Of a DNA stretch of 64,000 nt, positions 1 through 64,000 are shown in pieces (the first letter of the stretch is position 1; each line of letters begins with the position of its first letter). Origin of the DNA: Myxococcales bacterium. Its GTDB lineage: Bacteria; Myxococcota_A; Polyangia; Polyangiales; Houyiibacteriaceae. A program made the position numbers and the translations under genes. The stretch lies in the NCBI GenBank assembly GCA_029863605.1, contig JAOTVB010000005.1, positions 1 through 64,000 on the forward strand, read 5' to 3'. A model generated the notes under the pieces. It searched no databases. It worked only from the letters and a program-made list of their open reading frames with translations, and had not been told where the DNA came from.

Positions 1-456
1 ATGTCCCTTCCAGATCCACAGCGCGCGGAGGTGCATGCTGGCCGGGGATGGCTCGCCCCGGAGCCAGGCGATCGCGCCCTTCTTGAAGCGGACCCAGGTG
101 CCGTCTGGATCGCCCGTCGTGAGCAGGGCGAGCGTATCGCTTATCCAGGGCTCGTGACCGACACAGGCGATCGTTTGCCCTTCGAGGCCGGCGAAGAAGG
201 CAGGGTCGGGGGCGCGCGCCAAGCCTTCGGTCGAAATGAGCTCGCCGTCAGTCGCCGCTGCGAGGAGCTCGGCGGTCTGGACCGCGCGGGTCCATGGGCT
301 GGTGTAGACGCGATCAAAACGGATGTCGCCGCGCTCGAGGCCTTCGACCATCTGCTCGAAGCGTCGCCGCCCAGTGTCGGTGAGCTGGCGGTCCGCGTCG
401 GGGAGTCCTGCCCTCCTCTCTTCTGCAATCGCGTGGCGAATGAGAAACAAATCCAT
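1..456 (-). CDS. sixA: SixA-like phosphohistidine phosphatase (3' end cut by window edge)
   Basis: Reading the minus strand from the ATG at 456 gives 152 codons without a stop, so the gene runs off the left edge. The protein begins MDLFLIRHAIAEE, the RHG motif of the histidine phosphatase superfamily, whose histidine is the phospho-acceptor. Further in it has LTDTGRRR (near residue 26), a YTSPWTRAVQTAE segment (second conserved Arg) and a CVGHEP motif (second catalytic His), which together fit SixA. SixA removes phosphate from phosphohistidine on signalling or phosphotransfer proteins in the cytoplasm. It starts six bases after the ppx stop codon, so the two are probably cotranscribed. Family is clear; the physiological substrate is not known from sequence. 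Confidence 0.85.
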   Translation of the reverse strand, partial: MDLFLIRHAIAEERRAGLPDADRQLTDTGRRRFEQMVEGLERGDIRFDRVYTSPWTRAVQTAELLAAATDGELISTEGLARAPDPAFFAGLEGQTIACVGHEPWISDTLALLTTGDPDGTWVRFKKGAIAWLRGEPSPASMHLRALWIWKGH

Positions 457-462
457 CGTCGA

Positions 463-1953
463 TCACTCGAGCTCGAAACCATCGAGCCGGAACCCGATCG
501 GCTTTAGTGATTTCTGCTCGCGCTCCAAGTCGGCGTGCACGAGCGGGTGGGCTTCGAGCCATTCTCGGTCGAAGGTGAGCAGCAGGCTGTTGTCGTCGGC
601 CTCGAGCTTGGGGATGGGAACATTTTCCGGGTCGCGGTTGCGGTTGAGAAGCACCGACAGCCGCAGCAACACCGTGAGGCGCTTGGCGTCGAGCTGAAGC
701 TCGGAGGGCAGCGCATCGAAGTAACCGCTCTCGAGCTTTCGACGGTGGCCGCGCACGAGGGTGGCGACGAGAAGCTGCTCGTCCCGAGAGAAACCAGACA
801 AGTCGGACGACGCGACCAAGTACGACCCGTGCTTGTGATGACCGGTGTAGTTTACGGCGAGGCCGATCTCGTGGAGCTGAGCGGCCCAAATCAGAGCATG
901 CGCGTCGTCCGGAGACTTCAAATCCCAGGCGTCGGCGACCTGGCCGAGGAGGCCGAGTGCGGTTTCTTGGACGCGATCGGCGTGCGCCTGGTCGATCGAG
1001 TAGCGCGTCGAAAGCATGTCGATGGTGCGGTCGCGGGGGTCTTCGTCGTGGATCCGGCCGACCATGTCGTAGATGAGGCCTTCGCGAAGCGCGGTGGGCG
1101 ACACCCACATTTCGTCGATGGCGAGCCGGTCGAAGATGGCGCTCAGGATCGCGAGGCCGCCTGGGAACACCGTGCGCCGATCGGGATCGAGGCCGGGCAG
1201 GTCGAGTTGCTCCAACCGCCCCGCCGTGATCATCGCCTGCTCGAGCTTGGCGAGACCTTCGGCGGTGATGGTGCCGTGCGCCCAACCGGCTTCGCTCAAA
1301 ATGTCCGCCACGGCGCGGATAGTGCCGGATGCCCCGATCGCTCTTTCCCAACCCCTCTTTCGAAGCGCCGCTTTCACCGGCTGAAGCTCGAGGCTCGCAG
1401 CGAGCTTGGCGTTGTTCATGCGCTTGCGGCTAATCTTGCCGTCGCTGAAGAACTGCTTGGTGAACCCCACGCAACCCATGTAGAGGCTGTGGACCGCAAC
1501 GGCGTCGAAGCTGTCCCCGATGATGCATTCGGTGCTGCCGCCCCCGATGTCGACGACGAGACGGCGTGCGGGTGCGCCGGCAACGCCATGCGAGACGCCG
1601 AGGTAGATGAGCCGAGCCTCCTCGCGGCCGGGAATAATCTCGATCTGATGGCCGAGCGCATCGCTGGCCGCGTGCAGGAAGGGGCGGGATTTCTTTGCTT
1701 TTCGTAGGGTGTTGGTCCCGACTGCGCGCACCTGCTCGGCACCGAAATCGCGGAGCCGCTGTCCGAACCGACCCAGTGCTTCGAGCGCGCGGGCCTGGGA
1801 TGGCTCGTCGAGCGAGCCGTCGTCTTGGAGACCGGCGGCGAGGCGCACGGGCTCCCGGATCCGGTCGACGATCTGCAGAGTGTCGTGGTCGAGCCGCGCG
1901 ATCACCATGTGAAAGCTGTTTGACCCGAGGTCGACGGCGGCGAGCGACTCCAT
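463..1953 (-). CDS. ppx: Ppx/GppA family exopolyphosphatase
   Basis: 496 aa, the usual size for Ppx/GppA enzymes with an HD-type C-terminal half. The N-terminal ASKHA fold is visible: AAVDLGSNSFHMVIA (phosphate-1 loop, residues 5-19), RAVGTNTLRKA (about 76), VVDIGGGSTECII (about 134) and AIGASGTIRAV (about 206). The C-terminal half carries LHEIG and the HHKHG histidines typical of the HD domain. These enzymes release phosphate from polyphosphate or from pppGpp; sequence alone does not separate the two. The ATG at 1953 puts the phosphate-1 loop at the very N-terminus, as expected. It is followed at once by the SixA gene, a pairing that suggests a phosphate or phosphohistidine signalling unit. 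Confidence 0.92.
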   Translation of the reverse strand: MESLAAVDLGSNSFHMVIARLDHDTLQIVDRIREPVRLAAGLQDDGSLDEPSQARALEALGRFGQRLRDFGAEQVRAVGTNTLRKAKKSRPFLHAASDALGHQIEIIPGREEARLIYLGVSHGVAGAPARRLVVDIGGGSTECIIGDSFDAVAVHSLYMGCVGFTKQFFSDGKISRKRMNNAKLAASLELQPVKAALRKRGWERAIGASGTIRAVADILSEAGWAHGTITAEGLAKLEQAMITAGRLEQLDLPGLDPDRRTVFPGGLAILSAIFDRLAIDEMWVSPTALREGLIYDMVGRIHDEDPRDRTIDMLSTRYSIDQAHADRVQETALGLLGQVADAWDLKSPDDAHALIWAAQLHEIGLAVNYTGHHKHGSYLVASSDLSGFSRDEQLLVATLVRGHRRKLESGYFDALPSELQLDAKRLTVLLRLSVLLNRNRDPENVPIPKLEADDNSLLLTFDREWLEAHPLVHADLEREQKSLKPIGFRLDGFELE

Positions 1954-1976
1954 AGGTGACCCGCGTATACTCTACC

Positions 1977-2804
1977 TTAGTTTGCTGCGGAGGCTGCGGC
2001 TTTTCGGAGCCATTCGCCGGTCGGTTCATCAGCGGGGAAGTACGACTCGATGCGTAGCTCTTGCGCAGTAACGTCCATCGGTGTGCCGAGGGTCGTGAGC
2101 GTCGTAAAAAACTCGAGCTCGATTTCATTCTTTTTGAGCTTCACGGTGATGCAGACTTCGGGCGTCGCAGCCAGGTCGACTTCGCGCAGGCGCGATGACA
2201 CACCGGGATAGGCGAGCAACGCATCCATGAGCTTGCGACTCTCGCTGGTCTCGAGCTCGACGATCGACTCTCGGTACAGGCGGTCAAGCAAGATGCCAGC
2301 GACTTCCTCCCAGTTGGCGACGCAGGGGCGCACCCCTCCCGGATGGAACAACGAATGCATTACATTCCGCGTGACAATCGGATCGACGGGCGGTGTTTCG
2401 AAGAGCAGCGAGAACAAACGCGCGAAAGCGTTGTTCATGTTGACGAGGTCCCAAGTGCGGGTGAGCACGATCGCAGGGTACGGCTCGTGGTGGGCGAGGA
2501 TAGTGTCGAAGGCATGACGCACTGGCAGCATCTCGGGCGCACCGAGGTGGCTCTCGCGATAGACGGGAGCGAAGCCAGCAGCCGAAAGGAGTGAGTTGCG
2601 CTCGCGCAACGGAAGGTCGAGCGCGCTCGCGAGGATGAGGACCATTTCTCGACTAGGCGAGGACTTGCCGTTTTCGACGTAGCTGATGTGGCGGGTGGAA
2701 ACTTCGGACTCGATGGCGAGCTGCTGCTGGCTCATGCGGCGCGCGGTGCGCCACTGGCGAAGCAACGGGCCGAAGCCGGCGGGAGCAACGGACGCGGACG
2801 ACAT
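1977..2804 (-). CDS. XRE-family regulator with MmyB-like C-terminal domain
   Basis: 275 aa. Residues about 12-70 form an XRE helix-turn-helix (RRMSQQQLAIESEVSTRHIS followed by YVENGKSSPSREMV). The remainder, starting with AAGFAPVYRES, matches the MmyB-like ligand-binding architecture, where a PAS-like domain binds a small molecule, reported to be fatty acid in one family member. This family usually acts as a DNA-binding repressor or activator next to its target oxidoreductase or fatty-acid gene. Here the neighbours (ppx downstream, a small membrane protein divergently) do not reveal the target. About 100 bases separate its start from the divergent membrane-protein gene, so it may regulate that gene and itself. 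Confidence 0.85.
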   Translation of the reverse strand: MSSASVAPAGFGPLLRQWRTARRMSQQQLAIESEVSTRHISYVENGKSSPSREMVLILASALDLPLRERNSLLSAAGFAPVYRESHLGAPEMLPVRHAFDTILAHHEPYPAIVLTRTWDLVNMNNAFARLFSLLFETPPVDPIVTRNVMHSLFHPGGVRPCVANWEEVAGILLDRLYRESIVELETSESRKLMDALLAYPGVSSRLREVDLAATPEVCITVKLKKNEIELEFFTTLTTLGTPMDVTAQELRIESYFPADEPTGEWLRKAAASAAN

Positions 2805-2903
2805 AGGGAGAGTCTACCGCCTGCTTTCATGCTGCCCATGACCTCTGAGGTAATGGCCCGGGGTCAAGGCGGGCCCCAGGCTGGGCGTCACAAGGAGGTC
2901 GCC

Positions 2904-3230
2904 ATGAAATTACGACTCTTTTCCCTGGTAACGGTATTTGCGGTGTTTGCGGTCTATTCGACGATGGTCGTGCTCGTCCACGGCTACACCGGGTTCATGG
3001 ACCTTGCGATGAGCGGGGCCTGGGCGACGCAGGTCTTCATCGATCTCTGCATTGCCCTCATCCTCTTCGCATTCTGGATGTTCGGGGACGCGAAAGCGCG
3101 CGGCATCCCCGCCTGGCCGTACCTGATCGCGATCCTGACCGCCGGCTCGGTCGGCGCGCTCGCCTACCTCATCCACCGCACCCTCCGCGACCCCAACCGA
3201 GCCCCCACTCCCCGCACCGCCAACGTGTGA
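2904..3230 (+). CDS. DUF2834-like small integral membrane protein
   Basis: 108 aa, begun at the ATG at 2904 because an AAGGAGG Shine-Dalgarno sequence (2892-2898) sits six bases upstream; a longer reading frame upstream has no such site and runs through the regulator's promoter. The protein has three hydrophobic segments (about residues 5-25, 40-62 and 70-92). The pattern of a Gly/Trp-containing first loop, a second helix beginning QVFIDLCIALILFAFW and a final YLIHRTL fits the DUF2834 family of three-helix membrane proteins of unknown function. It is divergent from the XRE regulator and convergent with the large hydrolase gene. No enzymatic motif is visible. Confidence 0.75.
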   Translation: MKLRLFSLVTVFAVFAVYSTMVVLVHGYTGFMDLAMSGAWATQVFIDLCIALILFAFWMFGDAKARGIPAWPYLIAILTAGSVGALAYLIHRTLRDPNRAPTPRTANV

Positions 3231-3245
3231 AAGGCTTGTCGCCTC

Positions 3246-6221
3246 TTAGCGCTCTATGTAACCGATGGCTTCTAGGTGGGCGGCTACGTCTTCGTCGAGT
3301 TCTACGGAGTCGGCGGAGATCGCATCTTCGTGGGCGATGGCGCGCTGCTTGACCAATGTCTTGGTGGTAGCGACGACGGCGTCGGTTTGAGCGTTCGCGA
3401 GGTTCTCGGTTTCGCCGGGGTCGAGGTCGACGCGGTAGAGCTCGAGAGGCCTGAGGCCGCGCGGGTTTTCCGGATTGGCGGTGATGAGCTTGTACTCGTC
3501 GGTGCCGCGCAGCTCGCGTACCGATTCGAGGACATTGCCCTCGTGACTCTCCTCGGCGTAGATCACATCGGTGCCGGCAAATGCGTCGCCCCCTTGCACG
3601 CCCTCAGGCACCTTGGCATCGATGAGGCCCAGCACCGTCGGCATCAAGTCGATGCTTTGCACCCAGTGCCGCACCACCGTCCCGCCACGCTTGCTCTGCG
3701 GAAGCTTGATGAACAACGGGACGTGCACCTGCTCGTCGTAAAGCGTGGTGCCGTGCCAGAACCCCCCGTGGTCGTCGAACTCCTCGCCGTGGTCGCTGGT
3801 GATGACGATCGTGAGGTTGTCATAAAGGCCCCGCTCCTCGAGGGCGTCGAGGAGCTTTCCGAGCTCGGTGTCCCAGTAGCTGATTTCCCCGTCGTAAAGC
3901 GCGCGTAGGGTCGGAGCCTCGGACGGGTCGGGCTTTTGATGCGCCGCGCGCGCATAGCCGCTTCCATCGTAAGGATGCACGAAATACGGATCGTGTGGAT
4001 CCATGTAGCCGACGAAAAGAAACCAGGGAGCGACGGCCTCCGCGTCGATCCAACCGAGCAATGCACGATTGACGGTTTTGGCATCTTGGTATGCGGTGCC
4101 CGGCAGCACATCGCCTTTGGCCGCCCGGAAGCGTTCGATGCGTTGGCGTATGAACTGCATCAACAAGAGCTTTGCACTGGCATCATCCGCGCCGAGAACG
4201 AACGTGGGCTCGAGATAGTAATAGTCGTCGAAGCCTTGTTGGAAGTTGAAGTAGGGCGCGACATTGAAATTGGTAGCGTAACCGGCCGTGCGATAACCCT
4301 GGGGCTTCAGCGCTTCAGGCAGCGTCGTGAGCGAGCTCGGGAGAGCATCGCTCTTGGCCATGACACCGTGGCTCGAGGGAAGTCGCCCCGTCAGGATCGA
4401 AGCGAAGCTCGGGCGGGTCCAACTAGAATTGGTGAACGCTTGGTCGAAGCGCACCGCGTCGCCGGCCAAGCGATCGAGATTCGGTGTCGAGCCCGCGTCG
4501 TACCCATAGGCGGGCAAGTGGTCCGCCCGCAGGGTGTCGACCACGATGAACAAGATGTTGTCGGCGGTGCCGGCGTGTGGCGCGGCATCCCCGGTCGTTC
4601 CGGCACGAGAAATGCGATCGCCCACGCCGATGTTGGCGACCAGCCCGAGCCCGACCAACGCCAACAACGCGACGGCCGTCGGCGCCTCAACCAGCCGCGC
4701 GAACGGGCCCCGTTGCACGAGCGAGCGAATGCCCCGCGCGAGGATGGCGGTCACCCCCGACACCACGAACGCGCAGCCGAGCAAGACTGCCAGTCCGATC
4801 GCGCTCTTCCAAACGAGCTCTTCATGAAAGAAGTCGCGTCGAATGCGAAAGGCGCCGAGCGCCAACACGAAGAGCCCGAAAATCGCGGCGACGAAGTATC
4901 CAAAGGCCTCTCTTTCGGGAAGGGCGTAGCGTTTCATCCACCGACCACTGAGCGCCGTGGCAAACCCGAGGCCCGCGCCAAACACCGCGCAGAACACGCC
5001 GTAGGCGAAAGGCCCGTAGAGAAACACGCGAGCGCCCGTTGCGCCCGCCGACGAAAACGAGATCGCAAACGCCTCGGCGAGCCCGATTAGCAACCCGGCA
5101 AGAACGCCCGCGCTGAGCCCAACCCAAAGCCCTCGCCACGGCTTCGGCCAGGCCTCGGGTGGCGCCTTGTCGATCGCTTCGGTCGCGAGCTTTTCGCGGT
5201 CCGGGTCTTCGACGCGGATCTTGGGATCGTAGCCCGACTTTCGCACGAGAAAGATCACACCGCCAAAGGCTGACACGAACATCTCACACGCGAAGCCGAG
5301 GGTCGGGATGAGCACGGCGACCGCAAGCGGCAAACCCACCGCAGGCGATGTGTAAAGCGCAACCGCCGCCGCCTCGCGAAGCCCGATGCCGTTGATCGAT
5401 GCTGGAATCAAGGTGGCCAAGATCTGAAGCGACGATGCAAAGAACACCTCGCCGAGGCTCAGCTCGACCCCGAGTGCACGGGCCGCGCATACATAGATCA
5501 GATTATTGAAGGCATGCGTTCCGACGCCGAGCGCAGCCGCTTGCAGAAGCAATCCAGCCTTGCCGCGGTAAGCCGCGACGGCGTCGATCAGCGTCTGAAT
5601 GCGCGCGCGAATCCCGTCCGGGACGAAGCGAGCAAAGAACAAAAACAGCTGGGGCTGTGCCAAGAACACGAGGCCGACGACGATGACCCCCAGGAAGACC
5701 GCGTTGACGAGCAACACCCCATCGGTGCCGATGAAGCGCATCCCGAAGATGCTTCCGAGCATCACGACGACCCCGAATGCGAGCTGCCCGAGAATCATCT
5801 CGACGCCGATGGTGGCGGTTGCACGAGCGGTCTTTCCGGTGTGCTTGGCGACGTCGTAGATGCGCCAGCCGCCAAATCCCGTGAACCCGCCCGGCGTGAA
5901 GGCACCCCAAAACCGGGCGATCATGATCGAACCACCGAGAAAGCGCCACGGCGCGAAAATCCTCTGCCCTACGAGCAGGCGCTGCCACCGCACGGTGCTG
6001 AACCCGATGGCGATGAGCTGCATGCCGATCGCGGCGGCAACCCAACCCCAGTGCAAATCGCTCAGCCGACCGAGGAGATCCTCGGCCCCGTCACGCCGAA
6101 TCACCTTGCGCAAGATGAAGGCCAGCATGCCCACCGAGAAGGCCAGCTTCAGCAGAAAGAACGCGATTTTCCTGGGACTCGAGCGCACATACCCCCCGTC
6201 CGGCTGCCGTAACCGGTGCAC
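3246..6221 (-). CDS. Fusion: flippase-like membrane domain plus alkaline-phosphatase-superfamily (sulfatase-like) hydrolase
   Basis: 991 aa. Residues 15-335 form a multi-helix lysylphosphatidylglycerol-flippase/UPF0104-like domain (FWGAFTPGGFTGFGGWR near 104 and PASINGIGLREAAAVALY near 273 are typical). Residues 365-530 add about five more membrane helices, and 555-991 are a sulfatase-fold domain (VVDTLRADHLP with metal-binding Asp562; TSDHGEEFDDHGGFWHG). At the position of the formylglycine cysteine the protein has Thr602 (WTRPSFASILTGR), and the CxPxR arginine is absent, so it is probably not a classical sulfatase. A Thr nucleophile is used by phosphoethanolamine and glycerophosphate transferases of the same superfamily. 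The topology suggests a hydrolase outside the cytoplasm tethered to a lipid-handling membrane domain. The start is a GTG; a second GTG lies 11 codons in (6188). Confidence 0.85.
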   Translation of the reverse strand: MHRLRQPDGGYVRSSPRKIAFFLLKLAFSVGMLAFILRKVIRRDGAEDLLGRLSDLHWGWVAAAIGMQLIAIGFSTVRWQRLLVGQRIFAPWRFLGGSIMIARFWGAFTPGGFTGFGGWRIYDVAKHTGKTARATATIGVEMILGQLAFGVVVMLGSIFGMRFIGTDGVLLVNAVFLGVIVVGLVFLAQPQLFLFFARFVPDGIRARIQTLIDAVAAYRGKAGLLLQAAALGVGTHAFNNLIYVCAARALGVELSLGEVFFASSLQILATLIPASINGIGLREAAAVALYTSPAVGLPLAVAVLIPTLGFACEMFVSAFGGVIFLVRKSGYDPKIRVEDPDREKLATEAIDKAPPEAWPKPWRGLWVGLSAGVLAGLLIGLAEAFAISFSSAGATGARVFLYGPFAYGVFCAVFGAGLGFATALSGRWMKRYALPEREAFGYFVAAIFGLFVLALGAFRIRRDFFHEELVWKSAIGLAVLLGCAFVVSGVTAILARGIRSLVQRGPFARLVEAPTAVALLALVGLGLVANIGVGDRISRAGTTGDAAPHAGTADNILFIVVDTLRADHLPAYGYDAGSTPNLDRLAGDAVRFDQAFTNSSWTRPSFASILTGRLPSSHGVMAKSDALPSSLTTLPEALKPQGYRTAGYATNFNVAPYFNFQQGFDDYYYLEPTFVLGADDASAKLLLMQFIRQRIERFRAAKGDVLPGTAYQDAKTVNRALLGWIDAEAVAPWFLFVGYMDPHDPYFVHPYDGSGYARAAHQKPDPSEAPTLRALYDGEISYWDTELGKLLDALEERGLYDNLTIVITSDHGEEFDDHGGFWHGTTLYDEQVHVPLFIKLPQSKRGGTVVRHWVQSIDLMPTVLGLIDAKVPEGVQGGDAFAGTDVIYAEESHEGNVLESVRELRGTDEYKLITANPENPRGLRPLELYRVDLDPGETENLANAQTDAVVATTKTLVKQRAIAHEDAISADSVELDEDVAAHLEAIGYIER

Positions 6222-6303
6222 GCTAAAGGGTCAAATTGGCGACTCTTCCCTCGCCAGGAGGCGCTTAGTTGCGCCCTGCGGCCGTGGTTGGTAGCGACGC
6301 ATC

Positions 6304-7662
6304 ATGCGACATTCCGCCGCGATACGAACTGGGCTTTGGGCCGTGGTTTTCCTCCTGGCTTGTGAGAGCGAAAAGGCGACGCCTGCCGAAGCGCCTCCAC
6401 CAGAAGCGCAGGGGTCCATCGCACCCGACAGCCCCGAGGAAAAGGCGGCCGCGAAACCTCCGACGACACAAGCACAAGCCTTGCCCGATGCCCTCCCGAA
6501 TGGACTGCTCTTGGCGTACTCGCAGTTCGAGGTCGTCGATGGCAAGGCCACCGCGAAGCCCGGCCCGGCGCGCTTGGACCTCCTCACCCGCAAAGGAGGC
6601 AACTGGACGACCAAGGTGATCGAAGACCCCGATAGCAACGTGTTTCACAAAGCGATGCTTCTCAAACCCAAGGGCCAGGCGCCGGGTATCCTGACGCTCG
6701 GCGGCTCGAGCGCGGCGGTGAAGCTCTGGCGCGCGACGAAGGGCAAGCTCGCGCCAACCACGCTTTGGCATGCGGAGTTCGGTGGCAAGTTCAACCGGAT
6801 GCGCGATGCGGAGGTGGCTGACCTCTACGGAGACGGCACGCCCGACATCGCGGTGGCGACCCACGATCAGGGTGTCGTCGCGATCCTCCGACAACGCCCG
6901 AACGCCGACTGGCAAGTGGCGCAGATCGACGAGGAGAAGGACACCTTCGTGCACGAGATCGAGATCGGGGATCTCGACGGCGACGGCGTGCTCGAGGTGT
7001 ATGCCACACCGAGCGACCCCAATAAACTCGATGCTGAAGCGCAACACGGCGAGGTCGTCCGCTACGTTCCGAAGAAGAAACAAGGCCGTGCGGTGGTGGC
7101 GGACCTCGGCAACCGACACGCGAAAGAGATCTACGTAGGTGACGTCGATGGCGATGGCACCGACGAACTCTACGTCGCCGTCGAAGCGTTCACCAAAGGA
7201 CGCGGCGCCGACCTCGAGATCATCGAGCCTGTCGAGATTCGCCGTTACGACGCCGGCACCACGCCCGACGCCAAAGTTGTTATTGCCACGATTCCTGATC
7301 GGCTTTCGCGTTTCTTGACGGTGGGTGACGTCGACGGGGACGGGAAAAACGAAATGGTGGTCGCGTCGTTCAGCAAGGGGCTGTGGCTGCTCCGCCCCGG
7401 CAAGGATCCGAAATCCGAGTGGGGCATCGAGAGCATAGACCGCGACTCGGGCGGGTTTGAGCACGCGGCGCTTCTCACGGATCTCGATGGCGACGGCACC
7501 GACGAGCTCTACGTCGCAGCCGACAACCAAGGCGAGCTTCGGCGGTACGTGTGGGTGCGCGGTCGGCCGAAGCGCGAAGTGATTCAGAGGCGGGAGGTCG
7601 CGATGTCGAAGATCACCTGGAACATCATGCCGATCCCGGTCGACGCCGTTGCCATTCCGTAG
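6304..7662 (+). CDS. VCBS/FG-GAP repeat lipoprotein
   Basis: 452 aa. The N-terminus is a lipoprotein signal (hydrophobic stretch ending VVFLLAC, lipobox cysteine at about residue 20) followed by a Pro/Glu-rich linker. From about residue 165 at least five FG-GAP/VCBS-type blocks follow, recognisable by ADLYGDGTPDIAVAT, GDLDGDGVLEVYAT, GDVDGDGTDELYVAVE, GDVDGDGKNEMVVASF and TDLDGDGTDELYVAAD. The DxDGDG loops are calcium-binding in related proteins and the repeats build a beta-propeller. It is probably an outer-membrane or periplasm-exposed binding protein. It is divergent from the flippase-hydrolase fusion. No catalytic domain is seen, so the ligand is unknown. Confidence 0.85.
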   Translation: MRHSAAIRTGLWAVVFLLACESEKATPAEAPPPEAQGSIAPDSPEEKAAAKPPTTQAQALPDALPNGLLLAYSQFEVVDGKATAKPGPARLDLLTRKGGNWTTKVIEDPDSNVFHKAMLLKPKGQAPGILTLGGSSAAVKLWRATKGKLAPTTLWHAEFGGKFNRMRDAEVADLYGDGTPDIAVATHDQGVVAILRQRPNADWQVAQIDEEKDTFVHEIEIGDLDGDGVLEVYATPSDPNKLDAEAQHGEVVRYVPKKKQGRAVVADLGNRHAKEIYVGDVDGDGTDELYVAVEAFTKGRGADLEIIEPVEIRRYDAGTTPDAKVVIATIPDRLSRFLTVGDVDGDGKNEMVVASFSKGLWLLRPGKDPKSEWGIESIDRDSGGFEHAALLTDLDGDGTDELYVAADNQGELRRYVWVRGRPKREVIQRREVAMSKITWNIMPIPVDAVAIP

Positions 7663-7665
7663 CGG

Positions 7666-8202
7666 CTAGTGCTCTTGGAGCCGCGGAAGCAACTCCGCGA
7701 AGTTGCAAGGGCGGAAGCGAATGTCGAATTGATAGCGAAGGATGCCATCCCAGGCGTCTTTGCACGCGCCCGTGGACCCCGGAAGCGCAAACATGTACGT
7801 GCCCCGTGCCACTCCCGCGACCGCGCGCGACTGGATCGCCGAAGTCCCGATGTGCTCGTAGCTCAACATTCGAAAGAGCTCGCCGAAGCCTGGAATCGAC
7901 TTTTCCCACACCGCTTCGAACGCTTCGGGTGTCACATCGCGCCCGGTCACCCCGGTACCGCCCGTGGCAAGCACCACTTCGACGTTGGGCTCGTTGATCC
8001 AGCGGCGGAGCTGAACCTCGATGCGCTTGCGGTCATCGGGAATGATGACCTTGTCCATGACATGATGACCGGCCTCGAGCGCGCGTTCCACCAACAGCGC
8101 GCCGGACTTGTCGGTCTCCTCGGTGCGCGTGTCGGATACCGTCATGACGGCGATGCGAAGCCCCTTGAAGGGAATCGATTCGTCGAAGCTCGGACCGGAC
8201 AT
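7666..8202 (-). CDS. moaB: MoaB/MogA-family molybdopterin adenylyltransferase-like protein
   Basis: 178 aa from the ATG at 8202 (an in-frame TTG at 8214 would overlap the upstream gene by 11 bases; the ATG fits the family better). The motif [17 protein letters not shown] near the N-terminus and [19 protein letters not shown] near residue 80 are the MoCF domain signature. Further on are [14 protein letters not shown] and a C-terminal [12 protein letters not shown]. MoaB/MogA proteins adenylylate molybdopterin before metal insertion during molybdenum cofactor synthesis in the cytoplasm, although some MoaB proteins lack this activity. It lies one base downstream of the HIT gene and is convergent with the VCBS lipoprotein. 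No other moa genes are nearby. Confidence 0.9.
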
Positions 8203-8203
8203 T

Positions 8204-8623
8204 CTACCCCCCAATCTCCTTGTTCAACGCCGCAGCAAGCTTGGCGGCTTCCTGTGGGTCGACCTTCCCCGCCGGCCATTCGATGCCGAGCCCCTGATCG
8301 ACGCTTGGCTTGGGAATGATGTGAAAGTGCACGTGAAACACGGCCTGGTGAGCCATCGGGCCGTTGTTTTGTAGCACGTTGAACTGCTCGACCCCCGTGA
8401 CGGCCTTGATCGCCCTGCAGAGGCGGGGGAGCACGCGCCCGATCGCGGCAGAGGCATCGTCGGACAGCTCGTCGAGGGTGGGGGCCGGCTCCTTTGGAAT
8501 GACCAACGTATGGCCGTAGCTCAAAGGCCCAATATCGAGAAAAGCGAGCAAGTGCTCGTCTTCGTAGACCTTGTGGCAGGGGATGTCCCCGCGGAGGATC
8601 TTGGTGAAAATCGTGTCCGCCAT
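8204..8623 (-). CDS. HIT-family nucleotide-binding hydrolase
   Basis: 139 aa, full length for the HIT family. The histidine triad is present as HVHFHIIP near residue 97, preceded by NVLQNNGPMAHQAV, the normal arrangement. The N-terminus FTKILRGDIPCHKVYEDE is a classic HIT/HINT start and contains the C-x-D/E-type pattern of the Hint branch. Such proteins hydrolyse AMP-linked substrates such as adenosine phosphoramidates or dinucleoside polyphosphates in the cytoplasm. The gene precedes moaB by one base and the two probably form an operon; because MogA/MoaB chemistry makes adenylylated molybdopterin, the pairing may be more than chance, but this is inference. Confidence 0.93.
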   Translation of the reverse strand: MADTIFTKILRGDIPCHKVYEDEHLLAFLDIGPLSYGHTLVIPKEPAPTLDELSDDASAAIGRVLPRLCRAIKAVTGVEQFNVLQNNGPMAHQAVFHVHFHIIPKPSVDQGLGIEWPAGKVDPQEAAKLAAALNKEIGG

Positions 8624-8706
8624 GGCGCTGAGCTTATACGGTCGAACCGGAGACGCCTAGACCCTAAGGCTTTACGGACGGCGCCTATAGCTCTACGGTC
8701 CGCGGC

Positions 8707-9660
8707 ATGAAAAACCTGGCTTCTCTCCTTGTTCTGGCCCTCCCCCTGACCTTGGCCTGCGGCGGCGACGAAAGCACCGGCGGGGCAGGTGGCACAGCGG
8801 GCGCGGGTGGCGCAGGCGGCACCGGGTCGGTCTTTTCGGCCGACCCGCCCCTCGTCCTCGATGAAGACGAGCGACCCGCGATGGTGGCGATCCCGTCCGA
8901 TTACGACCCGGAGACTTCGTATCCACTGGTGATCGTTCTCCATGGGTTTGGAGTGACGGGTGCCATCCAAGCAGGCTTTTGGAGGATGTTCGACGCGATC
9001 GACGAAAAGCAGTTCGTGATGGTGTACCCGGACGGCATCGACGCCTCATGGAATGCGACCGAGGCCTGCTGTGACCCGACCGGTGAGGTCGACGATGTCG
9101 GCTACGTCAGCGGTCTCATCGAAGAGGCGCAAGAGGTCTACAACATCGATGCGGATCGCGTGTATCTGATGGGTCATTCGAACGGCGGGTTCATGTCGTT
9201 TCGAATGGCATGTGAGCGGTCGGACCTGATCACGGCAATTGTCAGCCTGGCGGGCTCGACCTTCGACGACCCGGCCGACTGCCAGCCGGCAACGCTCCCT
9301 GTCAGTGTGCTCGCCGTCCACAGCACCAACGATGGTACGATCTTTTACGATGGCGGTACGACAGTGTTCGGAGGGGATTACCCGGGCGCGGTCGAGACAG
9401 TGGAACGATTCGCCGCCCAGGCCGGATGCGACGTCGGCTCTACGACCATGCTCGAAAGCATCGATCTGACCAATGACTACGACGGCGCGGAAACCGAACG
9501 AGTCGCGTATACGACCGGATGCGACGCCGGGCTCGACGCGGAGCTCTGGACCCTCCTTCCGCTAGAGTGCGCCGCAACCGCATGCAACCCGCACATCCCG
9601 GTGTTCACGGAGGTTTGGGCGGACGTCACGACCGACTGGTTGTTCCGCCACAGCCGCTAG
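8707..9660 (+). CDS. PHB-depolymerase-type (LpqC-like) esterase lipoprotein
   Basis: 317 aa. A lipoprotein signal ends at LTLACGG (Cys about residue 18), followed by a Gly-rich linker of about 25 residues. The mature part is an alpha/beta hydrolase of the LpqC/PHB-depolymerase family. Visible elements are VIVLHGFG (oxyanion strand), FVMVYPDG, DADRVYLMGHSNGG with the nucleophile serine in G-x-S-N-G, and an AVHSTND segment that would carry the acid. It probably hydrolyses an ester bond in a polymer or cell-wall-linked acyl or feruloyl group at the cell surface. A related but divergent gene sits at 11022. The ATG is chosen because it starts the signal peptide directly. Confidence 0.85.
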   Translation: MKNLASLLVLALPLTLACGGDESTGGAGGTAGAGGAGGTGSVFSADPPLVLDEDERPAMVAIPSDYDPETSYPLVIVLHGFGVTGAIQAGFWRMFDAIDEKQFVMVYPDGIDASWNATEACCDPTGEVDDVGYVSGLIEEAQEVYNIDADRVYLMGHSNGGFMSFRMACERSDLITAIVSLAGSTFDDPADCQPATLPVSVLAVHSTNDGTIFYDGGTTVFGGDYPGAVETVERFAAQAGCDVGSTTMLESIDLTNDYDGAETERVAYTTGCDAGLDAELWTLLPLECAATACNPHIPVFTEVWADVTTDWLFRHSR

Positions 9661-9678
9661 CGACTCGCAGCTTTCCGG

Positions 9679-10935
9679 CTACCCCGTCGGCACCGCGCCC
9701 ACCTTCGCTTGCCTCGACCAGTAGAGGCGCGTGAGGAGAGGCAAGCGTCTCGTGTCAACCTCCCGAGTGCGAGCTAGCCAGTCGTCGATGTGCGCGCGAT
9801 GCTCGTGCCACACTTCTTCGGGGTCGACACGAGGCTCGAGACAGGCCGCTTGAAAGTGCTCGCGATCGTCGGCAAAGGTGACGCGGCGACGCTGGTAATC
9901 GGCGAGCACCGCACGGTGCAGGCGTTCGTGTGCCCACCAGATTTCACGGTCATCAAAGCTCGCCTCCGCGATGGGGCGCGGCGCGAAGAGTTGCGGGCGA
10001 AACGGGGCGGGCTTGAAGACGCTCAGGCATGGCGATGAGGTGCCGGTCGCCCATACCGTCGCCCCGCCTTGGTCGAGGCGCGCGATCATCGACGACGTGG
10101 TCTGCGCAGCCGTCATCGTGGGCAACCAAGAGGCATGCGCGCACGGCGATTCGCTTCGCCATGCTCTCCCGGGCGTTTTGTCGCCGTGGTCGGTGAGGGC
10201 TCGAATGAAGTGACGCGGCAACGGTTCGAGGATGCCCGAGAGCGAACGAGCCGTGCAGGCGCGGCGTACCTTTGCCCCGGCCAACGCAGTGATGGCTCGA
10301 TCGGAAAATGCGCGCGCAAAGCCGAAGCCCTCGCCGGGGCGCACCCAACCTCGATCTTTTGCAAATCGGTAGGCGCGATCGTGGATGCGGTCGAAGTCGT
10401 CCTCGATCGAGAGCGCGTTCGAGATCGTCGCGACACCCTGAACGCGCTTGGCTGCCCAATACTCTCCGGCGGTTTCGAATACCCAGGCCGTCTCTGCATC
10501 CGCTACGAGGAAGGAGCTGTGATAACGAAACGACCGATGCCGATGCCCCATCCGGCCACCTTGTGGAAAGCCTTCGGTGAGCTCGATGAGTTGCTCGAGC
10601 GCATCGTCGGCCGTCCGTGATGTCGCCAAAGCGACCCGCTGAAAGTCCATCCCGGAGTAGCCGCTCTTCGGGACTCTCACTCTGGTGAACACCGCTTCGT
10701 TGCCGATGGCAACCCCGTGCTCGTTGACCCCCATCTCGCAACCCCACATCCAGGCGGGGCGACTGACCAGCACGCGCGCATGACCGTGAGCCTCTGGTAA
10801 CCCCTCGGGGATTCCTTCGGCGTTTGCGTTGGCTTCATGGCACTCGAGGAACTGCGCTTCGCTCGGCTCGCGGTCGCTGTTTTTGGCGAACCAAACCGGC
10901 CCTTCGTCGGGGACGACGACCACAGTGTCACACAC
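9679..10935 (-). CDS. Peptidase C69 / secernin-like Ntn hydrolase
   Basis: 418 aa with a GTG start giving MCDTVVVVPDEGPVWFAKNSDRE, the hallmark of the C69/secernin group. The N-terminal Cys2 is the expected Ntn nucleophile and no signal peptide precedes it, so the protein is probably cytoplasmic. Further conserved elements are GCEMGVNEHGVAIGNEAVF (near 66), a glutamate-rich ELTEGFPQGG, and FLVADAETAWVFETAGEYWAAKRV (near 143). Members act as dipeptidases or amide hydrolases; the substrate is not predictable here. It lies between the two LpqC-like esterase genes and is divergent from the second. Confidence 0.85.
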   Translation of the reverse strand: MCDTVVVVPDEGPVWFAKNSDREPSEAQFLECHEANANAEGIPEGLPEAHGHARVLVSRPAWMWGCEMGVNEHGVAIGNEAVFTRVRVPKSGYSGMDFQRVALATSRTADDALEQLIELTEGFPQGGRMGHRHRSFRYHSSFLVADAETAWVFETAGEYWAAKRVQGVATISNALSIEDDFDRIHDRAYRFAKDRGWVRPGEGFGFARAFSDRAITALAGAKVRRACTARSLSGILEPLPRHFIRALTDHGDKTPGRAWRSESPCAHASWLPTMTAAQTTSSMIARLDQGGATVWATGTSSPCLSVFKPAPFRPQLFAPRPIAEASFDDREIWWAHERLHRAVLADYQRRRVTFADDREHFQAACLEPRVDPEEVWHEHRAHIDDWLARTREVDTRRLPLLTRLYWSRQAKVGAVPTG

Positions 10936-11021
10936 GGTTCAACACCTCGCGTTCGTTTCGAAAACCTACCACGGACCCTGCTCTCAACACGAGGGGCCAA
11001 GATCCCGTATACTCCGCGCCC

Positions 11022-11918
11022 ATGAATATTCGACTTTGCTCGCATATGCTCGCTCTTCCCCTCGCTCTGGGCTGCGGAACCTCTTCCGGCGACGCCAATG
11101 GGGCCGGTGGGTCGGGCGGCGCGACTTCCCCGCGAATTCTAGCAGCGCCCATCGACGAAGGCCGGACCGTCGGGGGGCGAGACTATCTGCTCTATGTGCC
11201 GTCCGGCATCGACCTCAACGAGCCGACGCCGCTGGTGATGAGCTTTCACGGCTCGACCCCCGGCGAGCTGAGCGCCTCCACGTTGCAGCAAGGACTCACT
11301 GCCGCAAATGACCACGCGCAGGAGCACGGCTACATCGTCGTCTACCCACAGGGTCGGATGCTCGGTGACCGGCAAGGGTGGGAGACCGACCCCGAAAGCC
11401 CCGACATCGCGTTCATCGATGAAATGCTCGCAGAGCTCGATGAAGAGTTCGGCCTCGACGAAAGGCGGATTTTCTCTGCAGGGATTTCGAACGGCGCCGC
11501 GTTCTCGTACACGTTGGCGTGCAGCCGCGGCGACGTGATCGCCGCGATCGGCCCGGTTGCGGGAAGCCTGCCCATGGACTGCCCACTGATCCGCGGTGTT
11601 CCGGCCATCGTGTACTACGGTACCGAGGATCAGAGTTTTGCGAACGGACAAACGAGCGCGCTCGCCTGGTCGCAGCGCAACGGCTGCTCAGACGAAACCG
11701 AAGAGACATTTCAAAACGGCGACAGCACCTGCGACGCCTGGACCGCGTGCCAGGACGGAAGCGATGTCGAGTTCTGCACGGTCGACGGCGGCGGACACAC
11801 CTGGCCTGGCAGCCCCTTCGCCGACATCTTCGAGATGTTTGGCGAAGGCAAGACCACCATGGACCTAGAGGCCACCGACCACATGTGGCGCTTCTTCGAA
11901 CAACACCCGATGCCCTAG
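11022..11918 (+). CDS. PHB-depolymerase-type esterase lipoprotein, second copy
   Basis: 298 aa from the ATG at 11022, which gives a lipoprotein signal ending ALPLALGCGTSS; the longer open frame upstream overlaps the divergent C69 gene and is not needed. A short Gly-rich linker is followed by an alpha/beta hydrolase of the same family as the protein at 8707. It has LVMSFHGSTPGE, YIVVYPQG, DERRIFSAGISNGAAFSY (nucleophile Ser in G-I-S-N-G), a YYGTEDQSF acid segment and a GGGHTWPG catalytic histidine near the C-terminus. Expected to be an exported surface esterase; substrate unknown. Sequence similarity to the first copy is modest, so any duplication is old. Confidence 0.85.
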   Translation: MNIRLCSHMLALPLALGCGTSSGDANGAGGSGGATSPRILAAPIDEGRTVGGRDYLLYVPSGIDLNEPTPLVMSFHGSTPGELSASTLQQGLTAANDHAQEHGYIVVYPQGRMLGDRQGWETDPESPDIAFIDEMLAELDEEFGLDERRIFSAGISNGAAFSYTLACSRGDVIAAIGPVAGSLPMDCPLIRGVPAIVYYGTEDQSFANGQTSALAWSQRNGCSDETEETFQNGDSTCDAWTACQDGSDVEFCTVDGGGHTWPGSPFADIFEMFGEGKTTMDLEATDHMWRFFEQHPMP

Positions 11919-11922
11919 CAGG

Positions 11923-12429
11923 TTAGTACATCTCGCGGCGCTTGGCGTTGGGGTCAGTTTGCGGGGGTCGTCGGTAAGCGCCCGTCGCCTTCGTGACGAG
12001 CGTGTGTGCCTTACACGCAGCTGGCTTGTCATCGAGATAGAGGACCGGACATCGACCGATCTCGACGACTTCCATCCCGAACTCTCGAGCCTTGGCGACC
12101 GCGTCGCGATGCCCGGTCATGAACGAGAACCAAACGCGTTTGCAGCCGGCCTGATGGGCAAGATCCACTGCAGCGGAGGCGGTCGTCGGACGCGCCCAGA
12201 TCACCGCAAGGTCGCCTCGGTCATCCGGAAGCTCTTCAACCGAATGATAAACTTTGCCGCCCTTGGTCGGGCCCCGTGATGCGGGAAGGTCGCCCATGTC
12301 GAGGCAGTAGAACTTCTTGCCGGTGTTTGTGTACACGCTGTACGACATGCCGGGGAAGCGATCCTCGGAGGAGTTACCGATCAACACGAGGGGCGCAGGG
12401 TCGTTGATGACACGTTCGAGGGGATGCAT
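11923..12429 (-). CDS. CoA-binding (YccU-like) domain protein
   Basis: 168 aa. The protein looks like a stand-alone CoA-binding Rossmann domain of the YccU type. A nucleotide-binding start PLVLIGNSSEDRFPGMSYSV is followed by VYHSVEELPDDRGDLAVIWA, then AGCKRVWFSFMTGHRDAVAKARE and a C-terminal VEIGRCPVLYLDD. These features follow the family order; the usual G-x-S-x-x-P appears here as GNSSEDRFPG. Such small proteins bind CoA or nucleotides and have no firmly known reaction. It is convergent with the esterase at 11022, and a rho-independent terminator separates it from the gene upstream on the same strand. Confidence 0.7.
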   Translation of the reverse strand: MHPLERVINDPAPLVLIGNSSEDRFPGMSYSVYTNTGKKFYCLDMGDLPASRGPTKGGKVYHSVEELPDDRGDLAVIWARPTTASAAVDLAHQAGCKRVWFSFMTGHRDAVAKAREFGMEVVEIGRCPVLYLDDKPAACKAHTLVTKATGAYRRPPQTDPNAKRREMY

Positions 12430-12472
12430 GAGTACCTCCGGGAGTTGGTGCAGAGGACGCTAGCACGTGCCC

Positions 12473-12494
12473 AAAAGGGGGACAGGCCCCTTTT
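12473..12494 (-). terminator. Rho-independent terminator after the 12499 gene
   Basis: Perfect 8-bp inverted repeat AAAAGGGG / CCCCTTTT with a 6-base loop. It is flanked by T runs in both directions and lies just past the stop codon of the minus-strand lipoprotein gene that ends at 12499. It should end that transcript and insulate the CoA-binding gene downstream; its symmetry would let it work in either direction. Confidence 0.75.
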
Positions 12495-12498
12495 TCGG

Positions 12499-12963
12499 CT
12501 ACCCGGTGTGGAACTGGTAGCGCGCGCCCATTCTCGGCGCTTCGAACTTCGGGAACTTCACGTCTTCGACGACGCTCAAGATGCACGACCGAAAGCGCCT
12601 GCTTCCCGGCGAAACCGTGGCCCCTTGAACCGAGCCGTCGCCGAGGATCGCGATGTCGATGGTCACCGTGTCGAGCTTGCCGCCTCGCTTGTACTCACGC
12701 ACGACGCACTCGCGGTACATCTCGTCGAGGTGGCGGTCCATCTCTGCCACCACTTGCTCATCGCTGAGCTGCTTCTCCGGGCACCCCTTGGTGACATCTC
12801 CCATCGAGACGGGTTGCTGCATCGCCTCGTCATAGGCGATGAGCATCGCCTGCGTGCTGCCAACGGTCGGCTGGGTCGCGGACGAGCTGCTCGAGCCGCA
12901 CCCGATCGACGCGGCCAGTAGGCCCCCCAGCACGACCGACAGAACTCTGCGGTGTGATTCCAT
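12499..12963 (-). CDS. AgmX/PglI C-terminal-domain lipoprotein
   Basis: 154 aa from the ATG at 12963. This start places a basic N-terminus and hydrophobic stretch directly before the lipobox (LLAASIGCGSSSSS). An upstream start would add 19 residues before the signal and is less likely. The C-terminal half (from about residue 75) carries a TonB-C/AgmX-PglI-like pattern: VTIDIAILGDGSVQGATV, two cysteines (one in RSCILSVVEDVKFPKF) and a final FHTG. Such domains occur in gliding-motility and energy-transduction proteins of myxobacteria. Here the domain is alone and membrane-anchored by lipid. It is divergent from the thioredoxin-like lipoprotein gene. Function unknown. Confidence 0.75.
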   Translation of the reverse strand: MESHRRVLSVVLGGLLAASIGCGSSSSSATQPTVGSTQAMLIAYDEAMQQPVSMGDVTKGCPEKQLSDEQVVAEMDRHLDEMYRECVVREYKRGGKLDTVTIDIAILGDGSVQGATVSPGSRRFRSCILSVVEDVKFPKFEAPRMGARYQFHTG

Positions 12964-13051
12964 GCCCCCAAAATAGCGAGCCGGGGACGGGACCCCCAAA
13001 TCGGCTGGCGAGAAGACCACGGCGCCCGGTCGATTCTGATACGATCCGGGC

Positions 13052-13969
13052 GTGATTCGGCGCGTGACCGCTCGGCCCGGCCTGATGCTCCTGATGGGCG
13101 TCTCATGTGCGACCTGGGCCGGTTGTAACCTCGGCTCGAAACCCGAGGCGGCTCCTCCAACGCCCCCGCTTGTTCAATCGCCTGCCGAGCCGGCTCCGCA
13201 GCCGATCGCCGAACGACGGGTCGAACCGCCGCCTGCGGATCCGAACGCATGGCTTCGCGAAGTCGAAAAGGACCCGATCGCCGCGCTCAAGAAGCTCGAC
13301 CCGGGTGCGCTCCAGCCAAAGCGGACGCGGCCGTCGAACGACACCGAGCCCCAAGAACCGATGCCCGAGTTTCGGCCCGGCCCTGCGATTGCAAAGCACA
13401 ACCCGGACGCTCCCCTTCGAGGGTGGCCGCCGGTCGTGGGTCGCCCGTATCCCGAGATCGCCCTCATCGACCAAAGCGGTCGCGTCACCTCGCTGAGCGA
13501 GTTTCGCGGCAAGGTCGTGCTCGTCGAGCTCGTTGGGTTGACCTGCCGCGCTTGTCACGCTTTCGCGGGTGGAAACGAACCGTCGATCGGCCTCTTTCGC
13601 GGAATCGCCCCGCAAGACGGGCTCGGCTCGATCGAAAAGTACTCGCGCCAGTATGCGAAGCTCTCGCTCGACCACCCGGACATCGTCTTCGTTCAGCTCG
13701 CCCTGTACGGGATGGATGGACAAAGCCCACCCACCCTCGACGACGTCAAAGCCTGGGCGCGCCACTTCGGCATGGACCGCTACCGCAACGAAATCGTCTT
13801 GGTCGGCGATGCGCGCTTCATCAACCCGGAGACCCGCCGGCTGATCCCAGGCTTCCACTTGATCGACCGCCAAGGCATCCTGCGCGCCATCCACAGCAAC
13901 GACCCGCGCCACGACAATCTATGGTCGTCGTTGTTACCAACGATGGGCGAGCTCGCGAACACCCGTTAG
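13052..13969 (+). CDS. Thioredoxin-like lipoprotein with CxxC
   Basis: 305 aa with a GTG start. The lipoprotein signal ends at TWAGCNLGS (Cys about residue 25) and a Pro-rich linker follows. From about residue 128 the sequence has a peroxiredoxin/TlpA-like start (VGRPYPEIALIDQSGRVTSL). It then has GKVVLVELVGLTCRACHAFAG, in which C-R-A-C stands in place of the usual WCGPC. Near the C-terminus, IPGFHLIDRQGILRAI resembles the cis-Pro and following strand of thioredoxin folds. It probably acts as an envelope thiol oxidoreductase. It is divergent from the AgmX-like lipoprotein gene. Confidence 0.75.
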   Translation: MIRRVTARPGLMLLMGVSCATWAGCNLGSKPEAAPPTPPLVQSPAEPAPQPIAERRVEPPPADPNAWLREVEKDPIAALKKLDPGALQPKRTRPSNDTEPQEPMPEFRPGPAIAKHNPDAPLRGWPPVVGRPYPEIALIDQSGRVTSLSEFRGKVVLVELVGLTCRACHAFAGGNEPSIGLFRGIAPQDGLGSIEKYSRQYAKLSLDHPDIVFVQLALYGMDGQSPPTLDDVKAWARHFGMDRYRNEIVLVGDARFINPETRRLIPGFHLIDRQGILRAIHSNDPRHDNLWSSLLPTMGELANTR

Positions 13970-13987
13970 AACACGAAGCGCGCGCAC

Positions 13988-16033
13988 CTACGACGCGACT
14001 GACAAAAGGGCTTCCGCCGGACCGATGAGGCGCTGTCCCATCATGAACGAGGCGTAACGGGGGAACTGGACGAGGGCGCCGGTCTGTTCGGCTAAGGCGA
14101 TGGCGTCACCGAGGGGGCGGTTGGCCATCAGCATCGATCGGATTTCGTCGGTGAGGCGCATGGACTCGATCACCGCAACGCGCCCCAGCAAGCCGGTCTG
14201 ATCGCACGCATCACAGCCGGGTGCCCGAGGGAGCGGGACCGGACTTGCCGGATCGTAGAGCTTGCGAGCGATGAGCGAGTCCCGAAGTAACTCGGGAACA
14301 TCGCCGGTGACGGTGCACCGTGGACAAAGGCGGCGCGCTAGTCGTTGGATCAGCACCAGCGCCATCGAATGGGCGATCACGGTGCGATTGCAGCCGAAGT
14401 TCTCGAAACGTTGGATGACGGCGCCCGCGTTGTTGGCGTGGATGGAGGTGAAGACGAGGTGGCCCGTCATCGCGGCCTCGAGCGCGAGCTGTGCCGTCTC
14501 CTCGTCACGGACCTCGCCAACCATCACCACGTCGGGGTCCTGACGGAGCATCGCACGCAGCACCTGGGCGAAGCCGAGCCCGATCGCGTGATGGACCTGG
14601 ACTTGGGTGACGCCGTCGAGGCGATATTCGATCGGGTCTTCCACCGTGATGATGTTGGTATCTGGGCGGATCTTTTGTCGCTCGTGAAGAGCCGCGTAGA
14701 GGGTCGATGTCTTGCCGGAACCGGTCGGCCCGGCGACGACGATCGCCCCGTAAGGCCGCTGCAAGACGTCTCGCATCGCGGAGAGGGTCCCCTCCTCCAC
14801 GAAGATCTGCTCCAACGGGCGCAGCATCGCGGCAGCCTCGAACACGCGCATGACGAGCTTCTCACCCTCGCTCGCCGGCAAGGTCGATACGCGGAGGTCG
14901 ACGTCACGCCGTCCCACCCTAACGCCGATACGCCCGTCCTGGGGGCGTCGTTTCTCCGCAATGTCGAGGCCCGCAAGAACTTTGAATCGAGCGATCAACG
15001 CTTTGGCAAGGTGCGCTTGAACGGTCTGCTCCCAATCCAACAGCATTCCGTTGACGCGAAAACGAACGCGCACACCTTCGCGCTCAGGCTCCAAATGGAT
15101 GTCGCTCGCCCCCCGCTCGAGGCCCGTGGCCACCACCTCGGACGCCAGGGCCACGATTTGCTCCCCCGCGCTTTGAAGCGAGCGTTCCGAATCGCGTTTC
15201 GAGTCGGTTTCGTCAAAGACCACCGAGTTGGGGTCTAACCGCTGACCCCGGCGGGCGCGGTGTGCAAAGCCATGCAGTTTGAAGCGTCGCGTCGCTGCGA
15301 TGAAGTCTTCGGTGGAAATCGCAACGACTTTGGGTTCAGCGTTGTGCAGCACACGCCGCAAGTCTCGGAGCGCCGCCTCGTTGAAGGGGTCGACCATGCC
15401 GATGGTGAGCACGCGGTCGCGAAGGTCGAGAGGGATCATCCGGTGCTGCTGGATAATCTGCACCGGCACGGTTTCGATCACTGCGTCCATGAGCTCGTAC
15501 GACGAGACCCGCACAAAAGGAATGGTTTCGCCGGCACGGGTGAGCACCGAGGGGCGATCGCTGGTGACGGGGTGAACGGCAGAAGACGGGGGTGGGGGCG
15601 GACGACTGGTGCTCGTCTTGACCAACCGGTCGGCGAGTGATTCCGCGAGCGCCTGGGCAAACGCCGGGATCTTGCGACACAGCTGCTCCACCGCACTCCC
15701 ACGCAACGTGAGCACTACGCACGGACTCTCCGCGACGACATCGTAAGGTTGCGGCTCATGCAACAGCGTCCCGAGCTCGCCGAAATGATCACCCACGCCG
15801 ATCGTGAAGAGTGTCGTCCTCGATCCGGAAGCCGAATCGAGCATGCTCACCGATGCCTTGCCGTGCATCAAGATGCCGATGTCGTGCTCGTGGGAGCCGG
15901 CACGCACCAACGCTGTGCCCGAAGGCGCCTCGATGGCTTCGATGTGGGGCGCGACCTTCTGGGCGACCTCGGGGGGGCAGCCATGAAACAGTGACGAGCG
16001 ACCCAAGAACTCCGCAATGGCGGTCGGCGTCAA
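13988..16033 (-). CDS. GspE/PilB-type secretion ATPase with N-terminal cyclic-nucleotide-binding domain
   Basis: 681 aa, starting at a TTG (16033), the only candidate in frame. Residues 8-135 form a cNMP-binding domain (FHGCPPEVAQKVAPH, GDHFGELGTLLHEPQPYDVVA). A Pro-rich linker follows, then a GspE N-terminal-like domain (about 175-255), and then the ATPase. The ATPase has Walker A GPTGSGKTSTLYAA, an Asp box, Walker B DPDVVMVGEVRDEETA, a His box TGHLVFTSIHANNA, and a C-terminal zinc site LCPRC...CDACDQTG. It should power assembly of a type IV pilus or type II secretion pseudopilus and may respond to a nucleotide second messenger. The FGELG part of the cNMP domain is present but the usual Arg that contacts the phosphate is not obvious. 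A small partner gene lies 22 bases upstream. Confidence 0.92.
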   Translation of the reverse strand: MTPTAIAEFLGRSSLFHGCPPEVAQKVAPHIEAIEAPSGTALVRAGSHEHDIGILMHGKASVSMLDSASGSRTTLFTIGVGDHFGELGTLLHEPQPYDVVAESPCVVLTLRGSAVEQLCRKIPAFAQALAESLADRLVKTSTSRPPPPPSSAVHPVTSDRPSVLTRAGETIPFVRVSSYELMDAVIETVPVQIIQQHRMIPLDLRDRVLTIGMVDPFNEAALRDLRRVLHNAEPKVVAISTEDFIAATRRFKLHGFAHRARRGQRLDPNSVVFDETDSKRDSERSLQSAGEQIVALASEVVATGLERGASDIHLEPEREGVRVRFRVNGMLLDWEQTVQAHLAKALIARFKVLAGLDIAEKRRPQDGRIGVRVGRRDVDLRVSTLPASEGEKLVMRVFEAAAMLRPLEQIFVEEGTLSAMRDVLQRPYGAIVVAGPTGSGKTSTLYAALHERQKIRPDTNIITVEDPIEYRLDGVTQVQVHHAIGLGFAQVLRAMLRQDPDVVMVGEVRDEETAQLALEAAMTGHLVFTSIHANNAGAVIQRFENFGCNRTVIAHSMALVLIQRLARRLCPRCTVTGDVPELLRDSLIARKLYDPASPVPLPRAPGCDACDQTGLLGRVAVIESMRLTDEIRSMLMANRPLGDAIALAEQTGALVQFPRYASFMMGQRLIGPAEALLSVAS

Positions 16034-16055
16034 TGGACGGGCCCGTTCTATGGCA

Positions 16056-16556
16056 TCACTCCGTGACTTTCACCATGACGACTCGGTCACGGTTGACGAA
16101 ATGGGCGGCGCGGGCGTCGCGGACCTCGAAGAACCGATCGGAGCCATTCAAGAAGTCCTGCAACCGGCTGTTGGCCTGCGGAAGTAGGATCGAAACTTCG
16201 CCGACGAAAGTCCTGCCGTCGTCCAGAGTCAGGTCGATGGGCGTGCATCGATCCGTTGCGAGCTGGGCCTCCATGTCGGATCGACCGCCCATCTCCAGCT
16301 CGAGCGCAACCGTCATCCAAGCGATGGCAGCCTTGTTGATGAACCGCACGCTTCCATCGCCCGAGACGACCGTCAGAAAAGGCTCGTCGTTGAGCAGGAG
16401 CTCACTTGGTCGTTCTTGGCCCGCGTGCGATGCTGCCCTCGGATGCAGGAACACGGAGACCTCCTCCGGCTCGCCTCCGCAAAGCGCGATCTCGACGGAG
16501 ACTTGGTGCTTCGGAATCCGATACGAGTCCGAGCGCGGGCTGGGTTGCGAGAGCAT
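16056..16556 (-). CDS. Hypothetical protein with an internally duplicated domain, upstream of the cNMP-GspE gene
   Basis: 166 aa, unrecognised. Two halves look homologous to each other. The first has EVSVFLHP (about 32-39), LLLNDEPFLTV (about 53) and VRFINKAAIAWMTV (about 70). The second has EVSILLPQ (about 119), DFLNGSDRFFEV (about 131) and AHFVNRDRVVMVKV (about 149). The order and spacing match well, so it is probably a tandem repeat of one small beta-rich domain. There is no signal peptide and no membrane helix, so it is probably cytoplasmic. It precedes the GspE gene by 22 bases, in a run of same-strand genes, suggesting a regulator or adaptor of that ATPase. Confidence 0.7.
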   Translation of the reverse strand: MLSQPSPRSDSYRIPKHQVSVEIALCGGEPEEVSVFLHPRAASHAGQERPSELLLNDEPFLTVVSGDGSVRFINKAAIAWMTVALELEMGGRSDMEAQLATDRCTPIDLTLDDGRTFVGEVSILLPQANSRLQDFLNGSDRFFEVRDARAAHFVNRDRVVMVKVTE

Positions 16557-16593
16557 TCGGCGACGGTACTACGACCCGTTCCGCGCCTGCAAT

Positions 16594-17370
16594 TCATTTA
16601 GATTCATCGTCGAAGCTGCCGTGGCGGCCGGCGCCGGCTTGGAAGCTCTGGGCGCCTGATACAGTTTCGCCGCTTTGGATGGTACTTAACCCGAGGGCGA
16701 GCTCGTTGCGCATCGCTTGCTCTCCGGTGAGCGACCACTGCTCGATCGCGGAGCGGCGGTCGTTCTGCATGCAAAGGCTGGGGTGGCGTGCGATTTCTTC
16801 GGCAAGCTGAACGGCTGTTTCGAGGGCCTTCCCGGGCGGGGTGACGCGATTGGCGAGGCCCATGTCGGCAGCTTCTTGGGCGGATACGGGACGACCCGTG
16901 AGGATTAGATCCATGGCGCGACTGTGACCTATCAAACGAGGCAGACGAATGGTGCCGAGGTCGATCAATGGCACGCCGAAGCGTCGACAGAAGACCCCCA
17001 TCACCGCGTCTTCGGCCATGACCCGGAGGTCGCACCAGACGGCGAGCTCCAAGCCGCCCGCCACCGCGTGACCTTCGATCGCGGCGATGACAGGTTTTCG
17101 AAGCTGCATGCGGGTCGGGCCCATCGGGCCATCGGCTTCCGCGGAGAAGTCGCGCTGCTCACCGGCGGCGAGCGCTTTGAGATCGGCGCCGGCACAGAAG
17201 GAACCGCCCTCCCCGGTCAAGACGGCAACGTCTGCTTGGTCGTCATCATCAAAGCGACGAAACGCGTCGGCGAGTGCGTTGGCAGTTGGCGAGTCGACCG
17301 CGTTTCGCACCCCAGGCCGGTCGATCGTGACGATGGCGATGCGACCTCGGAGCTCGTAGCGAACGCTCAT
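16594..17370 (-). CDS. Enoyl-CoA hydratase/isomerase (crotonase) family protein
   Basis: 258 aa from the ATG at 17370; the open frame extends further upstream only through the EthD gene. Crotonase-fold signatures are clear: RIAIVTIDRPGVRNAV, GEGGSFCAGADLKALA (oxyanion loop 1, near 54), PVIAAIEGHAVAGGLELAVWCDLRV (oxyanion loop 2, about 98-122) and EDAVMGVFCRRFGVPLIDLGT (about 125-145). The typical hydratase acid at about 144 appears as Asp in LIDLG, so the reaction (hydration or isomerisation) is not certain. Substrate would be an acyl-CoA in the cytoplasm. The gene starts five bases after the EthD-domain gene and is probably in its operon. Confidence 0.92.
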   Translation of the reverse strand: MSVRYELRGRIAIVTIDRPGVRNAVDSPTANALADAFRRFDDDDQADVAVLTGEGGSFCAGADLKALAAGEQRDFSAEADGPMGPTRMQLRKPVIAAIEGHAVAGGLELAVWCDLRVMAEDAVMGVFCRRFGVPLIDLGTIRLPRLIGHSRAMDLILTGRPVSAQEAADMGLANRVTPPGKALETAVQLAEEIARHPSLCMQNDRRSAIEQWSLTGEQAMRNELALGLSTIQSGETVSGAQSFQAGAGRHGSFDDESK

Positions 17371-17375
17371 CGTGC

Positions 17376-18113
17376 TCAGCTCCGAAGGTGGTATTCGGTG
17401 CAGTAGAAGGTTTCGACTTTCTTCATGTCGAGAAAGCCTTTGATGTCGTTGGCGACCCGCAACATGTTCGGCACCATTTTGAGGGCGCCCCCAAAGAAGC
17501 GAGCGGGGTTCAAAAGGTCGCTCTTGGTGGGGCAAGCCTCGAGGACGATGCCATCGCAGGCGTCTGCTCCTGGTGTGATGTGCTCGCGGATCACATTGCG
17601 CTGGTAGTACCACAGGGGATGAATCTCGAGCGAGAGCGGCGTGTGGCCGCCGTGCCAACGCTCGAGGTACTCGTTGAAGTCGAGTCCGGGCTTCTTGTGC
17701 AGGACGGTCAGCAGAATCGGGCTCGGCGTCGGCTCTCCGTCTCTCCATGACTTGTCGTAAGCCACCGGATAGCTTTCTTCGACCTCGTAGCCCGAGAGCG
17801 CGCTCGCGGCACCGGACAGGGCCTCAGTGAAGCGCGCGGGATCACCTTGCTCGTCGTGGATGCAAAAAACCGCCGTGGGCCCGGTTTTGAACGGAAAGAG
17901 CGCGACCTTCGGCGGCGGCGCTTCGGTCAAGGTGAGCGACAGCTTCGAAGGGCTCAGGTCCAACAGCCGGTTGCTGACCTCCCCGCGCATCCGGTCGGCA
18001 AAAGCCGCGTGGCTTTCGCCCTTCCCACGAAGGACGTAAATCCATTTCCGGGCAGTCATTCGGCGGTTGTAGTCTTCATCCGTAGCGGGGGCAACGGGCT
18101 GCCCGTCGACCAT
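17376..18113 (-). CDS. EthD-domain protein
   Basis: 245 aa from the ATG at 18113; a second ATG at 18059 gives a version beginning MTARKWIYVL and is equally possible. The C-terminal half has an EthD-type ferredoxin-like domain (LLTVLHKKPGLDFNEYLERWHGGHTPL, near 136, followed by a WYYQRNV). The N-terminal half (KWIYVLRGKGESHAAFADR) may be a second, degenerate copy of the same dimeric alpha+beta fold. EthD-like proteins bind small hydrophobic molecules and often accompany degradation or CoA-thioester pathways. Here the gene is directly upstream of the enoyl-CoA hydratase gene. The actual substrate is unknown. Confidence 0.75.
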   Translation of the reverse strand: MVDGQPVAPATDEDYNRRMTARKWIYVLRGKGESHAAFADRMRGEVSNRLLDLSPSKLSLTLTEAPPPKVALFPFKTGPTAVFCIHDEQGDPARFTEALSGAASALSGYEVEESYPVAYDKSWRDGEPTPSPILLTVLHKKPGLDFNEYLERWHGGHTPLSLEIHPLWYYQRNVIREHITPGADACDGIVLEACPTKSDLLNPARFFGGALKMVPNMLRVANDIKGFLDMKKVETFYCTEYHLRS

Positions 18114-18172
18114 TTCGATCGGCGCTTGAGCCTCGCGCTCTTCCGGTCTAGCCTCGCCTTCCGGAGGTTTTC

Positions 18173-20254
18173 ATGAAGCGCACTTGGCTTATCCCGGCAC
18201 TCGCGGTTTTCTTCTTTGGCTGTAGCGAAACCAGTGACCCGGACGGCACTGGGGGCGCCGGAGGTGGCGGCGGTACCGGCGGCATTGCCCCAATCACCTA
18301 TCCACTCCTCGATTGCGACCCGCTGGTCCCAGATTTCTGCGGCTACCCGTTCCCCTCGAACGTCTACACAATTGAGGACTCGAGCACACCGACAGGCCGC
18401 CGCGTGTCGTTTGGGAGCGGGCTCATGCTCGGAAACGACCCAGCGCCCTGGAACAAGAGCGATGGCTTCTCCGCGGGGTCGCCGGTCATGACCTACCTGC
18501 CTGGCATCGCGCTTGGGCAGTTCGGCGGTCCCGAGAACATCGACGAGTCGCTGTCGGACACCTCGCCAAGCATTCTGCTCAATGCCGAGAGCGGCGAGCT
18601 CGTTCCGCATTTTGCCGAGATCGACATCCGCGCCCCGACTGCAGAGCAGCGCTCTACGATGATTCGGCCGGTGGTGCGCCTCCAAGACAACACTCGATAC
18701 ATCGTCGCCTTCCGCGGTCTGCGCAACGAAGCTGACGAGCCCATCGAGCCATCGGAGGGCTTCGTCGCCCTTCGCGACGGCACCTCGAGCGCCGATGATT
18801 CGATCGAAGCTCGACGGGCGCTCTACGACGATATCTTTACTCGCCTTGCCGATGAGGGCTGGGACCGAAGCGAGATCCAGATCGCCTGGGATTTCAACAC
18901 CGCAAGTGATGCCAACAACACGGCCTGGCTCGTCCACATGCGCGATACGGCGTTCGCGCTCGTAGAAAGCGGGATCGAATACACGATCGACACGGTGGAG
19001 ACAGAGTTTCCCGGCGACGAACCCAGACAAGTTGCGCTTCGCGAGAACATCGCGTTTCGGATCTTTGGGACGTTCCGGGCTCCGCTCTTCATGACCTCCG
19101 CGGGCGCTGGGTCGGTGTTAGTCTTTGGCGACGATGGGCTTCCCGCCATCAATGAGGCCACGCCCTGGGCGGATGTGCCTTTCGAGGTCATGATCCCGAA
19201 GAGCGCAACCGCCCAAAGCCCGGCAGCGATCATCGAGTATGGCCACGGGCTCCTCGGCGAGAAGGAACAGATTCACTCACCGGGCGATGGTCATTTCTCG
19301 ACCTTCATGAACGAGTACAACTACGCGTTCTGCGCCACGGATCTGATTGGAATGTCCGACTCCGACTTCGAGACCATTGGGCTCACGCTCGCCGGTGGGA
19401 ACATCTCGAACCTGCAAACGATGTTCGATCGGCTGCACCAGGGGTTTCTCAACTACGTGCTCCTGATGCGCATGATGAAGACCCAGTTTGCCAACGATCC
19501 AACCTACGGTCCGTACATCAAGGGAGACGAGGCCTATTACTACGGCATCAGTCAGGGCGGCATCATGGGCTCGGTGTTCATGGCGTTGAGTCCCGACGTC
19601 GAGCGCGGTGCGCTTGGGGTGATGGGACAGCCGTACAGCATGCTCCTGTTCCGGAGCGTCGACTTCAACCAGTTCCTCGATGTCATCAAGATGACGTACA
19701 CCGATTTTCGCGAGCAGCAGTTCGTCGTATCGTTGTTTCAGATGCTCTGGGACCGGGTCGAGCCCAATGGCTACACCCACCACATCCGCGAGAACCCACT
19801 GCCCGCCACGAACACCAAGGAGGTGTTGACCCGGGTTGCCATCGGCGATCACCAGGTCACGACCTACGCGGGGCACATCATGGCTAGGACGCTCAATGCG
19901 CCCCACCTGACGACGGGCCTTCGCGAAATCTGGGGGCTCACGCCAGTGACATCGACCACGAGCGGCAGCTTCTACACCGAGTACGACTTTGGCGTCCCCG
20001 GGGAGCCGCTCTGCAATGTGCCGATGTCGCTCTGCGAGGACCCACACGAGTACCCCCGCCGGCGCGAGGCGGCCCGCAAGCAACTCGACGAGTTCCTTCG
20101 GAATGGCACCGGAACCAATCACTGCGCTCCGGGCGATGCAGATGTGCACCAGGCAACTGGCGCGGGTGTGTGCAGCTACCCAAGCTTGAGCGGCTGCACC
20201 ATGGGCGAAACCCCAGAGGACACACAGGCTCTCTGCACGCCCGGGTCTCAGTGA
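18173..20254 (+). CDS. Large alpha/beta-hydrolase-like lipoprotein
   Basis: 693 aa with a strong ribosome site (CCGGAGG, 18161-18167). The lipoprotein signal ends at VFFFGCSET (Cys about residue 17), followed by a Gly-rich linker. Within the long mature part an alpha/beta hydrolase core is visible: PAAIIEYGHGLLGEKEQ (near 344, oxyanion region) and EAYYYGISQGGIMGSVFMAL (near 462, nucleophile Ser in G-I-S-Q-G-G). The N-terminal 300 residues have no recognised domain. The C-terminus holds several cysteines, suggesting disulfides and an extracytoplasmic location. Probably a surface esterase or lipase; the substrate is unknown. It is divergent from the EthD gene. Confidence 0.7.
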   Translation: MKRTWLIPALAVFFFGCSETSDPDGTGGAGGGGGTGGIAPITYPLLDCDPLVPDFCGYPFPSNVYTIEDSSTPTGRRVSFGSGLMLGNDPAPWNKSDGFSAGSPVMTYLPGIALGQFGGPENIDESLSDTSPSILLNAESGELVPHFAEIDIRAPTAEQRSTMIRPVVRLQDNTRYIVAFRGLRNEADEPIEPSEGFVALRDGTSSADDSIEARRALYDDIFTRLADEGWDRSEIQIAWDFNTASDANNTAWLVHMRDTAFALVESGIEYTIDTVETEFPGDEPRQVALRENIAFRIFGTFRAPLFMTSAGAGSVLVFGDDGLPAINEATPWADVPFEVMIPKSATAQSPAAIIEYGHGLLGEKEQIHSPGDGHFSTFMNEYNYAFCATDLIGMSDSDFETIGLTLAGGNISNLQTMFDRLHQGFLNYVLLMRMMKTQFANDPTYGPYIKGDEAYYYGISQGGIMGSVFMALSPDVERGALGVMGQPYSMLLFRSVDFNQFLDVIKMTYTDFREQQFVVSLFQMLWDRVEPNGYTHHIRENPLPATNTKEVLTRVAIGDHQVTTYAGHIMARTLNAPHLTTGLREIWGLTPVTSTTSGSFYTEYDFGVPGEPLCNVPMSLCEDPHEYPRRREAARKQLDEFLRNGTGTNHCAPGDADVHQATGAGVCSYPSLSGCTMGETPEDTQALCTPGSQ

Positions 20255-20278
20255 CCGAACTGCCCGGGTTTTAGCCGT

Positions 20279-21166
20279 TCACGAGCCCCTGGGGAACCAT
20301 GGGACCAGCCCGCTCACTCGCTTCATGTGCTCGGCGTACTCGGGGCGTCGTTCGCAGCTGCGTCGGTCCATCCATGGGATCGACACCGTGACGAACATGA
20401 AAGTCATCGCGATCGGGCCGGCGATCGTCCAGTAGTTGGTCGGATCGGCGGCAAGGCCGAAGAGATACAAGCCCCACCAAAACGAGATCTCGCCGAAGTA
20501 GTTGGGGTGGCGCGAGTACTTCCAAAGCCCGGTCTCGAGGATCTCGCCTGGCTTCTTCACCTTCGCAAACGCCACCAGTTGTTGGTCGGCCACCATTTCG
20601 ATGCTGATCGCCCCCGCGGTGATGACCAGCGCAACCACATCGAGCCACGAAAGCGGCTGGGTGCCGACGACGAGCGCGACCCAGGCGCCCGACAGCCCGA
20701 GAAACACTTGCGCCGTCGGGAAGAGATGAATCCCGAAGAGGTCGCTGAAGAACCAAAGCTTCCCCGTCTTCTCCTTCATGATTTCGTAGCGCCAGTCGCT
20801 GTGGTGAAGCCCGGGCCAGCTCCGAGCCCAGTTGTAGGTGAGCCGCACGCCCCACCAGGTCACCAAGAACAGGACCGCACCCGCGCGAATCGGCTGGATG
20901 CCAATTTCGGCGTGAAAGGCCCAGTAGAATACGATCACGACCGGGGCGACCGACCAATACGCGTCGTACATGCTCGAGCACTTGAGACCGCGCGAAAAGG
21001 CGAAAATGACTAGCGTCGCGGCCACGTCGGCGATCGCCACGGTCCACAACGGAGACACGTCCTTCGGCACCAAGGCGACGGTGATCCACGCCACGACGAA
21101 GGCCGCAGCGTAGCCACCGGCCACCCAACCAAACGACGCTTGGCGGCTCCAGCGCGGCGCGGTCAT
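20279..21166 (-). CDS. DUF1295 / steroid-5-alpha-reductase-like membrane protein
   Basis: 295 aa with six to seven hydrophobic segments. The C-terminal part has GLWKYSRHPNYFGEISFWWGLYLFG, the signature of the DUF1295 and isoprenylcysteine methyltransferase-like group, and earlier GVRLTYNWARSWPG, with paired His/Asp residues. Members bind NAD(P)H or SAM and act on lipids or isoprenoids at the membrane; no activity is established for this branch. The gene lies 10 bases upstream of neither operon partner's start but directly after sodB on the same strand, so the two may be cotranscribed. The function is unassigned. Confidence 0.85.
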   Translation of the reverse strand: MTAPRWSRQASFGWVAGGYAAAFVVAWITVALVPKDVSPLWTVAIADVAATLVIFAFSRGLKCSSMYDAYWSVAPVVIVFYWAFHAEIGIQPIRAGAVLFLVTWWGVRLTYNWARSWPGLHHSDWRYEIMKEKTGKLWFFSDLFGIHLFPTAQVFLGLSGAWVALVVGTQPLSWLDVVALVITAGAISIEMVADQQLVAFAKVKKPGEILETGLWKYSRHPNYFGEISFWWGLYLFGLAADPTNYWTIAGPIAMTFMFVTVSIPWMDRRSCERRPEYAEHMKRVSGLVPWFPRGS

Positions 21167-21176
21167 GTAACCGGCC

Positions 21177-21755
21177 TCAGCCGCTCAGGTTCTGATTCGC
21201 GAAGTCCCAGTTGATCAGCGAATCGAGGAACACTTTGATGTAGTCGGGACGCGCGTTGCGGTAGTCGATGTAATACGCGTGCTCCCAAACGTCGATTGTG
21301 AGAAGCGGCTTGGCGCTCGACGTGATTGGCGTCTCGGCGTCTTTGGTCTTCTGGACGACGAGCTTGTCGCCCTCGGCCACGAGCCAGGCCCAGCCGGAGC
21401 CGAACTGGGTCGCCGCAGCGTTCGAGAACTCCTCGCGGAACTTGTCGTAGCTACCGAAGCTGCCGTTGATCGCGTCCGCGATTGCACCGCTCGGCGGGCC
21501 GCCCCCGCCGGGCGCCATGCTGTTCCAGTAAAAGGTGTGGTTCCAGACCTGAGCCGCGTTGTTGAAGGTCGCCCCACCGGCGCGGATGATGTCCACCAGG
21601 GACTTGCTCGCAAGGTCGGTACCTTCGATCGCCGCGTTCAGCTTCTTGACATAGCCCGCGTGGTGTTTGCCGTAGTGGTACTCGATCGTCTCGGCGCTGA
21701 TGTGCGGCGCCAGCGCATCTTGGGCCCACGGAAGGGCGGGCAGTTCGATCGCCAT
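21177..21755 (-). CDS. sodB: Fe-type superoxide dismutase
   Basis: 192 aa, the standard length. The metal-binding histidines and aspartate are in EYHYGKHHAGYV (His about 27), WNHTFYW (His about 74) and DVWEHAYYIDY (Asp and His about 158-162). The segment AATQFGSGWAWLV and the overall close match to E. coli SodB point to iron rather than manganese. It dismutes superoxide to oxygen and hydrogen peroxide in the cytoplasm. A good ribosome site (GGGAG) lies upstream of the ATG at 21755. The DUF1295 gene follows 10 bases downstream. The enzyme fits with rubrerythrin and ergothioneine genes elsewhere in the window as an oxidative-stress set. Confidence 0.97.
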   Translation of the reverse strand: MAIELPALPWAQDALAPHISAETIEYHYGKHHAGYVKKLNAAIEGTDLASKSLVDIIRAGGATFNNAAQVWNHTFYWNSMAPGGGGPPSGAIADAINGSFGSYDKFREEFSNAAATQFGSGWAWLVAEGDKLVVQKTKDAETPITSSAKPLLTIDVWEHAYYIDYRNARPDYIKVFLDSLINWDFANQNLSG

Positions 21756-21862
21756 GTCTATCTCCCTCGTCGCTTGGGGGCTGTCTCCTCAGCCCAGGGG
21801 CCTGTTCTACGGTCCCCGTGATCGTTGATCAACCCCTAATGCTTCATGCCTCGATGTTCAGG

Positions 21863-23482
21863 CTAAGCTGGAGCGAGCGGGGGCGTGTCCTCGTTGTCCG
21901 TCTCGGGTCCGCTCATCGGAATGAGCTTGGCTTCGCCGTCCTGGACGGCCCACGCAGCGCCAAAGAACTGCTCGCCTTCCTCGAGGGCCACGCCCTCAAC
22001 GAAAAACCAATCCGCTTGGGCTTTGTCCGCTTGAAGGTCAAGGACTAGGTACCCGCGGTTGAGATCCTCATCGAGGTACTGGATGTGCGGGCTGGCGCGC
22101 TTGAACGCTGCAGCGACGCCGCCGAGCTCAAAGGGTGAGGTAATCCCGGGGGCGACGAATTCGACTGCCACCGCGCCGTCTTGGGTTTCCGAATCGTAAC
22201 TTCCATCGCCGACAGTCACATCGATCGCCCAGGAGGAATGCACATCGCCCGTAATCACCGCGACGTTGGAGATGGCGTTATCCCGCAGGAAGCTCATCAG
22301 CCGTCCGCGCGAGCCGGGATAGCCGGTCCACTGGTCTTGGTTTGCAACGAGGTCCGGGCCCAAGTTCCAGATACCCATGACTACTTGGTTGCCGAGGACT
22401 TTCCATTTGGCGGTGCTGTTCGAGAGCTCCTGCTGGAGCCAGGCCTCTTGCTCGGAGCCGAGGATGTCGTCGGGGAGCGAAGGATCATCGGGCGGGTACG
22501 CGGCTGCTGTAGACTGTTCCTCCCGGCCCTCGATGCGGGTGTCGAGCATGATGATGTCGGCGAGGTCCCCGTACTTCAACGTTCGGTAAAGTCGCCGGTT
22601 CGCATTTTCGCGAATGGGGATCCACTCGAAGAAGGCTTGACGCGCAGCGGCGATCCGGACTTCCCAAGGCCCCTCGTTGTCCGGCGGGTCCGGGTTGTGG
22701 TTCTCGGCGCCCCCCATCCACGAGTTGTTGGCCGACTCGTGGTCATCCCAAACCACGATGAACGGCTGCTGACGATGTAGCTCTCGGAGGTCTTCATCGC
22801 GCCGATACTGGCTGAAGCGCATTCGGTAGTCTTCGAGCGTGACGGTCTCGGTCGGCGGCTCGAGCATCCGAAGTTGTTCCTCGGGCTCCGGGAAGGTTCC
22901 GTTGCCGTACTCGTAGAAGTAGTCGCCGAGATGAATCACCGCGTCGAGATCGGCGCGCGCCGCCATGTGGCGATAGGCATGGAAATACCCGAAGCCGTAG
23001 TTCGAACAGGAGCACACCCCAAAGCGAAGTCGGCTCGCCTGATCGCCCATGGGTGCAAGCCGCGTCCGCCCGACCGGGCTTTGTCTCCCCTGCGCGAAGA
23101 AGCGGTAGTAGTATTCACGGCCCCAGATGAGACCCGCGACATCGACTTTGACGGTGTAGTCCACCGACGCATCGGTGGTCTGCGTTCCCTGAGCGGTACG
23201 CTCGGTGAATTCCGGGTCGAGAGACATCTCCCACCAGACTTCGATCTCGCCGTCGGCCTCCGGACTAACCCGCGTCCAGATGATGACGCCGTCGGGCAAC
23301 GGGTCGCCGCTGGCCACACCGTGCTCGAACATCGTCGCGGGGCCGGGCGTGCCGGTAAACTCGTACTCGGGGAGCTCGGGAAGAGGCGGAAGGCCGCTGT
23401 CATCGCCGCAACTGCTCACCAACAGGGGGGTCAGGCCGGCTGCCCCCATCCCCTTGATCACGTCTCTACGACTGAATTTCAT
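21863..23482 (-). CDS. phoD: Alkaline phosphatase D (PhoD) family protein with Tat signal
   Basis: 539 aa from the ATG at 23482, chosen because it starts a Tat signal MKFSRRDVIKGMG and has an AGAGGA-type ribosome site just upstream. The signal ends with LLVSSCGDD, a lipobox, so the protein is probably a Tat-exported lipoprotein. The catalytic part has a PhoD N-terminal beta domain (FEHGVASGDPLPDGVIIWTR) and metal-binding motifs VIHLGDYFYEYG, VVWDDHESANNS and AVITGDVHSSWA. It would cleave phosphomono- or diesters at the cell surface using calcium and iron. It is divergent from phoX with 152 bases between, containing a perfect dyad. No other phosphate genes are nearby. Confidence 0.92.
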   Translation of the reverse strand: MKFSRRDVIKGMGAAGLTPLLVSSCGDDSGLPPLPELPEYEFTGTPGPATMFEHGVASGDPLPDGVIIWTRVSPEADGEIEVWWEMSLDPEFTERTAQGTQTTDASVDYTVKVDVAGLIWGREYYYRFFAQGRQSPVGRTRLAPMGDQASRLRFGVCSCSNYGFGYFHAYRHMAARADLDAVIHLGDYFYEYGNGTFPEPEEQLRMLEPPTETVTLEDYRMRFSQYRRDEDLRELHRQQPFIVVWDDHESANNSWMGGAENHNPDPPDNEGPWEVRIAAARQAFFEWIPIRENANRRLYRTLKYGDLADIIMLDTRIEGREEQSTAAAYPPDDPSLPDDILGSEQEAWLQQELSNSTAKWKVLGNQVVMGIWNLGPDLVANQDQWTGYPGSRGRLMSFLRDNAISNVAVITGDVHSSWAIDVTVGDGSYDSETQDGAVAVEFVAPGITSPFELGGVAAAFKRASPHIQYLDEDLNRGYLVLDLQADKAQADWFFVEGVALEEGEQFFGAAWAVQDGEAKLIPMSGPETDNEDTPPLAPA

Positions 23483-23571
23483 CGTTCCTCTTCCAGGCCG
23501 TTTCAGGGCGTTTCTCGCATACCAATGCCGGTTCCACGGTGACGGTGCTGTGACACCGATTGCGAACCGGT

Positions 23572-23591
23572 GAGGGAGACTATTCTCCCTC
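23572..23591. promoter_or_regulatory. Perfect 8-4-8 dyad in the phoD-phoX intergenic region
   Basis: GAGGGAGA, four bases, TCTCCCTC: a perfect 20-bp inverted repeat, 43 bases before the phoX ATG and 89 bases before the phoD start codon. Its symmetry, position and lack of a following T tract suggest an operator for a dimeric regulator or a leader hairpin on the phoX side. It does not look like the enterobacterial pho box. Confidence 0.5.
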
Positions 23592-23634
23592 GGCAAAAAG
23601 TGCTACCGAATGGTTGAGAGGCTGAGCGAGTTTC

Positions 23635-24840
23635 ATGTCGACCCACAAACCAGCAGCGATTCTCGATCCGACGCGCCGTCGGTTTCTCCAGAAGAGCTTT
23701 GTCGGCATGGGCTGGGTGCTGTCAGGCGGTGTGTTGACCCGCTGCGGCGGCAGCGAGGCGGTCTCCGTGAGCAACATCGGGGCGCTTGGGCCTTTGCAGG
23801 ACCCCGACGAGAACGGCATTCGACTTCCGGAGGGCTTTACGAGCCGGGTCATCGCACGCTCTAGCGAGCTGGTCGGAGCCTCGGGACACCGGTGGCACCC
23901 CGCCCCCGATGGCGGCGCCGTCTTCACGACCGAGGATGGAGGATGGATCTACGTGTCCAACGCCGAGGTGCCCGCCGAGATCGGCGGCGGGGCGAGCGCC
24001 GTTCGGTTCTCCGCAGATGGCGAGATCGTCGATGCGTACTCGATTCTCAGCGGGACGAGCATCAACTGCGCCGGCGGTCCGACACCTTGGGGCACCTGGC
24101 TCTCCTGCGAGGAGAAGGACGACGGACGCGTCTGGGAGTGCGACCCGCTGGGGAACACCGCCGCGGCCGTGCGACCCGCACTCGGGGTATTCCAGCACGA
24201 GGCGGTCGCCATCGACCTCGACGGCCAAGTCGCCTACCTGACCGAAGACGTGGGTGACGGCGGCTTCTATCGGTTCTTGGCGGATGCAAATGCTGACCTA
24301 ACCGCCGGGGAGCTACAGATTGCGGAAGTGGTCGGCGAAGGCCCCGAGGGCATCATCGAATGGCGAACGGTGCCCGACCCTTCGGCCAGCTCCACACCGA
24401 CGCGCCGACAAGTCTCTTCGAGCACTGCTTTCGACGGCGGCGAGGGGATTTGGTACTACGGCGGCATCGTCTACTTCTCGACCAAAGGCGACAACCGGAT
24501 TTGGGCTCACGAGACACGCAGCTCCGCTCTTTCGATCCTCTACGACGCCGCAACTTCGAGCACGCCGATCCTGACCGGCGTCGACAACGTCACGGTGTCG
24601 CCGGCCGGCGATGTGCTGGTGGCGGAGGACGGCGGCAACATGGAAATCGTCGCGATCGCCGCCGACGGCGCGATAGCTCCTCTCCTTCAGGTGACCGGAC
24701 AGGACGAGTCCGAGATTACCGGCCCTGCGTTCGGACCCTCCCTCGACAGGCTCTACTTCAGCTCTCAGCGCGGGACCTTGGGGTTCATCACGGGCGTCGA
24801 CGGGGTCACCTACGAGGTGAGCGGTCCGTTCTTCAGCTGA
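23635..24840 (+). CDS. phoX: PhoX/DUF839 family phosphatase with Tat signal
   Basis: 401 aa. The N-terminus contains the twin-arginine motif TRRRFLQKSFVGMGWV and a hydrophobic stretch ending VLTRCGGSE, so the protein is exported by Tat and possibly retained. The body is the DUF839/PhoX beta-propeller type: GGSEAVSVSN near the mature start, LPEGFTSRVIARS, YVSNAEVPAEIGGGASAVRF, CAGGPTPWGTWLSCEE (about 142), GVFQHEAVAIDLDG, AYLTEDVGDGGFYRFL and TKGDNRIWAH. PhoX enzymes are calcium- and iron-dependent alkaline phosphatases. This protein is shorter than classical PhoX (about 600 aa) but has the family's core order. It is divergent from phoD, implying a shared phosphate-scavenging role. Confidence 0.82.
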   Translation: MSTHKPAAILDPTRRRFLQKSFVGMGWVLSGGVLTRCGGSEAVSVSNIGALGPLQDPDENGIRLPEGFTSRVIARSSELVGASGHRWHPAPDGGAVFTTEDGGWIYVSNAEVPAEIGGGASAVRFSADGEIVDAYSILSGTSINCAGGPTPWGTWLSCEEKDDGRVWECDPLGNTAAAVRPALGVFQHEAVAIDLDGQVAYLTEDVGDGGFYRFLADANADLTAGELQIAEVVGEGPEGIIEWRTVPDPSASSTPTRRQVSSSTAFDGGEGIWYYGGIVYFSTKGDNRIWAHETRSSALSILYDAATSSTPILTGVDNVTVSPAGDVLVAEDGGNMEIVAIAADGAIAPLLQVTGQDESEITGPAFGPSLDRLYFSSQRGTLGFITGVDGVTYEVSGPFFS

Positions 24841-24846
24841 AGCCTG

Positions 24847-26013
24847 CTAGCCGAATGTTCTAGCAAGAAGGGCAAACGTCCCCACCGCTGCGCCGGCGAA
24901 CGAGGTGACGTCGACCACGGCCGTCCCGAGGTCACGACGACGGAGCCATTGGAGCAGCGGCCACAGAGCGGCGACGATCGCGAGCTGACTGAGCTCGACC
25001 CCCACGTTGAACCCGAAGAGCGCCCCGACGAGCTGGGTGCGTGGCAGCTCTTGCTCTAAGAGAACGCTCGAGAAGCCGAGCCCGTGAACAAACCCAAAGA
25101 GGCACGCGATGACCCACCGCAGCCGTCCGGTACCGGCGAAGGTGTGAAGAAGGCCGAAGTAACAGGCCGTGAACAGAGCCAACCCCCAGAACGCGGAAAG
25201 CCCACCGGCCCACGCGCTCGCGACGAAGATGCCGAGCGCGGCCGAGATGACGAGCCTTCCCGCACGCGTGCGCTCTGCACCGGCATTTTCGAGCGCAACG
25301 ACCAAGATCGACGCCGCGATGATCGCTTCGACCGCTCTCGGGTGCGGCACGACCGCGCCGAGCGAGGCCGCAGCCAGGGTGACGCTGTGGCCGACCGTGA
25401 AGCCCGTCACCAGCACGACCACCTCGCGGAGACGGAGCGCGATGACGATCAAGAGAAAGAGAAACGCAAGGTGGTCCCAGCCTGTGAGGATGTGCTCGAC
25501 CCCGAGGCGTAGATACTCCGCGATGCCGGTTTCGTGGGCGCCTTCCGCAGAGGCGACCCGAGCCTTCGGCGAGGTGGACGAGAGGACCAAATCCATCGAT
25601 GTATTCCCAACGATCGTCGCGAGATGGACGTGGTTGGTCAGCGATCGAAAGAGGCCGCTATAAAGGGCCGTGGGCGACGCGTCACAACGAACCCGCCATT
25701 CGACCCGCATCCAGCCACGCTCTGCGGGAAGAAGGGCGCCGCTCGCCTCTATCGGCTCGCAAGGTCGATCATCGGTCTCCAGGAACAGATGATTCTGTAG
25801 ATAGCGGAACACTGTCGTCGGTTCGACCGGGGGTTCGGCGGCGTCTTGGAGACGCCGGAGCGAAGTGAGATCGAGCCAGCTGACCTTCACCTGGGCGAGC
25901 GCGCCACCGTCGAGAAGGGTCCACTTCGAGTACGAGACGCTCTTTTGATGGGCGGCGGCTCCCGAAGGAACGGCCGCCAGTCCAAGCGCAGCGATCAGCA
26001 CCCAGGCCTTCAC
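24847..26013 (-). CDS. HupE/UreJ-like membrane protein with exported N-terminal domain
   Basis: 388 aa, GTG start overlapping the stop of the previous gene (GTGA). A Sec signal (residues 1-21, ending GAAAHQ) is followed by about 145 residues outside the cytoplasm, then seven or more membrane helices. The helical part has LGVEHILTGWDHLAFLFLL (near 171), a HupE/UreJ signature with His residues for metal, then VTGFTVGHSVTLAAA and FGFVHGLGFSSVL. HupE/UreJ proteins are thought to move nickel for hydrogenase and urease, but no hydrogenase or urease gene is present here. This longer form is the last gene of a three-gene cassette with a SurA-like chaperone and a DUF3604 protein. Confidence 0.88.
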   Translation of the reverse strand: MKAWVLIAALGLAAVPSGAAAHQKSVSYSKWTLLDGGALAQVKVSWLDLTSLRRLQDAAEPPVEPTTVFRYLQNHLFLETDDRPCEPIEASGALLPAERGWMRVEWRVRCDASPTALYSGLFRSLTNHVHLATIVGNTSMDLVLSSTSPKARVASAEGAHETGIAEYLRLGVEHILTGWDHLAFLFLLIVIALRLREVVVLVTGFTVGHSVTLAAASLGAVVPHPRAVEAIIAASILVVALENAGAERTRAGRLVISAALGIFVASAWAGGLSAFWGLALFTACYFGLLHTFAGTGRLRWVIACLFGFVHGLGFSSVLLEQELPRTQLVGALFGFNVGVELSQLAIVAALWPLLQWLRRRDLGTAVVDVTSFAGAAVGTFALLARTFG

Positions 26014-26759
26014 GGCCGAACCTCGACGCGAATGTCGCTTCGCTTACGCGCGGCGTCGAGAAAATCCCGCACAGCGGCCTCGCCTCGGGCCCGAAGGTAG
26101 GCGGCCTCCACGGCCTCGCGTGCTTCTTCGAATGGAGCCACTCCACCCCGGCGACGTTCCAGGAGGGTCACGACGAGATCGCCAGACGGCGTTCCGATCG
26201 TCGAGGAGGTCCCGACCTCGAGCTCGGTAATCTCGCTGGCTGCGGTGGGGCCGAGGCGTTGCTCGATCTCTTTGGCGAGCAGAAACCCATCAGGCAATGG
26301 AATGGCCGAGCCTTCGACGTCGATGCGGTAGAGCGGATTTCGCTCGAACCGAAAGCTCTCGCTTTGATAAAACTCACGAAGCTCCGACTCGCTTGCCATC
26401 CGGGCGTCGTCCTCGGCCTGCCGCACGAGAAAGTCGATCATCGCGGTCGTGAGCTGATTTCGGATCTGTGGGTCGCGTTCGTGCAAACCGAGCTCGATCG
26501 CACGGTCGATGAGCAGCTCCTGATCGACCAATCGATCGAGGACGCGCTGCCGGTCTTCTGGGCGGAGTTTGCCGTCTTTTCGGTCGCCAGCGACCGCCGC
26601 AAGGGCCTGCTCGTAGGCCTCGTGGGAGATGGGTCGCTCGTTCACCCAGACCGCTACATCGGCGACCTGCACCGTACGATCGGGAACGCGAGCGATGTAG
26701 AACACGGCCGCAGCCGCCCCAACCAGCATCCCGCCGGCGAGCAGCCGCGGTCGCGTCAT
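26010..26759 (-). CDS. SurA/PpiD-like peptidyl-prolyl isomerase-family protein with degenerate isomerase domain
   Basis: 249 aa from the ATG at 26759, which overlaps the stop of the DUF3604 gene in ATGA. A single N-terminal membrane anchor (about residues 7-23, GGMLVGAAAAVFYIA) is followed by a SurA-N-type helical domain (VNERPISHEAYEQALAA, LDRLVDQELLIDRAIELGL). The C-terminal region lies where a parvulin domain is expected. It lacks the usual parvulin motifs, so it may be a chaperone without isomerase activity. It stands in the middle of the DUF3604 - this gene - HupE-like cassette with 4-base overlaps at both ends, so it probably helps fold or stabilise its partners outside the cytoplasm. 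Confidence 0.82.
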   Translation of the reverse strand: MTRPRLLAGGMLVGAAAAVFYIARVPDRTVQVADVAVWVNERPISHEAYEQALAAVAGDRKDGKLRPEDRQRVLDRLVDQELLIDRAIELGLHERDPQIRNQLTTAMIDFLVRQAEDDARMASESELREFYQSESFRFERNPLYRIDVEGSAIPLPDGFLLAKEIEQRLGPTAASEITELEVGTSSTIGTPSGDLVVTLLERRRGGVAPFEEAREAVEAAYLRARGEAAVRDFLDAARKRSDIRVEVRP

Positions 26760-28966
26760 GGCGTCTGACCGGCCAGGAGAAAGATCGGCGACGACCACGC
26801 GCGCTCCTCGCTATCGACGAGGCAATCATCATCCTCGCCGGTGCGAAAGTTGCCGTAGCAAGGCTCGCACAACCCCCCGGCGCAACGAAGCCCGCCGCCA
26901 TTCACGGTCGGCGTCGGCTCTTGAATGGCGCGGACGTAGTAGAGCATGTCGCGACTGAGCTCATCGTAAGACGGGTCTTCGAACTTGACGGTACAGAGCT
27001 CTCGATCTTCGGGACACGGAATCGTGAGCCACGGGTCTTCGATGAGCTCGGCGATCGGCTCGTCCTCGGCGCGCTGACGCTGAATGCGAATCACCTCGAT
27101 GCGCGTGATGCGGCGGCGCCGGTCGCCAGGGTTGTAGCATTCCCCCGCACAGATGCTCTCGACCCGCTCCGGACCGAGCGTCTCGATCACGTCAGGCGGG
27201 CAGCCTGGCTTTTGCACGAATGAGCCCGCGGCGCGAACCTCGAACTTGGGCGTCTCGGAGAATCCGAGCTCGCTTCCCATGTGTCGAACCCCTTCGGGCC
27301 CGTTTAGCAAATCGAACCACAAAAGAATCCTGTCGCCGGAGGTGCCATAGACGTCGCGCTCTTGCATCGCTTCCCAGATCGCCTCCCGCGATCGGGCCGT
27401 GGCGTGCACGGCGACGAGCCCACCCGTGAGGAAGAACGAAGCTTGCCGCTCCATCCACATCAGCTCGAAGGGCGGACGCTCCATGAGCTTGTCGATCGTG
27501 AACGAAACCGACTCAGGATCGGCTTCACCGCGGTCCCCGAACACCGCCTTTCGCCACGATTCGTCGGGGGCACCCCGTGCATCGGTCATTTTCCGGCGTG
27601 CGAACTCTTTGTAGCCTGTCCCTGGGCGTGCGCTGTGATTGTCGCTCGAAGCGATGAATCCCATCGTGGCGTGCCGCGGGTCGTCGGGGTTTTCGAAGTC
27701 GCCCTTGGCCAACATGTACTGGACCGAGCCAGCCGGGCGATATTGATAAGCCGGCAGGAAGCAATCGGTGCATTGGCCGCAATCTTTCCAGTCCGGAACA
27801 TCCTCACCTGGCAATGTGACGTGCCCCGCTAGGGCTACACGCAGATAGTCGGCCCGTGCTTTCTCGACGCGGTGTTGGCACGCATCGGAGCTGGGGTCTT
27901 CGCATCGCTCTCGAATCACTTCACCCGCACGCCAACAACATGCTTCGTAACCTTCGACCGGCTCGGGACACTCGAGACCATCGTCGGTGACGATCGCAGA
28001 ACGAAAATCGCGGTGCTCCTCGGAGTTGCCGTGACCGGAGAACACCTCGACTAGCCGTTGGAGCTCCGGATCGTCGAGGTCTGCACGAAGCTGCTTGTCC
28101 CAGGTGTAGCCGAGCGGGGTGTAGAAGCCCCAAGTCGTGCCGTGTGGAATCACGATCGTGTCTAGGCCCCACTCGTTGAGCTTTTTGAAAAGCACGTCCG
28201 GGCTTCCCGCTCGCTCGCGGCACGTAGGCGGTAGCTCTTTGGTATCGTAGCCCTCCGGGCAGATCGGGTAGCGCCCGTTCTCGCGAATGTGCCGAGCGAA
28301 ATCGAGATAGCTCTGCTGATTGGGGAAGGCGCGAGCGGGGATCGTCAGCAACGGCCAGAGCGCGCTGAGCTTCGAAAACGCGCGCGCTGCGATCCCTGGC
28401 GCGGCGATCGGCCGTGCGGGGAGCTGATCCTCGGTGTCGTACTGGAAAATGACGTTCTTGTGACCGTAGTGGGTTTCGGGGGTGAGGCCGACTTGAGTCC
28501 ACTCGAATCCGGTGAAGGCGATGGTGTCCGGTTGGTCGCCGTCGGCGTTCACGGCATTGCACTGACGGACAGAATCCTTGATCATCGACCATGTGCGAGG
28601 GTTCAGCGCCTCGGCATGGTCGGTCAGGGCGTAGAAGTCGAGCTGAGAGCAGAAACGGGCGAAATCACATGCGTCCGCCGGTGGATGCACGCCTTCGCCG
28701 CCCATCAGGGGAAGGCTCCACATGAATGCGTCGACCGAGAGCGTCGTATGGACATGCAGATCACCGAACAGAATTCGGTTATCGGTGTCAGGTACCGTCC
28801 CTTTTTGAGCCCGGATCCGAGCAGCAACGAGGTCCGGCGCCAGCGCGACGACGGCAATCTCGCCATCGACCTGTGATTCGGCGCCCCCGTACACGACCCA
28901 AAACGCGAGAACCAGAAGAACCAGCCCAAGAACGACACTAAGACAGCCTTTTTTCCACCAGCCCAC
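26756..28966 (-). CDS. DUF3604 (PHP-like metallohydrolase) membrane-anchored protein
   Basis: 736 aa from the GTG at 28966, which begins one membrane anchor (WWKKGCLSVVLGLVLLVLAF). An ATG at 29080 is in frame but would run through the 53-bp repeat and has no ribosome site. The mature part faces outside and has the DUF3604 order: LFGDLHVHTTLSVDAF (PHP-like H-x-H), FYALTDHAEALN, TFTGFEWTQ-like FTGFEWT, HGTTWGFYTPLG, EVFSGHGNSEE, and IASSDNHSARPGTGYKEF. Cys pairs (DCGQCTDCF, CAGECYNPG) suggest disulfides. It is probably a metal-dependent hydrolase of unknown substrate. It heads the cassette with the SurA-like and HupE-like genes and is divergent from the polysaccharide locus. Confidence 0.85.
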   Translation of the reverse strand: MGWWKKGCLSVVLGLVLLVLAFWVVYGGAESQVDGEIAVVALAPDLVAARIRAQKGTVPDTDNRILFGDLHVHTTLSVDAFMWSLPLMGGEGVHPPADACDFARFCSQLDFYALTDHAEALNPRTWSMIKDSVRQCNAVNADGDQPDTIAFTGFEWTQVGLTPETHYGHKNVIFQYDTEDQLPARPIAAPGIAARAFSKLSALWPLLTIPARAFPNQQSYLDFARHIRENGRYPICPEGYDTKELPPTCRERAGSPDVLFKKLNEWGLDTIVIPHGTTWGFYTPLGYTWDKQLRADLDDPELQRLVEVFSGHGNSEEHRDFRSAIVTDDGLECPEPVEGYEACCWRAGEVIRERCEDPSSDACQHRVEKARADYLRVALAGHVTLPGEDVPDWKDCGQCTDCFLPAYQYRPAGSVQYMLAKGDFENPDDPRHATMGFIASSDNHSARPGTGYKEFARRKMTDARGAPDESWRKAVFGDRGEADPESVSFTIDKLMERPPFELMWMERQASFFLTGGLVAVHATARSREAIWEAMQERDVYGTSGDRILLWFDLLNGPEGVRHMGSELGFSETPKFEVRAAGSFVQKPGCPPDVIETLGPERVESICAGECYNPGDRRRRITRIEVIRIQRQRAEDEPIAELIEDPWLTIPCPEDRELCTVKFEDPSYDELSRDMLYYVRAIQEPTPTVNGGGLRCAGGLCEPCYGNFRTGEDDDCLVDSEERAWSSPIFLLAGQTP

Positions 28967-29011
28967 GCGGCTGCAAGCATAGAGCGCGGACGACGGGAGT
29001 CCAAACAGTTG

Positions 29012-29064
29012 GGCGATAGTGTGGGGGTGGTGGGGCCGGACAAACTGCAGCCGAAGGCGTCCGG
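29012..29064 (+). repeat. Dispersed 53-bp repeat, copy A
   Basis: 53 bases beginning GGCGATAGTGTGGGGG and ending AAGGCGTCCGG match 56880-56932 without gaps, 46 of 53 positions identical. It lies in the divergent gap between the DUF3604 and glycosyltransferase genes. Three substitutions would be silent and four not if it were read as protein, so coding constraint is not evident. Confidence 0.8.
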
Positions 29065-29132
29065 GGCGCCCGCCGGCCATCTTGTGGGTCGCGGCTCGCC
29101 TGTGCTACCTCAGAACCGGGCGGGGAGCTCAT

Positions 29133-30302
29133 ATGGTGGCGACGGGAACACATGCGGGCAAGCCTCGGGTGGCTCACGTCACGACCGTCGACCTCTCGCT
29201 TCGTTACCTCCTTTTGAACCAGCTCCAGCGAATCCAACAAGAGGGTTACGAGGTGTTTGGGATCAGTGCGGACGGCCCCGACGTCATGGCGGTCGAGGCC
29301 GCGGGGATTCCGCACTTCGCCGTCCCGATGACCCGGCGGTTCACGCCACTGGCCGACCTGCGTGCGTTGTGGTCGTTGGTCCGTGTCATGCGTCGCGAGC
29401 GCTTTGACCTGGTACACACACATACCCCGAAGGCCGGATTGTTGGGCCAGATGGCGGCACGGATGGCCGGCGTGCCGGTCGTCGCCAACACCCTGCACGG
29501 CTTCTACTTCCACGACGACATGAAGCCATTGCCCAGGCGGTTCTACGTCTGGATGGAGCGCATCGCCGCCAAGTGCTCGGACACGATCCTGTCGCAGAAC
29601 CGAGAAGACATCGCCACCGCGGTGGCCGAGGGCATCGCCAGTGCGGACCTGCTGAAATGGCTCGGCAACGGCATCGATTTGCAGCGATTCGATCGCCGGC
29701 GCATTTCCAAAGACAACCTCGATGCGCTGCGAACCGAAATCGGCATCGACGCAACGGCACCTGTCATCGGTTTCGTCGGCCGCCTGGTCGAGGAGAAAGG
29801 CATTTTGGATCTCCTGCAGGCCGCCAAGGCCGTGGTTGAAGCCATTCCGAACGCCCAGTTCCTGATCGTAGGCCCCTACGACGAGGAAAAACCAGACGCG
29901 TTGCGTCCCAAAGTCGCCGAGCGTTACGGCGTTGCCGCCCATTGCCGCTTCGTGGGAATGCGCGACGACATGCCCGAGCTCTACGCGCTGATGGACGTCC
30001 TGGCGCTCCCCTCGTATCGCGAAGGGTTTCCGCGTGCACCCATGGAGGCATCGGCGATGGGGGTACCGGCGGTGGTGACAGACATCCGTGGGTGTCGCGA
30101 GGCGGTCGACCACGGCGAAAACGGGCTGCTTTTTCCGGTAGGAGACGCGGACCAACTCGCGCGATCTTTGATCGAGCTCCTCCAAGATGACGAGCGGCGG
30201 ACACAGATGGGGATCGCTGGACGTCGAATCGCCGAGCACCGCTTCGACGAGCAACAGGTGTTTGATCGAGTTCTGAGCGAATACGCGAGGTTGCTCCGGT
30301 GA
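29133..30302 (+). CDS. GT4 glycosyltransferase, first gene of the exopolysaccharide locus
   Basis: 389 aa from the ATG at 29133, which has a GGGGAG ribosome site; a longer open frame upstream reads through the repeat and is unlikely. The N-terminal GT-B half shows VAHVTTVDLSLRYLLL and the DLVHTHTPKAGLLGQ His motif. The C-terminal half has GFVGRLVEEKGILDLL and PSYREGFPRAPMEASAMG (the E-x7-E nucleotide-sugar region), so it is a GT4-family retaining glycosyltransferase. Members such as PglA and CapM act soon after a lipid-linked first sugar. It overlaps the next gene, an initiating sugar transferase, by four bases (GTGA), consistent with joint early steps on undecaprenyl phosphate at the inner membrane. 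Confidence 0.92.
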   Translation: MVATGTHAGKPRVAHVTTVDLSLRYLLLNQLQRIQQEGYEVFGISADGPDVMAVEAAGIPHFAVPMTRRFTPLADLRALWSLVRVMRRERFDLVHTHTPKAGLLGQMAARMAGVPVVANTLHGFYFHDDMKPLPRRFYVWMERIAAKCSDTILSQNREDIATAVAEGIASADLLKWLGNGIDLQRFDRRRISKDNLDALRTEIGIDATAPVIGFVGRLVEEKGILDLLQAAKAVVEAIPNAQFLIVGPYDEEKPDALRPKVAERYGVAAHCRFVGMRDDMPELYALMDVLALPSYREGFPRAPMEASAMGVPAVVTDIRGCREAVDHGENGLLFPVGDADQLARSLIELLQDDERRTQMGIAGRRIAEHRFDEQQVFDRVLSEYARLLR

Positions 30303-30925
30303 CCTTTTACCGACGCATCGGGAAGCGTGCGCTCGACCTTGGGCTTGCGGTGCCTGCCCTGGTCGTCCTTGCCCCACTCGGTCTCGTGGTTGGGACACTG
30401 ATTCGGATGAAGCTCGGCGGCCCGGTTTTGTTTCGGCAGCCGAGGCCCGGGCAGAACGATCGCCTCTTCGAACTGATCAAGTTTCGCACGATGAGCACCG
30501 CCCGAGACGCAGACGGAACGCTCCTCCCAGACGAAGAACGCTTGACACCCTTCGGTAGACGCTTGCGTCGTATGAGCCTCGACGAGCTCCCTACCCTGTG
30601 GAACGTAGTGCGCGGCGACATGAGCTTGGTGGGGCCTCGTCCCCTGCTCGTTCAATACCTCGATCGGTACACCCCCGAGCAGCGACGGCGTCATGAAGTC
30701 GCGCCGGGCATCACCGGCTGGGCTCAAATCCACGGCCGAAACGCGATAAGCTGGGAAGAGAAATTCGAGCTCGATGTCTGGTACGTCGAAAACCTCTCGC
30801 TCCGCACCGATCTGGAGATAATTCTCCGGACGGCGGTGCAGGTCCTGGGGCAACGGGGTATCTCCGCCGATGGGCACGCAACGATGCCGGAATTCGAGGG
30901 AAGCCATGAAGAGTCTGCCAGATAA
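30299..30925 (+). CDS. pglC: Initiating phosphoglycosyltransferase (PglC-like)
   Basis: 208 aa, GTG start coupled to the previous stop. It is the small monotopic type: one N-terminal membrane segment (LGLAVPALVVLAPLGLVVG), GGPVLFRQPRPGQNDRLFELIKFRTM (near 40-65, with the catalytic region), LRRMSLDELPTLWNVVRGDMSLVGPRP (near 97, with the Asp-Glu pair), and PGITGWAQIHGRN. It moves a sugar phosphate from a UDP-sugar to undecaprenyl phosphate. PglC transfers diNAc-bacillosamine phosphate, and the next two genes could make that sugar, so the same donor is likely here. The bacterial sugar-transferase family is certain; the sugar is inferred. Confidence 0.92.
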   Translation: MTFYRRIGKRALDLGLAVPALVVLAPLGLVVGTLIRMKLGGPVLFRQPRPGQNDRLFELIKFRTMSTARDADGTLLPDEERLTPFGRRLRRMSLDELPTLWNVVRGDMSLVGPRPLLVQYLDRYTPEQRRRHEVAPGITGWAQIHGRNAISWEEKFELDVWYVENLSLRTDLEIILRTAVQVLGQRGISADGHATMPEFEGSHEESAR

Positions 30926-31532
30926 TATCGTCATCGTGGGCGCAGGGGGACATGCCAAGGTCGTGATCGCGACCGTGCGCGCGGCTGGAGGAGAGGTCGT
31001 GGCTGCCTACGACGATGACCGAGCACGTTGGGGCCAGCAGATCTTGGGCGTCCCGGTCAAAGGGCCCATATCGGCGAAAGATATCGGGGGCGCCCCTGCG
31101 ATCGTCGCGGTCGGCAACAACCGAACACGTCAGTCGATCGCGGAACGCCTGCAGGCACAGTGGGTGTCAGCGTGTCATCCGAATACGACCGTGCATCCTT
31201 CTGTTTCCATTGGGCCCGGCACGGTGATCTTCGCAGGTTCGGTGATCCAACCGGACGCCACGATCGGCGCCCACTCGATACTCAACACGGCCGTGAGTGT
31301 CGACCACGACTGCATCGTCGGGGATTTCGTCCATATCGGACCTGGGGCGCGCTTGTGCGGAGGCGTCACCGTGGACGAAGGCGTGCTCCTCGGTGTCGGC
31401 GCAAAGATCGCTCCCAACGTCGAAATAGGACCCTGGGCGACGGCCGGGGCCGGCGCGGTGTGCGTGGTGGACATCGCCCGCGAGACGACCGTGGTCGGCG
31501 TGCCCGCGCGGTCGGTCGAGGCCAAGGAATGA
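30906..31532 (+). CDS. pglD: PglD-like sugar O/N-acetyltransferase
   Basis: 208 aa from the ATG at 30906, overlapping the previous gene by 20 bases. Residues 5-70 form the Rossmann-like PglD/NeuD N-terminal domain (IVIVGAGGHAKVVIATV). Residues about 85-205 are a left-handed beta helix of hexapeptide repeats (IGPGTVIFAGSVIQPDATIG, SVDHDCIVGDFVHIGPGARLCG with the catalytic His in VDHDC). This fits acetyl-CoA:UDP-4-amino-sugar N-acetyltransferases such as PglD, acting in the cytoplasm after the aminotransferase encoded next. NeuD-type O-acetylation of sialic acid is an alternative, but no sialic-acid genes are present. Confidence 0.9.
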   Translation: MKSLPDNIVIVGAGGHAKVVIATVRAAGGEVVAAYDDDRARWGQQILGVPVKGPISAKDIGGAPAIVAVGNNRTRQSIAERLQAQWVSACHPNTTVHPSVSIGPGTVIFAGSVIQPDATIGAHSILNTAVSVDHDCIVGDFVHIGPGARLCGGVTVDEGVLLGVGAKIAPNVEIGPWATAGAGAVCVVDIARETTVVGVPARSVEAKE

Positions 31533-32674
31533 GCGAGCGAATTTATCTGTCGCCGCCCGACATGAGTGCCCGAGAGCGTGAGTCCCTTCTCGCGGCATTT
31601 GAATCCAATTGGATTGCGCCGCTCGGCCCAGAGGTCGATGCGTTCGAACGGGAGCTTGCTGCGCGGGCCGGAGTAAGCGCGGCTGCGGTGTTGAGCAGCG
31701 GGACGGCTGCCCTGCACTTGGCGTTGGTCTTATTGGACGTCGGACCGGGAGACGAAGTTTGGACGGCGACCATGACTTTCGCCGCGACCGCAAACGCCAT
31801 TCGCTATGTGGGCGCAACGCCGGTCTTCATCGACAGTGACCCCGAGACGTGGAACCTCGACCCAGCATTGCTCCGGCGGGCATTGCGCGAAGCATCCCAA
31901 AGAGGGGCGCTCCCGAAAGCCTTGATTGCGGTCGACCTCTACGGTCAGTGCGCCGACTACGACGCGATCTTGTCCGCATGCGACGAGCACGGGGTCGTCG
32001 TGATCGAAGACGCCGCCGAGGCCCTGGGCGCCACCTATCGGGAACGGCCGGCGGGCTCGTTTGGGGCCGTCGGTGTGTTCTCGTTCAACGGCAACAAGAT
32101 CATCACGACGAGCGGCGGTGGAGCCTTGGTCAGCAACGACGACACGCTCGTCGAACGAGCCCGGCATCTGGCGTCGCAAGCCAGGCAACCCGTCGCTCAC
32201 TACGAGCACGAAGAGGTCGGGTACAATTACCGGTTGAGCAATCTCCTGGCCGCGCTTGGACGCGCTCAGCTCCACCGGCTGGACCGGCTAATCGAACGGC
32301 GACGCGAGATCAACGTGAGGTACCGGGCAACCCTCGAACGAATTGCCGGTATTGATTTTCTCCAAGAAGCACCGGGCGGCCGCTCGACGTGCTGGCTGAC
32401 CTGCGTATTGCTCGACGAAGACCGCCTCGGGGTGGGACCCGAGCAGGTCCGCGAGCATCTCGAGACCCATGACATTGAGGCGCGGCCTGTCTGGAAGCCG
32501 ATGCATCTGCAGCCAGTGTATGGCGATTCTCGTGTGGTGGGCGGCGCAGTAGCAGAGGATCTCTTTCGACGCGGCCTCTGTCTGCCGAGCGGCTCGACGC
32601 TCTCCGATGCCGGACAACGCCGCGTGATCGATGCGTTTCTGGGTACCCCTCGGCTACGTTGCAACGAAGAATAG
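31529..32674 (+). CDS. pglE: DegT/DnrJ/EryC1 aminotransferase (PglE-like)
   Basis: 381 aa from the ATG at 31529, overlapping the pglD stop. It shows the PLP-dependent sugar aminotransferase order: YLSPPDMSARERE at the start, LSSGTAALHLALVLL (near 58), TFAATANAIRYVGATPVFIDSD, VIEDAAEALGATY and FSFNGNKIITTSGGG with the PLP lysine at about residue 191. It likely converts a UDP-4-keto-6-deoxy-GlcNAc to the 4-amino sugar, the step before PglD. The 4,6-dehydratase that would supply the keto sugar is not in the window and must lie elsewhere. Gene order with pglC and pglD supports a bacillosamine-type sugar. Confidence 0.92.
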   Translation: MSERIYLSPPDMSARERESLLAAFESNWIAPLGPEVDAFERELAARAGVSAAAVLSSGTAALHLALVLLDVGPGDEVWTATMTFAATANAIRYVGATPVFIDSDPETWNLDPALLRRALREASQRGALPKALIAVDLYGQCADYDAILSACDEHGVVVIEDAAEALGATYRERPAGSFGAVGVFSFNGNKIITTSGGGALVSNDDTLVERARHLASQARQPVAHYEHEEVGYNYRLSNLLAALGRAQLHRLDRLIERRREINVRYRATLERIAGIDFLQEAPGGRSTCWLTCVLLDEDRLGVGPEQVREHLETHDIEARPVWKPMHLQPVYGDSRVVGGAVAEDLFRRGLCLPSGSTLSDAGQRRVIDAFLGTPRLRCNEE

Positions 32675-32745
32675 TGTGTCGAACAAACTGATTCTCGGTA
32701 GGCGGATTCCTTGCCGCCTCGGAGCTCGTCTGGCAAGCGTAGGTT

Positions 32746-33666
32746 GTGCCGACCTGTCACGTGTGTACATCGCCGAGCTTCGAGCTCGTGCTTTGCGCGG
32801 ATCGTGGAACTCTCGACGTCAACCGATGTAAGTCGTGCGGCTTTGTGTACCTTGCGAATTGGGAACGGAACCTCGCGAGATCCGAGGAGCTCTACGACTA
32901 CTACGGCCGGCTCAGCGCAGAAGAACTGACGCAACGGCACTCACCGGAGAACCGCGCACGGCAGCAAAAGCTACTAAGGGCGCTGGCGGGATACACGCGA
33001 GGGCGAAGGCTTTTAGACGTGGGCTGCGGGGACGGCCAACTGCTGCAGACTGCAAAGGACGAAGGTTGGGATGCGGTTGGCATCGATCTGTCCGGAACGG
33101 CGATTTTGCTGTGTCACAGACGCGGGCTCGCTGCTTCTAAAACCGATTTTTTCGACGTCTCTCTCGATGGGCGGCGTTTTGACGTCATCGTCATGTCCGA
33201 GCTGATCGAACACGTGCCGTCTCCTCAGCGATTCTTGAAACGGGCGGAAGAGCTACTCGATTCAAACGGTATCCTGTATCTCACGACTCCCAACTTCGGC
33301 TCGCTGGCCAGGCGGGCGTTGGGTGAGAGTTGGTCGGTGATTCATCCTGAGCACATCGGCTACTTCGAACGGTCGACCCTGAGGAAAATGGCGTCAGCCG
33401 AGACAAGGCTCCGCGAGATCAAGATCGAAGCTAACAACATCGCGCCCTCGACTTTCGTCGCTTGGATGCGCCGTAGAGGCACTCGAAGGGCCGGGGCGGT
33501 GGCCGAGCTGCACCGCGAGACGCGACGAGGTCTCGACCAAAGGCTGCGGCGTGCTGTTCACCGGAGCCAGGCGCTCGAGGCTTCAAAACAGCTACTCAAC
33601 CACGCCGTTTCGCGCGCAGGTCTCGGGGATACTCTCGTAGCGTGGCTTCAAAAGCCTTCGGTTTGA
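32746..33666 (+). CDS. SAM methyltransferase with N-terminal Cys-rich element
   Basis: 306 aa, GTG start. The N-terminus has a zinc-binding-like pair of CxxC motifs (CHVC and CKSC, residues 4-30). The methyltransferase core follows with RLLDVGCGDGQLL (motif I, about 89-101), the VGIDLSG acidic segment, FDVIVMSELIEHVPSP (about 144) and LYLTTPNFGSLARR. It belongs to a type frequent in polysaccharide clusters and might methylate a sugar or a lipid-linked glycan. It follows the aminotransferase after 71 bases and may be cotranscribed. The exact acceptor is not predictable. Confidence 0.85.
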   Translation: MPTCHVCTSPSFELVLCADRGTLDVNRCKSCGFVYLANWERNLARSEELYDYYGRLSAEELTQRHSPENRARQQKLLRALAGYTRGRRLLDVGCGDGQLLQTAKDEGWDAVGIDLSGTAILLCHRRGLAASKTDFFDVSLDGRRFDVIVMSELIEHVPSPQRFLKRAEELLDSNGILYLTTPNFGSLARRALGESWSVIHPEHIGYFERSTLRKMASAETRLREIKIEANNIAPSTFVAWMRRRGTRRAGAVAELHRETRRGLDQRLRRAVHRSQALEASKQLLNHAVSRAGLGDTLVAWLQKPSV

Positions 33667-33686
33667 GGTTTGATGTCTAGACTCGC

Positions 33687-34418
33687 ATGTGGCACACAAT
33701 CGTGGTGCTCCGCCTGAAACAGCAAATCGCTTTGTTATACGCCAAGGCTGCGCAGCTGCCGGTGAATCCGCTGCTCAGGTACGAGTGGTCGAGGCGCGAC
33801 CAGCGCCGCGTCAATGAACGGCCGATCGAGTATCCCTTCGCGCTGTCCTGCTTGTCGGAGCTCTGTCCTTCGAGCGTCCTCGACGTAGGCCCGGGCACGA
33901 GCGCTTGGCCTCAACTTCTAGCGAACTGCGGATACAACGTAACCGCGGTCGATGAGGGCGATTCGTACTGGCGGACCCGACCAGCCAACCGACATCACTA
34001 TGTCTTGCGTGACGACATCACCCATCCGAAACTCGAGACTAAGTTCGATGCGATCACCTGTTTGAGCGTGATCGAGCATATCCAAGACCACCAGGCCGCA
34101 GGCCGAGGTCTTCGTAGCCTCTTGAGCCCAGGGGGTCACGCCATCCTCAGTTTTCCGTACGACGAGCGACGCTTCGTCGACAACGTCTATGCCCTACCGG
34201 GGGTATCCTATGGGACCGACGCGCCGTACATTTGCCGAGTTTACTCACGCCGCGAGGTAGACGGGTGGCTCCGCGAAGGGTTCCAAATTGTGCGCCAGGA
34301 GTACTACCGAATCTTCTCGGGTGACCTCTGGGCTTTCGGTGAGCGACTTCGTCCTCCCGTGACGACCACGGTGAACGAACCGCATCACCTAACCTGCATT
34401 CTGTTCCGTGCGACCTGA
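33687..34418 (+). CDS. Class I SAM methyltransferase
   Basis: 243 aa. A SAM-binding fold is visible with CPSSVLDVGPGTSAWPQLL (motif I, about 59-77), a NVTAVDEGD acidic end of strand 2, and FDAITCLSVIEHIQD (about 122) followed by LLSPGGHAILSFPY. It is the second methyltransferase in a row, 20 bases after the first, and ends block 1 of the polysaccharide locus. Base composition here looks somewhat less GC-rich than the surroundings, which is common in polysaccharide loci exchanged between strains. It is convergent with the Gly-repeat lipoprotein gene. Substrate unknown. Confidence 0.82.
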   Translation: MWHTIVVLRLKQQIALLYAKAAQLPVNPLLRYEWSRRDQRRVNERPIEYPFALSCLSELCPSSVLDVGPGTSAWPQLLANCGYNVTAVDEGDSYWRTRPANRHHYVLRDDITHPKLETKFDAITCLSVIEHIQDHQAAGRGLRSLLSPGGHAILSFPYDERRFVDNVYALPGVSYGTDAPYICRVYSRREVDGWLREGFQIVRQEYYRIFSGDLWAFGERLRPPVTTTVNEPHHLTCILFRAT

Positions 34419-34433
34419 AGGGCTCGCGGTTCC

Positions 34434-35192
34434 CTAGGGCGGGGGCATATAGCCGAGACACACGTGCGTGTAATCGATGCCCTTCAGGATAACTGCGGGT
34501 ATTGGCATAGCTGCGGGGTCGCCGGTTGCCTCGATCGTGAGCTTGTGGATTTCGCCCGGGATCAAAGCGCTGACATCGACCGTTCCCGTTCCGATCGTGG
34601 GGGTCGCTGACCCTAAGTTGCCGCCATCTTTGTCCTCGGCCACCAGGCTAAAGCCGGTGCTCGCGGCACCGCCGAGAGACAGGGTCATGGCCGTTGCACC
34701 CTCGGCAACGCCAAGTGTCACTCCGTCGGTTTGGAAGATCTGGAACACGACCGATTCATTTGTTGGAACGCCAGGGCCAATGCTACGCGGATTGCCGATG
34801 GCATCGGTTCCCATTCCAACCGTTGCATCGCCGAAAAGGTTTCCGGAATCGGGTCCAGGTGTGATGAGCAGTCCCTCAGCCGGGGCCTCATAGCTCGTCA
34901 CGGTGCCCGTCGTCACCAAGAGGCTGACGCTCTGAGGCGAATCGGCTCCGGCTGAACAAGCGCCGCCAACACCGCCTGCGCCGCCAACACCGCCCGCGCC
35001 GCCAACGCCGCCTGCGCCGCCAACGCCGCCTGCGCCGCCTGCGCCGCCAACGCCACCGGTACCGGCCATCCCACCTTGGCCGCCGTCCCCGCCACTGCCT
35101 CCGACTGGAACGCTACTGCCGCCACAGCCTACGCCGAAGACACAAAGGCCGCCGACAAGAACACAACCCAAAAATACTCGACTCCACCCCAT
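34434..35192 (-). CDS. Lipoprotein with Gly-rich tandem repeat linker
   Basis: 252 aa from the ATG at 35192, which starts a signal peptide ending CVFGVGCGGSS (lipobox). The next 60 residues are a low-complexity linker of six-residue G-G-V-G-G-A units, encoded by an 18-bp tandem DNA repeat (34961-35059). The remaining 155 residues have no recognised domain; they are rich in Val, Thr and Gly, predicted mostly beta, with a final C-L-G-Y. It probably sits on the outer membrane with its C-terminal domain held away from the surface. It lies inside the polysaccharide locus but on the strand of block 2, convergent with the methyltransferase gene. Confidence 0.75.
   Translation of the reverse strand: MGWSRVFLGCVLVGGLCVFGVGCGGSSVPVGGSGGDGGQGGMAGTGGVGGAGGAGGVGGAGGVGGAGGVGGAGGVGGACSAGADSPQSVSLLVTTGTVTSYEAPAEGLLITPGPDSGNLFGDATVGMGTDAIGNPRSIGPGVPTNESVVFQIFQTDGVTLGVAEGATAMTLSLGGAASTGFSLVAEDKDGGNLGSATPTIGTGTVDVSALIPGEIHKLTIEATGDPAAMPIPAVILKGIDYTHVCLGYMPPP
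34961..35059 (-). repeat. 18-bp tandem repeat in the lipoprotein gene
   Basis: Five units of 18 bases plus one 9-base half unit, each coding for G-G-V-G-G-A on the minus strand. Units differ only at a few positions. The tract keeps the frame, so changes in copy number would change linker length by multiples of three residues. Confidence 0.9.
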
Positions 35193-35394
35193 AGTGGTCA
35201 CCACCCTATCAAAAAGGCCGACTCTGGCCAAAATCGCCACGCTCCGAAACACGCATGCCCCATTCTTCGGCGCAATCCGTGATGCCCGCCAACAATAGCG
35301 ACAGTCCCGACGCAACACAATGCCCTAACCACCGCGGCGTGGCGAAACATCTGCGTTCTTCGCCCCGTAACCGGTCGAATCCACCGCGTTTGAC

Positions 35395-36072
35395 TCATTT
35401 CCAGCGTCGACGTACACGACCGAGGAGTGAACGGCCGTTCTGGATCGCGGAGTCCAGTGCGTTCTGCGGGCTGATCCGTGGCGTACGGCGCTCGCCGACT
35501 TTTTCGAGCACCGCCACTTGGTGATCGACGGCGAAGGTCTCGCGATACACCAGCTCACGCGGATAGGCCCGCAACCAATTGCGGACGACCTGCTGCTCCG
35601 CCTGACGACAGTAGTCGTCAAGATAAATTCGGGCGCCAATCCGTGCATAGCGAAACACCTGGTATAAGCAAGCTTCCCGACCACGACGCGTGGTGATGGG
35701 TGGGCCGTCGATCAGCACCGCGTCGACATCTGTCGGAAATGAGCCCGGCTGATACGAACGAAAGAACCCGAGCGAATGACGCTGCCAAACGATCGGTCGC
35801 AAGGCCACCTCGACCCATGCTCCGCCACCAACCTCGCTAAGCTGACTGCGTGTTTCATCGCAGAACTGTGGCTCCGACTCTAGCGACAGAACCGTCGCGC
35901 CTGGGAAGTCCCGGCTCAATCGAAGCGTCGAGGTGCCGCTCCCAAATTCTACGATCGTCCGTGCATCATGCCGAACTAGGTCCTTCTGGATCGCTCGATA
36001 CGCCTGCTCGCCCAGGCTCCAGCCGGACGCGAACACGAGTGGGTTCCTGTCTTTGTGTGTGTCGAAATTCAA
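35395..36072 (-). CDS. Methyltransferase-like protein of unknown substrate
   Basis: 225 aa with a TTG start, the only candidate in frame before the coding region. The core shows TIVEFGSGTSTLRLSRDF (SAM-binding-like motif I, about 39-56), TVLSLESEPQFCDE, and VDAVLIDGPPITTRRGREACLYQV (about 116), where an acidic active-site-like stretch precedes a conserved RRGREA. The family occurs in polysaccharide clusters and is annotated as a Rossmann-fold methyltransferase. It lies 16 bases after the Wzx gene and is probably the last gene of block 2 before the lipoprotein. Which sugar position it would act on is unknown. Confidence 0.7.
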   Translation of the reverse strand: MNFDTHKDRNPLVFASGWSLGEQAYRAIQKDLVRHDARTIVEFGSGTSTLRLSRDFPGATVLSLESEPQFCDETRSQLSEVGGGAWVEVALRPIVWQRHSLGFFRSYQPGSFPTDVDAVLIDGPPITTRRGREACLYQVFRYARIGARIYLDDYCRQAEQQVVRNWLRAYPRELVYRETFAVDHQVAVLEKVGERRTPRISPQNALDSAIQNGRSLLGRVRRRWK

Positions 36073-36088
36073 CGGTCGAGCTCGATGA

Positions 36089-37588
36089 CTAGTGGCGCAC
36101 CGATTTCAGGTATGCGCGACGACCAAGGTCATAAAGGAGCTTACCCCACAGTCGTTCTTTGAACCGAAATGTAAGTAGCGCCAAGACGAGCAAGACCAGT
36201 GCGGGATACGTCCCAAGGAAGACGAGTGGCGAGGCTACATCCACTGGCATGATCTGTCGGACGCTCCATCCACAAGCTAGAGCCACCATCAGCACCGCGC
36301 CGCCTCGAAGGTGCGCTAGGAAAAAGGCCAACGTCGGCACCGAAGCGATACGCATCGCGACGATGGTCAACAACGCGTAGAAGACGATGAGGGCGAGGAG
36401 GGTCGCCCCGGCGACTCCGGCGATGCCCCACTGCAGAGCGTAGAGCGAGCCGCCCACGACCAGCGCCGCGTACACCCCTTGGCACACGGCCAAGCGAAAC
36501 ACGTGCCCGGTGGCCAGAATCACGCTTGCCATCAAGCGGTATGCGGTTCTGAGGTAGATACCCGCGGCAAGCACCTGAAATGGCGGGACGACGGGATCCC
36601 AACCTGGACCGAGTACCAGGCGCACGAGCTCGGGTGCGGCCACGATAGCGAAAGCACTCGCCGGAAGCGTAAGCGTCGCAATGACCTCCACACCGTCATG
36701 AACTGCGGATGCCATGCGTTTTGGGTCCGACTGGATTCGGGATAGCCCAGGGAAAAGCACCGTCGCATGCAAGGAACCAAAAAGATTGGGAGCGACCGAC
36801 ATCAATTGATAAGCGCGGCTGTAAAAGCCCAACGGACGCGACCCGAGGTACCTGCCGATGATGACGTAGTCCCCGTGAAGGGCCCAGTAATTCAGAAACA
36901 GAGCCAACGTTTGGCCTGCGCCGAACCTAGTGAGGGGCCGCCACTGCCCCCAGAATCGGGGCCACCTCAGCTCGTCTCGCAACAAGTAAAGTGCGAGCAG
37001 TCCGGGAAGCGCAACTTCTACGTAATGGCCGAACACCAAAGACCAAACCCCAGCACCGTTGAGGGCCGCCAAGACGGATACAACAGCTCCGAGGACAGCG
37101 GCGCAGAGCGCGATGATCGACAGCGGACGGAAAGCGAGACGTCTGCGCAGAGCCGAAAGCGTCAACATGCTGGCGCAATGAAAAGGCAGCGAGAAGGCCA
37201 GGACGAAAAGAACCTGCTCCACCCGGGGGTCCTCGTAGACGAAGCGGATAGCGCCGGCACCGAACACGAGGATGACGGTCGCGATGGCGCACGTCCCGCT
37301 CGCGATGCCGCACGCCACGCCGACATCACCTTCGGTCAACTTCTTGCGCTGTATCAGGGCTTGTTCCATACACAGCGTGCTGAAGGGGCGCAGCAGCTCC
37401 CAGGCCGTCATCGCCGCTGCAAAGACGCCGAAGTCGACCGGGAGCAGATGCCGTGCCAGAAAAGCGAGGGCGGCTATCCGTATGGCGAGCCGCAGAACGA
37501 GCTCTGCGCCGGTCCATTTGAACCCGCTTCGGATTTGGCTTCCGAAAGCTTCTGGGGGTGTGGAGGGCTCGGCCACTCCTACGTCCAC
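36089..37588 (-). CDS. wzx: Wzx-type polysaccharide flippase (MATE/MOP superfamily)
   Basis: 499 aa with about 12-14 membrane helices and a GTG start that overlaps the upstream sulfotransferase gene by 10 bases. The sequence FKWTGAELVLRLAIRIAALAFLARHLLPVDFG at the start is typical of oligosaccharide flippases. Later segments include FLNYWALHGDYVIIGRYLG and GFYSRAYQLMSVAPNLFGS, where such proteins have their second half. It would flip undecaprenyl-linked repeat units across the inner membrane for Wzy-type polymerisation. The O-antigen-ligase-like protein at 48647 and the Wzc kinase at 51148 complete the same pathway. Confidence 0.9.
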   Translation of the reverse strand: MDVGVAEPSTPPEAFGSQIRSGFKWTGAELVLRLAIRIAALAFLARHLLPVDFGVFAAAMTAWELLRPFSTLCMEQALIQRKKLTEGDVGVACGIASGTCAIATVILVFGAGAIRFVYEDPRVEQVLFVLAFSLPFHCASMLTLSALRRRLAFRPLSIIALCAAVLGAVVSVLAALNGAGVWSLVFGHYVEVALPGLLALYLLRDELRWPRFWGQWRPLTRFGAGQTLALFLNYWALHGDYVIIGRYLGSRPLGFYSRAYQLMSVAPNLFGSLHATVLFPGLSRIQSDPKRMASAVHDGVEVIATLTLPASAFAIVAAPELVRLVLGPGWDPVVPPFQVLAAGIYLRTAYRLMASVILATGHVFRLAVCQGVYAALVVGGSLYALQWGIAGVAGATLLALIVFYALLTIVAMRIASVPTLAFFLAHLRGGAVLMVALACGWSVRQIMPVDVASPLVFLGTYPALVLLVLALLTFRFKERLWGKLLYDLGRRAYLKSVRH

Positions 37589-38514
37589 CCGAAGTCGTTT
37601 GCCAGGTCCGAGGCAAGCGCGGCGAACAATCGATCGAGATCGTCATCCAAGTCGTCGCCAGAGGGGGTCACGGCAGCGCGAGTGATTTCATGTTGCTCGA
37701 GCTCGGCCCTCCAGTCCTCTCCGACGAAGGTGACAATGGTACGAAGTGTTCGCTCCGCGTCTGCGAGAAGAGTCTCAAAAGAAACCTCGAGGTATTGTTC
37801 TGGGCCGAGCTCTTCGCCGAGCGCACGTCCGACCGCAACTGCATGATGCCAACGCCTCAAGGCAGCCGTCGTCGACGGGGACCAACCGAGTCGATAAAAC
37901 GAGCGGGCTACCCCGCGGCCTTCACGAATGATATGAACGAACTTTGCGCCGGGAAATATGTCTGCCAGATCCAACATGTGGAACACGTTGTCCGGAGTGC
38001 CGTCACACCAGCGGGCGGCACCGACTCGGCGCAATGGGTCCTCAGCGCACGCATCGATGAACTCCTGGATTTGATTGCGACGCTCTTGGATCGAGCCGCC
38101 TGGAAACGTCGCAAGAAATTCATCTACGGCACGTTGGTAGTGATGGCGGTCGACTGAACGGCACAAGCCAACTTCCTCATCGTTTCGCGCGACCGGTCGA
38201 GAGAAATAGCTCCCGAGCTGAAGCTTGCGGTAGAGAGCGCCGAAAGATGCGCCCCGCGGACTCCGGACCAGCTCGCTGAGCGACGCCCGAGAAAAAAAGC
38301 CGCCTCGAAGATTTTGGCGGAGGGCGGCCTTCAGATGGAGATTTTGTGGGCTGTGCATCCAGTCGATGAGGTTTTCGCTTCCGGCGGTCAGCATTCGCAG
38401 CTCGTCGGGAAACGTGAAGATTCCAGGATGACGGCCAAGGGTGTTGGCCAACACCGTCGTACCGCACCGTCCAGAACCACCAATGAAAATCGGTCCCCTC
38501 GAAGAATGCGTCAT
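37579..38514 (-). CDS. Sulfotransferase family protein
   Basis: 311 aa. Both PAPS-binding motifs are visible: the 5'-phosphosulfate loop IFIGGSGRCGTTVLANTLGRHPG (residues 9-31) and the 3'-phosphate motif FVHIIREGRGVARSFYRLG (near 190). This fits sulfotransferases that use 3'-phosphoadenylyl sulfate to sulfate a sugar hydroxyl or amine. Placed inside a polysaccharide locus, it predicts that the polymer carries sulfate. The ATG at 38514 starts two residues before the expected beta strand. It overlaps the Wzx start by 10 bases, so both are translated from one message. Confidence 0.88.
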   Translation of the reverse strand: MTHSSRGPIFIGGSGRCGTTVLANTLGRHPGIFTFPDELRMLTAGSENLIDWMHSPQNLHLKAALRQNLRGGFFSRASLSELVRSPRGASFGALYRKLQLGSYFSRPVARNDEEVGLCRSVDRHHYQRAVDEFLATFPGGSIQERRNQIQEFIDACAEDPLRRVGAARWCDGTPDNVFHMLDLADIFPGAKFVHIIREGRGVARSFYRLGWSPSTTAALRRWHHAVAVGRALGEELGPEQYLEVSFETLLADAERTLRTIVTFVGEDWRAELEQHEITRAAVTPSGDDLDDDLDRLFAALASDLANDFGWT

Positions 38515-38578
38515 CCTCTACCCTCAGTCAGTGCTTTCGACATGCGTCACGATAACGGTCGGTTCCCGTGTTCACAGG

Positions 38579-39793
38579 CTAGTCGTCGGGACGAGTTAGC
38601 GTTTGGTAGATTTCCTGGTAGCGCGGCGCCACGACCTCGTCCAAACCCACCCATCGGCGTGCGGCGTCTCGGCACCGGTCTCGGATGCCCGGATCCTTCA
38701 ATACGCGCTCGAGCTCTCGGACTGCCCCCGGGTACGCGTCGCGTTCGGAGTTCGCCACTACGGCGCCAATCGATTCGGTCTCGATGAGCCAGTCATAGTC
38801 GCCACATCCAGACGTCGATAGGACCGGCAGGCCGCAGGCGAGATACTCACCGACCTTGATCGGCGAACACGACAGCTTCGATGGGAACGGCCGCAAGAAA
38901 CACAAACCCACATCGGCGCTGCTGAGATAGTCGGGCATCTCGGCCGGGTTCACCGCACGCACGACCAAAGGAATCTGGGCGTCCTCGCACGATGCGGCGA
39001 ACGCCGTGGGATCTTCCCTCGTGAGCACGAGCAATGTGAGCGGATCGAACACATCCTTCGCCGCGACCATGAAGGCCACCATCTCCTCCGTATCGTACCA
39101 GCCGCCAGGTTTTCCCGCATACACGAACACCGTACCTTTCAGGCCAAGCTCGGCGCGAAGGGCCCGGCGACTTCCAGGTAAGGGTTCGAAGCGCTGCAAG
39201 TCTACTGCGCACGGCAGAACGTGGATCGGTGTATGAGATAGCCACGATGTGACTTCCTGCTTGCGGTGGGTGGTCAGTACGGCGACGACGTCGGCGAGCT
39301 CCATCGCCCTTCGTTCGCCCCATGCTGTTAACCGATGCCCTATCGAGCCCTCTTTCCACACGCCGGCATCGACGTATTCCTGCGAGAGAGGGCCGTCAGC
39401 GTCGACGAAAAGCCGGGTTCCGGCGAGCTCTGACGCCATCGCTGCGATCGCGCTCGCGACCGCAGCCCGGCCGTGAATGACGGATGCACTCGAACGCTTG
39501 GCCAACCTCGCCGCGACGAAACTCCCGGCGGCGATGTCGTAGAAGGTCGACAACAGCTGCGGCCGTTTGTGATAGCGCATGGGATGCCACTCGATGCCTT
39601 GGGACGCGAGCTCAAGGCGTTTTGCTTCGCTCTGCTCCGGGGTCATACGCCAGCGCGGCTGCTCGAACGTGATCAGGCCGATCCTGTACCCGCCGCGAGT
39701 CAATGAGAAGAGATAGGGAAGGCTTTGACTCTGACACAAAGGGTCGAGCAGACTCCAATAAGTGATGTACACGCTGTCAAGACGCTCTTGCAT
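38579..39793 (-). CDS. GT4-like glycosyltransferase
   Basis: 404 aa. The C-terminal GT-B half shows VFVYAGKPGGWYDTEEMV, SSADVGLCFLRPFPSKLSCSPIKVGEYLACGLPVLSTSG (the nucleotide-sugar E-x7-E region is around KVGEYLACG) and a final ARRWVGLDEV. The N-terminal half has a hydrophobic SLPYLFSLTRGGYRIGLITFEQP and a VIHGRAAVASAIAA segment. It resembles glycosyltransferases of O-antigen clusters but does not match one named family member. It overlaps the next upstream gene, another glycosyltransferase, by 17 bases. Substrate and linkage are unknown. Confidence 0.85.
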   Translation of the reverse strand: MQERLDSVYITYWSLLDPLCQSQSLPYLFSLTRGGYRIGLITFEQPRWRMTPEQSEAKRLELASQGIEWHPMRYHKRPQLLSTFYDIAAGSFVAARLAKRSSASVIHGRAAVASAIAAMASELAGTRLFVDADGPLSQEYVDAGVWKEGSIGHRLTAWGERRAMELADVVAVLTTHRKQEVTSWLSHTPIHVLPCAVDLQRFEPLPGSRRALRAELGLKGTVFVYAGKPGGWYDTEEMVAFMVAAKDVFDPLTLLVLTREDPTAFAASCEDAQIPLVVRAVNPAEMPDYLSSADVGLCFLRPFPSKLSCSPIKVGEYLACGLPVLSTSGCGDYDWLIETESIGAVVANSERDAYPGAVRELERVLKDPGIRDRCRDAARRWVGLDEVVAPRYQEIYQTLTRPDD

Positions 39794-40904
39794 GCCCTAG
39801 GGTTTCCTCGAAGCACTGGGCGACGCGCGGCCCCTGCCGCTCGAGGCAATATTCTCTTTCGACTAGTCTTCGTCCGTTGCGAGAAAGCCTCCTGCGGAGC
39901 TCCTGGGACTCGAGGAGTGCCTTTAGGTGTCGGTACCAGTCTTGCGCGTCGTGGGCGACCAGTCCGTTTTCGCCATCTACGACAAAATCCCGCGCGCCCC
40001 CTACCCACGAAGAAACGAAAGGCACGCCGACAGCCATGTACTGGATCTGCTTGAAACCGCATTTGCCCTCGTACACCGGCCCGCTGTGCATGGGCGCGAG
40101 GCCGATATCGATTCGTTGGAACTCCTGAATTTCTTCATCGAGTCGCCATGGCCGCGACTGCACCTCTGCCGTATCGAGTGCAAAGTCATCGCCTGCTCCG
40201 ACCACGTGAAGCTCGAACTCGTACCCGTCTGCTCGAAGTTGCCGTAGAGCTGGCTCGACCAGCTCGAGTTGGTGCGCCGTCGAGTGTGACCCCACCCAGC
40301 CGATGCGCGGAGCTGATTGCCGTCGGAATGCGCCGTCGAGTCGAACCGGTAACGGAGTCCACGTCGCCGACGGAACGACGGTAGGGACGACTTCTACTTT
40401 GCTGTTGACCGCACGCGCATGTCCCGCGAGATAAATCGACCCGGCAATTACGAGCTCAGCCTGGCGCATCGTGTACCAGCACTTGTTTGGGTCCTTGAGC
40501 ACCCGCGCTGCGATTGGATGCCTGGACCTCGGTAGGTCGTAGTGCCAGATGGCATCGTCGAAGTCGAAGACGATTGGCAGTCTTTTCAGTGAGTGGAGAA
40601 TGAACTCGGTGTAGGCCGGACCGATCAACGCAGCCTCGCGCTGAATGAAAACAGCGTCGAGACCTGAGGTGACGGCAGCGGATGCAAGCCGATGGAGCGA
40701 ACGGGATGCGAGATACTTTGCCTTGTTGAGTCGGTTTCCCTTCGCGTAAAACCCGCTGAAGAAGTCATCTTCGACGAAGGGCATGAAATGCACGTTCCAT
40801 CCGCGAGCGCGCAAGTACGGGAGCATTTGTGTCAGGCGAAAGCGTGTCGCAGCGGAACGCTCCGGGTAGGCGGCCAGCGCTAGAAGTCTTGGCTGTCGAC
40901 TCAC
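39777..40904 (-). CDS. Glycosyltransferase (GT4-like, UDP-sugar type)
   Basis: 375 aa with a GTG start that overlaps the deacetylase stop in GTGA. N-terminal segment LLALAAYPERSAATRFRLTQMLPYLRARGW and central PRIGWVGSHSTAHQLELVEPALRQL match a glycosyltransferase group common in exopolysaccharide loci. The C-terminal half has IGLAPMHSGPVYEGKCGFKQIQYMAVGVPFVSS, where the glutamate-containing nucleotide-binding segment sits. It would add one sugar to the lipid-linked repeat unit on the cytoplasmic side. It belongs to a five-gene translationally coupled chain running from 44249 down to 38579. Confidence 0.85.
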   Translation of the reverse strand: MSRQPRLLALAAYPERSAATRFRLTQMLPYLRARGWNVHFMPFVEDDFFSGFYAKGNRLNKAKYLASRSLHRLASAAVTSGLDAVFIQREAALIGPAYTEFILHSLKRLPIVFDFDDAIWHYDLPRSRHPIAARVLKDPNKCWYTMRQAELVIAGSIYLAGHARAVNSKVEVVPTVVPSATWTPLPVRLDGAFRRQSAPRIGWVGSHSTAHQLELVEPALRQLRADGYEFELHVVGAGDDFALDTAEVQSRPWRLDEEIQEFQRIDIGLAPMHSGPVYEGKCGFKQIQYMAVGVPFVSSWVGGARDFVVDGENGLVAHDAQDWYRHLKALLESQELRRRLSRNGRRLVEREYCLERQGPRVAQCFEETLGHARAS

Positions 40905-41878
40905 GGTTGCTCTCTAGCCTCTTGGGCCGCCTCGCCCATGTTGCGACTCGGCCAGCCGTGGCGCTCACGCAGCACGCGATACTCGTCCAGCAGGTCACGC
41001 AGGATGGCCAGGTTTTCGCGGGTGTTCGTGCCAAAGTTGTGGGGATGCCACCACAAATGGAAATCGCGACCTTCTTGGGCCGCGTCCCGCATCGCACGCT
41101 TGATCCGATGCACGCGAATTGGTTCGAGATGGCGGCTGGATCGAGAGTACGGCCTGAGGAAGAGTCCCGCGCGGAGTGGCACGGCGCCGCTCGGATCGGC
41201 CTTCGGCGTGCCGCCCGAAGACCCCGCAAGGGGAACGTAGCTGTCGAGCAGCCGCAAACCGCGTTGGACGAGATTCTCTTCGTCGGTCCGGCGTGGCCGG
41301 TAAGGATAGAAGGCGGGCGGGATGCGGTAGGTTCGCACGCCACGTCGCCCGAGCGCCGAGTCATACGCGGGGTTGTGCTGCCCGCGCGGAAATACCAGCA
41401 CCTTCGTAACCTCGCCGAAGGGCTCCCCAATCGCGGCCGCCGCTTGAAGATCGGCTTCGAACGCCTGCTCGGTTTGTCCGTCCTCGAGGCAGTAGTAGTG
41501 GGAGAACGTGTGCGAACCGATCTCTTGACCTGCAACCTCCGCGATGGCGTTAAGCAGCGAGGGCGCATAGTGAAACGGGTCGCTCCGCTCGTCGGGGCCA
41601 ATCTCGTCGAGAAACGAATAGGGATCGAGTCGGCGCTTCGTGTACTTGGGGCGAAGCTCGGGCAGATGATCCAAGAGATGGCGCTTGTGGCGAGCGAAGA
41701 GAAACCCGACGGTCGCCCACGTTGCATGCACGTCGTGCTCTTTGAAGATGCGAAGCGTCTCGGGGATTGCCTCCCTTGCACGAAGAAAGTGACCTTTCTT
41801 CTCCGAAACGCTCACCAGATCCCTCACTCCCCAATGAAGCTCGAAATCGAGCGAGATGATGAAGCTGCCTTGCGTCAT
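40901..41878 (-). CDS. NodB-type polysaccharide deacetylase
   Basis: 325 aa. Residues 7-18 hold the first motif IISLDFELHWGV (catalytic Asp and metal-binding region), with IGSHTFSHYYC near 120 providing the H-x3-H metal ligands. Further on are VFPRGQHNPAYDS and a late HLWWHPHNFG, which matches the final histidine motif of deacetylases from exopolysaccharide clusters. It would remove N- or O-acetyl groups from a sugar. No signal peptide is evident, so it may act in the cytoplasm on lipid-linked sugars, although such proteins are often exported. It shares coupled start and stop codons with both neighbours. Confidence 0.88.
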   Translation of the reverse strand: MTQGSFIISLDFELHWGVRDLVSVSEKKGHFLRAREAIPETLRIFKEHDVHATWATVGFLFARHKRHLLDHLPELRPKYTKRRLDPYSFLDEIGPDERSDPFHYAPSLLNAIAEVAGQEIGSHTFSHYYCLEDGQTEQAFEADLQAAAAIGEPFGEVTKVLVFPRGQHNPAYDSALGRRGVRTYRIPPAFYPYRPRRTDEENLVQRGLRLLDSYVPLAGSSGGTPKADPSGAVPLRAGLFLRPYSRSSRHLEPIRVHRIKRAMRDAAQEGRDFHLWWHPHNFGTNTRENLAILRDLLDEYRVLRERHGWPSRNMGEAAQEAREQP

Positions 41879-42930
41879 TACACGGTGTCCGAATCGCAGT
41901 AACTGACATACCAGTTTCGTCGATCGCTCAGCACTTCGGTCAGCGACTCATTCAGGGGCCGAACTCCGATGTGCAGCTCGATTGGACGGAGCCTCTCGGG
42001 GAGCGGCATAAACCCAGCTTTGGCATACGCCTCAGCATTTGGGGAATGGCCAAACGCCCAGGCCAAGACGACGTCCGCCCCATCGGCAGCCATGCGACGA
42101 AGAGACTCGACGAGTAGCGCCGCCCCGGTCTCGTGGCGGTCAGGGTCGTGGAGTAGCTCGAGGATGTAGCCGATCCTCCCCCCGTGCTTGTCGAGCGTGG
42201 TATACGCGCAAAAGGCAACGAGCCGAGCTCCTTCGAAAACGCCCAGGCACACATAGTGTTGCTGAGGCTTTGCAAGCCGCCAGCGGAGATACTGCGGGTC
42301 TCGATCGACTGCGACCCTCACGTTGGAGGCGAACCGCTTCCACAGATCGTCTAGATCTAGGCCGAAGTCTGTCACAGGGCGTAGCACTTGATCCGCTTGC
42401 AGCCTCGGGCCTCCAATCGGAAGACGTAGATCGGGCAGTCGCCGGAGCCAGCGACCGAGGGGCAGCTTCGACGCAAGGAACCCGGTGCGTAGCGGCTTCA
42501 CCAAGAAAGGAACGGGATCGAGCGACGACCAGCCGAGCTTGTCGAAGAAGCCGGGTGCCGAACTAGCGTTCGGAAAGCCATATACGAACGCAGCTTCTGC
42601 ACTGCGAACCCTGTGGTACACCGCCTCTGCCATCTTGGTGAAGAGGCCGCGGCCACGAAAGTCTACATCGACCAACGTATCCACGGACTGCGCCGCCAGC
42701 ACACGAGCTCCCCGCAGCTGAACGAACGCTGGCTGCACCGCATAAATCGCTGCGATCCGTTCGTCGGAGAGGGCCAGCGCGACGAACAGCTCGCCCGTGG
42801 GGTTCTCCAAATATTGCCAACGAAGCGCGTCGAGCTGTCGCGGCGTGCCGTTGCGCTCGAAACACTCTTTGAAGGCACTGAGGTCGTCCTCGCAAGCCTC
42901 CATTGCACGGAAATCGAGCGCTGACACCAT
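41878..42930 (-). CDS. GNAT-family acyltransferase of the polysaccharide locus
   Basis: 350 aa from the ATG at 42930 (a TTG one codon upstream is also in frame). Two acetyltransferase folds are suggested. In the N-terminal half there is LVDVDFRGRGLFTKMAEAVYHRV (acetyl-CoA loop R-G-x-G, near 90), and in the C-terminal half HETGAALLVESLRRMAADGADVVLAW. Proteins of this type acylate sugars or amino groups in polysaccharide and lipid clusters. The start overlaps the stop of the upstream membrane protein in TGATG, and its stop overlaps the deacetylase ATG, so expression of the three is coupled. The acyl group and acceptor are unknown. Confidence 0.8.
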   Translation of the reverse strand: MVSALDFRAMEACEDDLSAFKECFERNGTPRQLDALRWQYLENPTGELFVALALSDERIAAIYAVQPAFVQLRGARVLAAQSVDTLVDVDFRGRGLFTKMAEAVYHRVRSAEAAFVYGFPNASSAPGFFDKLGWSSLDPVPFLVKPLRTGFLASKLPLGRWLRRLPDLRLPIGGPRLQADQVLRPVTDFGLDLDDLWKRFASNVRVAVDRDPQYLRWRLAKPQQHYVCLGVFEGARLVAFCAYTTLDKHGGRIGYILELLHDPDRHETGAALLVESLRRMAADGADVVLAWAFGHSPNAEAYAKAGFMPLPERLRPIELHIGVRPLNESLTEVLSDRRNWYVSYCDSDTV

Positions 42931-44249
42931 CAAGCCGCGCCTAGCACCCTTTCTGCGGTGCTGCGAACCTCTTCGTGCGTAGCCCGAGCGCGATGCGACC
43001 GACCCAGCACGAGGAGCAATATCGCGAAGAACGGCAAGATGGGGCTTCGATATCTCGACAGTGTCCCCATGTTCGTCGAAGTGAGTCCTACGGCGATGCC
43101 AAAGGCGATCACGAACACGAAGCAGAACACAAGGAAGGGGTCATCTAGCATCTGACGCCGAAGGCTGCCAACGTTCCGCCTGAAAAGAACGCGCACGAAC
43201 AGAACGCTGAGCAGCGTAGTCTCCAGCGCACTGGCAAACATCAGCAGATTGTGCACCTCGAAGATCGCTGGTCGAAAAAGCGAGGTCAGTAAGGCCGCCG
43301 GTGCGTACGCGAGCTGGCCCCCGAGCGTGGTCGGTATCTTGCCGCTCAGCACGAAGTTGCTACCGCCGCTCAAACCTCGCCCGACCTGCTGGAGCTCATA
43401 GGTCCGGGTGCTGAAGGTGTCTGGAGCGTACTCCGGAAAGTACCGGCCGAGCAGAACGATACCACCGACGCCCAGAATCCCAGCAATGGCGACGTATGCC
43501 GGGCGAATGCGTATTCGACCTCGCTTGAGACTGCGGCTCCAGTAGTACCAAGTGCCTCCCGCGAGCACGAGCGGAAACAGAATGTACGGCTTGATGAGCA
43601 CGAGCGGAATGGCACCGACCACCATCAGCGCCACGGCAGAAACCGTTGGGCCCTCGGCGATCCACCGATGAATGCCGAAGAGTCCCCAGCCAAAGCCCAC
43701 GACTGCCACCGCCTCTTTGATCAGGCCCGAAGACCAAAAGACGAATGAAGGTACGAAAAGGGTCGCGATCGCCGCGGGCCATCGGAGCGAAGTTGTGACG
43801 TTGGCTCGGAAGACGCGGTACATCGCGATCTTTCCAGACAGCGAGAGCATCGCAAAGACGATGCACGTTGCGTACTTCGAGGGGCCGAGGAGATAGAACG
43901 ACCAGGCCGCCAAGGCCGACATCGTGCCCGTGGCGGTTCCTGAGCCAATTATCGTCAGCGGTAGACGGTGAGGCCGGTGCAGCAGCAGCTCGGTCACTTC
44001 CGGAATGATGTGAAGCGGATCGCGCTCCATCATCTTCGCCAGGATCTCTCCATAGCTGAAGTACGCGAACATGTCGCTTCCACCGTAGAAGCTGAGAGCG
44101 ATCGGCACCTGAGCACAGGCGAAACCCACATGCACGAGAAACGAGGCTGACACCCATTCTCGCTCCCGCCGCGAGAGCCCGACGGAGCATGCGGTGGCCA
44201 ATACCGCACCCGCTGTGATTGCGAGCAATACAGGAAGCACGTCGTTCAT
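42930..44249 (-). CDS. Polytopic membrane protein of unknown function (polymerase-like position)
   Basis: 439 aa with about ten membrane helices. The periplasmic loops hold SFYGGSDMFAYFSYGEILAK (near 50) and a middle FVFWSSGLIKEAVAVVGFG. The latter region, with HRPHRLPLTI and KPYILFPLVLAGGTWYY, resembles membrane proteins found in polysaccharide loci that are annotated as hypothetical or Wzy-like. It has no clear glycosyltransferase signature. It is a candidate for the repeat-unit polymerase, but the 820-aa O-antigen-ligase-like protein at 48647 is the other candidate. It is the first gene of the coupled block-2 chain after asnB, separated from that gene by 30 bases. Confidence 0.7.
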   Translation of the reverse strand: MNDVLPVLLAITAGAVLATACSVGLSRREREWVSASFLVHVGFACAQVPIALSFYGGSDMFAYFSYGEILAKMMERDPLHIIPEVTELLLHRPHRLPLTIIGSGTATGTMSALAAWSFYLLGPSKYATCIVFAMLSLSGKIAMYRVFRANVTTSLRWPAAIATLFVPSFVFWSSGLIKEAVAVVGFGWGLFGIHRWIAEGPTVSAVALMVVGAIPLVLIKPYILFPLVLAGGTWYYWSRSLKRGRIRIRPAYVAIAGILGVGGIVLLGRYFPEYAPDTFSTRTYELQQVGRGLSGGSNFVLSGKIPTTLGGQLAYAPAALLTSLFRPAIFEVHNLLMFASALETTLLSVLFVRVLFRRNVGSLRRQMLDDPFLVFCFVFVIAFGIAVGLTSTNMGTLSRYRSPILPFFAILLLVLGRSHRARATHEEVRSTAERVLGAA

Positions 44250-44279
44250 CGCCCCATCGTCAATCTAACACCACGCACA

Positions 44280-46223
44280 CTAGGCCGCGATGATTCGCCG
44301 ATTGGCCCTCCACCAGGACTGGAACATTAGGATAGCCCAGAGGCGATGCTCGTGGTTTCCACGCCCCGCCTGGTGCGCCTTCCAAGTGCTCGCGACGACC
44401 CCCGAGTCGAAGATGCCGTCGCTGGCAAGCGAGCTCTCCTCGAGGAGATCGGCGGCCCAGTCTCTGAGCGGGCCACGAAGCCACTGTCCCACGGGCACGC
44501 CGAACCCGGTCTTCGGTCGCTCGAAGAGGGTTGCGGGAACGTGGCGGGTGAGGACCTCCCGCAAGATCCACTTCTGGGTTCGGCCCCGGATCTTCCAACT
44601 GAGCGGAAGCCGCCACGCCAATTCGACCACTTCGTGATCGAGCAGCGGGACGCGCGCTTCTAGCGAGACGGCCATCGAGGCGCGATCGACCTTCGTGAGG
44701 ATGTCGTCAGGAAGGTACTGAATGAGGTCGTAGAACATCATCTGTTCCGCAAATGGCGCATCAAACCGAACAGTCTGTCGGAATGCCTGAAGATCAGGAG
44801 CGCCGGCCATTACCTCCGTTGGATCCACCCAGTGCGACCGTAACCGCTCGTAAAACTCGCTTGGGGTACCGAGCTCCGCGAGCGTGGCGATCTTGTGCAG
44901 CTTGTCGCCTGGGAGTCGCACTGCGTCACCCAATCGAAGGGCGCGAAACGCCCGATCCCAATCGTCGACGCGGATGAGCTCGAGAGCACGGAGCGCCCTT
45001 CTCACGCTTGAGGGCAAAAGATTGGCGAGGTCCCACAGCCGGGGAGCCCACGCGTGTCGATTGTAGCCGGCGAAAAGCTCATCGCCCCCGTCCCCCGAGA
45101 GCGACACCGTGACGTGCGCGCGGGTCAGTCGAGACACCAGGAAGGTCGGAATCTGCGAGGAGTCGGCGAAAGGCTCATCCCAGTGGTGGGCTATCTCCGG
45201 GACTACGGCCAACATGTCGGAGGGGTCGGCGATCAGCGTATGGTGCTCGCAGTGTAAGTGCTCAGCGACCGCTCGTGCGTGACTCGATTCGTCGTACCCG
45301 GAAACGGTGTTGCCAATGCAGAAGGTTTTGACCGGCTTCGAAGCGACCTGCTGCATCATGGCCACGACTGTGGAGGAATCGATGCCACCAGAGAGAAACG
45401 CGCCAAAAGGTACGTCCGAGCGCATCCTCAGGGCGACCGAGCGTTGGATAACTCGTTCGAGCTCCTCGATCGCCTCTTTTTCGGTTCCTTCGAACGGCCG
45501 CCTCAGCCCCGCCGATGCGATCTGCTCCGCAGACCAAAAATGCTGTTGGGTGCCCTCGGTTCGAGGTTCGTCGAACTGAACAATCGTTCCTGGCTTCACT
45601 TTTTGGACGCCGACGACGATGCACTCGCTGTCCGGAACGACACCGTAACGGAGAAAAGAGCCGACCGAGTCTCGATTGAGACGCGGCTGAAATGCGGGGA
45701 GCTCGTAAAGCGCCTGTAGCTCGGATGCGAACGCGATACCAAAGCTGCCTTTCACAAATAGCAAAGGCTTGATCCCGAGGCGATCTCGAACGAGAGACAG
45801 AGACCTGGCTCTGCTGTCCCACAACGCAAAGGCGAACATCCCACGGAACTTCTCCAGGGCCCTCCGCAACCCGAGCGCTTCAATTGCTTCTAGCACTACC
45901 TCGGTGTCGGAGTGCCCTCGCCACTCGATGCGTAGGCCTTGCCCTGCCAACTCAGTGCGAATTTCAGGCGCGTTGTAGACCTCGCCGTTGTAGCTGATGC
46001 AGTAGCGGCCAGAATGCGACCACATTGGTTGTCGCCCACGATCGCTGAGGTCAAGGATCGACAACCTCCGGTGCCCAAAACCGACGCCTGTATCACGGTC
46101 GAAGAAGGTTCCTGAGGAGTCTGGACCGCGATGCACCAGCTTCGCCGTCATTCGGTCGAGCCATTGATGGGCGTTGTCCTCGGCGACCGAGTCCGCGCAC
46201 CAAAATCCTGTTATCCCGCACAT
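44280..46223 (-). CDS. asnB: Asparagine synthase-type glutamine amidotransferase
   Basis: 647 aa from the ATG at 46223, because the protein must begin MCGITGF with Cys2 as the glutaminase nucleophile; a longer open frame would add 27 residues. The N-terminal domain has LVHRGPDSSGTF, GFGHRRLSILDLS and YNGEVYNAPE. The synthetase domain has PFGAFLSGGIDSSTVVAM (ATP pyrophosphatase loop, about 260) and VSLSGDGGDELFAGYNRH (about 365). In polysaccharide loci these enzymes amidate uronic acids or glycan-linked carboxyls, rather than make free asparagine. It is divergent from wecB and starts block 2 of the locus. Confidence 0.95.
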   Translation of the reverse strand: MCGITGFWCADSVAEDNAHQWLDRMTAKLVHRGPDSSGTFFDRDTGVGFGHRRLSILDLSDRGRQPMWSHSGRYCISYNGEVYNAPEIRTELAGQGLRIEWRGHSDTEVVLEAIEALGLRRALEKFRGMFAFALWDSRARSLSLVRDRLGIKPLLFVKGSFGIAFASELQALYELPAFQPRLNRDSVGSFLRYGVVPDSECIVVGVQKVKPGTIVQFDEPRTEGTQQHFWSAEQIASAGLRRPFEGTEKEAIEELERVIQRSVALRMRSDVPFGAFLSGGIDSSTVVAMMQQVASKPVKTFCIGNTVSGYDESSHARAVAEHLHCEHHTLIADPSDMLAVVPEIAHHWDEPFADSSQIPTFLVSRLTRAHVTVSLSGDGGDELFAGYNRHAWAPRLWDLANLLPSSVRRALRALELIRVDDWDRAFRALRLGDAVRLPGDKLHKIATLAELGTPSEFYERLRSHWVDPTEVMAGAPDLQAFRQTVRFDAPFAEQMMFYDLIQYLPDDILTKVDRASMAVSLEARVPLLDHEVVELAWRLPLSWKIRGRTQKWILREVLTRHVPATLFERPKTGFGVPVGQWLRGPLRDWAADLLEESSLASDGIFDSGVVASTWKAHQAGRGNHEHRLWAILMFQSWWRANRRIIAA

Positions 46224-46355
46224 GTCGGTCCGTCGTCCCCGAAAACAGCCAGTTGGGTTGCGATCGCTCGAAGATAGCCGCAACCGGCGGGCTTGGCATC
46301 CCAAACGAATGGGTGTTTTTGAGTCGAGGACGCAGATGGTCTAGCCTGCACCCAC

Positions 46356-47456
46356 ATGCGATTCGCCCACGTGGTCGGCGCGAGGCCGAACTTCATGAAG
46401 ATCGCTCCGATCATGAGCGCACTCCGAGAGTACGCGAACGTGGAGCAGTCGTTGGTTCACACGGGCCAGCACTACGACGCGAAGATGTCGCGGGTTTTCT
46501 TCGACGAGCTTCGTATTCCTCGTCCAGACATCGACCTCGAGATCGGCTCCGACCGGCACGGAGCACAAACCGGTCGTATGATGATTGAGCTCGAGCGAGT
46601 GCTCCCTGAGCTTCGGCCCGATTGCGTAGTCGTGGTGGGCGATGTGAACTCCACCCTTGCTGCAGCCCTGGTGGCGGTGAAGCTCGGCATCCCGTGCGCG
46701 CACGTCGAGGCTGGCCTTCGATCGTTCGATCGGTCGATGCCGGAGGAAATCAATCGTATAGTCACCGATCGAGTCGCTGACGTGCTGCTCACACCGTCCG
46801 CCGATGCGGACCACAACCTCTTGGAAGAGGGTGTTCCGAAGGCCGCCATCCACCGGGTGGGCAATGTGATGATCGACACGCTGCTCAGCCATCTCGAACG
46901 GGCCAAACGACGCACCACGCTCGAGGATCTCGGGGTCGAGCCCGGAAGCTGCGCGCTGGCAACGCTTCATCGCCCTTCGAACGTGGACGACCCCGTCGCG
47001 TTGGAGTCGCTACTCGACACGCTCGAGTGGATCCAAGAAAGGCTCCCGGTGATCCTGCCGGTCCATCCTCGCACCAGGAAGCGGCTCGAGGAGTTCTCAC
47101 TGCTCGAAAGGACGATCGCGATGCCGAATCTCAGGCTCATCGAGCCCCTCGGGTACCTCGACTTCTTGGCTCTTACCGCGAACGCGAAGCTCGTGCTGAC
47201 CGACTCGGGGGGTCTCCAAGAGGAGACGACCGTGCTTGGGATTCCCTGTCTCACGATTCGCGCAAACACCGAGCGCCCGGTGACCGTTTCAGTGGGGACG
47301 AATATCGTCGTTGGTTCCGACCAGGAAGCGATTCGACACAACATCGAGGAGATCCTCGAGGGCCGCGCCAAAGTCGGCACCATTCCCGATCTCTGGGACG
47401 GGCGAGCAAGCGAGCGCGCCGCACGAGTGTTGGTCGACTACCTCACGCCTGGTTGA
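46356..47456 (+). CDS. wecB: UDP-N-acetylglucosamine 2-epimerase (non-hydrolysing)
   Basis: 366 aa. The signature order is intact: VVGARPNFMKIAPIMSAL (start), LVHTGQHYDAKMS (near 33), VVVVGDVNSTLAAALVA (near 90), HVEAGLRSFDRSMPEEINR (near 113) and LVLTDSGGLQEETTVLGIPCLTIR (near 280). It converts UDP-GlcNAc to UDP-ManNAc in the cytoplasm. That sugar usually goes on to ManNAcA by a dehydrogenase not seen here. It is the first gene of block 3, divergent from the amidotransferase gene, and probably supplies one sugar of the polymer. Confidence 0.95.
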   Translation: MRFAHVVGARPNFMKIAPIMSALREYANVEQSLVHTGQHYDAKMSRVFFDELRIPRPDIDLEIGSDRHGAQTGRMMIELERVLPELRPDCVVVVGDVNSTLAAALVAVKLGIPCAHVEAGLRSFDRSMPEEINRIVTDRVADVLLTPSADADHNLLEEGVPKAAIHRVGNVMIDTLLSHLERAKRRTTLEDLGVEPGSCALATLHRPSNVDDPVALESLLDTLEWIQERLPVILPVHPRTRKRLEEFSLLERTIAMPNLRLIEPLGYLDFLALTANAKLVLTDSGGLQEETTVLGIPCLTIRANTERPVTVSVGTNIVVGSDQEAIRHNIEEILEGRAKVGTIPDLWDGRASERAARVLVDYLTPG

Positions 47457-47492
47457 CTTGCTTTCTAGGAACATGGAGGTCACACCGCGGCC

Positions 47493-48650
47493 ATGCGGGG
47501 CCTACTGGTATGCCCAATCTCGACCGACCTTCCAGGCAATCGGGGCATACTCAACAAGATGCAATATCAGCGAACGGCACTCGCTGAGCTTGCTGGAACG
47601 ATGGACGTCGTTTGCAGCAGTGTTCGTGGACCGCTATTCGGCAACCGGCGCATCGCTGATTACCCGGTGACCGGACGTGCGTTCAGCTCGTTCAACCACT
47701 ACGTCCTCTTCTACCATTATGTCTGGAAGCACTGCCGACCGGCCGAATACGACTTCCTCTACATCCGCTATCCGCTGGCGATTCCGAGCTTCCTGCTGTT
47801 CCTGCGCCAGACCAAAAAGGCGAGTCCGGACACGAAGATCATTCTCGAGGTGCCGACGTTCCCTTATCGCCAAGAGCTACGAGGTCCAAAACAACGCGTG
47901 CTTTTGGTTTTCGACGATCTGGGCCGAGCGCGTCTAAGGGACTACGTCGACACGATTGTGACCTTTTACGGCCAGCAGAAGATATTCGGGATCCCCTGCA
48001 TTCCAATCGAGAACGGGGTCGATGTAGACACCATCCCGCTCACGGCGAAATCCCGGTCAGGACAAGCTATCTCGATGATCGTCGTGGCAAATCTGGCGCG
48101 GTGGCATGGCATCGACCGAATCCTGCGAGGTCTCGCGGAATACCTCGAATGCGAAGGAGCCCGGCCGATAGTGCTCAACATCGTCGGTGAAGGACCAGCC
48201 CGATCCGAGCTTAGCGCGCTTTGCGGAAAACTCGGCATCGCAAATGCGGTGCGTTTTCGGGGGGTGCACGAGGGTTCGGACCTGGACACAATATTCTCGA
48301 GCTCCGACCTCGCGCTGAGCTCCCTGGGTATGCATCGCCTTGGCCTGCACCGCTCGAGCTCACTCAAGGCGAGGGAGTATTGTGCGCGAGGCATTCCCTT
48401 CGTGCTTTCTACTGACGACTCGGATTTTTCGGCGGGGCTTCCTTTCGTGCACCGGGTTCCTGCGGATGAGAGTCCTCTAGACGTGGCTGCCGTGGTCGAC
48501 TTCATCGACCATCTGCGTGAATGCAGTCCTGACTACAGCATGGACATGCGTCGCTTCGCGGAAGAGCGGCTTACCTGGAAAGCAAAACTCGAGCCGGTGG
48601 CCCGCTACGTCCGTACGGGGAAGCACCCGGCGAGGGAAGCTCTCCCGTGA
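47493..48650 (+). CDS. GT4 glycosyltransferase
   Basis: 385 aa. A GT-B fold is suggested by LLVCPISTDLPGNRGILNKM at the start, ISMIVVANLARWHGIDRILRGL (near 193) and VVNIVGEGPARSELS-type VLNIVGEGPARSELSALC (near 227). It also has FSSSDLALSSLGMHRLGLHRSSSLKAREYCARG, where the donor-binding glutamate sits in KAREYCARG. It follows wecB after 36 bases and its stop overlaps the next gene's GTG (GTGA). It probably transfers the ManNAc-derived or another sugar to the repeat unit. Substrate is inferred only from position. Confidence 0.87.
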   Translation: MRGLLVCPISTDLPGNRGILNKMQYQRTALAELAGTMDVVCSSVRGPLFGNRRIADYPVTGRAFSSFNHYVLFYHYVWKHCRPAEYDFLYIRYPLAIPSFLLFLRQTKKASPDTKIILEVPTFPYRQELRGPKQRVLLVFDDLGRARLRDYVDTIVTFYGQQKIFGIPCIPIENGVDVDTIPLTAKSRSGQAISMIVVANLARWHGIDRILRGLAEYLECEGARPIVLNIVGEGPARSELSALCGKLGIANAVRFRGVHEGSDLDTIFSSSDLALSSLGMHRLGLHRSSSLKAREYCARGIPFVLSTDDSDFSAGLPFVHRVPADESPLDVAAVVDFIDHLRECSPDYSMDMRRFAEERLTWKAKLEPVARYVRTGKHPAREALP

Positions 48651-51109
48651 CTAGGAAAGCGCTCGTCATCCCAACCCGTTTTGGGATTGCGCCAGATTCC
48701 GCGACTCTTTGCGTGCTTGTGATCGTCGCACCGCAGCTCTTCGGAGGAGCGTTCCCGTGGTCGGTGGTCGCGATCTCGGCGCTGTCGCTGGTCGCTCTAG
48801 GAGCGGCTCTGTGGGTGCGACGGTCTTCGACACGCCCCGTCGTCGATCACGTGCTCATCGTGATGGTCGCGGCTTGGCTTTGGACCTGCCTCCAGGTCGT
48901 GCCGTTGCCTTCGGCGGTAGCACAGGCGTTCGGATTGAAATCCGCGGAGAGCGCTCAGCGCCTGCAGGGCCTCGAGTGGGCCGGGTCTATCCCGTTGACG
49001 ATTTCGTACGACCCTGGTTCGACTCGGATCCAGATCTTGATCGGCATCGTCATCATTGCGGCGTTCCTTGCTGCACGGCTCGTTGGACCAAACGGGCTGC
49101 GACCGATCGCGATCGCTGCAGTAGCCTCCGCCTTGCTGATCGGTTTCGAGGGCCTGGCTCACCGTGCCTCGAATGCAGAGGCCGTATTCGGCATCTACGC
49201 CCCGCGGTTCACCGAACCGCAGTTGCTGACGCCGTTGATGAATAACAACCACCTTGGCGGCTTTTTGTTGATGGGCGCATTGATCGCAGCCGGCCTCGCT
49301 GCACGGGGCAGCGGACGATCGCGACGTCTTTGGATCGTCGCATCCGTCCTGTGCGCGACCACAGTCGCGTGGACACTCTCCCGCGGCGCGATTGGGAGCC
49401 TATTGTTTGGCTTCGTATTGCTCGCAGTCTGGTTGGCCGGAAGCAGGCGATCCGAGAGCAGGGGAGCGTTGGTTCCTTTCGCCGTGGTGGGTGCTGCCAT
49501 CGCCGGCATCTTGGCGTTCGCAAACCTCGAACCGATCTTGCGCCGCTTCGAGGTGCAAGGTCTCGACAAGCTCGCGGTGGCAGCGCGCGGCTTTCGGCTG
49601 TTGGATGGCGCCACATGGTGGCTCGGAATCGGTCGAGGTGCATTTTCTTCGGCTTTCGTCGCCGAGGAAGGACAATTGGCCCGCTACACCCATCCGGAGA
49701 ACATTCTGGTTCAGTGGACGACCGAATGGGGAGTACCGATCGGGATCGCGCTGCTCGCGGTCTTGGCATTCGCGCTGTGGAAACGACTTCGCACGACCCA
49801 CAGGCCCTTGGTTGCCGCAAGCTGTATCGCCATCTTCGCGTTGAGTGTTCAGAACCTCGTCGACTTCAGCCTCGAGATGGCCGGCATTGTCGTCGTCGTG
49901 GCTGCACTGCTCGGCGCGCTGTTGCCGGCGTCGAGCGGGTCGCGCTCCGAGCGCTCCTTACGGCCGTCCGCCGCAATCCTGTTTGTATTTACGCTCGTGC
50001 TTGGGGTCTTGGGACCGCGGGTTCTCGAAAGCGACGCGCAGTCGATCGTCGATCAGTTGACGCGAGCCATGGAGTCCGATGACGAAGGCGACTTCCAGGC
50101 CACCCTACGCAGGGGGCTCGCGCTTCATCCAGGCGAGCCGGCATTTGCGCTGCTCGCCGGAACGTACGCCGGTTCAAAAGGATACAAGGACGCGCCGCGC
50201 TGGCTCTCGGTCGTGATGGAGGAAGCGCCAGGTTGGGCGGCCCCACATACCGTGGCTGCACGATGGCTCTTGGAGCGAGGAAAGCTCGACCAGGCGCTGC
50301 TCGAGATCCGCGAGGCAGAGCAGCGACACCCTGGCAGCGCTCAAAAGGCGCTTTGCGAAGTGCTCGAGCGATTTCCGCTGATGGAGCACCTCGAGCGAGC
50401 CGCTCCCACCGCGGACCTGCGGGTGCCCTACCTGGATCGCGCCACAATCTGCCGAGGGTTGCCTGCGAGCCTGCGGGCCGAGATCGACGCGGCGATCTTG
50501 CAAAGTGAGCCGACGCGAGCGACGGCAGTCCTTCGTCAGGCGCGCCGCCTCGCTTTGCAAGACCGCTCCGTCGAGGGGAAGGCTCTGCTCGAGCAGGCCC
50601 TGGAGCACGACCCCGACAACGCAAGCCTCTGGGCTGCCATCATCCGGGCGCACCTGAGCGATGGGGATGCGGAGGCGGCGAGGTCGGCGCTCAACGTAGT
50701 GAAGTCGAGAGGCCTCGACAGTCGATCGTTGACTGAGGCCCGGGCACGCGTCGAGGCCGCGCTCGGCGAAACCGACCAGATGCGGGCGACGATCACGCGC
50801 CTCCGCGGGCAATCCCGGGGGGAGGTCCGTCTGATCGCCGCGTCATTCTTGGTGGAGGGAGAGCTCGAGGCTTCGCTCGGGAATATTGACGAGGCCCTGG
50901 CCGCCTACGCGGCTGCAGATGCTGCGAGCCCTGACACACCGGCGCTGCAACACGCCGCACAGCTCGCGCTCGACTCGGGACGACCCACGCACGCCCGACG
51001 CATCTATCGGACGCTCTGCGGACGTCGGCCTCGCGGACCTGCGTGCGCCCAGGAGGCCAGGCTTTCGACCGAACTCAGGAAAGCACCGCCCGAAGGGTCA
51101 ATGCCTTGA
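48647..51109 (+). CDS. O-antigen ligase/polymerase-like protein fused to a TPR domain
   Basis: 820 aa with a GTG start coupled to the previous stop. Residues 20-450 hold about twelve membrane helices with the Wzy_C/WaaL signatures LMNNNHLGGFLLMGALIA (about 196) and ARYTHPENILVQWTTEWGVP (about 343). Residues 460-815 are soluble alpha-helical repeats of the TPR type (GLALHPGEPAFALLAGTYA, LLERGKLDQALLEIREAEQR, LEQALEHDPDNASLWAAII). WaaL/Wzy proteins join or polymerise undecaprenyl-linked glycans outside the inner membrane. The TPR part probably binds partners in the periplasm. Similar fusions occur in deltaproteobacterial polysaccharide loci, where they often sit next to a Wzc kinase, as here. 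Confidence 0.88.
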   Translation: MTRKALVIPTRFGIAPDSATLCVLVIVAPQLFGGAFPWSVVAISALSLVALGAALWVRRSSTRPVVDHVLIVMVAAWLWTCLQVVPLPSAVAQAFGLKSAESAQRLQGLEWAGSIPLTISYDPGSTRIQILIGIVIIAAFLAARLVGPNGLRPIAIAAVASALLIGFEGLAHRASNAEAVFGIYAPRFTEPQLLTPLMNNNHLGGFLLMGALIAAGLAARGSGRSRRLWIVASVLCATTVAWTLSRGAIGSLLFGFVLLAVWLAGSRRSESRGALVPFAVVGAAIAGILAFANLEPILRRFEVQGLDKLAVAARGFRLLDGATWWLGIGRGAFSSAFVAEEGQLARYTHPENILVQWTTEWGVPIGIALLAVLAFALWKRLRTTHRPLVAASCIAIFALSVQNLVDFSLEMAGIVVVVAALLGALLPASSGSRSERSLRPSAAILFVFTLVLGVLGPRVLESDAQSIVDQLTRAMESDDEGDFQATLRRGLALHPGEPAFALLAGTYAGSKGYKDAPRWLSVVMEEAPGWAAPHTVAARWLLERGKLDQALLEIREAEQRHPGSAQKALCEVLERFPLMEHLERAAPTADLRVPYLDRATICRGLPASLRAEIDAAILQSEPTRATAVLRQARRLALQDRSVEGKALLEQALEHDPDNASLWAAIIRAHLSDGDAEAARSALNVVKSRGLDSRSLTEARARVEAALGETDQMRATITRLRGQSRGEVRLIAASFLVEGELEASLGNIDEALAAYAAADAASPDTPALQHAAQLALDSGRPTHARRIYRTLCGRRPRGPACAQEARLSTELRKAPPEGSMP

Positions 51110-51147
51110 CCCTTTCGTCCAGATCGAGAACGCTATCCGAGGGGGGC

Positions 51148-53363
51148 GTGCCATCCGAGAAGCGAAACGAACAAGTGTTTTTCTAGAGGATCCTGAGTTT
51201 GACCTGCATGATGTCCTGCAGGTCCTCCATGAGTACAAGTGGCTGATCGCCGGAATCACAGCATTGGTCGCTTTGGCGGGAGTTGTTTGGACCATTCGGA
51301 CGCCAAAGATCTACGAGGCGACATGCACGGTCGAATACGATCCCAATCCCTCCAAGCCGCTCGGTGGGCAGGTCGAGGACGTCGCCGATCCCATCGGTAA
51401 CTTCTGGGCCACGAGGGAATTTTTCGAAACGCAAAATCTGGTGATCGCCAGTCGCGATGTAGCCGGTCGCGTCACGCGCAGACTCGGATTGCACGAAGAC
51501 CCGACTTATCTCACTCAAGACGACGATACGTTAGGCGTCACTGGTGACTTGGAGGCGACTACGATCGCGCTCCAGTCTCGTCTCACGGTCGAACCCATCC
51601 CCGAAACGCGACTCGTTCGGATCCATGCCCGAGATGTCCGTCCCGAGCGCGCCAGGCTCATCGCCGACGCGGTCGCCAACGCCTATGTCGAAAAGACGAT
51701 CGAAGACCGACTGGAATCGACCGATCGCGCCAAGGATTGGCTGGAAAACCAGCTCGCGACCCTTCGTGAAGAGCTCGAGGAGGCCGAGCTCGCGCTCCAC
51801 AGATTCAAGAAGGGGCACAATGTGTTGTCAGTCTCGATGGAGGACCGCCAGAACCTCGTCGCTAGCGATGTCCAGACGACGCACAGCAAGCTGACTGATA
51901 CACGCAATCGACGCATCGAGCTTCAGGCGCGATTGAAACGCCTCAAAGCCTCACTCCGCAGGGGCTCCGACGCAATCGATCCAGCCGTCATCGCAGAGCA
52001 TCAGGCGTTGAGCGCCCTGCTGACCGAGCTTCGCAGCAAGAAGAAGGAACACGACAGCCTCGGGGTGAAATACGGCGAAGAGCACCCCACGATGAAGTCG
52101 CTCGCTGAAGAAATCGATGTGCTCGAGGCGCAGGTCGCCCAAGAGAGGGCTGCGATCGTCGCGTCAGCCGAGCGTGATCTGGAACAGGCCAAGGCCGTCG
52201 AGGCAGGGCTTCGCTCGGCGGCTAGCGAGGCGCACTCCGCCGGCCTGAGCCTGAATCTCCGCGAGATCGAATACAGACGCCTCAATCGTGACCGCGACAA
52301 CAAGGCGAAGCTCTACGAGATTGTCTTGCAGCGACTCACGGAAACCGACCTCACGAGGATGCTCAAGACCACCCACGTTCGCGTGCTCGATCGCGCGCTC
52401 CTACCCGTCGAGCCCGTTACCCCCAACATCGTCAAGAACGTCGGCGCCTCGCTGCTGGCCGGTCTGTTGCTCGGTGTGGCAGTGGCCTTTTTTGCGAGCC
52501 GTTTCGACCGCACCGTTCGTTCGGTGGAATCAGTCGAGGGTCTGGGCGTCCCTGTGCTCGGCGTCATTCCTCACTTGAGCAGCTCAGAGGAGCGACCCAA
52601 GCCCGAGGCCAAGCTGGGCCTCAAACACGCCAATCCTGCCCAAGTGCCAGAAGAGCTGATCGTCCTCGAAGAGCCAATGTCTCCGGCGGCGGAGACATTT
52701 CGAATGGTGCGCACGAATCTCGCCTTCATGTCACAGGACGATCCGATCCGAAGCTTCGTAGTGACGAGTGCACTGCCGCTCGAGGGCAAAACCACGGTCG
52801 TAAGCAACTTGGCCATTACTCTGGCGCAGTTCGGCCGCTCCGTGCTCCTCGTCGACTCGGACTTGCGGCGACCAAGGATTCACCGCATCTTCGAGCTCCG
52901 CAACGAGCTCGGTCTCACGTCATTGGTCGAAGGCCACGCTACGCTGAGCGAAGCCATCCATGAGACCAAGATCGATGGGCTGAGCGTGCTTACGGCCGGG
53001 CCGATTCCGCCCAACCCATCCGAGCTGCTTCACTCCGCCGCCTTTGAACGACTCAGGGACGATCTGTTGAACCACTTTGACTGGGTCCTGTTCGACAGCC
53101 CGCCCCTGGGCGCCGTGACCGACGCGGCAATTCTTGCCCCCCAGCTCGACGGAGTACTACTCGTGGTTCGCGCGGGACAAACCACCATGCATTCGATTCT
53201 AGGGGCGCGGAAACAGCTGAACAGCGTCTCTGGCCGACTGCTCGGTGCAGTCTTGAACGACATTGACGTGAGGATTGGACGCTATCGCTACGGCGCGGGC
53301 GGGTACGGATATCGGAGTGCGGAAGGGTATGCGCCAGTCACAGAAGGCGCGGACGCCGCCTAG
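51148..53363 (+). CDS. wzc: Wzc-type bacterial tyrosine kinase / chain-length determinant (apparent start frameshift)
   Basis: About 735 aa. The coding frame that carries the protein has no ATG, GTG or TTG near its N-terminus. A GTG at 51148 preceded by a GAGGGGGG site starts a second frame that would join it after one extra T in the run at 51178-51182. A TTG at 51106 coupled to the previous stop is in the same frame. Wzz domain begins FDLHDVLQVLHEYKWLIAG, with coiled coil at about 190-390 (from 51148) and a second membrane helix near 440. The kinase has Walker A LPLEGKTTVVSNLA, A' VLLVDSDLRRPR and B WVLFDSPPLGA. The C-terminal tail holds five tyrosines (YRYGAGGYGYRSAEGY), the autophosphorylation cluster. 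It controls chain length with the exporter. Confidence 0.82.
51175..51185 (+). other. wzc: Probable frameshift site at the wzc N-terminus
   Basis: Five T residues (51178-51182) follow a GTG. Reading from GTG 51148 the frame stops at a TAG just after the run (51184-51186); inserting one T, or slipping back one base, joins it to the kinase frame. The joined N-terminus would read MPSEKRNEQVFF then LEDPEFDLHDVLQ. This looks like an assembly error or a real indel at a short homopolymer. Confidence 0.6.
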
Positions 53364-54289
53364 GCTTGGGCGCGGATCAGATTCTTGGCCGCCTCGAAAC
53401 GAGCAGCGCGAGCCTTCGAAGCGACGCGTAATAGGGGCTGGTCGCGCTCCCAGCGATCTCGTTCGTCCTCCGGCGCACCGTCCAAAAGCCGTGCGAGCTC
53501 TTCGCCCGCGACGAACCGTGTCACGCGCTGGTAGACGCCGTGGAGCGAAATGTGCACGCGTGGATCGAGCGGTGAACCGTCCCGCAAGCGATCGAGAGCA
53601 ACGAGGTCCGCGCTCAGCTCTGCAATCAGAACCGTGGGCGCTCGCGCTCGGCGGGCCAAACCGACGAGGTAGCCCAAGGTAGCTCCGACGACATGGATAT
53701 CCTCGATAGTCCGGAACGGCTTCACGTAATCGAGGTAGCCGTCGCCTGGTAGACGTTCGCTCTGCAGGACGTCGACCCCCTCGAGCCGGACGCTCGCGTG
53801 AGGGACTTCGGGGACAAAGGGTGTTTCTGGAAGCGTCTGAAGAACGACCCCTTCACGGCTCGCGGGGATCTGAACGACGACGAGGTCGGGCCGGCCGTCG
53901 GGTTTTTCGCCCACCCTTGCCACGACGAGGAGGGACTCCGCGTGGTTTCCAAAGGTCACGAAGGTTTTCGTTCCGCTCAGCTCGTAGCGGTCGCCTTTGC
54001 GCTCAAGGGTGGTCTCGATGGCGCGCGGGCTGTTCCCGTTGGCTTCGGTGACGCAAAGCGCGCAGGGAAGCCGCACACCGTCGACCATGTGCTCGAGGGC
54101 GGCCGGGTAACCAACCGCGAACGCAAACCCGAGACGGTCCACGCGCGAGGCCACCACGACCGCTGCCGTGAACGGGGAAGCACCCGAGGAGCGCTCCCGT
54201 CCATACGCCTCCCAGACCTCGGGAAGGGTTCGTTTTCGCTCGGCGCCGGCGTCCCCCATCAGAACGTCGAGCATCGGCAGCCCGGTCAT
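53360..54289 (-). CDS. Acyl-CoA dehydrogenase-like protein, short and divergent
   Basis: 309 aa from the ATG at 54289 (a GTG two codons upstream is in frame). The middle region carries the acyl-CoA dehydrogenase pattern CVTEANGNSPRAIETTLERKGDRYELSGTKTFVTFGNHAESLLVV, in which T-E and G-x-K-T-F correspond to the FAD-contact strand. Acyl-CoA dehydrogenases are usually about 380 aa. This protein is shorter and its C-terminal helical domain is weakly conserved, without a clear catalytic glutamate, so activity is doubtful. It is convergent with wzc, the two genes sharing overlapping stop codons, and is divergent from the rubrerythrin operon. Confidence 0.7.
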   Translation of the reverse strand: MTGLPMLDVLMGDAGAERKRTLPEVWEAYGRERSSGASPFTAAVVVASRVDRLGFAFAVGYPAALEHMVDGVRLPCALCVTEANGNSPRAIETTLERKGDRYELSGTKTFVTFGNHAESLLVVARVGEKPDGRPDLVVVQIPASREGVVLQTLPETPFVPEVPHASVRLEGVDVLQSERLPGDGYLDYVKPFRTIEDIHVVGATLGYLVGLARRARAPTVLIAELSADLVALDRLRDGSPLDPRVHISLHGVYQRVTRFVAGEELARLLDGAPEDERDRWERDQPLLRVASKARAARFEAAKNLIRAQA

Positions 54290-54333
54290 GCCCACTGCCA
54301 GAAGGTAGCATCCGGCAGGCCAGTTTTGGAGTT

Positions 54334-54385
54334 GGCAACGAAATGCCGTTGCTCGACGTCATGCCGTCAGCGACATCTCGTTGAC
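54334..54385 (+). promoter_or_regulatory. Two matching dyads upstream of the sigma-54 promoter
   Basis: Two inverted repeats with the same 8-4-8 layout: GGCAACGA/CCGTTGCT at 54334-54353 and GTCAGCGA/TCGTTGAC at 54366-54385. Their centres are 32 bp apart, about three helical turns. They share a G(G/T)CAACGA-like half site and lie 38-90 bases upstream of the -24 box, the usual place for enhancer-binding-protein sites. Confidence 0.55.
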
Positions 54386-54422
54386 GCCCGCCACAAGACC
54401 CGGGATAACTCCATTTCCCGGC

Positions 54423-54438
54423 TGGCACGGAGCGTGCT
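54423..54438 (+). promoter_or_regulatory. Sigma-54 (-24/-12) promoter of the rubrerythrin operon
   Basis: TGGCACGGAGCGTGCT, with the -24 GG and -12 GC separated by exactly ten bases. It lies 45 bases upstream of the rubrerythrin ATG. The match to TGGCAC-N5-TTGC is complete except one base in the -12 element. A sigma-54 promoter means transcription needs an activator with an AAA+ domain, which would respond to a redox or nitrosative signal. Confidence 0.8.
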
Positions 54439-54482
54439 TCGTGTTGCCGCGGGCAAGCAACACATTGGAGGAAAAAGAAGCC

Positions 54483-54902
54483 ATGTCAGAGCTCAAGGGC
54501 ACCAAGACCCACCAAAACCTCAAAGACGCATTCGCAGGCGAGTCCCAGGCGAACCGACGCTACTTGTACTTCGCGAAGGTCGCGGATGTCGAAGGGTACC
54601 CCCACGTTGCGGGTAACTTCCGCGAGACGGCCGAGGGGGAGACAGGCCATGCGCACGGTCACCTCGACTACCTCAAAAAGGTCGGCGACCCGGCAACGGA
54701 CCTGCCGATAGGCGACACCGCGCTCAACCTCGCGGCCGCTGTTGCCGGCGAAACCTACGAGTACACCGACATGTATCCGGGGATGGCCAAGACAGCGCGA
54801 CAGGAGGGCTTCGACGAAATCGCCGATTGGTTCGAAACCTTGGCCAAGGCAGAGAAGTCGCACGCGGGGCGTTTCCAGTCTCTCCTCGACGACATCTCCT
54901 AG
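54483..54902 (+). CDS. rbr: Rubrerythrin-like diiron protein without rubredoxin domain
   Basis: 139 aa from the ATG at 54483, ribosome site GGAGGAAAAAG. A four-helix ferritin-like domain carries the expected Glu/His ligands: [31 protein letters not shown] (about 47) and [22 protein letters not shown] with [15 protein letters not shown] (about 120). The C-terminal rubredoxin with its CxxC pairs is absent (classical rubrerythrin about 190 aa). Peroxide reduction at the diiron centre would therefore need an outside electron donor. The next gene encodes an iron-sulfur protein that could fill this role. Expression is probably under the sigma-54 promoter just upstream. Confidence 0.93.
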
Positions 54903-54914
54903 CCCACGTCACGC

Positions 54915-56297
54915 GTGAACGACGAAGCCCCCAGGAGACAGATCTCGTACTTACCAACCGATGGGTTGAGTTACGACCCGAGCGAGGAGAAGTACTGGGA
55001 TGAGGACGCGCTCGATAAGGAAGTCGAGCGCGTCTTCGGCGTCTGCCATGGCTGCCGCATGTGCTTCAAGTACTGCGACTCTTTTCCAATCATGTTCACG
55101 GCGATCGACGAGGGACATGATGGCAACGTCCACATGCTCACCGCGCTCGACACGCAGCGGGTCATGGACGCATGTTATCAGTGCAAGCTCTGCGAGGTGC
55201 AGTGTCCGTACACCCCGCGGGACGGGCACGAATTTCAAGTCGACTTCCCGAAGCTCGTCCACCGATATACGGCGATCCGGCGCAAGAAGCACGAACAGCC
55301 GCACAAGTTGCGATTGAAAGTGTTGGAAGATCCCGATCGGGCAGGCGCCTTCGCCCGGGCGAGCTTCGGCGTCGCCAACGTCATGAATCGCGTGAGCATA
55401 CATCGATGGTTCATGGAAAAGCTCGTCGGGATCGATCGTCGGAAGCTCCTTCCGGACTTCGCTCAAACGACGTTCGAGTCGTGGGCACGCGGCGCTGGGC
55501 TGATGGACAAAGGCGTCGGCGGGGAGGTCGTGCTCTTCCAGACCTGCTACGTGCAAGCCAACGAGCCACAGGTCGGCAGGGACACCATCGAGGTGTTCGA
55601 AAAGAATGGCATCGACGTGCGATGTGAACGCGGTCTCGAATGTTGTGGCATGCCCGCCTGGGAGGGAGGCAACCTCGAGCTGCTTCGCAAGAAGGCGCAC
55701 GTCAATCTCGACCGGTTGCTTCCGTACGTCGAAGCGGGGGCCAAGGTCGTGGCCATCAACCCAACGTGCTCGATGATGCTGCGTCGCGAGTGGCCCGAGC
55801 TCCTCGAAGGCGAAGACCGAACGAGAGCAAAGAAGCTCGCCGAAGCGGTGGCCGACCCGAATGAGTTCCTCTGGTCCCTTCGCAACGAGCCGCGATTCAA
55901 CACTGATTTCAAGAGCTCCCCGGGCACACCGGTCGCCTATCACGCACCCTGCCATTTGCGGACCCAAGGAGTGGGCTTCAAAGGACGAGATCTTTTGCGT
56001 AAAATCCCTGGCGTGACCCCGGCAACCATCATGGAGTGCTGCGGTCACGACGGCACCCATGCGATGACCGTCGAGGGATTCGAGTACTCGATTCGGGCCG
56101 GACAAAAGGCATTTGACGGGATGAAACAAGCCGATGCGGAGATATGGTCGACCGATTGCCCGCTGGCGGCGATTCAATTCCAGCAACATGCGGGCGTGAA
56201 GCCGATGCACCCGATGTCGATCCTCGCACGCGCCTATCGGGAGGATGGCTTTGCGTCCCCCAAAGCTCTGCCGGCGGCAACAGCGCCTGAAGGATGA
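54915..56297 (+). CDS. GlpC/heterodisulfide-reductase-like iron-sulfur protein with two CCG domains
   Basis: 460 aa, GTG start 12 bases after the rubrerythrin stop. Two [4Fe-4S] ferredoxin motifs are visible: C44-x2-C47-x2-C50-x3-C54 (CHGCRMCFKYC) and C87-x2-C90-x2-C93-x3-C97 (CYQCKLCEVQCP). Two Cys-rich CCG domains follow: LECCGMPAWEGG (about 240) and IMECCGHDGTHAM (about 375) with APCHLRTQG between them. This is the GlpC/HdrB arrangement. It has no flavin domain, so it probably passes electrons, perhaps to the rubrerythrin, from quinone or a thiol. It overlaps the DUF3501 start in ATGA, so the three genes are one operon. Confidence 0.92.
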   Translation: MNDEAPRRQISYLPTDGLSYDPSEEKYWDEDALDKEVERVFGVCHGCRMCFKYCDSFPIMFTAIDEGHDGNVHMLTALDTQRVMDACYQCKLCEVQCPYTPRDGHEFQVDFPKLVHRYTAIRRKKHEQPHKLRLKVLEDPDRAGAFARASFGVANVMNRVSIHRWFMEKLVGIDRRKLLPDFAQTTFESWARGAGLMDKGVGGEVVLFQTCYVQANEPQVGRDTIEVFEKNGIDVRCERGLECCGMPAWEGGNLELLRKKAHVNLDRLLPYVEAGAKVVAINPTCSMMLRREWPELLEGEDRTRAKKLAEAVADPNEFLWSLRNEPRFNTDFKSSPGTPVAYHAPCHLRTQGVGFKGRDLLRKIPGVTPATIMECCGHDGTHAMTVEGFEYSIRAGQKAFDGMKQADAEIWSTDCPLAAIQFQQHAGVKPMHPMSILARAYREDGFASPKALPAATAPEG

Positions 56298-56854
56298 TCA
56301 TGATGAAGCCAGTCGAACGGGACGAGATTCTCGACTACGTCACCTACAGCGGAAAACGGGACGCGATTCGCGCCGCTGCACTGAACGCGAAGTCCGAGCG
56401 TCGCATCATCGTGGGCGAGCACTTCACCTTCTTGTTCGAGAACCACGAAACCGTGCGTTATCAAATTCAAGAAATGATGCGCGTCGAAAAGATCGTCAAA
56501 GAAGACGACATCCGGCACGAAATCGATACCTACAACGAGCTCATCCATCCGGCAGGGTCACTCGGTTGCACTCTTTTGATCGGCATCGACGACCCGGAGG
56601 AGCGGGACGATAAACTCAAAGCTTGGGTCGGGCTCAATGACCACATCTATGCGAAGCTCCCAAACGGGATACGTGTGAAGCCGACGTGGGACCCTCGGCA
56701 GGTGGGCGATGCACGGTTGTCATCCGTGCAGTACCTCACGTTCGAGCTCGGGCCCAAAGCACCGGTCGCCATCGGCATCGACATGCCGGGCATCGAAGAC
56801 GAAACCGAGTTATCCGACGCCCAGCGAGAAGCCCTCAGGCGGGACCTGAGCTAG
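56294..56854 (+). CDS. DUF3501 family protein
   Basis: 186 aa, ATG overlapping the previous stop (ATGA). It matches DUF3501 by MKPVERDEILDYVTY at the start, HFTFLFENHETVRYQIQEMMRVE (about 46) and a C-terminal DARLSSVQYLTFELG. There is no signal peptide or membrane segment, and no cysteine pair for a cluster. DUF3501 genes recur beside rubrerythrin and CCG-domain iron-sulfur proteins in many bacteria, so it is probably a partner of the same peroxide-reducing or thiol system, but its biochemical role is unknown. The stop codon TAG begins the first unit of the dispersed repeat (56854). Confidence 0.9.
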   Translation: MIMMKPVERDEILDYVTYSGKRDAIRAAALNAKSERRIIVGEHFTFLFENHETVRYQIQEMMRVEKIVKEDDIRHEIDTYNELIHPAGSLGCTLLIGIDDPEERDDKLKAWVGLNDHIYAKLPNGIRVKPTWDPRQVGDARLSSVQYLTFELGPKAPVAIGIDMPGIEDETELSDAQREALRRDLS

Positions 56855-56932
56855 GCGATAGCGTGGGGGCGGTGGGGTAGGCGATAGCGTGGGGGCGGTG
56901 GGGCGGGACCAATTGCCGCCAAAGGCGTCCGG
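56854..56932 (+). repeat. Dispersed 53-bp repeat, copy B, with a tandem half unit
   Basis: A 24-base half unit (56854-56877) is followed after two bases by the full 53-base unit (56880-56932), which matches copy A at 29012-29064 in 46 of 53 positions. The half unit is identical to the start of the full one, period 26. It lies directly after the DUF3501 stop codon. Confidence 0.8.
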
Positions 56933-57044
56933 TCGATAGCAGATGTGCCATAAACCTGGCTTGCCGAGATGCGCCTCACGCGCGTAGACTCACCCCCCTG
57001 CGCACCCACCGAACCGAGGTGCGCTTTCGATCCAGGAGAGACTG

Positions 57045-57299
57045 ATGAATTGCAAAATCCTTATTCTTCTCATCGCTGGCCTCGCTGACTACCAGCCGCT
57101 TTGTACGTTTTGTGACACCAATCCGATTACCGACACGGACGCTTCGGTCTGGATCGACCACATCCTGCTTCACAACTTGTCCGCCGACTCCGTGACGGCG
57201 ACGACGCGTACGTTTGACGAGAATGTGGTGCCGGTCGACGGCATGATGGTTCCGCTCTCGGACCACTACGGCATCCAGTCTGTCATCCGGGTGCCCTAG
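57045..57299 (+). pseudogene. Deletion remnant of an endonuclease/exonuclease/phosphatase-family exported protein
   Basis: 84 codons. The first 14 (MNCKILILLIAGLA), behind a good ribosome site AGGAGAG, look like a signal-peptide start. From about residue 22 the sequence resembles the C-terminal end of EEP-fold enzymes (TNPIT then WIDHILLHN and a final LSDHYGIQSVI, the conserved D-H-I and S-D-H-Y-G). The fold's middle, about 250 residues with the catalytic core, is missing. The likeliest explanation is an in-frame internal deletion that joined the signal start to the tail. It is probably non-functional. It could also be a tiny expressed peptide. Confidence 0.6.
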
Positions 57300-57390
57300 C
57301 TTCCGGATCGAGGCATTCTTTTCGGGTCGGTGGCGGGGAGGTTGTCGACGTCCCTTTCCAGCCTTACGTTTGCTGTCTAGGAGAACCTAA

Positions 57391-58230
57391 ATGCTGAGAA
57401 TTTTGCTGTTTCTAGCCACCAACTTCGCTGTTCTGGTCATGGCGGCCATCGCCATGTACGTCCTGACCGCGTTAGGGCTCATTCCGGCGGATGCCCCGTA
57501 CACGCAGATGCTGATCTGGTGTGCCCTATTCGGCTTCGGAGGCTCGATCTTCTCGCTCGCGATCTCCAAGTGGGTGGCGAAGAAGTCGACCCGAGCGCAC
57601 GTCATCGAGACGCCGTCCAACGAGGCCGAGCGGTGGCTCGTCAGCACGGTCGAGCGCCAAGCGAAAGAAGCTGGCATCGGGATGCCCGAAGTCGCCGTGT
57701 TCGACTCGCCTGACCCCAACGCGTTTGCAACGGGCATGTTCCGAAACAATGCCCTGGTCGCGGTGAGCACCGGTCTCTTGCGACTGATGAACAAGCAGGA
57801 AGTCGAGGCCGTTCTGGGCCATGAAATCTCGCACGTCGCAAACGGCGACATGGTAACGCTGACCCTCATCCAGGGCGTGCTCAATACGTTCGTGCTGTTC
57901 ATCGCGCGAATCATCGCTAGCCAGTTCGATCGAGGGCGTTTCCTCATCTACATGGCGCTCCAGATGGTGTTTGGGATCCTCGCGAGCATGATCGTCGCTT
58001 GGTTCTCGCGGCGTCGCGAGTTCCGGGCCGATGCCGGTGGGGCAGCGCTAGAAAGCCCTGCGGCCATGGCAGCCGCACTCAATCGACTGCGCACCATGCG
58101 GGACGCCCCCTCTCAGCTCCCCGACAACCTGACCGCCTTTGGGATCCGGGGCGAGGGGATGCTCAAGCTCATGGCCACGCACCCCCCCCTAGAAGAACGA
58201 ATCGCGCGCCTTCAGGCCCCAACGCCCTAG
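57391..58230 (+). CDS. htpX: HtpX membrane zinc metalloprotease
   Basis: 279 aa, ribosome site AGGAG. HtpX order is complete: two N-terminal membrane helices (residues 3-55), NAFATGMFRNNALVAVSTGLL (about 111), AVLGHEISHVANGDMV with the HEXXH zinc motif at about 147-151, two further membrane helices, and SRRREFRADAGGAALE with the third zinc ligand Glu (about 210). It degrades misfolded inner-membrane proteins and is part of envelope stress response. It stands alone on this strand. Its stop codon lies inside a hairpin shared with the convergent DUF427 gene. Confidence 0.97.
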   Translation: MLRILLFLATNFAVLVMAAIAMYVLTALGLIPADAPYTQMLIWCALFGFGGSIFSLAISKWVAKKSTRAHVIETPSNEAERWLVSTVERQAKEAGIGMPEVAVFDSPDPNAFATGMFRNNALVAVSTGLLRLMNKQEVEAVLGHEISHVANGDMVTLTLIQGVLNTFVLFIARIIASQFDRGRFLIYMALQMVFGILASMIVAWFSRRREFRADAGGAALESPAAMAAALNRLRTMRDAPSQLPDNLTAFGIRGEGMLKLMATHPPLEERIARLQAPTP

Positions 58231-58243
58231 GCGCTATCGCCTA
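58228..58243. terminator. Hairpin between convergent htpX and DUF427 genes
   Basis: TAGGCG, four bases, CGCCTA: a perfect 16-bp inverted repeat whose two arms contain or adjoin the stop codons of both convergent genes (htpX stop at 58228-58230, DUF427 stop at 58234-58236). There is no T tract, so intrinsic termination is uncertain. Confidence 0.4.
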
Positions 58244-58518
58244 ACGGTGACGCCCTTCCAGAAGGCGACGTGGTCTTTGATGTTGGCCGCCGCCTGCTTC
58301 GGGGCGGGGTAGAACCAGGCAGCGCTCTCGTTTCGCGTGCCATCGACGACGACGTCGTAGTAGCTGGCAGTCCCCTTCCAACCGCACACCGTCTGGTGAG
58401 CGCTCGGCTCGAAAAACTCATCTTTGATCGCGCCGGGCGGGAAATACACGTTCCCCTCGACGATCTCGAATTCGTCGGATTCCGCAATGACCGTCCCCTG
58501 CCAGATTGCTTTCGCCAT
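58234..58518 (-). CDS. DUF427 family protein
   Basis: 94 aa from the ATG at 58518, which begins MAKAIWQGTVIAES; a longer open frame upstream only overlaps the divergent lipoprotein gene. The DUF427 signature is clear: NVYFPPGAI, TVCGWKGTASYYDVVVDG and NESAAWFYPAPKQAAANIKDHVAFWKGV. It is a small single-domain cytoplasmic beta protein found widely in bacteria with no known reaction. It is convergent with htpX and divergent from the Cys-rich lipoprotein gene. Confidence 0.93.
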   Translation of the reverse strand: MAKAIWQGTVIAESDEFEIVEGNVYFPPGAIKDEFFEPSAHQTVCGWKGTASYYDVVVDGTRNESAAWFYPAPKQAAANIKDHVAFWKGVTVRR

Positions 58519-58566
58519 GGATCCGCCTTCTTGCCATGACGTACGACGTTCGGTAGGACCCGTTTC

Positions 58567-59466
58567 ATGGGTGGGCGCGCATTTTTGTGCTGGTTGATGA
58601 TTTTGGGGCTCTCGGCCGGGTGCGAGAAGGCCGAGCCGCGTCGAGAACGCATCGAAATAGCCGCGGATGCCCGCTCTTGCGTCGAGGGAGAGGCCTGCGG
58701 GGTCGTCGAGACGAGCTGTGATTCGCAAGGGTGCGAATGCGGCGTCGCGATCAACGAAAAGCACCTGCTCGAGTACCAGCAGAAGCTCGCGGAGTGCCGA
58801 GGGCAAAACAAAATCGCCGTCTGCGACTTTCTCTGCAAGACGCCTTTTGCCAAATGTTTCAACGGAGCGTGCGTTCTCACGGATGAGCCATTGGAGCTTT
58901 TCAAGCGTGGTCGGAGCCTCCGTGAGTCCTGCGAGACCACAGGTGGGCGCTACGTCGGATGCCCCGAGTGTCCACCAAACGCGCGGTGCAAGTCATGTGC
59001 TCCCTGCGAGTGCCCCGCGAGCCACCGGTGGACGAGCAAGGGGTGTCGAAGAGTCGTGCGGACCGAGCCGAGGGATATATTGGTCGAGGTTCGGCCTCCT
59101 AAGATCGCGATGACTCGGCCTCTCAAGGCACGCGTCCACAACGAGTCGAAACGAACCGTTTGGCTCAAGACCCTCTGCGGCACTCCTTTCTATCGAGCAC
59201 GCAAGAAGCAGGATCGATGGGAAACGGCGTATCAACTCGTTCCGAAGCGCAAATGCAAAACCAGCGCCGTCGAGATTCCCGCGGGCAAGGATCGACCCTT
59301 CGTCGTCAAGACCTTGAGCAACCTCTCCGCACCATCAGGCGAGCTGGCCGAGCCGGGCACGTATCGATTCGAGCTGACCTACACCGACGGCAACGAGAGC
59401 TTTCGCCATCACGACACGGTCTTTTCGGCCGAGTTCGACGCCGTCTCGAACCGCTCCCCCAAGTAG
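58567..59466 (+). CDS. Cysteine-rich lipoprotein of unknown function
   Basis: 299 aa. The signal peptide ends ILGLSAGCEKAE (lipobox Cys at about 19). Residues 30-160 contain about 17 cysteines in patterns such as CDSQGCECG, CDFLCKTPFAKC and CPECPPNARCKSCAPCEC, suggesting a disulfide-rich region. The C-terminal 130 residues look beta-rich (IAMTRPLKARVHNES, AEPGTYRFELTY), perhaps an immunoglobulin-like domain. It is exported and lipid-anchored. No family is recognised. Its last 58 bases overlap the convergent glutaredoxin-like gene. Confidence 0.75.
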   Translation: MGGRAFLCWLMILGLSAGCEKAEPRRERIEIAADARSCVEGEACGVVETSCDSQGCECGVAINEKHLLEYQQKLAECRGQNKIAVCDFLCKTPFAKCFNGACVLTDEPLELFKRGRSLRESCETTGGRYVGCPECPPNARCKSCAPCECPASHRWTSKGCRRVVRTEPRDILVEVRPPKIAMTRPLKARVHNESKRTVWLKTLCGTPFYRARKKQDRWETAYQLVPKRKCKTSAVEIPAGKDRPFVVKTLSNLSAPSGELAEPGTYRFELTYTDGNESFRHHDTVFSAEFDAVSNRSPK

Positions 59467-59972
59467 CGAATGATGTCCGCGCTCTCCGGCATCCAGCGGT
59501 CCCGCTCGCGGCTCGTACAACGAAGGACGGGCACGGTCGCGCGGCCGCGCGCCTCGACGAGCTCTGCCCGGTACTGATCGTCGGCCCACACGTTTCGGAG
59601 CTCCACGTCGATCCCGAGCTGTTCGATCACCCGAAGGACGCGGATACAAAAGGGGCAGGTGGGCGTGTAGTAGAGCGCTAAGCTTTCGTCGGGCTCGCAG
59701 ACGTAGCGCTCGCAAAAGTACTTCGCGTAAAACTCCGCCCATGGTTCGTCGGGCGCACGGGCCTCGTGTTCCGCGGCGGCGTCCACGAACGCGACGACCA
59801 ACTCCGTGCGCGTGTGATCGCCTTCGAGGAGCTTGGCGATGGGCGCGTGGACGTGAGCGGCGTACCAGATCGGCCAATCGGGATCGGCGCCATCCGTGGC
59901 GATGAACGCCTCGTGATGCGCCTTTCCGGTTTCGAAGAAAAGAGCCGCGAGCGTTTCGACCGCGTCGCTCAA
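59409..59972 (-). CDS. Glutaredoxin-like protein with N-terminal extension (ergothioneine operon)
   Basis: 187 aa, TTG start overlapping the egtD stop (TTGA). Residues 97-180 form a glutaredoxin/GST-N-like fold with the active-site CPFC (Cys106 and Cys109) and ATVPVLRCTSRERDRWMPES, where V-P corresponds to the cis-Pro loop. Residues 1-95 are helical, without a recognised domain, and have three histidines near HVHAP. Its place downstream of egtB and egtD suggests that it reduces a sulfoxide or disulfide intermediate or recycles oxidised ergothioneine. This role is inferred. The last 58 bases overlap the convergent Cys-rich lipoprotein gene. Confidence 0.8.
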   Translation of the reverse strand: MSDAVETLAALFFETGKAHHEAFIATDGADPDWPIWYAAHVHAPIAKLLEGDHTRTELVVAFVDAAAEHEARAPDEPWAEFYAKYFCERYVCEPDESLALYYTPTCPFCIRVLRVIEQLGIDVELRNVWADDQYRAELVEARGRATVPVLRCTSRERDRWMPESADIIRYLGERFETASNSAEKTVS

Positions 59973-60964
59973 GATCGCTCTCCTTCGACCTCGAGGAAAC
60001 AGACGCTGAACCAGTCGCGGTCATCGCTCCAATGCCCGGTGAGGCGAAAACCCGCCGCCCGAGCGAGGGCTTCGAACTCGCCGAGATCGTACTTGTGAGA
60101 GTGCTCGGTGACGATGAACTCGCCCTTCCGGAAAGTCACGACGGTGTTCCCGATGCGGGCCGTTTGGTCTACCTCGCTGATCAGTCGCATCTCGATGCGC
60201 CCCGCACTCTCGACATAGGGGGCGTAATGCCGAAACGCGGCAAGATCGAAATCAGCGCCCACTCGATTCAACCGGCTGAGAATGTTCAGATTGAATGCAG
60301 CCGTCACGCCAATCGAATCGTTGTAGGCGGCTTCGATGATTTCCGGCTCTTTTTGGCGATCGATCCCGATCAGCAAACCGCCTCCGGGTCCGACGAGCTC
60401 GGCGACACGCGCAAGGAACGCTTGGGCTTCCGGGTGGGTGAAGTTCCCGATGGTGCTCCCGGGAAAGAACGCGACGGTCCGGGAGCTCGGGCGGTGAGGC
60501 CTCGGAAGCCTGAGAGGCTGTGTGTAGTCCGCGCAGACAGCGAGGATCTGCATATCCTTATACCCGTCCGCTAGTTGCTCCGAGGATGCCTCGAGCGCGG
60601 CCCGGCTGATGTCGATCAGTACGCAGCCGCTCGGGTCGATGAGGGCGTCGAGAAGCTTCTGGGTCTTCAGCCCGACACCGGACCCGAACTCCACCAAGGT
60701 CGCATGGGCGCCGATCGCCTCCGCCATCTCGTCGACACTTGCATCGAGGATTCCTAGCTCGGTTCGTGTCGGATAGTACTCCGGAAGCTCGGTGATCGCT
60801 TCGAAAAGGCGCGCGCCCAGAGAGTCGTAAAAATACTTGCATGGCAGCGATTTGGGCGAGCGGCGAAGCCCCGCCACCGCTTCCGCTTTGAGGTCTCCGA
60901 GCTTGGGATGGAGATCGACGACGCGAACACGTTCCCGATTGCCTAGCGGATCAAATGCGATCAT
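59969..60964 (-). CDS. egtD: EgtD, L-histidine N-alpha-methyltransferase
   Basis: 331 aa. The EgtD signature is clear: GLRRSPKSLPCKYFYDSLGARLFEAITELPEYYPTRTE (residues 33-70, cut here for length), LVEFGSGVGLKTQKLLDAL (SAM motif, about 92-110), FPGSTIGNFTHPEAQAFL (about 166) and HKYDLGEFEALARAAGF near the C-terminus. It methylates histidine three times to hercynine (trimethylhistidine), the first step in ergothioneine synthesis, in the cytoplasm. It lies six bases after egtB and overlaps the glutaredoxin-like gene by four. Confidence 0.95.
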   Translation of the reverse strand: MIAFDPLGNRERVRVVDLHPKLGDLKAEAVAGLRRSPKSLPCKYFYDSLGARLFEAITELPEYYPTRTELGILDASVDEMAEAIGAHATLVEFGSGVGLKTQKLLDALIDPSGCVLIDISRAALEASSEQLADGYKDMQILAVCADYTQPLRLPRPHRPSSRTVAFFPGSTIGNFTHPEAQAFLARVAELVGPGGGLLIGIDRQKEPEIIEAAYNDSIGVTAAFNLNILSRLNRVGADFDLAAFRHYAPYVESAGRIEMRLISEVDQTARIGNTVVTFRKGEFIVTEHSHKYDLGEFEALARAAGFRLTGHWSDDRDWFSVCFLEVEGERS

Positions 60965-60970
60965 CGGTCT

Positions 60971-62203
60971 TCAACCCTCGTCATGCGCTAGTCGGATGCC
61001 GCTGAGCTGCCAGCGCGCATTTGGGGGGAAAAAGTTGCGGTACGTCCTTCGGGCGTGACCGGCAGGCGTCGCGAAGCTGCTGCCGCGTAGGACATACTGG
61101 CCGCACATGAACTTGCCGTTGTACTCGCCGATGGCGCCGTCGGCGGGGCTGTAACGCGGGTATGGCGAGTAGCTCGAGGCCGTCCACTGCCAGCAAGCCC
61201 CGTAGATGCGAGGCTGGGACGCGTGTGTCCAAGGGGCTCTTCCACCGAGCGGTGCTGGCTCTGGGTCGGTCGTCGAGGCTTCCCACTCCTGCTCGGTCGG
61301 CAAGCGCGCGCCGGCCCATCGCGCATAGGCATCCGCCTCGTAGTAACTGACGTGCGTGACTGGATCACTGGGGCGCAGAGGCCCGAGCCCGTGAAGGGTG
61401 AAAACACTCCAGCCATCGGAGCCCCGGTACCAGTAGAGCGGGGCATACCTTTCGTGCTGCTGAATGTCGCTCCAACCAGCGCTCAACCAAAGCTCGGGAC
61501 GCTCGTAGCCTCGGTCTTCAATGAATTCGAGGTACTCTTGATTGGTCACGAGTCGCTTAGCGATCCCAAACGGCTCGATAATCACGTCGTGGACGGGGCC
61601 TTCGTTGTCGAAGTGAAAGGAGGACTCCGCAACCCCCACCGTTGCCACGCCGCCTGCGTGGCTCGTCCAATGTGGCCCGGCGGGAGCGCCTTCCGGATCT
61701 GGTAGCTCGTTCGGGCAATACGCCGGGAAGGTTGGGTTGAGTGACAGGAGGTGTTTGACATCGGTGACGATGAGCTCTTGGTGTTGCTGCTCGTGATGGA
61801 GGCCGAGCTCGATTCGCTTGGCCGTGGCATCATCGACGCCGCCGTCGAGTAACGAGAGCACGTGATCGTCGACCTTGTTGCGGTACTCGGTGACTTCATC
61901 ATGGCTGGGGCGAGTCAGTAGGCCGCGCGAAGGCCGATGATATTGCTCGCCGATCGCGTTGTAGTAACTATTGAACATCACGTCGAACGGCTCGGGCGAA
62001 AGTGGCTCGACGCCCGCGGGTCGCAACACGAACGTCTCGAAGAACCAAGTCGTATGCGCACGGTGCCACTTGGTTGGGCTCGTGTCGGGCATGCTCTGAA
62101 CGCATTGGTCTTCCGCCGACAGCGGCGCTGCCAACGCTTCGGTTTGCGCTCGAACTCGTTCGAAATCGCTCGCAAGCCGACCGAGGTGCATCTCGCCTTT
62201 CAT
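60971..62203 (-). CDS. egtB: EgtB, iron-dependent hercynine sulfoxide synthase
   Basis: 410 aa from the ATG at 62203; an in-frame GTG at 62263 would add 20 residues. The N-terminal DinB-like domain gives the three iron-binding histidines: His50 in WHRAHTTWFFE, and His137 and His141 in GLHHEQQHQELIVTD. The C-terminal domain is the formylglycine-generating-enzyme/C-type lectin type (GARLPTEQEWEA, CWQWTASSYSPYP, RRTYRNFFPPNARWQLSGIRLA). EgtB joins a thiol (gamma-glutamylcysteine or cysteine) to hercynine using oxygen. egtA, egtC and egtE are not in the window, so cysteine or another thiol may be used. Confidence 0.94.
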   Translation of the reverse strand: MKGEMHLGRLASDFERVRAQTEALAAPLSAEDQCVQSMPDTSPTKWHRAHTTWFFETFVLRPAGVEPLSPEPFDVMFNSYYNAIGEQYHRPSRGLLTRPSHDEVTEYRNKVDDHVLSLLDGGVDDATAKRIELGLHHEQQHQELIVTDVKHLLSLNPTFPAYCPNELPDPEGAPAGPHWTSHAGGVATVGVAESSFHFDNEGPVHDVIIEPFGIAKRLVTNQEYLEFIEDRGYERPELWLSAGWSDIQQHERYAPLYWYRGSDGWSVFTLHGLGPLRPSDPVTHVSYYEADAYARWAGARLPTEQEWEASTTDPEPAPLGGRAPWTHASQPRIYGACWQWTASSYSPYPRYSPADGAIGEYNGKFMCGQYVLRGSSFATPAGHARRTYRNFFPPNARWQLSGIRLAHDEG

Positions 62204-62316
62204 AGGTACAGCCCTAGACGGGTCAAGAGCGCTGGTGTTACCAAAAATCCGAGCTGTCGTCACTGCTGCGCTTCCGGTCGCGCTGAGAAGGGGTTCCAGC
62301 TCGCCTCATGACCTCG

Positions 62317-62823
62317 TCATGCTGGCAGAGACGGGCCAGAGTGGAGCAGACGGAGAGCAGCGTCCTTCCAGCCGTAGGTGACGGCCGAGCAAACTTTGAA
62401 GCGCGCCTTGCTGATGAGCCATTCATCGCCGACACGCTTGTATTCGTCGTCGTAGTAGCCGCCGACCACGCTGATCGTTTGAGCTTTGGTGTCCATCAAG
62501 TGGTAAACGAGGCCCCATCGTCCGCTTGCGTCATTTGGGCCATGAATCTCGATGCGGGGTGGACCACCGTGATGCATTTCGACGATGTGTGTCTGGCATG
62601 CGACGTTTTTGAACACCTCATGGAGTCGGTCGCGATGATTCACCAACTCAACCGGCCCATCGTAGTGAATTTCGATCGGCCCCTCGAGGAAGCAGTCGCG
62701 GACGCCCTCGACGTCCTTGCTGTCACAGCAATACCAATAGCGTGCTTTTAGAGATTTGATTGCCTCGATGGCTTCGAGCCGAGCGATTCGAGCCTCGAGG
62801 GCGCCAGACGGTGTTTGGCTCAT
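62317..62823 (-). CDS. SnoaL/NTF2-like family protein
   Basis: 168 aa from the ATG at 62823, which overlaps the TetR stop (ATGA). It has the NTF2-like cone fold pattern: IEAIKSLKARYWYCCDSKD at about 19, VEGVRDCFLEGPIEIHYDG, and RVGDEWLISKARFKV near the C-terminus. These proteins may be isomerases, hydratases or binding proteins for small hydrophobic molecules. It is coupled to a TetR regulator, so its substrate may be the regulator's ligand. A perfect dyad (62307-62321) overlaps its stop codon. Confidence 0.8.
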   Translation of the reverse strand: MSQTPSGALEARIARLEAIEAIKSLKARYWYCCDSKDVEGVRDCFLEGPIEIHYDGPVELVNHRDRLHEVFKNVACQTHIVEMHHGGPPRIEIHGPNDASGRWGLVYHLMDTKAQTISVVGGYYDDEYKRVGDEWLISKARFKVCSAVTYGWKDAALRLLHSGPSLPA

Positions 62824-63509
62824 GGTGTGTTTCCTTGTGCTTCCAATGCTGCGGCAAAACCACGAAACAACGCGGAAAGCGCAACGCATAACTCGGTTGG
62901 AAGATCCATTTGAAGGTGTTGCAAGTCCGGTCTCTCGAGGGCTCGGTTCACCACCGGCGAAGGATCGGAAGCCTGCCCGATGCCGACCACCACGGCGTGC
63001 ACCTGAAGAAGCAGCCGAGCACCTTGCCCAGGTTCGAGCGCGGGGATCAGCCGTTCGAGCTCGATTCCGGTGCGACCCATCTTCCGCGCAAGAAACGCCT
63101 TGAACGCGACGGCGTCTTGCTCGGTGATGTTCTGCTCGAGCACCGTGTGCAAGAGGGCGAGCAACCGGGTGAGGCGCGGCTGCTCGACGAGCGCGTCTGT
63201 GAGCTCACGGGCTAGGGCATCGGGATCGATGAATGCGTGGCGTGAAAGCCGCCCCCCAATCGCCGCATACCAAGCGTCGAGCGAACGCTGGACGGCCGCC
63301 AAAAACAGGCTCTCCTTGCTCGGGAAATACAGATAGAGGGTTCCCTTGGCGAGGCCGATCTCGTTGGCGAGCCGGGCCATATGAAGCTCGGAAAACCTCT
63401 GCTCAGCAAAAAGCCGCTCTGCCGCACTGAGGATGTCATCACGCCGCTCCGCCCTCGCCTCGACGCTCCGCGCTCGCTTCGTAGATCTTTTCTGCGTAGC
63501 CACCGTCAT
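62820..63509 (-). CDS. TetR-family regulator
   Basis: 229 aa. The DNA-binding helix-turn-helix is at residues about 20-70: RRDDILSAAERLFAEQRFSEL, HMARLANEIGLAKGTLYLYF and PSKESLFLAAVQ, the standard TetR order. The C-terminal 150 residues form a ligand-binding domain of unknown specificity, with VLEQNITEQDAVAFKAFLARKMG in it. It is coupled to the NTF2-like gene downstream. The promoter region holds two identical-core dyads, indicating autoregulation. Confidence 0.93.
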   Translation of the reverse strand: MTVATQKRSTKRARSVEARAERRDDILSAAERLFAEQRFSELHMARLANEIGLAKGTLYLYFPSKESLFLAAVQRSLDAWYAAIGGRLSRHAFIDPDALARELTDALVEQPRLTRLLALLHTVLEQNITEQDAVAFKAFLARKMGRTGIELERLIPALEPGQGARLLLQVHAVVVGIGQASDPSPVVNRALERPDLQHLQMDLPTELCVALSALFRGFAAALEAQGNTP

Positions 63510-63512
63510 TAC

Positions 63513-63556
63513 TGACCTTAGGTCACATACTAGACTGACCCAAGGTCAGTTGTCAA
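63513..63556 (-). promoter_or_regulatory. Autoregulated promoter of the TetR gene with two operators
   Basis: On the minus strand there is a perfect -35 TTGACA (63556-63551) and a -10 TAGTAT (63532-63527), 18 bases apart. Two dyads, TGACC-N3-GGTCA, lie at 63536-63548 (in the spacer) and 63513-63525 (between the -10 and the ATG), 23 bp centre to centre. Binding of a TetR dimer at either would block the polymerase. Confidence 0.85.
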
Positions 63557-63614
63557 GAAGGTCTAACCATTCGAAACCATTACGGACTCTGACACTGCGC
63601 TGTGCCTGCGGGTA

Positions 63615-63998
63615 TCACTGTCGCCCTGGGCTCGGCGCCGGCGGTGGCAGCGTGTCCCTCCCCTGCGGGACTCCCAGCACCGCTCTCAGCACCCGTTGCT
63701 CCACGTCGCGTTCGAGTCGGACTGGAGTCGGAATTCGAAGCAGCAAGTTCACGGTGTTCTTGTCGACGACCTGATAGGTGATCCGGGGATCGACCAGCGG
63801 AGGATTCAACCCATGGCGACGGTACCGAAGCGCGATGGGGCGACGCACATCATTCAGGAACTCCGCGCATGCTTCCTGAGCTGCCGCAAGCGCTCGTTGC
63901 TCGAGCTCCGCGAGATTGCTATCGCGATCCACCGGGATCTTCATGACGTGAAGCATGTATTCGCCGGCCAAGCTCTCGTTGAGGACCGGAGAAGTCAT
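63615..63998 (-). CDS. Hypothetical protein, possibly the C-terminal end of a larger gene
   Basis: 127 codons from an ATG two bases before the window edge; the frame stays open to the edge, so the gene may continue outside. No signal peptide is visible. The segment ITYQVVDKNTVNLLLRIPTPVRLERDVEQ then RVLRAVLGV resembles the cytoplasmic tail of MscS-type mechanosensitive channels, but I cannot confirm this from so little sequence. The C-terminal 15 residues are Pro-rich and may be disordered. It lies upstream of the TetR gene on the same strand, 105 bases away. Confidence 0.45.
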   Translation of the reverse strand: MTSPVLNESLAGEYMLHVMKIPVDRDSNLAELEQRALAAAQEACAEFLNDVRRPIALRYRRHGLNPPLVDPRITYQVVDKNTVNLLLRIPTPVRLERDVEQRVLRAVLGVPQGRDTLPPPAPSPGRQ

Positions 63999-64000
63999 GA

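Follow-up and report, generated by a model that had tools for sequence, protein, structure and literature searches.

Why should genes for a DUF3604 hydrolase, a SurA-type folding protein and a HupE/UreJ-type permease be joined through overlapping codons, and what might their products do together? We addressed this question for a stretch of 64,000 nucleotides from a Myxococcales bacterium (the window), in which a first-pass annotation had described three such minus-strand genes. Reading of the sequence bore out the three ORFs, their strands and coordinates, and the 4-base overlaps at both joins (Table 1). The TATGCT hexamer of a promoter-like element, its spacing and its distance to the start codon were kept in six congeners (the window, L046, L048, L049, L052 and L054), the first hexamer being CTGGAC rather than TTGGAC in L046. 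Because this conserved element precedes GTG at 28966, we placed the hydrolase start there and not at the upstream ATG at 29080. A general promoter scan reported nothing in the cassette, so the putative promoter is assigned by its conservation. No Rfam riboswitch match was found in the window or in seven loci.

Table 1. Positions of the genes and features of the three-gene cassette in the window.
Feature	Position	Strand	Basis or remark
DUF3604 gene, 736 aa, "long" subtype	26756..28966	-	PF12228, PHP metal-site residues, fold match
HxH motif (His71, His73), hydrolase metal site	28748..28756	-	alignment
Hydrophobic membrane anchor of hydrolase, residues ~8-26	28889..28945	-	sequence; model helix 2-33
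Promoter-like element TTGGAC-N17-TATGCT	28976..29004	-	9 nt 5' of GTG start
ATGA overlap (CC-ATGA-CG)	26756..26759	-	hydrolase stop / SurA start
SurA-N/parvulin-type folding protein, 249 aa, membrane-anchored	26010..26759	-	PF13624, partial Rotamase_2, homologue alignment
Parvulin (Rotamase_2) remnant, residues 163-215	26115..26273	-	profile positions 68-121 of 121, 20 bits (cut-off 27)
GTGA overlap (CC-GTGA-AG)	26010..26013	-	SurA stop / HupE start
HupE_UreJ_2 permease gene, 388 aa, encoding an exported domain of metal-binding type at the N-terminus	24847..26013	-	PF13795; model pLDDT 84.7
HupE signal peptide, residues 1-21, expected cleavage AAA-HQKS	25951..26013	-	sequence reading
Exported Ang/ZrgA-like domain, residues 22 to ~160, begins His22	25534..25950	-	VIA-align
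HX5DH motif (His174, Asp180, His181) of permease	25471..25494	-	invariant in 90 HupE_UreJ_2 proteins

The hydrolase consists of an N-terminal membrane anchor, a PHP-type metallohydrolase domain and a C-terminal beta-sandwich. It scored 94.6 bits against PF12228 (DUF3604; curated cut-off 20.4), with the match split over three stretches. Alignment showed that the PHP metal-site residues are invariant in 23 homologues; besides the HxH motif, the invariant candidate ligands are D79, D116, H117, E155, H169, H275, D442 and H444. Since PDB sequence searches gave no match for HupE and chance matches only for the hydrolase, fold searches (Foldseek and VIA) were needed. The hydrolase model matched the PHP structures 3e38 (Z 17.4) and 2anu (Z 15.3), rows below a Z of approximately 8 being taken as background. 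The protein thus combines the PHP fold with the conserved metal-binding His, Asp and Glu residues that mark the PHP superfamily, and the intact metal site and modelled fold support its earlier description as a probable metal-dependent hydrolase. Identity with the CehA/McbA metallohydrolases (NF038032) was rejected, at 21.2 bits against a curated 80 bits. In the searched open-access literature, DUF3604 appeared solely as a name in a transposon table, and no mention of PF12228 or IPR022028 was found.

The permease scored 143 bits against PF13795 (HupE_UreJ_2; curated cut-off 24.5), and it carries HX5DH, a motif with a role in nickel transport in HupE/UreJ permeases. When the exported domain of the model was compared using VIA-align, it matched ZrgA (8f1b, Z 12.1), PA4063 (7amx, Z approximately 11.1-11.2) and Ang-1 (9gce, Z 10.1), and the remaining Foldseek and VIA rows were taken as background. 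The Ang-1 alignment covered 121 residues at 3.1 A (model residues 22-157 against chain residues 1-158; Foldseek probability 1.00), and the protein accordingly shares with anglerases a 9GCE-like exported beta-sandwich domain fused to HupE_UreJ_2. As in anglerases, His is the first residue after the predicted cleavage site in all 23 proteins of the window's HupE group; 6 of 22 short-group proteins begin with Asp instead. Cys85 and Cys110, invariant in the window's group, form a candidate disulphide. The only histidines of the domain are His22, 75, 128, 130 and 160, and it has no His-rich stretch. Three features, the N-terminal His, the modelled domain of Ang-1/ZrgA type and the motifs conserved in HupE proteins, indirectly suggest that the protein is a metal transporter, as had been proposed.

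The middle protein scored 26.2 bits against SurA_N_3 (PF13624), just below the cut-off of 27.2, and it lacks a complete parvulin domain. Its homologues scored 35-68 bits for Rotamase_2 over most of the domain, with one at 26 (cut-off 27). Because most homologues elsewhere carry this domain, we regard the window protein as a parvulin-type PPIase whose domain has eroded. The initial description of a protein without clear parvulin motifs thus holds for the window's genus but not for most homologues outside it.

We compared the surroundings of HupE_UreJ_2 genes in 57 related genomes sampled irrespective of the HupE gene, and found a DUF3604 gene within 4.5 kb of 49 out of 109, compared with 0.7 expected. 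We further analyzed 80 named loci from many phyla, containing 81 HupE genes, 33 of which directly followed a SurA/parvulin gene, mostly with a 4-base overlap; this SurA-HupE overlap is widely recurrent. Where there was room on both sides, DUF3604 adjoined HupE in 19 of 28 cases with SurA and in none of 35 without (Fisher test, 1e-9). The trio recurred in Alpha- and Gammaproteobacteria, Myxococcota, rhizobial megaplasmids and SAR11 (L068, L073, L075 and L088), in differing orders (D-S-H, H-D-S, S-H-D and with divergent D), and SAR86 had the SurA-HupE pair and a DUF3604 gene. The first-pass annotation had suggested looking for the same three-gene order in other genomes and had named restriction to close relatives as the outcome that would speak against it; the result is the opposite, since co-occurrence extends outside close relatives, with gene order varied.

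The association was not uniform. In 13 of the 33 SurA-HupE pairs, no DUF3604 gene lay nearby. Among 12 genomes with a pair lacking an adjacent DUF3604, 7 had a strong DUF3604 elsewhere and none was found in the other 5 (mostly draft MAGs); for comparison, 1 of 24 genomes sampled via HupE without SurA had a strong DUF3604. Many DUF3604 genes stand alone, several such genes per few HupE-SurA pairs are frequent, and SurA-DUF3604 pairs without nearby HupE exist (L145, and a second pair in L103). A SurA-HupE pair predicted beside the Mangrovicoccus DUF3604 genes was not there. No other neighbour common to the lineages was found, apparent extra clusters proving to be an enoyl-CoA hydratase-like family and SAR11 synteny; nor was any metal regulator, riboswitch, metalloenzyme, metallophore or outer-membrane receptor consistently linked to the cassette. 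The adjoining block of PhoX-like, PhoD, SOD and DUF1295 genes was syntenic inside the genus only.

The synteny of this wider block, and the fact that a single genus contributes 39 of the 49 pairs found adjacent among the relatives, would be expected if the clustering were inherited or fortuitous and had no functional meaning. However, 10 more pairs lie outside the genus, the observed excess contradicts chance, and the set recurs across phyla with changed order and paired subtypes and with no other neighbour kept, so that we give this explanation hardly any credence. The trio is kept together across many unrelated bacteria, as would be expected of a widespread envelope system. Its recurrence, its order changes and its two divergent types lend strong support to the proposal that the three genes make up a single functional set in the envelope.

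Both types occur in the window's genome, where they lie apart; in Stagnimonas the two triads are adjacent, and in each case every triad has partners of its own type. Pairwise distances were correlated among the three families (HUP-SUR 0.95, HUP-DUF 0.82 and SUR-DUF 0.85; 0 of 2000 permutations). The first annotation had cast the SurA-type protein as chaperone to the hydrolase; this assignment is less clear, because the protein's link to HupE is no weaker than its link to the hydrolase (0.95 versus 0.85) and because 13 SurA-HupE pairs have no DUF3604 nearby. The same two observations, together with the invariance of the candidate disulphide, could indicate that SurA and HupE are a self-contained metal-uptake pair, in which SurA folds the outer domain of HupE, while DUF3604 shares no more than their regulation, perhaps through a common starvation signal. 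We consider this rather improbable, since DUF3604 adjoins HupE only in the presence of SurA, the genome-level association is strong, and DUF3604 also pairs with SurA where HupE is not nearby.

A second possibility, suggested by the family name, is that HupE acts like a classical HupE/UreJ and provides the nickel for hydrogenase or urease, with incidental neighbours. The window's genome does encode one NiFe hydrogenase large subunit, on a different contig, and no urease above the cut-off was found in it; the earlier statement that neither enzyme is present thus applies to the cassette's part of the window and not, for hydrogenase, to the genome. Nickel is moreover the second-best metal of Ang-1 (PMC12537917). 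Nevertheless, among 16 triad genomes, NiFe hydrogenase was found in 1 and a convincing urease in 4, neither was adjacent to the cassette, and the linkage runs instead to DUF3604 and SurA. With neither enzyme in 11 of the 16, supply to them is ruled out as a general role, and we consider this explanation very improbable.

We tentatively favor, with somewhat less than even confidence, the idea that the cassette encodes a unit of the envelope that handles metal and matures an enzyme. The exported domain of HupE would capture a transition metal at its N-terminal His and hand it to, or take it from, the membrane channel; the membrane-anchored SurA/parvulin-type protein would fold its exported partners, both the outer domain of HupE and the hydrolase; and the unit would serve an anchored or lipoprotein PHP-type DUF3604 whose metal site has to be filled outside the cytoplasm. 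That the three proteins act jointly, with metal supply as the link and SurA as the foldase, is what we infer from linkage, recurrence, paired subtypes, folds and metal-site residues. Few HupE-SurA pairs for several DUF3604 genes are expected of shared maturation factors. It is possible, although doubtful, that a whole family of exported PHP hydrolases is assembled and loaded with metal outside the cytoplasm by a permease of anglerase type together with a dedicated foldase. HupE would then deliver metal outward or sideways and not inward, and few pairs would serve many hydrolases in each cell, including in SAR11.

Several observations run against a maturation unit. According to a passage of PMC3923141 citing Brito 2010, the HupE proteins that have been characterised are nickel importers, with the cytoplasm as destination, and such import would not by itself provide a periplasmic enzyme with metal. 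The SurA-HupE pairs without DUF3604, solitary DUF3604 genes, short-group HupE proteins starting with Asp, the eroded parvulin domain in the genus and the lack of a consistently linked metal regulator, riboswitch or metalloenzyme also count against it.

The converse arrangement, in which the enzyme serves the transporter, would be metal scavenging: DUF3604 would hydrolyse an organic or phosphorylated metal complex within the periplasm, the Ang-type domain would trap the ion, HupE would import it and SurA would only fold its partners. Import is an established function in the HupE family, the exported domain is similar to zinc-uptake ZrgA and to Ang-1 (PMC9820375, PMC12537917), the pairing of SurA with HupE varies less than the rest of the set, and the triad is retained in the streamlined SAR11 genomes. 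However, the absence of a consistently linked metallophore, outer-membrane receptor or metal regulator, and the many genomes with several DUF3604 genes per HupE, lead us to regard scavenging as unlikely.

The three families were already known, and no description of the three-part system was found in the searched literature. The linkage gives DUF3604 two partners and predicts a metal-dependent exported enzyme, and HupE_UreJ_2 outside hydrogenase and urease contexts gains a concrete candidate role. It is found in marine bacteria of high abundance (SAR11; the pair and DUF3604 in SAR86) and also on megaplasmids of rhizobia, for which deletion strains can readily be made.

Compared with known systems, DUF3604 resembles the PHP phosphoesterases (3e38, BVU_3505; 2anu, TM0559) and CehA/McbA in its fold and HxH/DH/E/H/DxH pattern, but differs in being exported and anchored and in carrying large insertions and a beta-sandwich at its C-terminus. 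The folding protein shares a membrane anchor, a putative SurA-like N-domain (just under the profile cut-off in the window protein) and, in most relatives, a parvulin domain with the SurA, PpiD and EpsD PPIases, but is linked to one gene set and is eroded in the window's genus. The HupE/UreJ nickel permeases (PF04955; Rhizobium leguminosarum HupE) have a HupE-type membrane domain with HX5DH, whereas the triad HupE is PF13795 with an exported domain, in genomes mostly without hydrogenase or urease. ZrgA and PA4063 (DUF2796) are the best structural matches to the exported domain, and ZrgA homologues keep a disulphide to which Cys85/Cys110 may be the counterpart. ZrgA is a zinc-uptake protein with the site-1 zinc ligands His35, His37 and Glu66 (PMC9820375); it is free in the periplasm, belongs to an ABC system and has a His-rich loop. 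The HupE domain forms part of a secondary-type permease and lacks such a loop. Anglerases are Ang-1 or Ang-2 domains fused to HupE/UreJ-2 (PDB 9GCE), and Ang-1 has dissociation constants of 74 nM for Cu and 220 nM for Ni (PMC12537917). In that study, DUF4198, indigoidine-like and PfkB neighbours are given for Ang-1, and metallophosphatases and DUF916 for Ang-2, DUF3604 and a PPIase not being among those named. The triad HupE differs further in the occasional Asp for His in the short group and in lying outside the parts of our tree that hold the sampled Rhodobacteraceae and actinobacterial HupE, a tree that does not include the PMC12537917 proteins. It resembles anglerases in the signal peptide followed by His, in the exported beta-sandwich, with His22 at the place of His1, and in the same PF13795 membrane domain.

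The three overlapping minus-strand genes, which the first-pass annotation had read as one envelope set, were confirmed on the sequence together with their ATGA and GTGA overlaps. Each of the families is already known by name. In Pfam, the hydrolase matched PF12228 at 94.6 bits and the permease PF13795 at 143 bits, and the SurA-type protein showed SurA_N_3 at 26.2 bits, near the threshold of 27.2, and a C-terminal Rotamase_2 remnant. We read the hydrolase start codon as GTG 28966 because the promoter-like element before it is kept in congeners (CTGGAC in one of the six), among which the remaining upstream DNA varies more. The short gap between element and GTG suggests a transcript leaderless at this codon. 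A general consensus scan did not pick up this element, and no riboswitch was found in the window and seven loci.

Coordinates of the cassette and of related features
Feature	Location	Strand	Remarks
DUF3604 hydrolase (D)	window 26756-28966	minus	
SurA-type protein (S)	window 26010-26759	minus	
HupE_UreJ_2 permease (H)	window 24847-26013	minus	
Promoter-like element	window, before GTG 28966		TTGGAC, 17 bases, TATGCT, 9 bases, GTG; kept in six congeners
Hydrophobic insertion in HupE membrane domain	window 25144-25278		about 45 residues (about 246-290)
Block directly downstream of cassette	window 20279-24840		DUF1295, Fe/Mn superoxide dismutase, PhoD, PhoX-like protein
Triads of the window genome	window; C30 (L042); C24 (L041)		D-S-H; D-S-H; H-D-S
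Close stand-alone hydrolase paralogue, window genome	L039:5759-7942		1089 bits; without SurA or HupE neighbours
Two consecutive SurA-like ORFs ahead of HupE, Porticoccaceae	L067:8547-9932		tandem genes or frameshift
SurA ORF start resembling DUF3604 C-terminus	L119:8820-8880		VTERTYSSPIWYSPKSQ

We ran three family profiles, built from the window's relatives, against every ORF of 80 named HupE loci, the best 80 by similarity to the window protein among 85,000 scanned species genomes. A SurA-type gene lay directly beside HupE on the same strand for 33 of 81 HupE genes, most commonly with an overlap of exactly four bases, and 20 of these pairs also had DUF3604 within 3.5 kb. Among HupE loci with at least 3.5 kb on each side, DUF3604 was adjacent in 19 of 28 with SurA vs 0 of 35 without (Fisher 1e-9). 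Across 1.40 Mb, 34/36 SurA-type and 22/24 DUF3604 matches adjoined a HupE gene. Carriers included Bradyrhizobium, Qipengyuania, Erythrobacter, Hyphomonas, Gemmobacter, Colwellia, Moritella, Pseudomonadaceae, Porticoccaceae, Pelagibacteraceae and a Binatota MAG (DUF3604-HupE at a contig edge); rhizobial plasmid records annotate 'DUF3604 / peptidylprolyl isomerase / HupE/UreJ family protein' together. The search for the same three genes in other genomes, proposed at first pass, found the families together in many lineages, with varying gene order (that listed for L058 results from an ORF called too long). Among the named loci, lineages had no additional neighbour gene in common.

Individual loci differed. 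In three Caulobacterales loci (L063, L066, L078), a c-type cytochrome gene, Pfam-confirmed in L066, lies upstream of the SurA-HupE pair, a possible hint of copper or oxidase assembly. In SAR11 (L068, L073, L075, L088), DUF3604 is divergent from SurA-HupE; an alkyl-sulfatase-like metallo-beta-lactamase-fold gene lies downstream in these four genomes and also near Colwellia L103. The SurA ORF start at L119 suggests that a DUF3604 gene upstream has decayed or suffered a frameshift.

The window's gene order, overlaps included, recurs in most same-genus genomes where the contig allows and in L058 (another genus of the family), with a fragment in L056 (another family). The downstream block adjoins the cassette genus-wide (L046, L047, L049, L050, L052) and was not seen in L058. 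In 57 relative genomes sampled on kinship alone, DUF3604 lay within 4.5 kb of 49 of 109 HupE_UreJ_2 genes (one DUF3604 position, in L058 and below the E-value cut, was added by hand), vs 0.7 expected under random placement; 39 of the 49 come from one genus and are not independent, and ten come from outside it. All three HupE_UreJ_2 genes of the window genome are accompanied by DUF3604 and PPIase genes, and partnerless DUF3604 genes are also present.

Pairwise distances in 25 triads were strongly correlated (HUP-SUR 0.95, HUP-DUF 0.82, SUR-DUF 0.85; reached in 0 of 2000 permutations), although kinship by itself raises such correlations. Better evidence comes from the genomes with both long-type (as in the window) and short-type triads, namely the window genome and Stagnimonas (L079, adjacent), in which each protein paired within its own type. 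In a quick HupE tree, which gives weak support to the deep branches near the window's group, 20/23 rows of that group and all 22 rows of a clade with support of 96 had SurA or DUF3604 as partner, against 0/45 other rows.

An independent SurA-HupE uptake pair, with the DUF3604 enzyme merely co-regulated, is a real rival but quite unlikely. Strong DUF3604 genes occurred elsewhere in 7 of 12 genomes whose pair has no adjacent DUF3604, some within further short-type triads (L149, L151), vs 1 of 24 genomes sampled by HupE without SurA, a contrast whose Fisher value mixes loci and genomes and is indicative only; a prediction that the DUF3604 genes of that one genome would adjoin a SurA-HupE pair failed, as both stand alone. 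Our tentative preference is for a unit that handles metal and matures exported PHP hydrolases, in which the HupE-SurA pair would serve several client DUF3604 enzymes; DUF3604 genes often outnumber HupE-SurA pairs within a genome, as expected if one pair serves several enzymes.

The candidate residues of the PHP metal site do not vary among 23 homologues, and two structures of the PHP family, 3e38 (Z 17.4) and 2anu (Z 15.3), match the hydrolase model (pLDDT 75.7), indicating that the DUF3604 protein is probably an active metalloenzyme. Window-type hydrolases carry a membrane anchor, and a lipoprotein-like signal opens many short-type ones, as read from sequence. The earlier statement that the SurA-type protein lacks clear parvulin motifs holds for the window's genus, in which the alignment lacks the middle of the Rotamase_2 domain, but nine homologues have Rotamase_2 matches of 26 to 68 bits (eight over the cut-off of 27). 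This loss makes catalysed proline isomerisation unlikely in the genus; a chaperone role is possible.

All of 90 HupE_UreJ_2 proteins compared share the HX5DH motif and further histidines. The hydrophobic insertion of the window-type HupE is absent from most other HupE_UreJ_2 proteins. The first residue after the permease signal peptide reads as His22, and His occupies this position in 23/23 of the window's group, 16/22 of the short group (Asp in six) and 41/45 others. The permease model (pLDDT 84.7) matches ZrgA (Z 12.1), PA4063 (Z 11.2) and copper-bound Ang-1 (9GCE, Z 10.1), with Ang-1 residue 1 aligned to residue 22. In Ang-1, His1 holds the copper (Kd 74 nM; Ni 220 nM), and such 'anglerase' domains were proposed to feed metal to the permease (PMC12537917). 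Transport direction is the weakest link of the maturation reading because known HupE proteins import; metal scavenging by the DUF3604 enzyme is a real rival that we regard as unlikely. Hydrogenase or urease supply as a general role was rejected: the window genome does have one hydrogenase, but NiFe hydrogenase occurs in 1/16 and a convincing urease in 4/16 triad genomes.

The open-access journal literature searched yielded neither a description of the three-part system nor a functional report on DUF3604. The nearest known kind is the anglerase-type HupE system, whose neighbours as given in PMC12537917 name neither DUF3604 nor PPIase, unlike the window cassette.
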